A stretch of DNA of 39,508 nt from Modestobacter caceresii (GTDB lineage Bacteria; Actinomycetota; Actinomycetes; Mycobacteriales; Geodermatophilaceae). The stretch lies in contig NZ_JPMX01000052.1 of assembly GCF_000761485.1 (NCBI RefSeq), forward strand, positions 16,252 to 55,759. Reading direction: 5' to 3'. The translations under genes were made by a program, and so were the position numbers. The notes under the pieces are model-generated. The model had not been told where the DNA came from, made no database searches, and saw nothing but the letters and a program-made list of their open reading frames with translations. Below, one piece after another: positions 1-39,508 of this stretch. Each line of letters starts with the position of its first letter. Positions within the stretch are counted from its first letter, which is position 1.

Positions 1-1
1 C

Positions 2-835
2 AGCGACCTCGGCACCGTCGCGAGCTTCGCCCTCACCACCTCCGACCTGCGGGAGCTGGTGGCCGCCGCCCGCGGCTGCCTGGGGGACGGCATGGACGGC
101 GTCGTCGTCACCCACGGCACCGACACCCTGGAGGAGTCCGCCTACCTCGCCGATCTCGTGCACGACGACCCGCGCCCGATCGTCTTCACCGGTGCGCAGC
201 GCCCGTTCGACAGCCCGGCTCCCGACGGCCCGGCCAACCTCGCAGATGCGCTGCGGGTCGCCTCCGCACCCGCCGCCCGCGACCTCGGTGTGCTCCTCTG
301 CTTCGACGGCCTCGCCTTCGCCGCCCGCGGGGTGCGCAAGGTCGACACCCTGCGCACCGGTGCCTTCGGGGCTCCCGGGCGAGGGCCGGTGATCCGGCTG
401 GCCGGGGAGTCGGTCCGCCCCCTGGCCCGGCCCGCACGGCCCGCGCCCCTCCCGCTGGACCTGCGGGCGCAACTGCCCCGGGTCGACGTCGTGGCCTGCC
501 ACCTCGGCGCGGACGCGGCGCTGCTGCGCGCCGCGGTCGCCGCCGGCGCAGCCGGGCTCGTCCTGCAGGCCCTCGGCGCCGGGAACGTCCCCCCGGCGAT
601 CGCCGAGGCGACCGAGAAGCTGGTCGCCGGCGGGATCCCCGTCCTCGTCTGCTCCCGGGTCCCGTCCGGTCCCGTCGCACCGCTCTATGCCGCCGGAGGT
701 GCCCGGCTGGCCCGGGGCGGGGCCGTGTTCGCCGGTGACCTGAGCCCCTGGCAGGGACGGCTGTTGCTGGCCGCAGCGCTCGCCCTCGCCCCCGACGACC
801 CGCAGCGGGTGCTGGCCGAGCACCTCGCCGTCTGA
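2..835 (+). CDS. Type II L-asparaginase, 5' end cut by the window
   Basis: Hydrolyses L-asparagine (and often glutamine) to the acid and ammonia. The reading frame is open from base 2, so the true start and the first active-site threonine lie outside the window; an internal GTG at 59 is not the start. The second catalytic motif is clear (THGTDTLEESAYL, with the Thr-Asp pair), followed by the GAQRPFDSPAPDGPANLADA stretch typical of the family and the region around RKVDTLRTGAF that carries the catalytic lysine. About 277 residues are present of a usual 320-340. No signal peptide can be judged because the N-terminus is missing. The polysaccharide deacetylase-type gene follows 49 bp downstream on the same strand. 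Family assignment is firm; cytoplasmic or exported location is open. Confidence 0.92.
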   Translation, partial: SDLGTVASFALTTSDLRELVAAARGCLGDGMDGVVVTHGTDTLEESAYLADLVHDDPRPIVFTGAQRPFDSPAPDGPANLADALRVASAPAARDLGVLLCFDGLAFAARGVRKVDTLRTGAFGAPGRGPVIRLAGESVRPLARPARPAPLPLDLRAQLPRVDVVACHLGADAALLRAAVAAGAAGLVLQALGAGNVPPAIAEATEKLVAGGIPVLVCSRVPSGPVAPLYAAGGARLARGGAVFAGDLSPWQGRLLLAAALALAPDDPQRVLAEHLAV

Positions 836-842
836 CCCCACC

Positions 843-857
843 GCCCCGGCTCGGGGC
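843..857 (+). terminator. Short GC hairpin between asparaginase and deacetylase genes
   Basis: GCCCCG (843-848) and CGGGGC (852-857) form a 6 bp stem with a 3-base loop, directly after the asparaginase stop and before the ribosome binding site of the next gene. There is no T-run. It could be a weak terminator or an attenuating hairpin. Confidence 0.3.
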
Positions 858-884
858 CGAGCTGTGTGAAGGAGCGCGACGACG

Positions 885-1775
885 ATGAGCAAGGAGATCT
901 TCGTGGCCTTCGGCGTCGACATCGACGCCGTGGGCGGCTGGCTCGGGTCCTACGGCGGGGAGGACTCCCCGGACGACATCTCCCGCGGCGTGTTCGCCGG
1001 CGAGGTCGGTGTCCCGCGCATCCTCGAGCTGTTCCGGCGGTACGGCCTGACGCAGACGTTCTTCTGGCCGGGGCACTCGATCGAGACGTTCCCGGAGCAG
1101 TTCGACGCCTGCGTCGCAGCCGGGCACGAGATCGGCGTGCACGGCTACAGCCACGAGAACCCGATCGCGATGAGCCGGGAGCAGGAGCAGGCGGTGCTCG
1201 ACCGCTGCATCGCGCTGATCGAGGAGCGGACCGGGCGCCGTCCCACCGGGTACGTGGCCCCCTGGTGGGAGTTCAGCGGCGTCACCAACGAGCTGCTGCT
1301 CGAGCGCGGCATCAAGTACGACCACTCGCTGATGCACCGGGACTTCGAGCCCTACCACGTCCGGGTCGGCGATTCCTGGACGAAGATCGACTACTCGGCG
1401 TCGGCGGAGAGCTGGATGGAGCCGCTGGTCCGCGGGGAGGAGACCGACCTGGTCGAGATCCCGGCCAACTGGTACCTCGACGACCTGCCGCCGATGATGT
1501 TCGTCAAGTCCAGCCCCAACAGCCACGGCTTCGTGAACCCGCGGGACATCGAGCAGATGTGGCGCGACCAGTTCGACTGGGTGCACCGCGAGATGGAACA
1601 GGCGGCCTTCACCATGACCATCCACCCGGACGTCTCCGGACGCCCGCAGGTGCTGCTCATGCTGGAACGGCTCATCGAGCACATCAACGGCCACGACGGC
1701 GTCCGCTGGGCGACCTTCGACCAGATCGCCGACGACTTCCTCAGCCGCTCCCCGCGGACCGGTGGCCGGTCGTAG
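885..1775 (+). CDS. Polysaccharide deacetylase family (NodB-fold) amidohydrolase
   Basis: 296 residues, no signal peptide, so probably cytoplasmic. The NodB signature is present: the catalytic-base aspartates near the N-terminus ([12 protein letters not shown]12/D14), and the metal-binding HGYSHEN motif after EIGVHG at about residues 86-92. A later motif, [10 protein letters not shown], matches the arginine/proline substrate loop, and [10 protein letters not shown] is the C-terminal catalytic-histidine motif. The sequence resembles the cytoplasmic PuuE/HpPgdA-like branch, whose members act on small amides or cyclic imidic substrates as well as on glycans. The substrate is therefore not known. 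The ATG at 885 follows a GGAG-type ribosome binding site. Pairing with an asparaginase suggests amide-nitrogen metabolism, which is an inference. Confidence 0.85.
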
Positions 1776-1858
1776 ACCTCGCCGCAGCGTCCCTCCTGAC
1801 GGCGGGGCGGACCCACCCCCGACGAGTCAGAGGACGTCGTACAGAGCCGTCTCCACGT

Positions 1859-2272
1859 CCAGCGCAGCAGCTCGGCGTTGAAGAACCAGTAGCCCAGCCC
1901 GGCCGTGTGGGTGAGCAGCTGACCCACCGTGGCCTTCGTCGCCGGCGGCCGCAGGCGGGGGACGTCACCGTCGAAGCCGTCGAGCACCTGCAGTGCGGCG
2001 AACTCCGGGCAGTACTCCTCCACCGGGGCGTCCAGGCGGAGGGTGCCCCGCTCGACCTGCTGCAGCGCGGCCACCGTCGCGACCATCTTGGTCATCGACA
2101 TGATGCGGAAGTGGGTCTCGGCACCGACCGGCTCGTCCCCACCGGCCACCCGGGACCCGGCCGCGCTCTCCAGGACCAGGCCGTCGCGGTCGGCGACGAC
2201 CACCACGGCGTTGGGCACGGCGCCGCGCGCCACGGCTGCCTGCAGGACGACGTCGACGGCGTTCGAGTCCAT
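1859..2272 (-). pseudogene. N-terminal fragment of a class C beta-lactamase-type serine hydrolase
   Basis: Starts well: ATG at 2272 preceded by GGGAG at good spacing. About 138 residues then match the COG1680/EstB-type serine hydrolases, with the SxxK nucleophile motif RIMSMTK (S59, K62) and the QLLTHTAGLGYWF stretch. Beyond LLRW (about base 1859) the similarity stops and the frame runs on as junk antisense to the deacetylase gene. The YxN and HxG catalytic motifs, and some 250 residues, are absent. This looks like a gene truncated at its 3' end by deletion or by insertion of neighbouring DNA. A small functional fragment is unlikely because the fold needs the missing part. Confidence 0.75.
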
Positions 2273-2382
2273 GGGTGCTCCCGGATCGGGGACGACCGGG
2301 ACTGCCCCGATCGGCGCGGTGACCTGGGTCACGGCGTTGCCCGGCACCCTGCCGGTCCGGGTCGGCCAGGGCAAGGCCTTCG

Positions 2383-3735
2383 TCAGCTGTCGATGTCGCC
2401 GGCGGGCAGCCCGCCGATGATGCCGCGGGCCAGCTCGTCGTCCCGCGGCGGACCAGTCCACTCCACGAGCAGCAACGATGCATCGTCGCTGGTCCGGCCG
2501 CCCCGGGCCGCCATGAGGGTGTGGGACAGCAGCCGGACCGTCTCGGCCACGCTCATCCCGGCGGCGCTGGTCTGCTCGACCAGTTCCCGCAGCCGGTCCT
2601 CGCCGAACTGCAGCCCGTCCGCCAGCCGTTCCTCGATGACGCCGTCGGTGAAGAACAGCACCCGGTCACCCGGCGCGAGCTGGGTCGTCTGCACCGACGG
2701 CGCGGCGCCCCCGAACCCCACGGGGCGGGTGATCGGACCGGTCAGCTCGTCGACGGCGCCGCTCGGGCGGATCCGCAGGGCTGCCGGGTGGCCCGCGTTC
2801 ACCCAGCTGAGCGTCCCGGTCTCGGTGTCCAGCTGACCCACCTGGGCCGTCGCGAAGCTCCCCGGGTGGGTCGAGCCCAGGACGTCGTCCATGTGCACGT
2901 AGAGGTCCGGAAGCGACGCAGCGGACCGTCGGCCGTGCCGGTAGGCGGCGACCACGACGGTGGCCATGATGGCCGCCTCCAGCCCGTGGCCCATGGCGTC
3001 GAACACGGCCAGGTGCAGGACGTGATCGTCCAGGGCGTAGTCGAAGCTGTCCCCGCCGACGTCGTAGGCCGGTTCCAGGATGCCGGCGAGGGCCACGTCC
3101 GGAGTGGTCATGATCAGCGGCGGCAGTGCCTGCCACTGCAGATGGGCCGACAGGCTCAACGGTGCAGCGGCGCACACCCGGGCGAACGTGCCGGTGTAGA
3201 GCGACTTGGTCACGATGAGGTCGGCCGTCAGGCCGGCCAGCCGCTGGGCGAGCCGACGGTCGTCGTCGTCCACCCCGGTGAGGGTGAACGCCAGGACGCC
3301 GACCCGGTCCGAGCCGTCGAGCATCGGCAGGTACAGCCGCACGGACCCGTCGGGCAGCTCCTGCTCGATGCGGGCCCCCTGCGCGAAGGCGCGGCCCGGC
3401 CAGCTCCCGGCGATCGCCGTCGTCACGCCGACGAGACCTGCGCCGACCAGGGGCTGCAGGGTCCGCTGGTCGTAGTCCTGCAGCCAGATGCTGACGTCGG
3501 TACCTCCGACGGCGGCGATCTCCTGCGCCACCAACGGCCCCACCAGCCGGGCCGGCATGAGGTGGGCCCGGTCGAGCAGGGACCCCAGGACCCGCTCGCC
3601 GAGGCTCTCGGTGCGGGACCGGCCCGCTGCGTCCACGAAGCCCGAGACCGAAGCGGCTCCCGGCTCCTGTACGACGATGCCGAGGTGGTCGTGCCCGTCG
3701 TCCAGCATCTGTTCTCCAACCAGGTCCCGCCCCAT
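2383..3735 (-). CDS. GAF plus SpoIIE/PP2C-type serine phosphatase
   Basis: About 450 residues. Residues 60-180 look like a GAF sensor (SIWLQDYDQRTLQPLVGAG and LYLPMLDGSDRVGVLAFTLT). Residues 195-435 form a SpoIIE/RsbU-type PPM phosphatase with the metal-site motifs PAYDVGGDSFDY, VFDAMGHGLEAA, NAGHPAA, FFTDGVIEER and the final DDASLLLVEW. Such proteins dephosphorylate anti-sigma-factor antagonists in stress signalling. No partner kinase or STAS gene lies next to it. I prefer the ATG at 3735; a GTG at 3765 would add 10 residues and neither has a strong ribosome binding site. It stands alone between two broken serine-hydrolase genes, so it may be the surviving insert of a rearranged segment. Cytoplasmic: no membrane segment seen. 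Confidence 0.88.
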   Translation of the reverse strand: MGRDLVGEQMLDDGHDHLGIVVQEPGAASVSGFVDAAGRSRTESLGERVLGSLLDRAHLMPARLVGPLVAQEIAAVGGTDVSIWLQDYDQRTLQPLVGAGLVGVTTAIAGSWPGRAFAQGARIEQELPDGSVRLYLPMLDGSDRVGVLAFTLTGVDDDDRRLAQRLAGLTADLIVTKSLYTGTFARVCAAAPLSLSAHLQWQALPPLIMTTPDVALAGILEPAYDVGGDSFDYALDDHVLHLAVFDAMGHGLEAAIMATVVVAAYRHGRRSAASLPDLYVHMDDVLGSTHPGSFATAQVGQLDTETGTLSWVNAGHPAALRIRPSGAVDELTGPITRPVGFGGAAPSVQTTQLAPGDRVLFFTDGVIEERLADGLQFGEDRLRELVEQTSAAGMSVAETVRLLSHTLMAARGGRTSDDASLLLVEWTGPPRDDELARGIIGGLPAGDIDS

Positions 3736-3765
3736 GAGAGTGACCCGTCGGCGACCCAGGCGCAC

Positions 3766-4078
3766 CGGCTCTGCGCCGGGTGGAACAGCATGGCTCCGAC
3801 AGTCGGCACCACGTCAGGGCGACCCTAGCTGCCGTGGTCACGGACGCTCGCGCCGTCGAGTCAGCACCCGGCCCACCTACCGCCGTTTCCCGCCCGGCCG
3901 GCGCAACCACTGGGACGCGCTGGTCGACCTGTTCGCCGCGGTGCACCCCGTCCCGCCGTCCCCGACCCGGGAGGACAGCACGGCCCGAGCCTGATGCCCG
4001 CACGACGGCTACCGGCCCGGTGCGCCGTTCACGACGAGAGGTACCTGATCACCGCCAGCACCCGGCGGTGGTCGTCGT
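3766..4078. other. Gene-free stretch with a possible C-terminal protein remnant
   Basis: No intact gene is visible. On the plus strand the frame ending at the stop 3992-3994 contains a protein-like stretch (RRNHWDALVDLFAAVHPVPP, about 3896-3960) that might be the tail of a lost gene, but I do not recognise it and see no start for it. The rest looks like non-coding decay. Confidence 0.35.
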
Positions 4079-4260
4079 CGCCGAGCGCCGGTCGAGCGCA
4101 TCGTGCTGCGGTCCCCCGAGCTCGGCGACTGGACCACCACGATGGGCACCCGGGCCTGGCACGGCACCGAGCCGGTCACCCTCGCCGACCACGTCCGGAT
4201 CGGCAGCAGCACCAAGACCTGGACCGCCACGGTGGCCCTGCAGCTGGTCGGCCGGGACCG
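4079..4260 (+). pseudogene. Fragment of a D-Ala-D-Ala carboxypeptidase-like serine hydrolase
   Basis: About 60 codons read like the N-terminal part of a secreted beta-lactamase/D-alanyl-D-alanine carboxypeptidase protein: PVERIVLRSPELGDWTTTMG, then HVRIGSSTKTW with the SxxK motif, then TATVALQLV. Both flanks are lost: there is no signal peptide or start upstream (stop at 4046), and downstream similarity ends at about 4260, where the tail of the minus-strand stress-protein gene begins. It is a different family branch from the fragment at 1859-2272. This is clearly a remnant rather than a small gene. Confidence 0.65.
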
Positions 4261-4272
4261 GCCAACGTCCAC

Positions 4273-4866
4273 TCAGTCGGGCGCGTCGACCCGGCCCCGT
4301 CGCTCACTGGGCCGCTGGTCCTGCCGCTCGCGATGCAGACGCAACCGGTGGCTGTGGGCCTCGGGGGAATGGACCACGGTGACCGGGCAGGGGGCGTGCA
4401 TCGCACACTGCATGCTCGTCGAGCCGAGCAGCATGGTGTGGAAGCCGCCGTGCCCGCGACTGCCCACGACGAGCAGGTCTGCGCCGTCCGACTCACGGAT
4501 GAGCGCGTCTGCTGGCGGGCCCAGCGCGGCGCGGACCTCCACATCGGGCAGTGGGCCGTCGAAGTCACGTGCGGCCTCGTCGATCGCGGTGCGGACCTTG
4601 TCCTCGCTCTGGCTGCGCAGCGTGTCGTGCAGTCGTCGTTCCTCGGGCGAGCCGATCCCGTCGTAGTCCACCCACAACTCCGGCACCCGGTAGGCGATCA
4701 CCGCCTCGACCGGCACGCCACGCCGTGCTGCGTCCTCGAGTGCGAATCTCAGTGCCGCCTTCGAGCCCCCCGAGCCGTCGACGGCTGCCACCACCCGGCG
4801 ACCGTGCATGACCTCGGGTTCGGCCAGAGCCACGTCGACGTAGAGGTCGGCCTCCTCGTCGTACAT
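4273..4866 (-). CDS. Universal stress protein (UspA domain)
   Basis: About 197 residues with one Usp domain: the N-terminal strand RRVVAAVDGSGGSKAALRFA and the ATP-binding signature GSRGHGGFHTMLLGSTS followed by CPVTVVHS. ATP-binding Usp proteins act in the cytoplasm in dormancy and stress; the exact role here is unknown. The ATG at 4866 has an excellent GGAGG site; an upstream in-frame start at 4893 would place that site inside the gene. The C-terminal 25 residues (arginine-rich, after HSPEAHSHRL) extend past the normal end of a Usp domain and overlap the junction with the broken serine-hydrolase fragment. The original stop may have been lost when the two were joined. Confidence 0.9.
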   Translation of the reverse strand: MYDEEADLYVDVALAEPEVMHGRRVVAAVDGSGGSKAALRFALEDAARRGVPVEAVIAYRVPELWVDYDGIGSPEERRLHDTLRSQSEDKVRTAIDEAARDFDGPLPDVEVRAALGPPADALIRESDGADLLVVGSRGHGGFHTMLLGSTSMQCAMHAPCPVTVVHSPEAHSHRLRLHRERQDQRPSERRGRVDAPD

Positions 4867-5488
4867 CACGCCACCTCCTCGATCCAGCAACACCGTTCGG
4901 CACCTGGCCCGGCGGCGTCCTGCTCGGGGTTTCCGGGCCGGTCAGTCCCGCGGCGGGAACGCGACCGGGACGCCGGTCCTCTCGACCGTCCGGGGCACCG
5001 TCATGAACTCATGGTCCTCCGCCGAGACCCACCTCACCAGGGCCGGCCGCTCGTCGATGACCCGGTCGTGACGAGTTCCAGGTCGATCGCTGTCGTCGGG
5101 GGCGGGTGCCCGTGACCGGCCGCCCGGCGAGGGCGGTGACCACCTCGACCGCGGCGGGCCACTAACGCTCGTCGTGGTGTGGATCGGCGTTGCGCTGGGT
5201 GCGGTGCGGTGCGGTGCGGTGCGATCGTCGGCGGGAGCGCGTGCCGGTCCGGCACCTCCTCCTTCGCCTGCTCCGCTCTGACAGCTGGCCAGCGAGCGGA
5301 TCGTCGACGAGGTCCCCACCGGCTGGCGCAGCCGGGCTCCGGCCTTCTCTGCTCCGCTGGCGCGCTGGCGTCGAGCATCAGGAGACTGATGGTCAGGTGC
5401 CGGAAGGGCAGCGGCCCGGTCCTCCCCCGACCAGGAGGTCGTCGTCAGCGAGCTCGACAGTCCAGGATCCGCACCGGTCGCGACCGGG
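4867..5488. other. Intergenic zone with protein-like scraps, no intact gene
   Basis: No complete gene is visible in about 620 bp. On the minus strand 4942-5068 a frame reads plausibly (SAEDHEFMTVPRTVERTGVP) and would continue upstream only after a frameshift. On the plus strand 5282-5389 a short frame reads LASERIVDEVPTGWRSRAP with no start. Neither is recognised. The interval also holds the (GGTGC)5 repeat. It most likely carries decayed genes plus the promoter of the heliorhodopsin frame, which I cannot place. Confidence 0.4.
5198..5223 (+). repeat. Tandem pentamer repeat (GGTGC)5
   Basis: Five perfect head-to-tail copies of GGTGC plus one extra G, about 270 bp upstream of the heliorhodopsin start. 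The unit length is not a multiple of three and no gene is visible across it. It could vary in copy number by slippage. Confidence 0.9.
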
Positions 5489-6234
5489 GTGGACGACGCG
5501 CGCCTGGCCGGCCTCCGGCGCTGGAACCTGGCGCTGACGGTGCTGCACGCAGCGCAGGCCATCGCCGCCCTGCTGCTGGCGAGCAGCTTCGCCCTCACCG
5601 TGACGTCGTCGTTCCCGGCCGGTCCCCCCGGGACGGCGGTGCCGGCACCGGAGCCGCTGGTCGACGTCGCGGTGGGCGTGGCGATCGCGCTCTTCCTCGC
5701 GCTGGCCGCGGTGGACCACCTGCTGACCGCCACGGTGCTGCGCCGGCGCTACGAGGGCGACCTGCGCCGTGGCATCAACCGGTTCCGCTGGGTCGAGTAC
5801 TCGGTCAGCTCAACCATCATGGTGCTGCTGATCTGCGCCTACACCGGCACACCGGGCTGAGCGCACTCATCGGCATCGCCGGCGCCAACGTCGCGATGAT
5901 CCTCTTCGGCTGGTTGCAAGAGCTGATGAACCCGCCCGGCCGCACCCGGACGACGATGCTGCCGTTCTGGTTCGGTTGCGTCGCCGGAGCCGCGCCCTGG
6001 GTGGCGATCACCGCCAACGTCCTCGGGGCCGAGCAGCTACCCGGTTTCGTGCTCGGGATCTTCGGATCGCTGTTCGTCTTCTTCATGAGCTTCGCGGTCA
6101 ACCAGTGGCTGCAGTACCGGGAGATCGGCCCGTGGCGCAGCTACGCCTACGGCGAGCGGGGGTACCTGGTGCTGAGCCTGGTCGCCAAGAGCCTGCTCGC
6201 CTGGCAGGTCTTCGCCGGCTCGCTGGCCACCTGA
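5489..6234 (+). pseudogene. Heliorhodopsin gene interrupted by one frameshift
   Basis: Heliorhodopsins are seven-helix retinal proteins with inverted topology and still debated function. The first frame (GTG 5489 to a stop at about 5858) gives the family N-terminus (RRWNLALTVLHAAQAIAALL) and helix 3, FRWVEYSVSSTIM, with the glutamate counterion E103. The next frame continues without a gap: LSALIGIAGANVAMILFGWL, MLPFWFGCVAGAAPW, NQWLQY, and helix 7 LVLSLVAKSLLAWQVFAG, with the retinal lysine at 6187-6189. Compared with heliorhodopsin 48C12 as I remember it, exactly one inserted base near 5848-5856 restores a continuous frame with the right loop length. No other stop occurs, so the lesion is recent, a read error, or a recoding site. 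No good ribosome binding site precedes the GTG. Confidence 0.85.
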
Positions 6235-6258
6235 CCCCGGCGGCCCGGGGCCGACCCG

Positions 6259-6280
6259 TCGGTCGTCGGTCGACGACCGA
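6259..6280 (+). terminator. Perfect 10 bp inverted repeat after the heliorhodopsin frame
   Basis: TCGGTCGTCG (6259-6268) and CGACGACCGA (6271-6280) are exact reverse complements around a 2-base centre, 25 bp after the heliorhodopsin stop. There is no T-run, as is common for actinobacterial terminators. An operator role cannot be excluded. Confidence 0.5.
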
Positions 6281-6344
6281 TGAGTCCGGCACCGCACGCC
6301 GGTCTCCTCCTCCGTGAGCCAGACGACCAGGACGGGAGACGGTC

Positions 6345-6431
6345 ATGCGCAGAGTCGTGGCACGGACGGCGGTGCCGCTCGACGGATACGTCGAGGACCC
6401 GGACTGCGACATCAGCAACTCGCCACGATGA
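6345..6431 (+). pseudogene. N-terminal stub of a RibD/dihydrofolate reductase-like protein
   Basis: An ATG with a GGGAG site opens a 28-codon frame reading MRRVVARTAVPLDGYVEDPD and then a stop. The start of RibD C-terminal-domain/dihydrofolate reductase-fold proteins is typically of the form M-R-K-V-V-x-x-x-x-x-S-L-D-G-Y-I-x-D-P-D, so this is a recognisable N-terminus without the remaining 150 or so residues. The following 210 bp do not continue the family in any frame I can read. It is a deletion remnant, although a translated micro-peptide is formally possible. Confidence 0.6.
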
Positions 6432-6557
6432 GCGCCCACCTCTCCGACCCCGCTGACCGGGCACGTCGGACCGTTCACGCCCGGCGAGCGGCCGGTCACA
6501 TGGGGAGGGCCCGCGCGGCCGTGCACGGGAGTGCTCGGTCATCCGGAGGAAAAGGCG

Positions 6558-6586
6558 ATGACGGGCTCGACAGCCCTCGCTAGCGT
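6558..6586 (+). promoter_or_regulatory. Candidate promoter of the MMPL transporter gene
   Basis: ATGACG (6558-6563) and TAGCGT (6581-6586) lie 17 bp apart and fit actinobacterial -35 (TTGACN-like) and -10 (TANNNT) elements. They are about 60 bp upstream of the ATG at 6647. The interval 6432-6557 before it shows no gene. Confidence 0.4.
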
Positions 6587-6646
6587 CGCCGCCGCACCCG
6601 CCACCCGTCCGGGTCCGCTGACCCGGCGCTCCCTGAGAGGCCCGTC

Positions 6647-8776
6647 ATGGGCAGGTCGTTCGCGTCCCGTGTCAGCCATCCACGCCTGAAGTGGGTGGTC
6701 CTCGTCTTCTGGGTGGTGCTGGCCACCGCCGCGGCGCCGCTGGCCGGTGCCCTCACCGACGAGCAGGAGAACGACGTCGCGGCGTGGCTGCCCTCGGACG
6801 CTGAGTCGACCCGCGCCCTGCAGCTGCAGACGGAGCTGGGCTCCGACCCCGACCTCCTCCCCGCCGTCATCGTCTACGAGCGCACCGCGGGGCTCACCGC
6901 TGCCGACACCGCAGCGGTCCAGGAGGACGTCAGCGCCCTCGGGCAGCTCGACGCCCTCGACGGGACGATCGTGGGACCGGTCCCCGCCGAGGACGGGCAG
7001 GCGGTCCAGCTGATCGTCCCGCTCAACGTGGGGTCGGACGGCTGGGAGGCGATCGCCCCGCTGGTCGACGGCATCCGCGCCGAGGTCTCCGACGGCCCCA
7101 CGGGTCTGGGCACCTGGGTGACCGGCCCGGCCGGCAGCGCTGCGGACTCGGCCGAGGCGTTCGAGGGGATCGACGGGACCCTGCTCTTCGCCGCCCTGGG
7201 CGTCGTCGTCCTGATCCTGCTGGTCACCTACCGCAGCCCGGTGCTCTGGGTCCTGCCGATCTTCTCGGCCGTCATCGCGCTGTCCTGCTCGCAGGCCCTC
7301 ATCTACCTGCTGGCCCGCTACGCCGACCTCACCGTCAACGCCCAGAGCGCGAGCATCCTCACCGTCCTGGTCGTGGGCGCGGGCACCGACTACGCCCTGC
7401 TGCTGATCGCGCGCTACCGCGAGGAGCTGCGCCTGCACACCGACCGGCACGAGGCCATGACCGAGGCCGTGCACCGGGCCGGCCCGGCGGTGCTGGCCAG
7501 CGGCGGCACGGTCGTGCTGGGGATGCTGTGCCTGGTCGTGGCGGAGATGAACTCCACCGCAGGGCTGGGCCCGGTCGCCGCGATCGGCGTCGCCGTGACG
7601 CTGGCCGTGCTGATGACGCTGCTGCCCGCGCTGCTGGTCATCTGCGGCCGCTGGGTGTTCTGGCCGGTGCGCCCCACCTTCGGCAGCGCCGAACCGACCG
7701 CGACCGGCCTGTGGGCGCACGTGGGGGCCACGATCCGACCGCGGCCGCGCGCCACCTGGCTCGTGACGAGCGCGTTGCTCCTGGTGGCCTCCCTCGGCGT
7801 CCTGCTGCTCTCCCCCAACGGGCTGACCCAGGCGGAGGGCTTCCGGGGCACCCCCGAGTCGATCGAGGGCGACGCGGTCGCGTCCCGGCACTTCCCGGCG
7901 GTCGCCGGCAACTCGGTATACGTGATCACCACGGCCGACTCCGCCACCGAGGTCGCCGAGGCGACGGCCACCACCGAGGGCATCGCCCAGGTCGGCGAAC
8001 CCCAGGTGGTGGGTGACCGGGCCCTCGTCGAGGCCGCGCTGACCGACCGGTTCGACAGCGAGCCCGCCTCCGACACCATCGAACGACTGCGGACGACGCT
8101 CGACGACGCGGGCGACGGCGAGGCACTGGTCGGCGGGAACACCGCACTGAACCTGGACGTCCAGGACGCCGCCCAGCGGGACAACCTGGTGGTCATCCCG
8201 CTGATCATGTTCGTCGTCCTGCTGGTGCTGGCCGTGCTGCTGCGGGCGCTGGTCGCGCCGGTGCTGCTGATCGCCACCGTGGTGCTCTCCTACGGGGCCG
8301 CGCTCGGGCTGAGCGCCGTGATCTTCGACTGGACGATCGGCGTGACCGCGACCGACAGCTCGTTCCCGCTGTTCGTGTTCGTCTTCCTCGTCGCCCTGGG
8401 GATCGACTACAACATCTTCCTGATGACCCGGGTGCGGGAGGAGGCTGCCGACCACGGCACGAGGCGGGCCGCGCTGATCGGGCTCGCCGCCACCGGTGGC
8501 GTCATCACCTCGGCGGGGCTGGTGCTCGCGGCGACGTTCTCGGTGCTCGGCACGCTGCCGCTGACGTTCCTGACGCAGTTGGGGATCGCCGTGGCGCTCG
8601 GCGTCCTGCTCGACACGATCGTCGTGCGTTCTGTCCTGGTCACCGCGCTCACCCTGGACATCGGCCGGCACATGTGGTGGCCGGGTGCGCTCGCACGGCG
8701 TCCCGATGGACCCGGCGTGCCGGTCGGTGGCACCATCCCCGTCCCGACCGGGTCGGGGACGCCGAGCCAGACCTGA
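6647..8776 (+). CDS. MMPL-family RND-type membrane transporter
   Basis: 709 residues with the two-repeat MMPL/RND layout: helix 1 at about residues 14-36 (KWVVLVFWVVLATAAAPLAG), a large outer loop, a five-helix bundle at 178-350, helix at about 375-395, second outer loop, and a final helix bundle at 515-690. Both repeats carry the RND proton-relay type motif: VVGAGTDYALLLIARYREEL (about 243-262) and ALGIDYNIFLMTRVREE (about 583-599). Such proteins export lipids or drugs using the proton gradient. Length fits the short MMPL class rather than mycobacterial MmpL (about 950). No lipid-synthesis genes lie nearby, so substrate is unknown. Start ATG 6647 follows GAGAGG. It stands alone and converges with a small acidic gene. 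Confidence 0.92.
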   Translation: MGRSFASRVSHPRLKWVVLVFWVVLATAAAPLAGALTDEQENDVAAWLPSDAESTRALQLQTELGSDPDLLPAVIVYERTAGLTAADTAAVQEDVSALGQLDALDGTIVGPVPAEDGQAVQLIVPLNVGSDGWEAIAPLVDGIRAEVSDGPTGLGTWVTGPAGSAADSAEAFEGIDGTLLFAALGVVVLILLVTYRSPVLWVLPIFSAVIALSCSQALIYLLARYADLTVNAQSASILTVLVVGAGTDYALLLIARYREELRLHTDRHEAMTEAVHRAGPAVLASGGTVVLGMLCLVVAEMNSTAGLGPVAAIGVAVTLAVLMTLLPALLVICGRWVFWPVRPTFGSAEPTATGLWAHVGATIRPRPRATWLVTSALLLVASLGVLLLSPNGLTQAEGFRGTPESIEGDAVASRHFPAVAGNSVYVITTADSATEVAEATATTEGIAQVGEPQVVGDRALVEAALTDRFDSEPASDTIERLRTTLDDAGDGEALVGGNTALNLDVQDAAQRDNLVVIPLIMFVVLLVLAVLLRALVAPVLLIATVVLSYGAALGLSAVIFDWTIGVTATDSSFPLFVFVFLVALGIDYNIFLMTRVREEAADHGTRRAALIGLAATGGVITSAGLVLAATFSVLGTLPLTFLTQLGIAVALGVLLDTIVVRSVLVTALTLDIGRHMWWPGALARRPDGPGVPVGGTIPVPTGSGTPSQT

Positions 8777-8782
8777 GGTCGT

Positions 8783-8812
8783 GGGGCGCCCGGCTCACTC
8801 CGGGCGAGCCCC
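8783..8812 (+). terminator. Hairpin after the MMPL gene
   Basis: CGCCCGG (8787-8793) pairs with CCGGGCG (8800-8806) around a 6-base loop; GGGG upstream and CCCC downstream extend the stem after a 2-base bulge. It lies between the convergent MMPL and small acidic genes and could end both transcripts. Confidence 0.45.
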
Positions 8813-8850
8813 GGACGGTCGATCGCCCCGCCGCGCCCACGGCCCCGGGA

Positions 8851-9003
8851 TCAGGTGGACGGCCCGTCGTCTGGGTCCTCCTCGGGCTCGAACGTGCCGC
8901 CGGCGTCGTCGGACAGGCCGATCTCCACGCCGCGGCCGTCCTCCTGTGGCGGATCGGCGTCCCGCTGGCGGGCGTCGGGGTCCGGTGCGTCTGGTGTGGT
9001 CAC
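8851..9003 (-). CDS. Small acidic protein, unknown function (50 residues)
   Basis: A GTG at 9003 with an AGGAG site 10 bp upstream opens 50 codons. The product has 16 Asp/Glu and only 3 Arg, no cysteine and no hydrophobic segment (core GRGVEIGLSDDAGGTFEPEE). It is likely a soluble, largely disordered protein. I do not recognise a family. The good ribosome binding site, codon bias and fit between the MMPL terminator and the gamma-glutamyltransferase gene (stop 9042, same strand, 38 bp upstream) support a real gene, possibly the last gene of that unit. Confidence 0.6.
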   Translation of the reverse strand: MTTPDAPDPDARQRDADPPQEDGRGVEIGLSDDAGGTFEPEEDPDDGPST

Positions 9004-9041
9004 GGCGGCTCTCTCCTGTCGTTCGACCTGCGCGTGGAGCG

Positions 9042-10901
9042 TCAGTCGTCGCCCAGCCCGGGGGCGAGGCCGGGGACGTCCGGTACGGCTGCCAGTGGGT
9101 TGTCGAGGAGGTCGCGCACGACACCCGCGCTGCCACCGCCGCGTCGATCCGGTTCCGCGGCGGCCAGCAGCAGGCCGCCCGGCAGGTACTCGATGCCGGT
9201 GGCCGCACCGATCTCCTCCACGACGGTGAACTCGTGCCCGAGCGCCTCGAGGGCCGGACCGTGGGCGGCGACGAACGCCGGTTCCGCGGACACCGCGGGG
9301 GTGTTCCGCTGGCTGGCCCGGGGAGCGGCGATCGCCGCGGCGAGGTCCATGTCGCGGTCGATGCGGTTGACCAGGGTCTGCAGCACCGTCGTGATGATCG
9401 TGCTGCCGCCCGGGGAGCCGAGGGCGAGCACCGGCTCACCGTCGTACAGCACGATCGTCGGCGCCATGCTGCTGCGCGGCCGCTTGCCCGGCGCGGGCAG
9501 GTTCGGCTCGGGCGTCATGGGGTCGGCGGCGGCGAAGGTGAAGTCGGTGAGCTCGTTGTTGAGCAGGAACCCGCGGCCGGGCACCGTGATCCCGCTGCCA
9601 CCGGTCTGCTCGATCGTCAGCGTGTAGCTGGCGATGTTGCCCTCGGCGTCGCCGACCGTGAGGTGCGTGGTGGACGGGCCTTCGGTGCCCTCCCCCACCG
9701 TGAGCTCGCCTGCTGCCGGGCACGGGCCGTACTCGCCGTCCGGGTCGCCCGCCGGGGTCGGCTTCTCCAGCGCCGCGTCCGGGTCGATGGCGCAGGCCCG
9801 CTCCGCGGCGAAGTCGTCGGAGAGCAGCTCGGCCAGCGGCACCTGGGTGTACGCGGGGTCGCCGACGTAGGCGTTGCGGTCCGCGAAGGCCAGCGCACTG
9901 GCCTCCAGGTAGTGGTGCAGCACCGGCACGGCGGGCAGCTGGCCGAGGTCGAACGGCTCGAGGACGTTCAGCGCCTCGCCGACGGTCGAGCCACCGCTGG
10001 ACGGCGGGGCCATCCCGTAGACCTCGAGCCCGCGGTACTCGACCATGGTCGGCTCCCGCAGCGGGGCGTCGTACAGCGCCAGGTCGACGTCCTCGAGCAG
10101 CCCCGCGCGGACGTCCTCGACGCCCGCTGCCTCGGGCGGGTCCTGGGCCGTACGCACGATCTCCCCGGCCAGGTCCCCGGAGTAGAACGGCTCCACGCCC
10201 TCCGCCGCCAGCAGCCGGTAGGTCTCCGCGAGGTCGGGGTTGACGAACACCGACCCCACCTCGGGCAGGGCCCCGCCCGGCAGGAACAGCTCGGCACTCG
10301 GCTCGAACGTGCGGAACTTCTCCTCGTTCTCCGCGGTCTGCTGCTGGAACGTCTCGTCGACGACGAAGCCCTCGTCGGCCAGCCGGATCCCGCCCTGCAG
10401 CGCGTCCGCGAGCGACCACGTGCCGAACTCGGCCAGGGCCGTCGCCCAGGTCTGCGGCGTGCCGGGCGTGCCCACCGACAACCCGCTCGCCACCGCCTCG
10501 GCGAACGGCAGGGGCTCCCCTGCCTCGTCGAGGAAGGCGCCCGCGCCCATCGCGAGCGGCGCGGTCTCCCGGCCGTCGATCGTGGTGACCGCTCCGGTGT
10601 CAGCGTCGTAGTAGACGAAGAAGCCCCCGCCACCGACCCCCGCCGAGTAGGGCTCCGTGACGCCCAGCGCGGCTGCTGCGGCGACGGCGGCGTCCGCGGC
10701 GTTGCCACCGGCGGCCAGGACCTCCAGGCCGACCCGGGTGGCGTCGGCGTCGACGGTGGCGACCGCGCCCCCGGTGCCGACTGCCCACGACCGTTTCTCC
10801 GGCAACGGGTCGACCGGCGCGGCGCTCGCGGGCCCGCCGGCCGCGAGGGCGCCGGCAGTCAGCGCGGTGAGGGCGACCAGGGTGGTACGCGGACGCAGCA
10901 T
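9042..10901 (-). CDS. ggt: Secreted gamma-glutamyltransferase
   Basis: 619 residues. It transfers or hydrolyses the gamma-glutamyl group of glutathione-like peptides outside the membrane. Start ATG 10901 is chosen because GAGGAG precedes it and the protein then opens with a signal peptide (RPRTTLVALTALTAGALAAG, then PASAAP). An N-terminal enzyme block follows (EVLAAGGNAADAAVAAAAAL, SAGVGGGGFFVYY, DGRETAP). The self-cleavage and nucleophile threonine is in GPSTTHLTVGDAEGNIASYT at about residue 409, giving a large and a small subunit. GITVPGRGFLLNNELTDF and ALGSPGGSTI complete the substrate site. An upstream start at 10967 is disfavoured. Glutathione is rare in actinobacteria, so the natural substrate may be other gamma-glutamyl compounds. 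Confidence 0.95.
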   Translation of the reverse strand: MLRPRTTLVALTALTAGALAAGGPASAAPVDPLPEKRSWAVGTGGAVATVDADATRVGLEVLAAGGNAADAAVAAAAALGVTEPYSAGVGGGGFFVYYDADTGAVTTIDGRETAPLAMGAGAFLDEAGEPLPFAEAVASGLSVGTPGTPQTWATALAEFGTWSLADALQGGIRLADEGFVVDETFQQQTAENEEKFRTFEPSAELFLPGGALPEVGSVFVNPDLAETYRLLAAEGVEPFYSGDLAGEIVRTAQDPPEAAGVEDVRAGLLEDVDLALYDAPLREPTMVEYRGLEVYGMAPPSSGGSTVGEALNVLEPFDLGQLPAVPVLHHYLEASALAFADRNAYVGDPAYTQVPLAELLSDDFAAERACAIDPDAALEKPTPAGDPDGEYGPCPAAGELTVGEGTEGPSTTHLTVGDAEGNIASYTLTIEQTGGSGITVPGRGFLLNNELTDFTFAAADPMTPEPNLPAPGKRPRSSMAPTIVLYDGEPVLALGSPGGSTIITTVLQTLVNRIDRDMDLAAAIAAPRASQRNTPAVSAEPAFVAAHGPALEALGHEFTVVEEIGAATGIEYLPGGLLLAAAEPDRRGGGSAGVVRDLLDNPLAAVPDVPGLAPGLGDD

Positions 10902-11064
10902 GGAGACTCCTCGGGCGTCATCGATGCGCAGGCACACATCGGACACCTTCCGAGCAGATCGCGCCACCCCTCAGGCGGTCACAGGCACCGGGGTCCACCG
11001 GGCTCCCTGGGGCCACCGCCGGCCCTGACGCCCCCTGTCCAGCTCGCTGGGCCGCGCGAGCGCG

Positions 11065-12963
<1,899 letters not shown>

Positions 12964-12972
12964 TCGACACCG

Positions 12973-13002
12973 ACACTAGGCCGAAGCGGGGGCTGCTGAC
13001 CA
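12973..13002 (-). promoter_or_regulatory. Candidate promoter of the thiC leader
   Basis: Reading the minus strand, TGGTCA (13002-12997) and TAGTGT (12978-12973) are 18 bp apart and match -35/-10 elements (4 of 6 at -35; TANNNT at -10). Transcription would start just before the TPP riboswitch. Confidence 0.4.
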
Positions 13003-13092
13003 GCGGCCACCGTCCCGACCACTGCCCGCAGGGCCCACCACGGACGCGTCACTGGGTGCTGTCGGCGGGGTCGAGGACCGGGCACGCACCGA

Positions 13093-13743
13093 TCAGCCGG
13101 TCATGAAGCCGCTCTCGTAGGCGGCGATGACGGCCTGGGTGCGATCGCGCGCCCCGAGCTTGAGCAGCACGCTGCTGACGTGCGTCTTCACCGTCTCGCG
13201 ACTGAGGAACAGCTCGGTGGCGATCTCGGCGTTGGACAGCCCGCCCGCCACCAGCCGCAGCACGTCGGCCTCGCGGCCGGTCAGCTCCGGCAGCGCGGCC
13301 GGTCCTCGGGCGCGGGAGGGCGCGTGCGAGGCGATGAGCCGGCGGGTCAGGTCCGGAAGCACCAGGGACGTCCCCCGGGCGACGACCCGGATGGCGCCGA
13401 CGAGCGAGTCCGGGTCCGACCGCTCCAGCGCGAAGCCGCTCGCCCCGGCCTGCAGCGAACGGAACAGGTAGTCGTCGTCCTCGAACGTGGTCAGGACCAG
13501 CACGCGGGGACGCTGCGGGTCACGGGCGACCAGCTCCGCGGTCGCCGCGATGCCGTCCATGTCGGGCATCCGGACGTCCATGAGGACGACGTCGGGATCG
13601 GTGTCGGCCGCGACGGCCAGCGCCTCCCGGCCGGAGCCGGCGTCGCCCACCACGGTCAGGTCGGGCTCGCTCTCCAGGATCACCCGCAGCCCGGAGCGGA
13701 CGAGCACGTCGTCGTCCACGAGCAGCAGCCGCAGAGCGGTCAC
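13093..13743 (-). CDS. NarL/LuxR-family response regulator
   Basis: 216 residues. Receiver domain at about 1-120: LRLLLVDDDVLVRSGLRVIL with the acidic pocket, the phospho-acceptor aspartate in VVLMDVRMPD, the switch threonine in VLVLTTFEDD. Unusually, the place of the conserved lysine (normally ALKD or LLKD) reads ASGFALERSDP, so the lysine seems replaced. The LuxR helix-turn-helix (LTGREADVLRLVAGGLSNAE to SRETVKTHVSSVLLKL) is at about 150-210. The GTG start at 13743 overlaps the stop of the sensor kinase gene in a GTGA overlap, showing translational coupling. It probably controls the divergent ABC exporter. DNA-binding target unknown. Confidence 0.93.
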   Translation of the reverse strand: MTALRLLLVDDDVLVRSGLRVILESEPDLTVVGDAGSGREALAVAADTDPDVVLMDVRMPDMDGIAATAELVARDPQRPRVLVLTTFEDDDYLFRSLQAGASGFALERSDPDSLVGAIRVVARGTSLVLPDLTRRLIASHAPSRARGPAALPELTGREADVLRLVAGGLSNAEIATELFLSRETVKTHVSSVLLKLGARDRTQAVIAAYESGFMTG

Positions 13744-15023
13744 GCCGCACCCGACAGCGGCAGGGTGACGCACAGGTCGAACCCGCCCGACGGCGTCCGC
13801 TCGGCGGTGAGCGTGCCGCCGGCGGCGGTCGCCCGCTCCCGGAGGCCGGCCAGCCCGCGGCCGCCGCCGGGCCCCGGGCGGCCGTCGGGTTGCGAGGCCG
13901 GCGGTTCATTGCACACGCGGACGACGAGGGTGTCCCCGTTGCGGACGACCTGGGCGACCGTCAGCGGGGTCCCGGCGTGCCGGAGCACGTTCGTCGTCCC
14001 CTCCTGGACCACCCGGTAGGCCAGCTCCTGGACGCCGGCCGGCACGTCGTCGACGTCGCCGTCCACCACGAGGGCGACGGGCAGGCCGCCGTCGCGGAGT
14101 CCGGCGAGCAGGTCCTCGAGGTCGTCCAGCGACGGTGCGGCGAACGGGGCGGGGTCACGGCCGCCGTCCTCCGCCCGGAGCACGGTGAGCACCCGGTCGA
14201 GCTCCGCGAGCGCGGTCCGGGTGTTCGTCTCGATGTGCCCCAGCGCCTGGCGCGCGAAGTCGGCCTGCAGCGGCCGCTCGCCGACGGGCGTCAGGGTGCG
14301 GCGGGCGGCGGTGGCCTGCAGCAGGCTGGCGGTCAGCGCATGGCCGATGGTGTCGTGCAGGTCGCGGGCCAGCCTGTTCCGGTCGGCCAGCCGCCGGGTG
14401 CTCTGCTGCAGCGCGGCGATCCGCTGCTCGGGGGCGGTGCCGAGCAACCGGGGCGCCACGGACGCGGACAGCCGCACCAGCAGGTCGACCACGGCCAGGG
14501 TCAGGACGACGTCGAGCGCCATGAGCGCCAGCAGCGGCAGCGCGGTGAGCGGGTTCCACTCGACCTCCCAGCCGAGGGCGACGAAGGCGGCGAGGCCGAA
14601 CACCAGCGTGGTGGTCGTCGCGAGGGCGAGGAGCACGCGGGCCCCGAGCCACCCCAGGGCCCGCCAGGTGTCGGCCGCGAAGACCAGCCGCCGCAGTCTG
14701 CGGGCGACGCCGCGCCGGTCGCGGACCCGCTCACCGGCCGGGATGTCGACACCGAGCAGCCTGCGGGCCAGCCGGCGCTCCATCTCCGCCAGGGAGCGGG
14801 TCACCGCGAGCACCAGCAGGACGAGCAGCACGCCGACGCCATAGACCACGGCCACCACCGAGCCGATCAGCCCCAGGTACAGCGCCAGGAACAGCGCTCC
14901 CAGGGGCAGGCTCGCCAACGCGTAGAGGGCCCGGCCGCGCCAGCCCGGGCGGGCGGCGACCAGCAGCGCCCTCAGCCGGGCGGCGAACCCGGTCGCCCAG
15001 TGGAGCGAGCTCGTCGGAGGCAC
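13740..15023 (-). CDS. DesK/LiaS-type sensor histidine kinase
   Basis: About 427 residues from the GTG at 15023. An N-terminal sensor domain with four membrane helices (GRALYALASLPLGALFLALY, then VYGVGVLLVLLVLAV, LLALATTTTLVFGLAAFVAL, LPLLALMALDVVLTLAVVDL) is like PF13796 sensors. HisKA_3 follows: the phospho-acceptor histidine is in RLARDLHDTIGHALTASLLQ. The ATP-binding domain has the N box ELAYRVVQEGTTNVLRHAG and the G box GGGRGLAGLRERATAAGG. I chose 15023 (AGGA upstream); in-frame starts at 15140 and 15158 would add a Gly/Pro-rich tail that does not look like protein. It works with the coupled response regulator and is divergent from an ABC exporter, a common antibiotic- or envelope-stress layout. 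Confidence 0.92.
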   Translation of the reverse strand: MPPTSSLHWATGFAARLRALLVAARPGWRGRALYALASLPLGALFLALYLGLIGSVVAVVYGVGVLLVLLVLAVTRSLAEMERRLARRLLGVDIPAGERVRDRRGVARRLRRLVFAADTWRALGWLGARVLLALATTTTLVFGLAAFVALGWEVEWNPLTALPLLALMALDVVLTLAVVDLLVRLSASVAPRLLGTAPEQRIAALQQSTRRLADRNRLARDLHDTIGHALTASLLQATAARRTLTPVGERPLQADFARQALGHIETNTRTALAELDRVLTVLRAEDGGRDPAPFAAPSLDDLEDLLAGLRDGGLPVALVVDGDVDDVPAGVQELAYRVVQEGTTNVLRHAGTPLTVAQVVRNGDTLVVRVCNEPPASQPDGRPGPGGGRGLAGLRERATAAGGTLTAERTPSGGFDLCVTLPLSGAA

Positions 15024-15212
15024 GGCTCGATCCTGGCCCACCGTCGCGCCCGGCGACTCCCCCTCGGGCGCCCCGTCCGCCTCCCCCACGCGGGGGAACC
15101 CGGTCGGCACCGCGGGGTGATCCGCCCGGGCCCGCCGCACCGACACGCTCCTTGTCATGACTGCAGATCCCTCCTGGCGGCGATGCCGTCACACGCCCGA
15201 CGGGCCGCGCGC

Positions 15213-16151
15213 ATGATTCAGGTGCGCGGGCTCACGAAGCAGTACGGCGCCGTCCGGGCCGTCGACGACCTGACCTTCGACGTCCAGCCGGGCAAGGTGA
15301 CCGGCTTCCTCGGCCCGAACGGTGCGGGCAAGTCGACCACGATGCGCATGGTCCTCGGCCTCGACCGGCCCACCGCCGGCTCCGCCCTGGTTGCCGGCCG
15401 GCCCTTCGCCACGCTGGCCGAGCCGCTCCGGACGGCCGGCGCCCTGCTCGACGCAGGCGCCGTCCACCCCGGGCGCAGCGGGCGCGACCACCTGCGGGTC
15501 GCCGCCCGCACGCACGGCATCCCGCTGCGCCGAGTGGACGACGTCGTCGACCAGGTGGGGCTCGGCCCGGCGGCGCGGCGGCGGGTGCGCGGCTACTCCC
15601 TGGGCATGCGCCAGCGGCTCGGCATCGCGACCGCGCTGCTCGGTGACCCCGCCGTCCTGCTGTTCGACGAACCGATGAACGGCCTCGACCTGGACGGGGT
15701 CCGGTGGATCCGCCGGCTGGTGCGCGGCCTGGCCGACGAGGGGCGGACGGTGCTGCTGTCCAGCCACCTGATGAGCGAGATGGAACAGACCGCCGACCAC
15801 CTGGTGATCATCGGCCGCGGCCGGCTGATCGCCGACGCGTCGATGCAGGAGGTCATGCGCGGCGAGGGTGCGCAGCGGCAGGTCCGGGTGCGGACCCCGT
15901 CGCCCGAGCCCCTGGTCGGCGCCCTGCGCCGCCGACGGCTGCAGGTGCACCCGACCGAGGACGGCGACCTGCTGGTCGAGGGCACGACGGCAGAGACCGT
16001 CGGCGACGTCGCGCTGGAGGCCGGTGTCGCGGTGCACCGGCTGGCCGAGGAGCACTCCTCGCTGGAGCAGGTCTACCTCGACCTGACCGGCGACAGCGTC
16101 CAGTACCGGGTCGCCGTCGCGCCGGAGCCGGCCGGACTGGTGCAGCGATGA
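15213..16151 (+). CDS. ABC transporter ATP-binding protein (ABC-2 exporter)
   Basis: 312 residues. Walker A GFLGPNGAGKSTTMRMVLGL, signature YSLGMRQRLGIATALLGDPA (the usual LSGGQ replaced by YSLGM, as is frequent in this bacitracin/BcrA-like branch), Walker B VLLFDEPMNGLD and H-loop SSHLMSE are all present. The C-terminal 80 residues resemble the BcrA-type extension. It powers the permease encoded next, with which it overlaps by 4 bp (ATGA). I chose the ATG at 15213, which begins MIQVRGLTKQYG as usual; an ATG at 15183 would add 10 residues. No ribosome binding site is clear for either. Probably controlled by the divergent two-component system. Confidence 0.93.
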   Translation: MIQVRGLTKQYGAVRAVDDLTFDVQPGKVTGFLGPNGAGKSTTMRMVLGLDRPTAGSALVAGRPFATLAEPLRTAGALLDAGAVHPGRSGRDHLRVAARTHGIPLRRVDDVVDQVGLGPAARRRVRGYSLGMRQRLGIATALLGDPAVLLFDEPMNGLDLDGVRWIRRLVRGLADEGRTVLLSSHLMSEMEQTADHLVIIGRGRLIADASMQEVMRGEGAQRQVRVRTPSPEPLVGALRRRRLQVHPTEDGDLLVEGTTAETVGDVALEAGVAVHRLAEEHSSLEQVYLDLTGDSVQYRVAVAPEPAGLVQR

Positions 16152-16954
16152 GCGCGACGGGGGTCGCCGTCCCGACGCCGGGGCCCGCCACCACCGAACC
16201 GGGGACGGCGACCGTCTTCCGGCGCGCCGCGGGGGCCGAGTTCCTGAGACTGCGCACGGTGCGGACGACCTGGTGGTGCCTGCTGGCGGCCGCAGTCACC
16301 GTCGTGGGCATCGGCGCCACCGCGGCCCTCGACGAGGCGACCGGACCGGCCGACCCGTTGACCGGCCTGCCGGCGACGTTCGCCGGTGAGTTCGGCGTCC
16401 TGCTGGGCCAGTTCGCGCTGCTGGTGCTGGCCCTGCTCGCCGTCACCCCTGAGTACGCCACCGGGTCGATCGGCCCGACCCTGCAGTGGACGCCGCGCCG
16501 CGGGGTGCTGCTGGCCGCGCGGGTCACCGTGCCGGTCGTCGTCGCCACCGTGGCCGGGGTGCTCCTCGCGCTGGTCGCCGACGTCGCCGCCTGGCTCATC
16601 GCGCCCGACCTGACGCTGACGCCGGCCGACCTGGCCGACAGCCTCGGCCGGGTCGCGGCGGTGCTGGCCGCCGGGAGCGTGCTGGCCGTCGGCGTCGGCC
16701 TGCTGCTGCGCAGCACCGCCGGGGCGCTGGCCACGGTCTTCCTGCTCCAGCTCGTGCTGCCGGCCCTGCTGCCCGGGTTCGGTGTCGAGTGGATGGCCGA
16801 CCTCGGGGAGCTGCTGCCGGGCACCGGCGCCGTCTGGATGCTGCTCGGCGAACCGGACATGACGGCTGCCGCGGCAGCGACGCTGCTGGTCGGCTGGTCC
16901 GGGGTCGCGCTGGCCGCCGGCGGCTGGTCACTGCTGCGCCGCGACGCCTCGTAG
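16148..16954 (+). CDS. ABC-2 type permease
   Basis: 268 residues. Six hydrophobic segments in ABC-2 order: TWWCLLAAAVTVVGIGATAA, EFGVLLGQFALLVLALLAV, VTVPVVVATVAGVLLALVAD, AAVLAAGSVLAVGVGLLL, ATVFLLQLVLPALLPG and AAATLLVGWSGVALAAGGW. The TPEYATGSIGPTLQWTPRR loop is typical of BcrB-like permeases. It forms the membrane part of the exporter with the preceding ATPase; start ATG overlaps that gene's stop by 4 bp. The substrate is unknown; family members export peptide antibiotics, lantibiotics or lipids. The gene ends before a strong hairpin. Confidence 0.9.
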   Translation: MSATGVAVPTPGPATTEPGTATVFRRAAGAEFLRLRTVRTTWWCLLAAAVTVVGIGATAALDEATGPADPLTGLPATFAGEFGVLLGQFALLVLALLAVTPEYATGSIGPTLQWTPRRGVLLAARVTVPVVVATVAGVLLALVADVAAWLIAPDLTLTPADLADSLGRVAAVLAAGSVLAVGVGLLLRSTAGALATVFLLQLVLPALLPGFGVEWMADLGELLPGTGAVWMLLGEPDMTAAAAATLLVGWSGVALAAGGWSLLRRDAS

Positions 16955-16978
16955 CTCGTACGGTCACTCACCGGCCAC

Positions 16979-17029
16979 GGCACGGGCGGCGGCCGGGGGC
17001 TCCCCCGGCCGCCGTCCGCGAGCCGTGCC
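16979..17029. terminator. Bidirectional GC-rich terminator hairpin
   Basis: CGGCGGCCGGGGG (16987-16999) pairs with CCCCCGGCCGCCG (17002-17014). Outer arms GGCACGG (16979-16985) and CCGTGCC (17023-17029) pair as well. It separates the plus-strand ABC permease from the minus-strand gene ending at 17030 and can serve both. Confidence 0.6.
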
Positions 17030-17548
17030 TCAGGCCGACGTGGACAGGCTGCGCACGCTGCTGGTCGTCGTGAGGGCGAGCCGGCGGCTGATCCGCAGCC
17101 CCTGGTCGGCCAGGGCGAACGTCGCCTCGATGACGTCCTCGGGCCGCACCAGCGCCGCCGGCACGATGCCGCGGACGATGGTGGTGATGCTCTGGACGAC
17201 CCCGGCAACGGCGTCCTCGCCACTGGCGGCGGCCTCCTGCAGCTGCCGCCGGGCGCGCTCCTGCTCCTGGTCGCGCAGCTCGGCCAGCAGCCCGGCGCGG
17301 GCCTGCTCGAGCACCCGGTCGACCTGCTGGCGCTCGTCGGTGGAATCGGGGCCGGACGCCACCAGCTCGCCCGCGACCAGCCGCCGGGCACGCTGCGCCA
17401 CGTCCTCGTGGGTCCGGGCCAGCTCCCGGAGCTCGACGTCCGAGCCCGTGGACGCCTCCGGGGCGACCCGCTCCCCCGCCTCGGGTGCAGCGCCGGGCTG
17501 GTCCTTGGTCGCCTGGCTGGACTTCGTCGTGCTCGTCGGTCCGGTCAT
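17030..17548 (-). CDS. Unknown protein with coiled coil and phasin-like C-terminus
   Basis: 172 residues. Residues 1-45 are polar and look disordered (TKSSQATKDQPGAAPEAGER). Residues 45-115 are charged and helical with a coiled-coil look (ERQQVDRVLEQARAGLLAEL). Residues 120-165 form an amphipathic helix region (RPEDVIEATFALADQGLRIS). This arrangement recalls phasins or small surface-coating proteins, but I cannot assign a family. Start ATG 17548 is supported by GGAGGAG at ideal spacing; an upstream ATG at 17575 has no such site. It lies 155 bp downstream of the blh gene on the same strand and may or may not belong to that transcript. Confidence 0.65.
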   Translation of the reverse strand: MTGPTSTTKSSQATKDQPGAAPEAGERVAPEASTGSDVELRELARTHEDVAQRARRLVAGELVASGPDSTDERQQVDRVLEQARAGLLAELRDQEQERARRQLQEAAASGEDAVAGVVQSITTIVRGIVPAALVRPEDVIEATFALADQGLRISRRLALTTTSSVRSLSTSA

Positions 17549-17703
17549 GAGGTGCTCCTCCTGTGCTCGGTCCATCGGGACCCCCAGGCTCGGCTCGGCA
17601 GGTGAACGTCCGGGGGGCCGTGTGGGGACAACCGGCGAGTCCGCTCCGAACTCGGGCGCAGCCCAGGCGTGTCGTCCGGTGTGTCGGCGGCCTGCGCCGG
17701 CGC

Positions 17704-18696
17704 TCAGCCGCCCGCCGACGGGTCCACCCGCACGGGCTGTTGCTGGAGCCTGGCCGGCGACCGCCGGTCGAGCAGCGCCACCACCGCCATGTGCGGGACG
17801 GTGAGGCCGAGGAGGACGGCCAGCGCGCCGGCCGTCCAGTCGGGTCGTTGCGCACCGAGCACGAGGAGTGCGATGCCGGCGAGGGCCACCCCGGTGGGGA
17901 CGGCGGCCGCCGTGGCGTAGCGGAGCAGCGGGGCGCCGAGCCGGCCGGCCGTCAGGTCCGCGCCGTTGCGGGGGTCGAGCACGAGCAGGCGCCCGATGTG
18001 GCGGACGGCGTGCCAGCCACCGAAGTACGCGCCGAAGGCCGCAGCCGGCGGAGCGAGGGTGAACAGCGCGGCCAGCAGGCCGGCCTCGGCCGCCCACCCG
18101 GGCCGGCCGCAGGCCAGCGCAGCGCACACGGTGCCGAGCAGGGCCACAGCGACGACGGCGAGCGCAGCCTGCCGGACGCCGGGTGTGAGCAACCCCGGCA
18201 GCTCCGGTGACAGCGCCGCCAGCACCCGGTCGGCCTCCTCGGGCCACCGGGCGAGCGGGACGGCGATGGGCAGCCCGCCCAGGCCCACGACCGGCGCGAC
18301 GTCCCGCAGCGCGGGCCGCCACGGGGTCCCCGACCGCTCGGCGTCGAACGCCACCTCGCCCATGCCGAAGTGCACCGCGGAGACGACGAACAACAGCAGC
18401 AGGCTCACCACCGGGGTCACGAGGAGGGCGCCCAGCGCGAGGAGCGCCGTGACCGCGTAGCCGACCAGGACGCCCGGGCGCAGCATCCGCTCCGGTCGCC
18501 CGGCCACCCAGTCCGGGACCAGGTGGTCGACCGCACCGTGCGGCAACCCGACCAGCACCCCGACGGCCAGGATGCCCAGCCCCCACGCCGAGACCTGCGC
18601 GGGCAGCAGCACGGCCACCGCGACGACCGCGCCGACGACCCCGACCGACAGCCGGGTCGTCAGCGCGGTCACCCGCAGCGGTGCGCGTGCGGTCAC
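17704..18696 (-). CDS. blh: Brp/Blh beta-carotene 15,15'-dioxygenase
   Basis: 330 residues, polytopic membrane protein. It cleaves beta-carotene into two retinals, the chromophore of the rhodopsins here. Family motifs with the iron-ligand histidines are present: VGLPHGAVDHLVPDW (about residue 53), FVVSAVHFGMGE (about 110), FGAYFGGWHAVRHIGRLL (about 225), and GLTVPHMAVVALLD (about 307). About eight hydrophobic segments. Start GTG 18696 is 16 bp after the stop of the rhodopsin gene, so the two are surely co-transcribed. Beta-carotene synthesis genes are not in the window. Assignment is firm from motifs plus context. Confidence 0.93.
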   Translation of the reverse strand: MTARAPLRVTALTTRLSVGVVGAVVAVAVLLPAQVSAWGLGILAVGVLVGLPHGAVDHLVPDWVAGRPERMLRPGVLVGYAVTALLALGALLVTPVVSLLLLFVVSAVHFGMGEVAFDAERSGTPWRPALRDVAPVVGLGGLPIAVPLARWPEEADRVLAALSPELPGLLTPGVRQAALAVVAVALLGTVCAALACGRPGWAAEAGLLAALFTLAPPAAAFGAYFGGWHAVRHIGRLLVLDPRNGADLTAGRLGAPLLRYATAAAVPTGVALAGIALLVLGAQRPDWTAGALAVLLGLTVPHMAVVALLDRRSPARLQQQPVRVDPSAGG

Positions 18697-18712
18697 GACG
18701 CCGCCCGGCGGA

Positions 18713-19552
18713 TCAGGCAGCCCGACCCGGAGCCGCCACGTCGGTGATGCCGCCGCGGGGCATGGTGACGTCGGAGGCGACGGCCTCGTCGTGGCCCTCG
18801 CGCTTGCTCACCTTCCGGGCGATGACCGCCAGCAGGATGCCGTAGACGACCTTGGAGGTGATGTCGGCGACGGTGTAGGTGATCTGCCGGGCGACCACGC
18901 CGTCGGCGGAGTCCCAGATGGCCGGCATCAGGTAGGCGCCGGGGTAGAGCATCCAGGAGACCAGCAGCAGCCACCACACGGCCTTGACCAGCGGGCGGAC
19001 CTCCGCGGGCAGCCGGCCGACGTTGCCGTACACGGTGCGGTACACCAGCGCCAGGATCACCAGGAAGAACACCGTGCTGATCGATCCCCAGATCCAGAAC
19101 GGCGCGCTGCGCTCGACCTCGTAGAACTGGCCGGCGTAGCCGGTGTAGATCATCCCGAGCCCGGCGACGGTGAAGACGATCCAGCCGCGGCGGAACGCGG
19201 CGCCGGTCACCCCCAGGACGATCAGCATCTGGAGCAGCAGCACCGGCACGTCGATCGTCCAGTTCATGTACCGGTAGCCGTTGGAGAACAGCGTGCCGGT
19301 CTGGCTGAACGCCTCGCCGTCCCAGCTGAAGGCGCTGTCCCACTTCTGGGAGATGACCAGCAGCTCCAGGAACGCCGACAGCATCACGACCGCGGACAGG
19401 GTCGAGGACAGCTGGTACCGGGGCAACGAGTTCTTGCTGGTCAGCAGGAAGTACACCAGGCCGGCCGCCATCGCGGCGTAACCGAGGGTGAAGACGTGGG
19501 ACCCGATGGTGAACTGGAAGAAGTCGTAGCTGAAGGTGTTCTCGACGTTCAC
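18713..19552 (-). CDS. Type-1 rhodopsin of the NDQ class, predicted light-driven sodium pump
   Basis: 279 residues, seven helices. Helix C reads GYRYMNWTIDVPVLLLQMLI, giving R94, N97, D101 and Q108: the N-D-Q triad of sodium pumps such as KR2 (N112, D116, Q123) at identical spacing. Helix G carries D230 and the retinal lysine K234 (YTVADITSKVVYG). Other KR2 landmarks are kept: SWMLYPGAYLMP, E145 in GQFYEVE and R222. Residues that differ: KR2 N61 aligns with S50, G263 with A242, and D102 with T87. The first two tune ion selectivity in KR2 and D102 helps bind sodium at the oligomer interface, so pumping needs testing. GTG start with AGGAG 6 bp upstream. Followed by blh after 16 bp; preceded by a response regulator gene. 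Confidence 0.93.
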   Translation of the reverse strand: MNVENTFSYDFFQFTIGSHVFTLGYAAMAAGLVYFLLTSKNSLPRYQLSSTLSAVVMLSAFLELLVISQKWDSAFSWDGEAFSQTGTLFSNGYRYMNWTIDVPVLLLQMLIVLGVTGAAFRRGWIVFTVAGLGMIYTGYAGQFYEVERSAPFWIWGSISTVFFLVILALVYRTVYGNVGRLPAEVRPLVKAVWWLLLVSWMLYPGAYLMPAIWDSADGVVARQITYTVADITSKVVYGILLAVIARKVSKREGHDEAVASDVTMPRGGITDVAAPGRAA

Positions 19553-19661
19553 GTCGTCTCCTGATCGGGAAGGCGGTGTCGTCGCTCTTCCGTCGTCGGC
19601 GGCACGGCGGATGCAGGCCGACTGCCACGGACCGGGCGCCGAGCCCGCCCGGCGGCGTGCG

Positions 19662-20294
19662 TCAGACGGGCAGGATGCCGCGCTCGTACGCGGCGGCGAC
19701 GGCGGCTGCCCGGTCGGTCACGCCCAGCTTGGTGAACACGTGCACCAGGTGCGTCTTCACCGTGGCCTCGCTGACGAACAGGCTCGCGGCGATCGCCCGG
19801 TTGGGCGTGCCCTGGGCGACCAGCCGCAGGACCGCCACCTCCCGCTCGGTCAGTTCCGTCCCGGACGTGCCGCGCATCCGGGTGACCACCTGCGTGGCCA
19901 CCGCCGGGGACAGCACGGACTCCCCGTCGGCCGCGGCATGGACGGCGGCGACCAGCTGGTCGCGGGGGGCGTCCTTGAGCACGTAGCCGGTGGCCCCGGC
20001 CTCGAGCGCCGCACGGACGTCCCGGGCGGTGGCGAAGGTGGAGAGGACCAGGACCCGCACCGGGTCCTCGCGCAGCGCGACGATCGCGTCCAGCCCGTCG
20101 CCCCGGGGCATCCGCAGGTCCAGCAGCAGGACGTCGGGCCGGAGGGCACGGACCAGGGCGACCGCCGCCACCCCGTCCCCGACCTCGCCGACCACCTCGA
20201 CGTCCGGCACCGCGGCGAGCATGCCGCGCAGACCGTCGCGCACCACCGGGTGGTCGTCGGCCAGCACCACCCGGACGGTGCGCCGCTCAGCCAC
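19662..20294 (-). CDS. NarL/LuxR-family response regulator
   Basis: 210 residues. Receiver: VRVVLADDHPVVRDGLRGML, phospho-acceptor aspartate in VLLLDLRMPRGDG, switch residue in VLVLSTFATARD, and lysine in GYVLKDAPRDQL, all intact. The C-terminal LuxR helix-turn-helix runs from LTEREVAVLRLVAQGTPNRA to SEATVKTHLVHVFTKLGV. It overlaps the upstream kinase gene by 8 bp and is therefore its partner. The rhodopsin gene begins 109 bp downstream on the same strand; read-through or direct regulation of the rhodopsin by this system is possible but unproven. Confidence 0.95.
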   Translation of the reverse strand: MAERRTVRVVLADDHPVVRDGLRGMLAAVPDVEVVGEVGDGVAAVALVRALRPDVLLLDLRMPRGDGLDAIVALREDPVRVLVLSTFATARDVRAALEAGATGYVLKDAPRDQLVAAVHAAADGESVLSPAVATQVVTRMRGTSGTELTEREVAVLRLVAQGTPNRAIAASLFVSEATVKTHLVHVFTKLGVTDRAAAVAAAYERGILPV

Positions 20295-21546
20295 GGGTCA
20301 CCGGCAGCCGCAGCGAGACCGCCGTCCCACCGCCCGGCTCGGACTCCACCAGCACCTCGCCGCCGACCCGCTCGGCTCGCTGCCGCATGCCGCGCAGGCC
20401 GAACCGGGCCCCCGCCGTCGCGCCGCCGACGGAGCCGGTCGCCGGGAAGCCCACCCCGTCGTCCCGGACGTCCAACAGCACCTCGTCGTCGAGGAAGGAC
20501 AGCGTGACCCCGACGCGGGCGGCCCGGGCGTGCCGGGTGACGTTCGCCAGCGACTCCCCCGCCACCCGCAGCAGGACGGCCTCGGCGTCGTCGGGCAGGG
20601 GCCGGGCGGCGCCGGTGACGACCAGCTCGGCGCGCGCACCGGTGCGGGTCACCCAGTCCCGCACCAGCCGGTCCAGCGCGGCCGGCGCGTCGGCGTCGTC
20701 CAGCTGGGACGGCAACAGCCCCTCCACGGACCGCCGGGCCTCCACCAGGGCGGAACGGGCCAGCTCGGTCGCCGCATCCACCCGCTGCGCGACGGCTGCG
20801 GGGGCGGCGTCGTCGGTGACCGCCTGCAGCTGGGTGACCACCCCCACCAGGCTCTGCGCGATGGTGTCGTGGATCTCCAGGGCCAGCCGCTCCCGCTCCT
20901 CGTGCCGGCCCGCCTCCCGGGCGCGCTCGAGGAGCGCCGCGTGCAGGTCGGCGTTCTCGGCCAGCGCATCGGCCAGCCGGGCGTTGGTCCGCTCCAGCTC
21001 GTCGATGGTGGCGACCCGCGCCGCGGCGAGCGCGTGCTCGTCACGCTCCATCCGGACGAAGAACAGCACGAGCCCCGCGTTGAGCGCGAACAGCCCCAGG
21101 AACGCAGCGGCCTGGGTCCGGTCGGCCGGTGGCAGGCCACCGGACTGCGCACCGGCCAGGGTGAGCGCGGTGAGGAGCACCAGCGGGGTCACCAGCCGGC
21201 GCGGCGCGTGCTCGGCCGTGTCGAAGTAGCCGACGAAGGCGAAGGCCCCGAAGAACGGGTTGATGCAGACCAGGACGAAGGCGGCGACGGTGCGAGCGGA
21301 CACGTAGACCGCACTGAGCCGGTCCGGGCCGCCCGGACGGTGGTCCCACCGGCGGTCGACCACCCAGGCGTGCCCGGCCGCGACGGCGCCGACCAGCACC
21401 GCCGCGGTCGTCCACGCCGCCGACCCCCGGTCGAACAGGTGCATCGACGCGGCGGCGAGCGCGGTGGCCAGGGCGAGGACCAGGTAGGGGCCGCGCCGGA
21501 GCAGGAAGCGCCAGCGCACCTCGACGGCGGCCCCTGGAGCGGTCAC
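20287..21546 (-). CDS. Sensor histidine kinase (HisKA_3, NarX/DesK type)
   Basis: 419 residues. Five to six N-terminal membrane helices (for instance GPYLVLALATALAAASMHLF, AAVLVGAVAAGHAWVV, AFVLVCINPFFGAFAFVGYF, AAFLGLFALNAGLVLFFVRM) form the sensor. A coiled coil leads to the phospho-acceptor histidine in ERLALEIHDTIAQSLVGVVT. ATP-binding motifs: LRVAGESLANVTRHA (N box), DVRDDGVGF (G1) and RFGLRGMRQRAERVGG (G2). GTG 21546 is chosen for its GGAGG site; a GTG/ATG-type start at 21573 would add 9 residues. It sits 37 bp after the ABC permease and before its response regulator, forming an exporter plus two-component unit that mirrors the module at 13093-16954. Confidence 0.93.
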   Translation of the reverse strand: MTAPGAAVEVRWRFLLRRGPYLVLALATALAAASMHLFDRGSAAWTTAAVLVGAVAAGHAWVVDRRWDHRPGGPDRLSAVYVSARTVAAFVLVCINPFFGAFAFVGYFDTAEHAPRRLVTPLVLLTALTLAGAQSGGLPPADRTQAAAFLGLFALNAGLVLFFVRMERDEHALAAARVATIDELERTNARLADALAENADLHAALLERAREAGRHEERERLALEIHDTIAQSLVGVVTQLQAVTDDAAPAAVAQRVDAATELARSALVEARRSVEGLLPSQLDDADAPAALDRLVRDWVTRTGARAELVVTGAARPLPDDAEAVLLRVAGESLANVTRHARAARVGVTLSFLDDEVLLDVRDDGVGFPATGSVGGATAGARFGLRGMRQRAERVGGEVLVESEPGGGTAVSLRLPVTRG

Positions 21547-21583
21547 CGGTGCCTCCCCTCCCACAGCCTGCACTGCCCGGAGC

Positions 21584-22357
21584 TCACTGCCAGCGGAAGC
21601 ATCGCACCGCCAGGACCGCCAGCACGACGGCCCAGCCGGCGACGACCAGCACCTGCAGCAGCGTCGGCAGCTCTCCGGCCTGGGCCCGGTCCAACGCCAG
21701 CGCTGCCGCGCCGGTCGGCGTCGCGGCCACGACGTCGCGGACGAGCCCGCTCATCGCGCTCACCGGGTACCAGACACCGGCGGTGAACATGAGCGGGAAG
21801 AAGACGACGGTGCCCACGGTCGAGGCGGCCCGGGAGGAGGGCGCCGTCCCGGACACCAGCGCCCCGATGCCGAAGACGGCGACCAGGGCGAGCAGGTAGG
21901 CCAGCGCCCAGGCCGGCAGGGCGGCGGGCAGCGGGACGCCGAACGCCAGCCGGCCGACGGCGAGCACGAGGCCCACCGACACCAGCACCGCGGCCGCGTG
22001 CAGCGCGACCTGGGCACCGAGCACGTGCGCGGCCCGGGCCGGGGTGGTGGCGATCCGGCGCAGCACCTGGCGTTCCCGGTAGGCGCTGATCACCGCCGGC
22101 ATCGCCGTGACCCCGGCCATGATCGCGGCCAGCAGGCAGGAGACCGGCACGTAGGCGGCCACGAAGCTGACCCCGCCGAACTCCGCCGACGGCTCGTCGA
22201 ACCCCGGGACGAGGCCGAGGACGACCAGCAGCAGAGTGGGGAACATCAGGATCCAGAAGAGCGAGCCGGGCTCGCGCAGGAACAGCCGGGTCTCGGTGGC
22301 CAGGACGGCCCGGCCCGGGCGGGCCCGACGGCTGCCGGTGGGGCGGGTGGCGGTCAC
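21584..22357 (-). CDS. ABC-2 type permease (daunorubicin/NodJ-like)
   Basis: 257 residues with six membrane segments: FWILMFPTLLLVVLGLVPG, VAAYVPVSCLLAAIMAGVTA, a helix around ALHAAAVLVSVGLVLAVG, WALAYLLALVAVFGIGALV, TVGTVVFFPLMFTAGVWYPV and LLQVLVVAGWAVVLAVLAV. The ISAYRERQVLRRIATTPARA amphipathic loop is diagnostic of the ABC-2 family that includes drug exporters and NatB. GTG start overlaps the ATPase gene by 4 bp. Forms an exporter with that ATPase; substrate unknown. Confidence 0.9.
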   Translation of the reverse strand: MTATRPTGSRRARPGRAVLATETRLFLREPGSLFWILMFPTLLLVVLGLVPGFDEPSAEFGGVSFVAAYVPVSCLLAAIMAGVTAMPAVISAYRERQVLRRIATTPARAAHVLGAQVALHAAAVLVSVGLVLAVGRLAFGVPLPAALPAWALAYLLALVAVFGIGALVSGTAPSSRAASTVGTVVFFPLMFTAGVWYPVSAMSGLVRDVVAATPTGAAALALDRAQAGELPTLLQVLVVAGWAVVLAVLAVRCFRWQ

Positions 22358-23286
22358 GCGGACTCCTGCAAGGTGGGGGCCGCATCCTGGCGGCGGACGA
22401 GGTCGAGGTAGGCGTCGTCGAGGGTGGTGGCCGAGACCCGCAGGCCGACCGGCTCCACGCCGCGGGTCTGCAGTGCGTGGAGCACCGCGAGGACGCCGTC
22501 GTCGGTGCCGACGACCTCGAGCCGGTCACCACGCCGTTCGACCCCACCGACACCGGGCAACCCGGACAGCGCCGCCGCGGCGAGGACGTCGGCGGGAACG
22601 GTGAAGGACATGACCGTCGAGTTCGCCGAGCGGGCGACCACCTGCTCGGGCGTCCCCTCGGCGACGACGCGGCCGGCGGCCATGACGGCGATCCGGTCGC
22701 AGAGTTGCTGGGCCTCCTCCATCAGGTGGGTGACCAGCACGACCGTGGTGCCGCCGTCGCGGACCTCGCGCACCAGCTGCCAGGTGTCCCGGCGGGCCTC
22801 CGGGTCCAGGCCGGTGGTCAGCTCGTCGAGCAGCACCACCCGGGGCCGGCCGACGAGGGCGGTGGCGATCGCCAGCCGCTGCTGCTGGCCACCGGAGAGG
22901 TGGGCGTACCGGGCGTCCGCGACCTGCCGCAGGCCGAGGCGCTCGATGAGCTCGACCGGATCAGCGGGGTCGTCGTGGAAGGCGGCCACCATGGCCACCG
23001 CCTCACGGGCGGTGAGCTTGGCCTGCAGCCCGGAGCTCTGCAGCTGCACGCCCAGCACGCGGGTGACGGCGCGCCGGTCCTGCCAGGGCACGTGCCCGGC
23101 CACGCGGACCGTGCCGTGGTCGGGACGGGTGAGCCCGGCGATGCACTCGACCGTCGTCGTCTTGCCGGCGCCGTTGGGCCCCAGCACACCGACGATCTCG
23201 CCGTCGTGCACGTCGAGGTCCACGTGCTCGACGGCCACGGCGGAGCGGTACGTCTTGCGGAGGTCGCGGACCTCGATGAGCGGCAT
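22354..23286 (-). CDS. ABC transporter ATP-binding protein (DrrA/NatA-like)
   Basis: 310 residues. Walker A GVLGPNGAGKTTTVECIAGL, Q-loop region LQSSGLQ, signature HLSGGQQQRLAIATALVGRP, Walker B VVLLDELTTGLDPEAR, and H-loop LVTHLMEEAQQLCDR. Walker B has DEL where most relatives have DEP. The C-terminal extension (about 215-310) is typical of DrrA/NatA proteins. ATG 23286 is a normal start (MPLIEVRDLRKTY) without a strong ribosome binding site. First gene of the minus-strand run: ATPase, permease, kinase, regulator, rhodopsin, blh. Confidence 0.94.
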   Translation of the reverse strand: MPLIEVRDLRKTYRSAVAVEHVDLDVHDGEIVGVLGPNGAGKTTTVECIAGLTRPDHGTVRVAGHVPWQDRRAVTRVLGVQLQSSGLQAKLTAREAVAMVAAFHDDPADPVELIERLGLRQVADARYAHLSGGQQQRLAIATALVGRPRVVLLDELTTGLDPEARRDTWQLVREVRDGGTTVVLVTHLMEEAQQLCDRIAVMAAGRVVAEGTPEQVVARSANSTVMSFTVPADVLAAAALSGLPGVGGVERRGDRLEVVGTDDGVLAVLHALQTRGVEPVGLRVSATTLDDAYLDLVRRQDAAPTLQESA

Positions 23287-23454
23287 GGCACGACACTGGC
23301 AACGGTGCCGCGCCGTGCCATCGACCGACCGGCTGGAACCATCTCCACCGATCGGCGCCCGGAGCGGCTCTCCGGCGCGATGGCGGGCAGCGATGACTTC
23401 CGCGACCCGGCCGGGTCGAAGGGGCAGCGCCGACCGATCTGACTGGAGACCCCT

Positions 23455-24102
23455 GTGCCCGACACCACCACCCCCGAGCGCCTGTGGGCGGCGGCCCACG
23501 CCGAGCGCGCCGCCCTGGCCGACGACCTGGCCGAGCTGGACGAGGCGCAGTGGACGCAGCCCTCGCTGTGCGGGCGGTGGAGCGTCCAGGAGGTGGTGGC
23601 CCACCTGAGCGCAGCGGCCAGCACCGGGCGGGCACGCTGGCTGGTCAGCATGATCGGTGCGCGCTTCGACGCCGACGTGCACAACGCCCGACGGCTGACC
23701 GAGCACCTCGGCTCCACCCCCACCGAGACGCTGCAGCGCTTCCGCACGGTCGTCGACAGCACCACCGCCCCGTCCGGGCACACCGCCGCCTGGCTCGGCG
23801 AGGTCGTCGTCCACGCCCAGGACGTCCGCCGCCCGCTCGGTCTGCCCGGCCGGCCCCCGGTACCCGTGGTCACCGAGGTCGCCCGCTTCTACGCCGCCCG
23901 GGACTTCGCCGTGAACAGCCGCACGGCCGCCGCCGGCCTGCGCCTCCAGGCCGACGACGGGCCCTTCGCAGCGGGAGCTGGCCCGCTGGTCACCGGCACG
24001 ACCCTGGCGCTGACGATGGCCATGGCCGGGCGCGCGGCCTTCTGCGAGGACCTGACCGGCCCCGGCGTGCGTGTGCTGCGAGATCGGTGCGCACGTCCTT
24101 GA
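23455..24102 (+). CDS. Mycothiol-dependent maleylpyruvate isomerase-like (DinB fold) protein
   Basis: 215 residues. The N-terminal four-helix DinB/MDMPI domain is recognisable: RAALADDLAELDEAQWTQPS, then LCGRWSVQEVVAHLSAAAST, with the conserved His of VVAHL, and later LGEVVVHAQDVRRPLG, giving the second and third histidine metal ligands. Many actinobacterial homologues belong to the TIGR03083 group and presumably transfer or use mycothiol; the individual substrate is unknown. GTG 23455 follows GGAG. It is alone on the plus strand, divergent from the ABC block, with 168 bp between holding the promoters of both. Confidence 0.85.
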   Translation: MPDTTTPERLWAAAHAERAALADDLAELDEAQWTQPSLCGRWSVQEVVAHLSAAASTGRARWLVSMIGARFDADVHNARRLTEHLGSTPTETLQRFRTVVDSTTAPSGHTAAWLGEVVVHAQDVRRPLGLPGRPPVPVVTEVARFYAARDFAVNSRTAAAGLRLQADDGPFAAGAGPLVTGTTLALTMAMAGRAAFCEDLTGPGVRVLRDRCARP

Positions 24103-24175
24103 GCCGCTGGGAACCGCCGGACCGCGTGGGTACGTTGTCCTCGGAGCCGGCACACCGCCCTGGACGAGGAGCGCC

Positions 24176-24892
24176 ATGACCACCCCGCTGCCGACCGGCC
24201 CCGCCGGTGCCCTGGACGTGCGGGCCGACGACGAGGTGACCTGGTTGCTCTCGCTGGACCCCACGGTGATCGCCGTCCTCGGTGGCGTGCTCGTGACTCT
24301 CCTGCTGATCGCCGTGCTCGCCGGGTGGCTGGTCGTCCGGCGGGTCCGGCGCAGCCCTCTGGTGGCCCGGAGCCGGGAGATCGCCGCACGCAGCCGTGAG
24401 CTGGGCATGCAGGGCGCCACCGCCGTCGCGGCCCGCCGCCTGCCCCCGGGGCAGCGGCGCTCCTGTGCGGAACTGCAGCTCGAGGTCTGCCGCGCCCGGG
24501 ATCGGCTGCGTCGCCAGGTGGCGACCGCGCAAGCCGCCGGCGCCCACCTCGGCGAGATACCGGACCTGATGCCGTCGCTGGAGGCCGAGGGCAACCGGTT
24601 GGAGCAGCGCCTGCGGCAACGGGCGCTGGTGCCCGAGCCGACCGCCCGGGACGACCTGGAGCTGGAGGCCCGGGCCCACCTCGACACGCTCGCCGACGTC
24701 TGCGACGCGGTGTGGCAGGCGGAGCGGGTGGCGTCGGCGACCAGGCGGCCGACCACCGAGGTCGCCGACGCGGTCACCGCGCTGCGTGCGCACACGACCG
24801 CCTACCAGGAGCTCACATCCCCGCCGGTGGTGCCGCCGCTGTCCCCGACCACGCACCCGACGCCCCCAGCCCGGGAGCCCACCCAGCGGTGA
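24176..24892 (+). CDS. Membrane-anchored helical protein, unknown function
   Basis: 238 residues. A short polar N-terminus is followed by one membrane helix (VIAVLGGVLVTLLLIAVLAG, about residues 31-52) with a positive stop-transfer stretch (RRVRRS). The rest is charged and helical (RSCAELQLEVCRARDRLRRQ, EIPDLMPSLEAEGNRLEQRL) and probably cytoplasmic; the tail is Pro/Thr-rich (VVPPLSPTTHPTPPAREPTQ). I do not recognise a family. ATG 24176 has GAGGAG upstream. Two cysteines in the helical part are noted without further meaning. Confidence 0.75.
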   Translation: MTTPLPTGPAGALDVRADDEVTWLLSLDPTVIAVLGGVLVTLLLIAVLAGWLVVRRVRRSPLVARSREIAARSRELGMQGATAVAARRLPPGQRRSCAELQLEVCRARDRLRRQVATAQAAGAHLGEIPDLMPSLEAEGNRLEQRLRQRALVPEPTARDDLELEARAHLDTLADVCDAVWQAERVASATRRPTTEVADAVTALRAHTTAYQELTSPPVVPPLSPTTHPTPPAREPTQR

Positions 24893-25106
24893 GCGGCCAG
24901 TCGCTGTGATCCGGCCCGGTCGGACCCACCGGCCGGCCGGATCGCAATGGCGGCCATCATCCACCGCTGGTGCGCGTCGAGGCCGTCCCCCGGCAGGACC
25001 GCCGCACCAGGTGGTCGAGGAGCCAGACGCCTGCTTCTCCTACGTGGACTGAGAGTCCGGCGAGCAGGCCTCGGGTCGCCGTCCGGAGCGGAGGCGACCC
25101 CAGCGG

Positions 25107-25844
25107 TCACTGACCGGGGGTGGGTGCGACCGCCTGGAGCGCCGTCCAGAAGGCCGCTCGCACCGCACTGGCCCCCCACGCGTTGGGCTCGATCAGATCG
25201 CAGAACCACAGGCCACGCCCGGCGGGGCGCGGCTCCCGCCGTGCCGGGTCGCCGGCGAGCAACCCGTGACCGTGGAAGAGATCGGCGATCTCGGCCACGG
25301 CGGCGCCATGGTGGGCCGCCACGGCTCGCAGGCCGTCATTGAGCTCCTCGATCATCGCCACCGCCTCCGCCCAGGGCGGCAGGCCCAGCCGTGCGGCGTC
25401 ACCGGTGCCGTCGCTCGGGTCGTAGACGGTGCCGACGACGATCCGGCCGGACGGGGCCAGGCGTCCGGCGATCTGGGGCAGCGCGTGCGCCAGGGCGGTC
25501 TGGACCCGGGTGATCACCTGGCGCGCGGCCGCTGTGTCCCCGTACGCCCCCAGGAGGTCGTTGCCCCCGATGGACATGGTCACGAGGGTGGGGCGCACGC
25601 GGAGCTGCGCGAACCTGGCGAGCTGGGTGTCCAGGAGCGTGCGCGTGGTCGCGCCGTCCGTGGCGAGCAGGGAGAACACCGTGCTCGGGTCGGCGGTGCG
25701 CAGGTCGCGCCCCCGCCACTCGGGGAAGTCGTCATCGCGGTTGGCGAAGAGCAGGCTGGCCCCGCCGCGGCCTGGTCCGCCGGAGTAGTCGTCGATGGAG
25801 ATCGAGTCGCCGAGCGCGACGTAGTGGGCTGCGGCGTCCGCCAT
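25107..25844 (-). CDS. SGNH/GDSL-family hydrolase lacking the usual catalytic histidine
   Basis: 245 residues, no signal peptide. Block I with the nucleophile serine: YVALGDSISIDDYSG. Block II/III: LVTMSIGGNDLLGAYGD with the oxyanion Gly and Asn. Block V, normally DxxH, reads FCDLIEPNAWGASAVR: the aspartate is present but the histidine position is Glu. This suggests either a subfamily using another base or an inactive or altered enzyme. SGNH members hydrolyse esters of lipids or sugars. ATG 25844 has no strong ribosome binding site; the gene may be leaderless. The 214 bp before the neighbouring plus-strand gene (24893-25106) show nothing recognisable. Confidence 0.85.
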   Translation of the reverse strand: MADAAAHYVALGDSISIDDYSGGPGRGGASLLFANRDDDFPEWRGRDLRTADPSTVFSLLATDGATTRTLLDTQLARFAQLRVRPTLVTMSIGGNDLLGAYGDTAAARQVITRVQTALAHALPQIAGRLAPSGRIVVGTVYDPSDGTGDAARLGLPPWAEAVAMIEELNDGLRAVAAHHGAAVAEIADLFHGHGLLAGDPARREPRPAGRGLWFCDLIEPNAWGASAVRAAFWTALQAVAPTPGQ

Positions 25845-25900
25845 CCGGCCATCGTCCGCTCGGCGTCGCGAGGCCGCCTCTCGGTGGACCCGGGCTGCCC

Positions 25901-26216
25901 TCAGCCGATGCGGTGCGCGACCGCCCAGCCAGGGTGCCCAGGCTGTTCGTGGCCGGGCGGAGCAGCATGGGCGCGAGCAGGCTCACGCTGCGCAACCGGA
26001 GCCAGGCGAACAGGACTCCGGCGGCGCCGGTGAACACGCACGCGAACAGCACGGCCCCGGCTCGGAGGACCGGCCCCCGGCGAGGTCGTTCGCCGCCAGG
26101 GCGCTGATCGTGGGACGGATGTGCCAGATCCCGAAGACGGCTGCGGACATCGCCGTCGCCGCCCGCACCGGTGCCAGCCTGGTGAGGGCGGCGAGCAGTC
26201 GGCGGCGACGACCACC
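25901..26216 (-). pseudogene. Remnant of a CPBP (CAAX-type) intramembrane protease gene
   Basis: Pieces in three frames add up to the C-terminal half of a CPBP protease. Bases 26216-26055: LLAALTRLAPVRAATAMSAA and FGIWHIRPTISALAANDLAG, carrying the FxxxH motif. Bases 26052-25924, other frame: LFACVFTGAAGVLFAWLRLR and LLAPMLL, then ATNSLGTLAG. The end in a third frame reads WAVAHRIG. At least two frameshifts are needed, and the N-terminal half, including the EExxxR active-site motif, is missing. The last catalytic-region histidine (LLxHxxTNSLG type) is also garbled. It is clearly a decayed gene. Confidence 0.75.
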
Positions 26217-26256
26217 TCTCGCTCCCGGTAGCGGACCGTCGGTGGGGCGGCGGCCC

Positions 26257-26865
26257 TCAGGGGGCCTCCGGCGTCCGGCTCGAGTGCTTGCCCGCCGACC
26301 ACCCGTGGTCCTGCAGGTGCTCACCGGCCCAGCTCAGCGGCGAGCGCTCCAACTCCGTGGCCATGGTGTCGTTCCACCGGTTCAGGAACCCGAAGTTGGC
26401 GATCACAGCAACGATCTCGACGACCTGCTCGTCGTCGAAGTGGCGCCGTAGCGCGACCATGTCCTGGTCGGTGACCGCGTTCGGTGTCAGTCCGGCCCCC
26501 CGCGCGACGCGCAGCGCGGCCCGCTCCGCCTCGGTGAACAGCGGGCTGGCCTCGAACTCCCACACAGCGGCCAGCTTCTCGGCATCGGCTCCTCGCTGCT
26601 CGGCCACATGGGAGGTGTGTGCCTGGCAGTAGGAACAGCCTGCGGCAGCAGACACGATCGTGGCGACCAGCTGCTTGAGCACACCACCCACCCGGCCATC
26701 AGCCATCACCACCGCATTGAGCCGGGCGAAGGCCGCCATGACCTCCGGATGACGGGCCATCGTCAGCGTGCTGTTGGGCAGTACCCCCAACGCGTTCTCC
26801 ACCGCCTGGAAGGTCTCCTCGTACTGCGGCAGGTCCTCCCGCCGCAGCGGCTGGATCCTCGACAT
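26257..26865 (-). CDS. AhpD-like peroxidase-related protein (carboxymuconolactone decarboxylase fold)
   Basis: 202 residues. The redox motif is clear: SAAAGCSYCQAHTSHVAEQR at about residues 73-92, with CxxC and the following histidine as in AhpD. The N-terminal part (YEETFQAVENALGVLPNSTL, MARHPEVMAAFARLN) and FDDEQVVEIVAVIANFGFLN near the C-terminus match the peroxidase-related (TIGR01926-like) group. It probably reduces peroxides or serves as a disulfide reductase in the cytoplasm. ATG 26865 has a GGGAG site. The 264 bp to the divergent phosphatidyltransferase gene should hold promoters for both, but I saw no convincing consensus. Confidence 0.88.
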   Translation of the reverse strand: MSRIQPLRREDLPQYEETFQAVENALGVLPNSTLTMARHPEVMAAFARLNAVVMADGRVGGVLKQLVATIVSAAAGCSYCQAHTSHVAEQRGADAEKLAAVWEFEASPLFTEAERAALRVARGAGLTPNAVTDQDMVALRRHFDDEQVVEIVAVIANFGFLNRWNDTMATELERSPLSWAGEHLQDHGWSAGKHSSRTPEAP

Positions 26866-27129
26866 CAGCCACTCCCTCCACGTCGACAGCGAAACCTTAG
26901 CGCTGAGGGATGTTCGGCGTGGTCTGACGAGCGCCAGCCACCGAGGACGGCGGTCCCTTCCGCGACTCTGATCCGGTCACGCCGCGGACGCGGACGGAGT
27001 CAGGACGTGGATCGCGAGTGGGAGGGGCGCGGTCTGGGCCACATTGGCGCCGACTCCGCACCCGCCGCCCCTGCGAGAGCGGACGATCCGGCCTGCGCGA
27101 CACGGTCATCCGGCCGACGAGCCGCGGAC

Positions 27130-27972
27130 ATGGAAAGGTCCCCGTTGCAGGACACGCCACCCGGACGGGGTCACCGGCTCCGCTCCGTCCCCGGACCCAG
27201 AGGCGGTTGGCCGCAGTTGTTCTCCTTGAGTCGGCGCCTGGCAGGCGCACTCGTGCACGTGTACACAGCGAGCGGCTCCGTGCTCGCGCTGCTCATCGTG
27301 CTGGCTGCGTTCGACGGTCACGTGGTCATGGCCCTCTGGATCGGCCTGGTCGCACTCGTCGTCGATGGCACGGACGGGATGCTCGCCCGCGGCGCGCGGG
27401 TGAAGGAGACCATCCCCTGGTTCGACGGCGCCCGCCTCGACGACATCGTCGACTACCTGACCTACGTCTTCGCCCCCGTGGTCCTCCTCTGGACGACCGG
27501 GGCCCTGCCGGATGGCGCGTCCGGGTGGGTGCTGGCCGCCCTGCCGCTGCTCTCCTCCAGCTACCAGTTCTGCCGGGTGGACGCGAAGACCGAGGACCAC
27601 ACGTTCCTCGGGTTCCCCAGCTACTGGAACGTCGTCGCCTTCTACGTCATCGTGCTCGAACTCGACCGGGTCACCGTCGCGACCATCCTGGTCGTCTGCT
27701 CGATCCTGGTGTTCGTGCCGGTGCGCTACCTGTACCCCTCACGCACTCAGACGTTCAGACCCCTCAGCCTGGTGCTCACCGCGATCTGGATCGGCACGTA
27801 TGCGCTGCTCCTCCTCCAGTTCCCGTCCGTGGACCCGATCGTGGTGACCGTCTCACTCGCCTACCTCGTGTACTACCTGGCGGTCAGCGGCTACCTCACC
27901 GTTGCTGCCAGGCGCCGCCGGCGCGGTCGTGCGGGCCGTGCCGAGACACGGGTGGACGCCGGCACGCCCTGA
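27130..27972 (+). CDS. CDP-alcohol phosphatidyltransferase, phosphatidylcholine synthase-like
   Basis: 280 residues, about eight membrane segments. The CDP-alcohol motif is VDGTDGMLARGARVK to FDGARLDDIVDYLTYVFAPV (about residues 78-118), with the paired aspartates DGxDG...AR...G...D...D. The insertion WFDGARLDDIVDYLTY and the segment HVYTASGSVLALL at about 43 are the pattern of bacterial phosphatidylcholine synthases (CDP-diacylglycerol plus choline) rather than of phosphatidylglycerol-phosphate synthases. Phosphatidylcholine formation is thus a plausible but unproven role. The chosen ATG leaves a 35-residue polar, proline-rich N-terminus, and there is no strong ribosome binding site, so the start is uncertain; a later TTG/GTG near 27226-27252 is possible. 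Downstream 27973-28220 shows no gene. Confidence 0.8.
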   Translation: MERSPLQDTPPGRGHRLRSVPGPRGGWPQLFSLSRRLAGALVHVYTASGSVLALLIVLAAFDGHVVMALWIGLVALVVDGTDGMLARGARVKETIPWFDGARLDDIVDYLTYVFAPVVLLWTTGALPDGASGWVLAALPLLSSSYQFCRVDAKTEDHTFLGFPSYWNVVAFYVIVLELDRVTVATILVVCSILVFVPVRYLYPSRTQTFRPLSLVLTAIWIGTYALLLLQFPSVDPIVVTVSLAYLVYYLAVSGYLTVAARRRRRGRAGRAETRVDAGTP

Positions 27973-28220
27973 CCGCCGTCCGCTGCTGCACCCCGGACGT
28001 CGACCGCCGGACACTGCTGCACGGGACTCTTCCCGCCTGCTCTGGCCGGAGCGCCCCTCCGCGTGCACGACCCGCACCGCCGTCCCCGGCGCCTGCCGGG
28101 CTGCCCTGTCGGTGGCCCCGGCCGCCACGGCACCGACGCCGAGCGGCGCTGTCGTACTGGTCGATCCCTTCGGTCACGACCCCGTCACGAGCGGATTCCT
28201 CGGTCCGGGGCGGCGGGCTC

Positions 28221-28655
28221 TCACCCTCCTGCCGCAGCTTGGCCGGGACGATCCAACAGCTTCGCCAGCAGCGAGGACAACTGCAGCTGCTCCCCCTCGT
28301 CCAGGCGGCCGAGCCGGTCGTCGGGGAAGTCGAAGGCACGCCGGACGGCGCGGTGCTCGCGGCGCCCGGCCGGGGTGATCGAGACCTGCTTGACGCGCCG
28401 GTCCGCCGGGTCGGGCACCCGGGTCACCAGTCCGCGGGCCTCCAGCCGGGCGACGAGCTGGGTGACGTTGGACGGGTCGCAGAGCAGCTCGACGGCGAGC
28501 TCCCCCATCGACCGCTCCCCCACGGTCAGCTGGCCGAGCAGGCAGGCCTGGGCAGCGCTCAACCCGACCGCCTGCGCCGCGCGGTCGTACGCCGCGTCGT
28601 AGGCGTACACGAAGTCCCACACCTGCTGCTGCAGCGCGCTCTCGTCGTCTGCCAC
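28221..28655 (-). CDS. MarR-family transcriptional regulator
   Basis: 144 residues: dimerisation helices at each end and a central winged helix (LLGQLTVGERSMGELAVELL, DPSNVTQLVARLEARGLVTR, then the wing PDPADRRVKQVSITPAGR). MarR proteins are usually autorepressors released by small phenolic or lipophilic ligands. GTG 28655 has no ribosome binding site, but a TAACCT -10 box ends 7 bp before it, which suggests a leaderless transcript. It is divergent from an NmrA-like gene, with two similar operator-like sites in between. Long N-terminal extension frames in this reading phase are not real. Confidence 0.9.
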   Translation of the reverse strand: MADDESALQQQVWDFVYAYDAAYDRAAQAVGLSAAQACLLGQLTVGERSMGELAVELLCDPSNVTQLVARLEARGLVTRVPDPADRRVKQVSITPAGRREHRAVRRAFDFPDDRLGRLDEGEQLQLSSLLAKLLDRPGQAAAGG

Positions 28656-28662
28656 GGCGCCC

Positions 28663-28684
28663 AGGTTACTTGATGGACTGAAGT
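28663..28684 (-). promoter_or_regulatory. MarR promoter -10 and overlapping operator site 1
   Basis: On the minus strand TAACCT (28668-28663) is a fair -10 box 7 bp before the GTG of marR. Directly upstream, ACTTGATGGACTGAAGT (plus strand 28668-28684) is an imperfect palindrome with ACTT/AAGT ends. A regulator bound here would cover the core promoter, fitting autorepression. No good -35 is visible. Confidence 0.45.
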
Positions 28685-28708
28685 AGTCGTGCCACCATGA
28701 CAGCAGGA

Positions 28709-28725
28709 ACTTGAGTGACTCAATC
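28709..28725 (+). promoter_or_regulatory. Operator-like site 2 upstream of the NmrA-like gene
   Basis: TTGAGTGACTCAA (28711-28723) is a perfect 6-1-6 palindrome. With its flank it reads ACTTGAGTGACTCAATC, 13 of 17 identical to site 1 located 41 bp (about four helical turns) away. It ends 5 bp before the GGAGGAG ribosome binding site of the gene at 28743. Confidence 0.5.
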
Positions 28726-28742
28726 AATCGGAGGAGATCCAG

Positions 28743-29612
28743 ATGGCGGTCGAACACGGGAGCACGGCGACCACCCGCGTCCTGGTCACCGGGGTGCGCG
28801 GGAAGACCGGCACCCCACTGGCGGAGCTGCTCGTGGCCCGGCCGGGCGTCGAGGTGCTGGGCGGCAGCAGCAACCCGGAGACGGTGGACGTCGCCGGGGT
28901 TTGGCCGACCGAGTTCTCCTGGGACCGGCCGGCCGGCTGGCCCGCGGCGACCGACGGCGTCGACGCGCTCTTCGTCGTCCGGCCCGATCGCGCGGACGCG
29001 CCGGAGCTGATCGGCGCGCTGCTCGAGGTGACGCCGCCCCCGGCGCACATCGTCCTGCTGTCGGAGCAGGACGCCGACCACACCGGGCCGGCCGGGTGGG
29101 CGCCGCGGGCCGAACGGGCGGTGCGCACCGGCAGCCACAGCTGGACGGTGCTGCGGCCGAGCTGGTTCATGCAGGTGCTCACCGACCCGCGCTTCTACCT
29201 CGACCAGCTCACCGGCACCGACGAGCTGCCGTTCGCCAGTGGGGGCGCGAGCCTCGCGTGGATCGACGCCCGGGACATCGCCGCCGTGGCCGAGCGAGCA
29301 CTGCTCGACGAGGGGCACGCCGGTCAGGTGTACGAGCTCACCGGTCCGGCGGCGCTCTCGCTGCCCCGCACCGCGGAGCTGATCTCCCGGGCCACCGGGC
29401 GCCCCATGACCCACCGGGAGATCACCATCGACCAGGCGCTGGCCGGCACCGAGGGCTTCGAGCGGGAGATCACCGCAGTGACGTTCGAGCGCGTGCAGGC
29501 CGGCAGCTTCGCCGTCGTGACCGACGCCGTCCAGCGCGTGACCGGGCGTCCGGCCCGAAGCCTGGAGAGCTTCCTCGCCGACGCGCTACCCGTCCTGCGG
29601 CGCGCCGCCTGA
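28743..29612 (+). CDS. NmrA-like NAD(P)-binding Rossmann-fold oxidoreductase
   Basis: 289 residues. Nucleotide-binding motif TRVLVTGVRGKTGTPLAELL at about residues 11-30, followed by the NmrA/AgnL4-type architecture (VDALFVVRPDRADAPELIGA, AERAVRTGSHSWTVLRPSWF, QVYELTGPAALSLPRTAELI). The LRPSWFMQ region matches atypical short-chain dehydrogenases acting as quinone or aldehyde reductases or as sensors; the Tyr-x-x-x-Lys dyad is not evident, as in most NmrA-like proteins. ATG 28743 has an excellent GGAGG site. Divergence from MarR with paired operators suggests it is the regulated detoxification gene. Confidence 0.88.
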   Translation: MAVEHGSTATTRVLVTGVRGKTGTPLAELLVARPGVEVLGGSSNPETVDVAGVWPTEFSWDRPAGWPAATDGVDALFVVRPDRADAPELIGALLEVTPPPAHIVLLSEQDADHTGPAGWAPRAERAVRTGSHSWTVLRPSWFMQVLTDPRFYLDQLTGTDELPFASGGASLAWIDARDIAAVAERALLDEGHAGQVYELTGPAALSLPRTAELISRATGRPMTHREITIDQALAGTEGFEREITAVTFERVQAGSFAVVTDAVQRVTGRPARSLESFLADALPVLRRAA

Positions 29613-29657
29613 CCCCGGTCCGGGGCGTCAGTCTGCTCGACCACGTTCAGCCGGCCA

Positions 29658-29674
29658 CTTGCCGTTCCGGCAAG
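29658..29674 (+). terminator. Hairpin downstream of the NmrA-like gene
   Basis: CTTGCCG (29658-29664) and CGGCAAG (29668-29674) form a 7 bp stem with a 3-base loop, followed by GATCTTT. It may be a weak terminator or an operator for the methyltransferase gene that begins 67 bp later. Confidence 0.35.
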
Positions 29675-29741
29675 GATCTTTGCGTCAGCGTCGGATACCG
29701 GGCCATCGTGCCCAGGGCACACCGACGGGGAGGACCAGGAC

Positions 29742-30413
29742 ATGTCCGAGCAGGCAGTACGGCGAGAGGGCGGCGACCCAGCCGGCCACGACTTCGACGA
29801 GGCGTACTGGGAGGAGCACTGGCAGGGCCGGGCCGCCGGCCCCGAAGCGGTGCACAGCATCCCGCCGAACCCGCACCTGGCCCGCGAGGTCGGCGTGCTG
29901 GTGCCGGGGACGGCCCTGGACGCAGGGTGCGGCGCGGGCGCCGAAGCGCTGTGGCTCGCCGCGCACGGCTGGCAGGTCACCGCAGCCGACATCTCGGCCG
30001 CGGCACTGGCCCGCGCCGCTGACCGGGCGGCATCGAGCGGGGTCGCCCAGCGCGTGCGGTGGTTGCAGGCCGACCTGAGCAGCTGGGCGCCGGACACGCA
30101 GTTCGACCTGGTCACGACCTCCTACGCCCATCCGGCCATGCCACAGCTGGAGTTCTACGACCGGATCGCCGGGTGGGTGGCCCCTGGCGGCACCCTGCTC
30201 GTCGTCGGGCACCTGCACGCCCACGCCGCCCAGGAGGAGGGCCACCAGCCGCCCGCGGACGCGTCGGTCACCGCCGCCGTCGTCACCGCCCGGCTCGGCG
30301 ACGCGGAGTGGGACGTCGTCACCGCCGAGGAGCTGCAGCGCACGCTCAATGCTCCCGACGGCCGCACGAGGAGCCTCCGGGACGTCGTCGTGCGCGCCAC
30401 ACGACGCGCCTGA
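29742..30413 (+). CDS. SAM-dependent methyltransferase
   Basis: 223 residues, class I methyltransferase. Motif I GTALDAGCGAGAEALWLAAH (about 57-76) binds SAM, with motif II GWQVTAADISAAALARAADR (Asp of post-I), motif RWLQADLSSWAP, and motif IV QFDLVTTSYAHPAM. The N-terminus FDEAYWEEHWQG recalls thiopurine/tellurite (TehB-like) methyltransferases; substrate unknown. The C-terminus is complete (SLRDVVVRATRRA). ATG 29742 has GGGGAGG upstream. It ends 26 bp before a long perfect hairpin. Confidence 0.9.
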   Translation: MSEQAVRREGGDPAGHDFDEAYWEEHWQGRAAGPEAVHSIPPNPHLAREVGVLVPGTALDAGCGAGAEALWLAAHGWQVTAADISAAALARAADRAASSGVAQRVRWLQADLSSWAPDTQFDLVTTSYAHPAMPQLEFYDRIAGWVAPGGTLLVVGHLHAHAAQEEGHQPPADASVTAAVVTARLGDAEWDVVTAEELQRTLNAPDGRTRSLRDVVVRATRRA

Positions 30414-30439
30414 CCAGTTCCGGGCGCGAAGGGGCCCCG

Positions 30440-30485
30440 GACGATCCAGCCCCCACGGCAGGCATGCCGTGGGGGCTGGATCGTC
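30440..30485. terminator. Perfect 21 bp terminator stem
   Basis: Bases 30440-30460 pair exactly with 30465-30485 around a GGCA loop (core arm CCAGCCCCCACGGCA). It separates the plus-strand methyltransferase gene from the minus-strand 27-codon gene and can terminate both transcripts. No T-run. Confidence 0.85.
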
Positions 30486-30520
30486 TGGTCAGGTCAGACC
30501 GGCGGAGCCGGTCGAGCTGC

Positions 30521-30604
30521 TCAGTTCGTGCGACGGCGGCCGGTGAGACGGCCGAGGAGTCGCTTGAGCAGGTTCGCCTTGATCAGTCCGGACACGATCC
30601 CCAT
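30521..30604 (-). CDS. 27-residue cationic amphipathic peptide
   Basis: ATG 30604 has a perfect GGAGGA site 6-7 bp upstream, and the frame is short and clean to the stop at 30521. The peptide has 7 basic and no acidic residues (start MGIVSGLIKANLLKRLLGR, then LTGRRRTN). On a helical wheel I3, V4, L7, I8, L12, L13, L16, L17 and L20 form a hydrophobic face with Lys/Arg opposite, so it probably lies on or inserts into membranes. I know no named family. It follows the phospholipase D gene by 86 bp on the same strand and lies just upstream of the strong terminator. Possible roles: membrane-associated regulator, toxin-like or antimicrobial-like peptide. Confidence 0.65.
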   Translation of the reverse strand: MGIVSGLIKANLLKRLLGRLTGRRRTN

Positions 30605-30690
30605 GTCTGTTCCTCCTCCGGGTCGACTGGACCAGCCACTACCCAGCATCGGCCCGGTCCATGTCCCGGCCTGCGCAGACGCCCGCACGG

Positions 30691-32265
30691 TCAGGCGCGC
30701 ACGCGGTTGCGCGGCCGACGGCGGCGGGCGAAGAACCGCTCCACCCGGCGCCACCGGTTCGGCGTCTTCTCCCGGTCCATCACCTCGGACTCGGCCAGCG
30801 CGCGGTCGACCGTGCCGAGCTCCGGCGGCTCGAACACCACCAGCGAGCGGCCGGTCGGCCGGCGCAGCCGCTCGATGCCGCGCACGAGCGAGCCGGTGTC
30901 GGTGATCGCGGCGGCGACCTCGTCGGGCGTGCACGCCAGGTGCTCGGCCAGCAGCCGGTGCCGGAAGTCGACGATGGTCGCGGCCACCCGGTCGGCCCCC
31001 GGCTGTCCCTCCACCGCCTCGATCGCCAGGTCGCACTCGGTGTCCAGGCCCATCGACCGGTTGTTCAGGTTGCTGGACCCCAGCCGCAGCAGGCGGTCGT
31101 CGACGACGGCCACCTTGGCGTGCACGTAGATCGGCTCGCGCTGCTCGGTCACCGGACAGTAGAGCCGGAACCGGTCGTGGACGTCGGCCTCGCGGATCAG
31201 CTCCAGCACCCGGGCGCGCGCCGTGCCCATCGCCTTCTCCGAGAGCCAGCCGTCAGCGGTCCACGGGTTGAGCACGACGACGTCGGGGCCGTCGGGCTCG
31301 CGCAACCGCTCGGCGATCGCCTCGGCGATCCGGCGGCTGGCGAAGTACTGGCTCTCCACGTAGATCGAACGACGGGCCGCGGCGATGCCGGCGAGCCACA
31401 GCAGTTCGATCTCGTGGACCAGCTCCATGCCCGCGTGTTCCGGGCGGGTGCGGGCGATCGCGACGTCGACGTCGGTGAGCAGCGACTCGACCTCCGCGGG
31501 CCAGCACTCCCGCCCCTCCGGCAGCGGCTCGAGCCGCTCCCCGGTGCCGCTCTCCCACCGGGTACGGGCGAGCTCGGCGACGGCACGAGCGGCGGGCCCG
31601 GTCAGCATGCTGGTCGCGTCGTGCCACGGTCCGGCGAGCCGGCCCTCCGCGCGTCCGGCGGCCGGCGACCGCCGGTGCGGGTTGCTGTCGGCGTGGTCGC
31701 AGGTGTCCCAGCGGTCGGCGGTGACGTCGATGCCGCCGGTGAAGGCCAGGCAGTCGTCGACAACCACGATCTTCTGGTGGTGCGCGCCCCCGACCGGGTG
31801 GTGGGTGTCGATGGCCAGGGTGAGGCGGTCGGAGGTGCGCCGGTCCAGCAGCACGATCGGCTGCAGCCCGCGGCCGAGCGCGCGCACCATGCCCAGGTCC
31901 CACTGGAGGACGCCGATCTCCAGCTGCGGGTTCTGCTCCACCGCCTGCTCGAGCACGGCCCCGAGCCGGTCGTCCTTCGGCCGGCCACCGGCCAGCGGGT
32001 CCAGGCGGATCCGCGGGTCGAAGTCCCAGCCGATGAACAGCACCCGCCGCTCTGCGCGCAGCACGGCTCGCTTGAGGGTGGCGAAGTACTCGGCCGCGTC
32101 GACGAAGACGGCGAAGCGGGTGGCCCGCTCGATCCGCCAGCAGGTCTCCCCCGGGATCAGCAGGGGCGCGCCCTGCTCCGGCCGTCCGGCGTTCCCGCCA
32201 CGGGGGGTGGGGAGCCCGACGCCGGGGTCGGTGTCGGGGTCGGTCGTCGCCTGGCCGTCGTCCAT
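30691..32265 (-). CDS. Phospholipase D-family protein with two HKD motifs
   Basis: 524 residues, no signal peptide or membrane helix seen. Two HxK(x)4D motifs: GAHHQKIVVVDDCLAFTGGI (about 168-186) and VHAKVAVVDDRLLRLGSSNL (about 395-414). Preceding blocks AERRVLFIGWDFDPRIRLDP and RRSIYVESQYFASR fit eukaryote-like or bacterial PLDs that hydrolyse phosphatidylcholine or make cardiolipin. The C-terminal region ends in a basic tail (RFFARRRRPRNRVRA) that may bind membrane lipids. ATG 32265 chosen; no strong ribosome binding site. The phosphatidylcholine synthase-like gene 3 kb away would supply a substrate, an inference. Confidence 0.92.
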   Translation of the reverse strand: MDDGQATTDPDTDPGVGLPTPRGGNAGRPEQGAPLLIPGETCWRIERATRFAVFVDAAEYFATLKRAVLRAERRVLFIGWDFDPRIRLDPLAGGRPKDDRLGAVLEQAVEQNPQLEIGVLQWDLGMVRALGRGLQPIVLLDRRTSDRLTLAIDTHHPVGGAHHQKIVVVDDCLAFTGGIDVTADRWDTCDHADSNPHRRSPAAGRAEGRLAGPWHDATSMLTGPAARAVAELARTRWESGTGERLEPLPEGRECWPAEVESLLTDVDVAIARTRPEHAGMELVHEIELLWLAGIAAARRSIYVESQYFASRRIAEAIAERLREPDGPDVVVLNPWTADGWLSEKAMGTARARVLELIREADVHDRFRLYCPVTEQREPIYVHAKVAVVDDRLLRLGSSNLNNRSMGLDTECDLAIEAVEGQPGADRVAATIVDFRHRLLAEHLACTPDEVAAAITDTGSLVRGIERLRRPTGRSLVVFEPPELGTVDRALAESEVMDREKTPNRWRRVERFFARRRRPRNRVRA

Positions 32266-32452
32266 CACGTCGGGAGTGTGCCCGTCGTCCCGCACGGCAC
32301 CAAGGACCGACTCCCTCGAACCGGGGACACGGCCGCGCAGCGCCGCCGTCCCGCGGCAGCAGAACTCGGCTGCTGATCGGCCCGTCGGCTGCGAGGGTGC
32401 TCCTGACCGGCTGCGGCGCGACCGTGGACCACTCCGAGAGGCAGGAGGACCG

Positions 32453-32842
32453 ATGGACGGGGACACCGACGCCACGGACGACGTGCGGTCGCTGCGCCCG
32501 GCGCTGCGCACGGAACTCGTGACCGCGATGAGGTCGCGCCGGGCCGACGCCGTCGCCGCGCTCCGCAGTGCCCTGGCCGCGATCGACAACGCCGAGGCCG
32601 TCGTCGCGCCGGGGACCGCGACCGGCGCCACGAACGCACACCTCGCCGGCACCCGGACCGGGGTCGGTTCCACCGAGGCGGACCGCCGCGCCCTGTCGAT
32701 CGGCGACGTCCGCGCCCTCCTGCGCGCAGAGATCGCGGAGCGCCGGACCGAGGCCGACCGCTACGACACCCTCGGGCAGCACGAGGCCGCCGGCCGGCTC
32801 CGGCGCGAGGCCGAGGTGCTCGACCACCTCGCCGACGGGTGA
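32453..32842 (+). CDS. GatB/YqeY-like protein
   Basis: 129 residues. The YqeY pattern is present: LRTELVTAMRSRRADAVAAL, RSALAAIDNAEAV, LSIGDVRALLRAEIAERRTE and AGRLRREAEVLDHL. YqeY resembles the tRNA-binding tail of the amidotransferase subunit GatB; its exact role in bacteria is unclear. ATG 32453 follows GGAGGA. It is divergent from the phospholipase D gene (187 bp between starts) and alone in its unit. Confidence 0.88.
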   Translation: MDGDTDATDDVRSLRPALRTELVTAMRSRRADAVAALRSALAAIDNAEAVVAPGTATGATNAHLAGTRTGVGSTEADRRALSIGDVRALLRAEIAERRTEADRYDTLGQHEAAGRLRREAEVLDHLADG

Positions 32843-32901
32843 CCGCACCCCTCCGTGCCAGGCGGCCCGGCTCGCCGCCCGGCTGCGCGGTCGACCGGCC
32901 G

Positions 32902-33306
32902 TCAGCGGCGGGCGAGGACCGCCATGGCCACCGCGCACCCCCACCCGGCCACCACCACCGGGGTCTCGACCGGGTCGAACCCGCCCGGACTGACCCGGAG
33001 GCGGGTGCAGCGCTCGCTCAGGTAGCCGAACGTCAGCCCGGTGCCGGGCCACCGGAGCACCCAGCGGGCCCGGTCGTCCGGCCCGCGGAGCAGCCGGGCG
33101 GTCGCCCAGACCTGCGGCCCGAGCAGGTACGGCGGTGCGCTGAAGGCCGTGCCGAACCAGAGCCAGTCCCGGACGAGGTGGTCCGGGCTCCCCACCAGGA
33201 AGGGGACGTCGCAGTGCCGGCGGCGGCGCAGCGCGACGACGTGACCGGCCAGCTGAGCGGCCAGCTGGGTCGCCGAGACGGCCAGGAGCGTCGATCGCTG
33301 CACCAT
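32902..33306 (-). CDS. Conserved-looking small membrane protein, unknown
   Basis: 134 residues. One hydrophobic segment at the N-terminus (STLLAVSATQLAAQLAGHVV) and weaker ones in the middle (FGTAFSAPPYLLGP) and at the end (VVVAGWGCAVAMAVLARR). The central part GSPDHLVRDWLWFGTAFSAP looks conserved, but I cannot name a family. ATG 33306 is the first start and has no strong ribosome binding site. Its stop is 60 bp from the stop of the convergent yqeY-like gene. Confidence 0.6.
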   Translation of the reverse strand: MVQRSTLLAVSATQLAAQLAGHVVALRRRRHCDVPFLVGSPDHLVRDWLWFGTAFSAPPYLLGPQVWATARLLRGPDDRARWVLRWPGTGLTFGYLSERCTRLRVSPGGFDPVETPVVVAGWGCAVAMAVLARR

Positions 33307-33346
33307 GCCCCCGCACGGTAGGGCGCCCGGGCCGTCCAGCGACGGC

Positions 33347-33757
33347 TCAGCTCAGCTGGTTGATCCGGATCAGGTTGCCCGTCGGGTCGCGGAAGGCGCA
33401 GTCGCGGACGCCGTAGTCCTGGTCCGTCGGCTCCTGGAGCACCTCGGCGCCACTGGCCTCGATCTTGCCGAAGGTGCCGTCGAGGTCGTCGGTGCCCAGG
33501 GTGAGTGCGGCGTAGTTGCCCTTGGCGATCAGCTCCAGGACGGTGCGGCGCTCGTCCTCGGTGATGGTGGGGTCGGCGGCCGGCGGGTGAAGGACGACGG
33601 AGGTCTGCGGCTGGCCGGCGGGACCGACGGTGATCCAGCGCATGTCCTCGTAGCCGACGTCGTTGCGGACCTCGAAGCCCAGGACGTCGCGGTAGAAGGC
33701 GAGCGAGGCCTCCGGGTCGGTGTGCGGCAGGAACGCATAGTGGATGGTCAGGTTCAT
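33347..33757 (-). CDS. VOC-family (glyoxalase/bleomycin-resistance-like) protein
   Basis: 136 residues: two beta-alpha-beta-beta-beta modules. N-terminal module IHYAFLPHTDPEASLAFYRD and VLGFEVRNDVGYEDMRWITV; C-terminal module LTLGTDDLDGTFGKIEASGA then CAFRDPTGNLIRINQ. It may bind a small molecule or a metal; substrate unknown. Start ATG 33757 overlaps the stop of the AraC-type regulator gene by 4 bp (ATGA), so it is translationally coupled to it. A TAGCGT box 7 bp before the ATG might also give a leaderless internal transcript. Confidence 0.92.
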   Translation of the reverse strand: MNLTIHYAFLPHTDPEASLAFYRDVLGFEVRNDVGYEDMRWITVGPAGQPQTSVVLHPPAADPTITEDERRTVLELIAKGNYAALTLGTDDLDGTFGKIEASGAEVLQEPTDQDYGVRDCAFRDPTGNLIRINQLS

Positions 33758-34212
33758 GGCGTCGACGCTAGGGCCGGCACCGGCGCCCGGGCTTCTCGAT
33801 TCCTGACCGGTCTGGTCACCTGTTTCGCCAGGCACGGCGGGATCCCCGCGCTCCCCCGGACGGCCTGCTCGCGGTAGACGCTCGGGGGCATCCCGACCAG
33901 TTCGGTGAAGCGGGTGCTGAAGGTGCCCAGCGACCCGTAGCCGACGGCGAAGCAGACCTCGGTCACGCTGAGGTCGCCCCGGCGCAGCAGCGTCATCGCC
34001 CGCTCGATCCGCCGGGTCATCAGGTAGGCGTACGGCGACTCCCCGTAGGCCCGCTTGAACTCCCGGCTCAGGTGCCCGGCCGACACGTGCACCCCGCGGG
34101 CGAGCGCGTCGACGTCCAGTGGCTGGGCGTACTCGCGGTCGATCCGGTCCCGGACCCGGCGCAGCAGCACCAGGTCGGCCAGACGCTGCTCGGAGACGGG
34201 TCCACCGGCCAT
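33754..34212 (-). CDS. AraC-family transcriptional regulator (DNA-binding domain only)
   Basis: 152 residues; two helix-turn-helix motifs fill residues 20-120: LDVDALARGVHVSAGHLSRE and SVTEVCFAVGYGSLGTFSTR, with FTELVGMPPSVYREQ as the C-terminal helix. There is no separate sensor domain, which fits the short class of AraC regulators paired with a VOC protein. The ATG at 34212 is chosen because a TACGAT -10 box ends 7 bp before it (leaderless); a GTG at 34245 would place the promoter inside the gene. It probably controls its own operon with the VOC gene. Confidence 0.92.
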   Translation of the reverse strand: MAGGPVSEQRLADLVLLRRVRDRIDREYAQPLDVDALARGVHVSAGHLSREFKRAYGESPYAYLMTRRIERAMTLLRRGDLSVTEVCFAVGYGSLGTFSTRFTELVGMPPSVYREQAVRGSAGIPPCLAKQVTRPVRNREARAPVPALASTP

Positions 34213-34219
34213 GACCAAG

Positions 34220-34247
34220 ATCGTAGGGACGCGCCGGGACAGCACAA
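34220..34247 (-). promoter_or_regulatory. Candidate leaderless promoter of the AraC-VOC operon
   Basis: On the minus strand TTGTGC (34247-34242) and TACGAT (34225-34220) are 16 bp apart; the start codon lies 7 bp after the -10, so the transcript would begin at or next to the ATG at 34212. Confidence 0.5.
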
Positions 34248-34316
34248 GCCTCCCGGCGCAGGAGGCTGCGGTGGCCCCGCCGCAGCGGGCCGGGAGCGTG
34301 TTGGTAGAACCGGCCG

Positions 34317-34964
34317 GTGAGCACCGAGGCGACGCTGTTGCTCACCCTCGACCTCGTCGGGACGTTCGCCTTCGCGCTGAACGGTGCGCTGACCGCGCTG
34401 CGGGTGACCCGGCTCGACATCGTCGGCGTCGTCACGCTGGGGATGACCACGGCCCTCGGGGGCGGGATCATCCGGGACGTCCTGCTCGGCAGCCTGCCGC
34501 CGGCGACGTTCAGCGACTGGCGCTACCTGGCGGTGGCCGCCGTCGGCGGGCTGGTGGCGTTCGTCTTCGGGCCCGGGCTGGACCGACTGAACACCCCGAT
34601 CACGGTGCTGGACGCCGCGGGACTGAGCCTGTTCGCGGTCACCGGCGCCGCCAAGGCCCTCGCCCTGGGACTCGGCCCGGCGCAGGCGGTGCTGCTCGGT
34701 GCGCTCACCGGCGTGGGTGGCGGCACGCTGCGCGACGTCCTGATCGGACAGGTGCCGTCGGTGTTCCGCAGCGGCCTGTACGCGATCCCGGCGCTGCTCG
34801 GAGCGACGGCCACCGTGGTGGCCATCCGGCTCGACGCGTACGGGGTGGCCACCGCCGTCGGCGCGGCGGTCCTCTGCTTCACCGTCCGGATGCTCGGTGT
34901 CCGGTTCGGGTGGAACGCACCGATGCCCCGGACGCCGCGCGCGCAGCGCCCGCACGGCGGCTGA
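34317..34964 (+). CDS. TRIC-type cation channel family protein (YadS/UPF0126)
   Basis: 215 residues, seven membrane segments in the two-fold repeat of bacterial TRIC channels: LDLVGTFAFALNGALTALRV, then GGGIIRDVLLGSLPPATF, and in the second half LDAAGLSLFAVTGAAKALAL, then GGGTLRDVLIGQVPSVF. The twin GGGxxRDVL motifs are diagnostic of the family. TRIC channels conduct potassium or sodium as trimers. GTG 34317 follows a short leader without a strong ribosome binding site. It stands alone and ends before a perfect terminator hairpin. A sodium-handling link with the rhodopsin is speculation. Confidence 0.93.
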   Translation: MSTEATLLLTLDLVGTFAFALNGALTALRVTRLDIVGVVTLGMTTALGGGIIRDVLLGSLPPATFSDWRYLAVAAVGGLVAFVFGPGLDRLNTPITVLDAAGLSLFAVTGAAKALALGLGPAQAVLLGALTGVGGGTLRDVLIGQVPSVFRSGLYAIPALLGATATVVAIRLDAYGVATAVGAAVLCFTVRMLGVRFGWNAPMPRTPRAQRPHGG

Positions 34965-34980
34965 CCGACCGGGTGCGCTC

Positions 34981-35028
34981 ACGTCCAGGGCCCGGCTCGA
35001 CGAGGTGGTCGAGCCGGGCCCTGGACGT
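34981..35028. terminator. Perfect 21 bp terminator stem
   Basis: Bases 34981-35001 pair exactly with 35008-35028 around a GAGGTG loop (core arm CCAGGGCCCGGCTCGAC). It lies between the convergent TRIC channel and lipoprotein genes and touches the stop codon of the latter. No T-run. Confidence 0.85.
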
Positions 35029-35636
35029 CAGCCGCTGGTCTGCGTGAACAGCCAGTCGCGCAGGGCCGCGATATCGTACGCGGGCTGGAAGGACGCCATG
35101 TGCTCGCTGTTCATCGGGCCGGAGGCCGAGCCGTTCGCCTCGAGGACGGTGCCCTCGGCGAAGGTGGCGAAGTTGATGCTGCTGCCCTCGGCGAGCAGTT
35201 CGGCGGCCGCCGCCTCCAGCTCATCGGCCGACCAGGTCGCGTTCCACTCGGTGACCGCGCTGTAGTCGACGCCCGCCGCATCCAGCATCGCCTGCACGTC
35301 GGCCTGACCACCGGAGGCGTTGGCGTCACCGGCGGCGGCGGTGTAGATGAAGTTCTCCCCCACCAGGTTGTAGGACATCGTCGTGCCGGTGTCCGGGTCG
35401 GTGTAGGTGAACTGCTGGAACTGGCCCGCCACCTCCGCCACCAGGCTCTCCAGGGTCGGGCTCTCGGTGGTGCTGTCGGTGGTGGTGCTGGTGGTGTCGG
35501 CCGCCGAGGCCGAGACAGAGGACGTCGCAGCGGCGCTCGCGGTGGACTCCGTGCTGCCACCGCAGGCCGCCGTCCCGAACAGCAGGGAGGCGAGGACTCC
35601 GGCGACGAGCAGGCGCTGGGGGCGGGATGTGTTCAT
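35028..35636 (-). CDS. Lipoprotein resembling an internally deleted alpha/beta hydrolase
   Basis: 202 residues. Signal peptide and lipobox: RPQRLLVAGVLASLLFGTAA then C25. Residues 30-60 are a Ser/Thr-rich linker. Residues 62-90 (VAEVAGQFQQFTYTDPDTGT) resemble the N-terminal strand of extracellular alpha/beta-hydrolase esterases or predicted peptidases. Residues 95-202 (YTAAAGDANASGGQADVQAM to NSEHMASFQPAYDIAALRDW) resemble their C-terminal third, ending at the catalytic-histidine region. The central part with the Gly-x-Ser-x-Gly nucleophile is absent, although the frame is intact. It would be a non-enzymatic or decaying protein on the outer face of the membrane. Start ATG 35636; no clear ribosome binding site. 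This reading rests on remembered family patterns. Confidence 0.7.
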   Translation of the reverse strand: MNTSRPQRLLVAGVLASLLFGTAACGGSTESTASAAATSSVSASAADTTSTTTDSTTESPTLESLVAEVAGQFQQFTYTDPDTGTTMSYNLVGENFIYTAAAGDANASGGQADVQAMLDAAGVDYSAVTEWNATWSADELEAAAAELLAEGSSINFATFAEGTVLEANGSASGPMNSEHMASFQPAYDIAALRDWLFTQTSG

Positions 35637-35856
35637 GTCAGTGAGCGTCTGTGCGGATCTGGTGACCGACTGGGCGCTCACCATGCGCTCACTGTGAGCC
35701 CGCGCTGGCGTCCGAGGCCACGAGTTGACCTGAACGTCACATGAGGGTCTTCTGTTAAAACGTGACCTGGGGCACTCTGTCCGCCACACCGCGCGGCCAC
35801 CCCCCTCGCCGCGCACCCGCATTCGTCAACATCCGTAGACGTTCCGAGGTGCAGCC
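35637..35856. other. Divergent promoter region: lipoprotein and amine oxidase
   Basis: 220 bp without a gene. It includes the only AT-richer patch of the area (TTCTGTTAAAACGTGAC, about 35748-35764), with GTCAC and GTGAC half-sites about 25 bp apart. Promoters for both genes are expected here, but I could not fit a convincing -35/-10 pair. Confidence 0.4.
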
Positions 35857-37818
35857 ATGACCACCACCCAGCTCCAGCTGACCCATCCCCTGGACCCCGT
35901 CCAGCCCGCGGAGATCGAAGAGGTACGGCGGATCACCGCCGCGGCCGGCCTGGTCGCCGACAGCACCCGCTTCGTCTACGTCGGCCTGCAGGAACCGCCC
36001 AAGCAGGAGGTGCTGGCGCACCGTCCTGGGCAGCCGGTCACCCGGCGCTTCCGGGTCCTGCTCCTGGACCTGGCGTCGCAGGTCTCCAGCGACGTGGTGG
36101 TCGACGCGACCGCCGGCGAGGTCGTCTCAGCGGTCGAGCTGGACACCGCCACCTCCGGCCAGCTCCCGGTGCTGGACGAGGAGTTCGAGCTGGTCGAGCA
36201 GCTGCTGTCCACCGACGAGCGGTGGCTGGCCGCCCTGGCGGCCCGGGACCTGGACGTCGCCCAGGTCCGGGTGGCCCCCCTGTCGGCCGGCGCCTACGAG
36301 GAGTACCCGGACGAGGCGGGGCGGCGAGTCCTGCGCGGCCTGGCGTTCCTGCAGGAGACGCCCACGGACTCCGCCTGGGCACACCCGATCGACGGGCTGG
36401 TGGCCTACGTCGACACGATCAACCGGGTCGTCGACCAGGTCATCGACACCGGCGCCGTCCCGGTGCCCGCCGGCTCGGGCAACTACGACGACCCGGCGGT
36501 CAGCGGCCCGCCGCGGACCACGCAGAAGCCGATCGAGATCACCCAGCCCCAGGGGTCGAGCCTGACCCTGGAGGGCAACGTGCTCACCTGGGAGAAGTGG
36601 TCGCTGCGCGTCGGCTTCGACACCCGCGAGGGCCTCGTGCTGCACCAGATCGGGTTCGACGAGGGCACCGGCGTGCGGCCGATCGTCTACCGCGCCTCGA
36701 TCGCCGAGATGGTCGTCCCCTACGCCGACCCCAACCCGGTGCGCTCCTGGCAGAACTACTTCGACACCGGCGAGTACCTGGTCGGCCGCTACGCCAACGC
36801 CCTCGAGCTCGGCTGCGACTGCCTCGGCGACATCACCTACCTGGACGCCGTCATCGCCGACGAGCAGGGCAACCCGCGCACGCTGCCCAACGCGGTCTGC
36901 ATCCATGAGGAGGACTACGGGATCCTCTGGAAGCACACCGACCTGTGGAGCGGATCGCAGCAGACCCGCCGGCAGCGGCGGCTGGTGGTCTCCTTCTTCA
37001 CCACCGTGGGCAACTACGACTACGGCTTCTACTGGTACCTCTACCTCGACGGCACCATCGAGTTCGAGGCCAAGGCGACCGGCGTCGTCTTCACCTCCGC
37101 GCACGCCGGCGGCGACTACCCCTACGCCTCGCAGATCGCCCCGGGGCTGGGCGCACCGCTGCACCAGCACCTGTTCAGCGCCCGCCTGGACATGACGGTC
37201 GACGGCATCGCCAACCGGGTCGACGAGGTGGACGTCGTCCGCCTCCCGATGGGGCCGGACAACCAGCGCGGCAACGCGTTCACCACCTCCTGCACCACCC
37301 TGGCCACCGAGTCCGCGGCCCAGCGCGACGCGTCCCCGGCCACCAACCGTGTCTGGCACGTCGTCAACCCCGAGCGGCTCAACCACGTCGGCCAGCCCGT
37401 CGGCTACGCCCTGTTCCCGGAGGGCCTGCCGACGCTGCTGTCGGACCCGGACTCCTCGATCGCCCGGCGGGCGGCGTTCGCCACCCGGCACCTGTGGGTG
37501 ACCCGCTACGACGCCGCCGAGCGGTACGCGGCCGGGGACTTCGTCAACCAGCACAGCGGGGGCTCCGGGCTGCCGGAGTACGCCGCGGCCGACCGGGACA
37601 TCGACGGCCAGGACCTGGTCGTCTGGCACACCTTCGGGCTCACCCACGTGCCTCGGACGGAGGACTGGCCGATCATGCCCGTCGACTACACCGGCTTCCG
37701 GCTCAAGCCGTTCGGCTTCTTCGACCGGAACCCCACCCTCGACGTGCCGGCCTCGACCTCCGCGCACTGCACCGGCGGCGCCAGCTCCTGCTCGGGTGCG
37801 GAGGCCTCCGGTGAGTGA
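35857..37818 (+). CDS. Copper-containing primary amine oxidase (TPQ enzyme)
   Basis: 653 residues. It oxidises primary amines to aldehydes, hydrogen peroxide and ammonia using copper and topaquinone. The TPQ precursor tyrosine is Y387 in [12 protein letters not shown]; the catalytic base is D303 in [14 protein letters not shown]; copper ligands are H436 and H438 ([12 protein letters not shown]) and H597 ([14 protein letters not shown]). Two N-terminal N2/N3-type domains precede the large catalytic domain from about residue 235. No signal peptide, so cytoplasmic. Start ATG 35857 follows GAGGT. Its end overlaps the APC permease gene by 8 bp, so they form an amine uptake and breakdown unit. Substrate (tyramine, histamine, phenethylamine or other) cannot be told from sequence. 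Confidence 0.97.
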
Positions 37819-39382
37819 GCGCCCGACCACCTCGAACGGCGCGACCGCGCTGACCTCCCCCGGCCGGTCGGCCGGCCGGGGCAGCGACGGCGAGCAGCTG
37901 AAGTCCGGCCGGCTCGGCGTCCTCGGCATCGTCTTCTTCGTCGTCGCCGCCGCGGCCCCGCTGGTCGGCATGACCGGCGCCGTGCCGGTGGCCATCGCGG
38001 CCGGCAACGGCGCCGGCGCCCCGGGCGCCTACGTCGCCGTCGGGATCGCCCTGCTGGTGTTCGCCTCCGCCTTCTCGGCGATGAGCCGGGTGGTGACCAA
38101 CACCGGCGCGTTCTTCGCCTACGTCGGCCGCGGCCTGGGCCTGTCCGCCGGCGTCGGCTCGGCGTTCGTCTCCGTGTTCGCCTACCTGACCATCCAGCTG
38201 GCGGTCTACGGCTTCTTCGGCGGTCTGATGGCCGGGCAGATGGACGCCACCTTCGGCATCGACGCCCCCTGGTGGCTGTGGACGCTCGCCGCCTGGGCTC
38301 TGGTGCTCGCCCTCTCGGTGGTCAGCGTCGACGTCGGCGCCAAGGTCCTCGGCACGCTCATGGTGCTGGAGCTGCTCAGCCTGGCCGTCGTCGCCGTCGC
38401 CGTCATGCTCGAGGGCGGCGGCCCCGACGGGGCGAACCTCGTCGAGTCCTTCGCCCCGCAGAACGTCTTCGTGGGCGGCCTGGCCGGCTCGGCCGGCATC
38501 GCGCTGGCGTTCGCGTTCGCCTCCTACATCGGCTTCGAGGCCACCGCGATCTACGGCGAGGAGAGCAAGGACCCCGAGCGCACCGTGCCGCGGGCCACCT
38601 ACGCCGCGGTCGGGCTGATCACCGTCATCTTCGCGGCGGCCTCCTGGGCCGTGGTGAGCGGACTGGGCACCGACGACGTCGTCGCCCGGGTGCTCGAGGA
38701 GTCCTCGGTGGACGGCGTGCCGCTGGCCGACCCGGCAGCGGTGCTGTTCTCCGTCGCCGCCAGCTACGTCGGCGACTGGCTGGCCACGGTGATGAGCTGG
38801 CTGGTGCTCTCCAGCCTGTTCGCCGGGCTGCTGGCCTTCCAGAACTGCAGCGCCCGCTACTTCTTCTCCCTCGGCCGGGCCGGGGTCTTCCCCGGGGCGC
38901 TGCAGAGCACCAACCGGCACGGCGCCCCCGGCATCGGGGCGATCGTGACCAGCGTCCTCACCGGCGCGGTCATCGTGGTCTTCGCCCTCGCCGGCCTGGA
39001 CCCGGTGCTCAACCTCTTCTACTGGTCCTCCGGGATGGCGGTCATCTCGGTCGTGCTGGTGGAGATCCTCGTCTGCCTGGCCGTCCTGGTGCACTTCCGC
39101 GGGACGGGGCGCGGGGGCCACTGGTGGTCGACGCTGGCCGCACCCGTGCTCGCCGCCCTCGGCCTGGCCACCGGGCTCTACCTGCTGATCGGCCGGTTCG
39201 GCCTGCTGGCCGGCACCGTCCCCGAGGGAGTCGACCCGGCCGTGACGGCCTGGCAGCTCAGCGCCACCGGCTGGACGCTGGTGCTGCTGCCCTTCGTGCT
39301 GTTCCTGGTCGGGCTGGTGGTCGGCGCGGTGCTCTCCCGGGACGCCGACCAGCGCCCGGCGCTGCGCGACGTCGTGGGCTGA
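37811..39382 (+). CDS. APC-superfamily amino acid/amine permease
   Basis: 523 residues, twelve membrane segments. Helix 1 region [20 protein letters not shown] and the APC signature [50 protein letters not shown] (helix 6 region) is the typical signature with the ESKxPxRTVPRA loop. A 30-residue polar N-terminus precedes helix 1. GTG 37811 lies inside the end of the amine oxidase gene (overlap 8 bp) with GGAGG in front. It probably imports the amine used by that oxidase. Sodium or proton coupling not determinable. Confidence 0.95.
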
Positions 39383-39385
39383 GCC

Positions 39386-39508
39386 GTGACCGCTCATCTG
39401 GTGGTCTGCGGCGCGGGTGCGGGACTGGCGATGATCGGGCACTTCCCCCACCGGCCGGTGCTGTGGGTGCCACACGCCCTGGGACTGGCGGCGATGGTGC
39501 TGGCCTGG
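39386..39508 (+). CDS. Start of a small membrane protein gene, cut by the window
   Basis: A GTG at 39386, 3 bp after the permease stop, opens a frame through the window end (41 codons). The product begins HLVVCGAGAGLAMIGHFPHR and continues LWVPHALGLAAMVLAW: two hydrophobic segments with a short loop, so a membrane protein. Position suggests it is the third gene of the amine oxidase/permease operon. Family unknown. Confidence 0.6.
   Translation, partial: MTAHLVVCGAGAGLAMIGHFPHRPVLWVPHALGLAAMVLAW

Follow-up and report, generated by a model that had tools for sequence, protein, structure and literature searches.

The window analysed here, a stretch of 39,508 nucleotides from Modestobacter caceresii, carries on its minus strand a gene (18713..19552; GTG start, TGA stop) for a rhodopsin of 279 residues that bears the NDQ motif and is very probably a sodium pump of the Subgroup 2 type. 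The sequence AGGAG at 19558..19562 of the same strand, 5 nt ahead of the GTG codon, is a likely ribosome-binding site. A plus-strand frame of 330 aa overlaps the gene; homology identifies the minus frame as the coding one, and its third-position GC is 0.98, a figure that depends on gene calls made by a rough, composition-based choice. The product matches PF01036 (Bac_rhodopsin; E 2.1e-37, 129 bits against a curated cut-off of 24.6) and carries the retinal lysine, Lys234, in helix G, the two features by which a type 1 rhodopsin is recognised. Among solved structures, phmmer retrieved 8jh0 (E 6.4e-69), 8qle with two near-identical chains (1.8e-66 to 9.8e-66) and KR2 (4xtl; 1.6e-63), values so low that the match lies beyond chance. 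Over 245-257 aligned columns identity is 52% to 8jh0 and 46% to both KR2 and 8qle, which is ErNaR according to the data statement of the paper describing it (PMC11006869). Because identities of 46-52% to solved rhodopsins already fix the fold, a predicted model was left out of fold searches; the prediction, made from 8 aligned sequences, was poor (mean pLDDT 63, pTM 0.53) and adds nothing. This is the only type 1 rhodopsin in the source genome. Four named Modestobacter homologues are 92-96% identical to it, and the gene is under purifying selection: in four NG86 comparisons dN/dS was 0.16-0.20 with three copies from Modestobacter and 0.44 with one from Pseudokineococcus.

After a gap of 16 nt the rhodopsin stop codon is followed, on the same strand, by blh (17704..18696), which encodes the beta-carotene 15,15'-dioxygenase of retinal synthesis (PF15461, E 3.8e-42; TIGR03753, 149 bits against a cut-off of 95). 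The genome also contains, at another place, a match to the lycopene-cyclase family (168 bits, 355 of 380 positions), which counts as weak evidence since this family is matched in 10 of 14 control genomes as well; the retinal pathway is likely to be completely encoded. A scan of 17500-19800 confined to sigma-70 type promoters found no promoter-like site, and two overlapping terminator-like matches fell inside blh. On the plus strand, at 5489..6234, lies a heliorhodopsin gene whose frame is disrupted near 5851, its halves (5513-5851 and 5851-6225) being in two frames; the break is either a real disruption or an assembly error.

An earlier note on this DNA had assigned the protein to the NDQ-type sodium pumps from the spacing of six residues and from KR2-like segments along its length, and counting on the alignments confirmed each correspondence. 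Arg94 (19271..19273, minus strand, as for all residues below) is the equivalent of KR2 R109. The motif comprises Asn97 (19262..19264; KR2 N112), Asp101 (19250..19252; D116), the main counterion, and Gln108 (19229..19231; Q123), while Asp230 (18863..18865; D251) is the second counterion and Lys234 (18851..18853; K255) the retinal-binding lysine. Helices B, C and G align to KR2 without gaps, and helix C is not misplaced. With N-D-Q in helix C and the equivalents of R109 and D251 all present, the sequence supports a sodium pump of the NDQ type, and the M. caceresii rhodopsin very probably transports sodium. The equivalents of KR2 H30, S64, S70, E160, R243 and S254 are also retained, the last as Ser233.

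A further residue, absent from the list in the earlier note, places the protein more narrowly. The helix B segment LSAVVMLSAFLELL aligns without gaps to ISAVVMVSAALELG of ErNaR, which sets Glu63 (19364..19366) opposite ErNaR E64, at the position of KR2 L74, where it is predicted to serve as an additional Schiff-base counterion (compare PMC11006869). It is by this position that Podoliak et al. split 351 NDQ sequences, Subgroup 1 having Leu or Ile and Subgroup 2 having Glu (PMC11006869), and Glu63 puts the M. caceresii protein in the second. That source reports that E64 of ErNaR forms a very short hydrogen bond to the aspartate of the NDQ motif (D105) and keeps it deprotonated; that ErNaR is strongly Na+ selective, with spectrum and pumping nearly insensitive to pH, pumps Na+ even at pH 5 and gives a negligible proton current without Na+; and that the shift of the E64L variant was about double that of KR2, which means that the glutamate is not the sole determinant of this behaviour (PMC11006869). 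Two members of Subgroup 2 are described there as studied before, SrNaR from Salinarimonas rosea and, thoroughly, ErNaR (PMC11006869).

The same source gives D102 as absent or replaced in Subgroup 2 (PMC11006869). Thr87 (19292..19294), at the KR2 D102 position, agrees with this, and the loss of Asp102 to which the earlier note had drawn attention is thus a described trait of the subgroup; it does not discriminate, since 11 of 14 rows without the glutamate likewise have no Asp. That note had also taken Ser50 (19403..19405) and Ala242 (18827..18829), correctly placed at the positions of KR2 N61 and G263, as notable changes at the selectivity filter with a hint of a broader cation range. The column counts do not bear this out. 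They cover 30 NDQ rows, namely the window, three solved structures and 26 loci (with L009, a duplicate of the window, excluded), drawn from a wider rhodopsin alignment that comprised 84 distinct rows from loci in addition to the window and three references; many are close relatives and hence not independent. The N61 column holds S 18, T 8, G 2, N 1 and A 1, the sole Asn being that of KR2 itself; the G263 column holds G 16, A 10, T 2 and S 2, so that 14 of 30 rows have no Gly; and the D102 column holds A 11, T 8, D 3, S 3, E 2, M 2 and L 1, with 27 of 30 rows lacking Asp. ErNaR has Ala, Ser and Glu at the three positions. N61 and G263 are said in PMC10572131 to appear conserved in the family; against this, they are not conserved landmarks in the NDQ rhodopsins sampled here, and treating them as such is a tempting misreading that the counts correct. 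Nor does the protein carry the substitutions of KR2 variants that pump K+ or Cs+, listed in PMC10608830 as N61L/Y/P and G263F/W combinations or S254A: the window has Ser50, Ala242 and Ser233.

The claim that the sodium site at the oligomer interface is missing fares better. KR2 D102 is replaced by Thr87 and KR2 Y25 by Phe14, and the Y25F change is reported to abolish interface Na+ binding in KR2 (PMC10608830); the D101N variant of IaNaR (equivalent to KR2 D102) is reported in the same source to have retained Na+ binding, so that loss is likely, not certain. A KR2-type interface site is probably absent from the M. caceresii pump.

Glu63 is shared by all 15 actinobacterial sequences of at least 67% identity, the window included: seven from its own genus, two from a second genus (one of them Blastococcus sp. 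VKM Ac-2987), one from Pseudokineococcus and five from another family of the same order. Ten further actinobacterial NDQ rhodopsins, at 38-42% identity, have Leu at this position. Within the genus of the window the NDQ gene is found in 7 of 23 genomes (G000, G089, G091, G100, G101, G102 and G103); the other 16 divide into six with DTE rhodopsins and ten without a match, five of which are only 67-80% complete. Five homologues of 91-96% identity (L001-L005) come from the 11 genomes of PMC10190537, their strains having been isolated from salt crusts of the Kyzylkum and Karakum deserts; that study reports rhodopsin genes in Geodermatophilaceae and does not name the type of rhodopsin (PMC10190537). 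A literature search whose reach excluded most subscription papers found none pairing 'sodium-pumping rhodopsin' with 'Modestobacter'. Rhodopsins of Geodermatophilaceae were reportedly treated by Tarlachkov et al. in 2020.

Several relatives in the wider set depart from the canonical residues. One actinobacterial sequence (L079) has the helix-C motif NTQ, as in chloride pumps, and another (L050) has STQ, from which the ion is not obvious. In seven actinobacterial NDQ rows (L041-L043, L045, L047-L049) the KR2 H30 position holds Thr or Asn and that of P219 holds Ile; mutants of KR2 at these positions are reported to alter pumping, oligomers or colour (PMC10608830). A divergent planctomycete NDQ rhodopsin from Rubripirellula obstinata (L007, 5001-5930) has a long B-C loop, and its residues at the KR2 positions L74, G171 and P219 are Ile, Thr and Gly, respectively.

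Among 15 pump-bearing genomes searched, blh is present in 14, lying directly downstream on the same strand in seven, roughly 1 kb off on the opposite strand in five and elsewhere in two; the exception is G091 (locus L174), where a genome-wide search found the NDQ pump and no blh. Seven other members of the genus were searched for the gene: it occurs in two (G092 and G099), both with DTE rhodopsins, and is absent from the DTE-bearing G086 and from four without a rhodopsin match. In G100 (L171, 9555-14759) 2.6 kb separate an NDQ from a DTE rhodopsin gene; each has a blh of its own behind it, and the two Blh proteins are, respectively, 87% and 36% identical to that of the window. A histidine kinase and response regulator were considered as fixed partners and rejected, since of the 14 other regions with a pump only L170 has the pair beside it; in L180 a regulator is matched briefly and in part, at some 4 kb from the pump.

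Heliorhodopsin is found in exactly the seven of 23 genomes of the genus that have the NDQ pump, with both genes on one contig in every case, and was not found in the six with only DTE rhodopsins. In the other six pump-bearing congeners it is a single open frame, and from about 80 bases to 9.0 kb separate the matched stretches of pump and heliorhodopsin in these, as compared with 12.5 kb in the window. Six of the seven genomes share one region, so that independent events are few; in G091 the surroundings are others, and the two genes converge with about 80 bases between them. The 20-kb pump regions of the two genomes of the second genus, of Pseudokineococcus and of the five other genomes showed no heliorhodopsin, the search there being of those regions only. 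That the two genes co-occur exactly within one genus gives the question of heliorhodopsin function a concrete setting.

As a whole explanation we favour, with a probability of roughly 0.85 and on the strength of these sequence comparisons, an NDQ sodium pump of Subgroup 2 that would work as ErNaR does. Transport, mechanism and pH behaviour are here inferred by homology, as follows. Retinal, supplied through cleavage of beta-carotene by the Blh encoded next door, would be bound to Lys234, and Asp101 would accept the proton of the Schiff base. Ser50, Gln108 and Ala242 would line the cavity by which sodium enters from the cytoplasm; the ion would then pass the Schiff base, be held transiently near Asn97 and Asp230, and leave past Arg94 toward a triad of Glu4, Glu145 and Arg222 (E5, E149 and R234 of ErNaR). 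Glu63, like E64 beside D105 in ErNaR, would carry a proton and form a hydrogen bond to Asp101, and by keeping Asp101 deprotonated at low pH it would make pumping and colour nearly independent of pH and leave little proton pumping when Na+ is absent. The likely use would be light-powered Na+ export and energisation of the membrane. The c subunit of the ATP synthase in this genome lacks the Gln and Glu-Ser/Thr that we take to be the Na+ signature and presumably is of the proton type, so that ATP synthesis would not be powered directly by a Na+ gradient; such a gradient more likely serves Na+ export, the membrane potential and Na+-coupled transport.

Three other readings of the protein have to be weighed against the sodium pump. 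It might have a natively broadened selectivity in which Ser50 and Ala242 of the uptake filter admit K+ or Cs+, given that N61 and G263 line the filter of KR2 and mutants there alter selectivity (PMC10608830), and that some K+ uptake is reported for wild-type NdR2 at high KCl (PMC10572131). Yet small residues are usual in both columns, the sodium pump ErNaR has Ala and Ser there, the K+ and Cs+ variants listed have larger residues (PMC10608830), and Ser233 preserves S254, which together make a broadened range very unlikely. Much the same improbability attaches to a pump that in vivo would chiefly export protons, with Na+ transport as a minor activity: KR2-type pumps are reported to move protons when Na+ is lacking (PMC9728251), whereas the protein has no DTE, the motif of proton pumps and the one carried by the remaining rhodopsins examined in the genus, and the negligible proton current described for ErNaR belongs to a pump with the same third carboxylate (PMC11006869).

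The protein might, instead of pumping, sense light or regulate, for example in concert with the heliorhodopsin or with the two-component genes nearby. The window does have genes for a histidine kinase and a response regulator just upstream, and the co-occurrence with heliorhodopsin points the same way, but all pump residues are retained and this two-component pair adjoins the gene in just 1 of 14 other pump-bearing regions (L170). A sensory role is accordingly rated as highly improbable.

The descent of the actinobacterial Glu63 branch depends on the alignment and on the rows included. When 38 rows were realigned by the program and column 63 was kept, ErNaR joined the actinobacterial branch with support of 90/80; on a fixed alignment (window columns 2-262 without 63) ErNaR stood apart and the actinobacterial branch grouped with KR2, 8jh0 and L110, at 62/41, the two trees thus differing in alignment as well as in the dropped column. 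An AU test on the fixed-alignment set did not reject a single clade of all Glu rows (p 0.44). In a set of 29 NDQ rows, which leaves out the outgroup, L007 and the NTQ and STQ rows, the Glu rows came together at 84/94 without column 63 and 90/96 with it, and the alternative was not rejected (p 0.375 and 0.263); in these trees the long ErNaR branch falls inside the group of Modestobacter, Blastococcus and Pseudokineococcus, which is not credible. ErNaR is the one proteobacterial Glu sequence in the trees, a lone long branch, and one is too few.

Searches for closer relatives of ErNaR added none. Matches occurred in 8 of 398 genomes from the phylum of the Paludibacterium genome G741 (L008), none of them NDQ; in 21 of 299 genomes of the family of G1052, all at 36% identity or below; and in 8 of 149 genomes from the phylum of Rubripirellula (G740), where the two NDQ rows, L110 and that of L007's own genome, both lack Glu63. 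A scan of viral contigs found no relative, and one of plasmids gave three records of at most 31% identity. On these sequences a single origin with ErNaR and convergence of Glu63 would both stand. A bolder proposal joins two elements, that the third carboxylate arose more than once, Glu63 having been gained on a backbone like that of KR2 and 8jh0 independently of ErNaR, and that in Modestobacter the pump and heliorhodopsin were inherited together as a functional light-response pair; we regard it as possible and on balance doubtful.

Set beside the systems already known, the M. caceresii protein is an added member of a recently described type of pump and no new type. With ErNaR (Erythrobacter sp. 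HL-111; PDB 8QLE) it shares the NDQ motif, the Glu at the KR2 L74 position, a short N-terminus bearing the glutamate of the extracellular triad (ErNaR E5, here Glu4) and a residue other than Asp at the D102 position. It differs in having an actinobacterial host, Ser50 and Ala242 in place of A51 and S254, and Ser18 and Thr87 in place of R19 and E91, the last two replacements meaning that its extracellular interface is not like that of ErNaR, just as it departs from that of KR2. KR2 (PDB 4XTL), of Subgroup 1, has in common with it the NDQ motif, the equivalents of R109, D251 and K255 and the retained positions from H30 to S254 named above, and is set apart by L74, N61, G263, D102 and Y25. The closest of the three solved proteins compared is 8JH0 (52%), annotated as 'Xanthorhodopsin', whose D101, R108, D115 and D250 fit the numbering of IaNaR given in PMC10608830; it shares Ser at the N61 position, but has Leu73 at that of L74, as in Subgroup 1, Asp101 at that of D102 and Thr262 at that of G263. 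The literature searched yielded no measured activity for any member of the actinobacterial Glu63 branch, and the behaviour of ErNaR may not carry over to it, as the trees do not firmly join the two. With the same glutamate and another extracellular interface, this branch provides a test of whether one residue suffices for pH-independent, Na+-selective pumping, and of whether the extra glutamate of ErNaR and its actinobacterial counterparts evolved twice.
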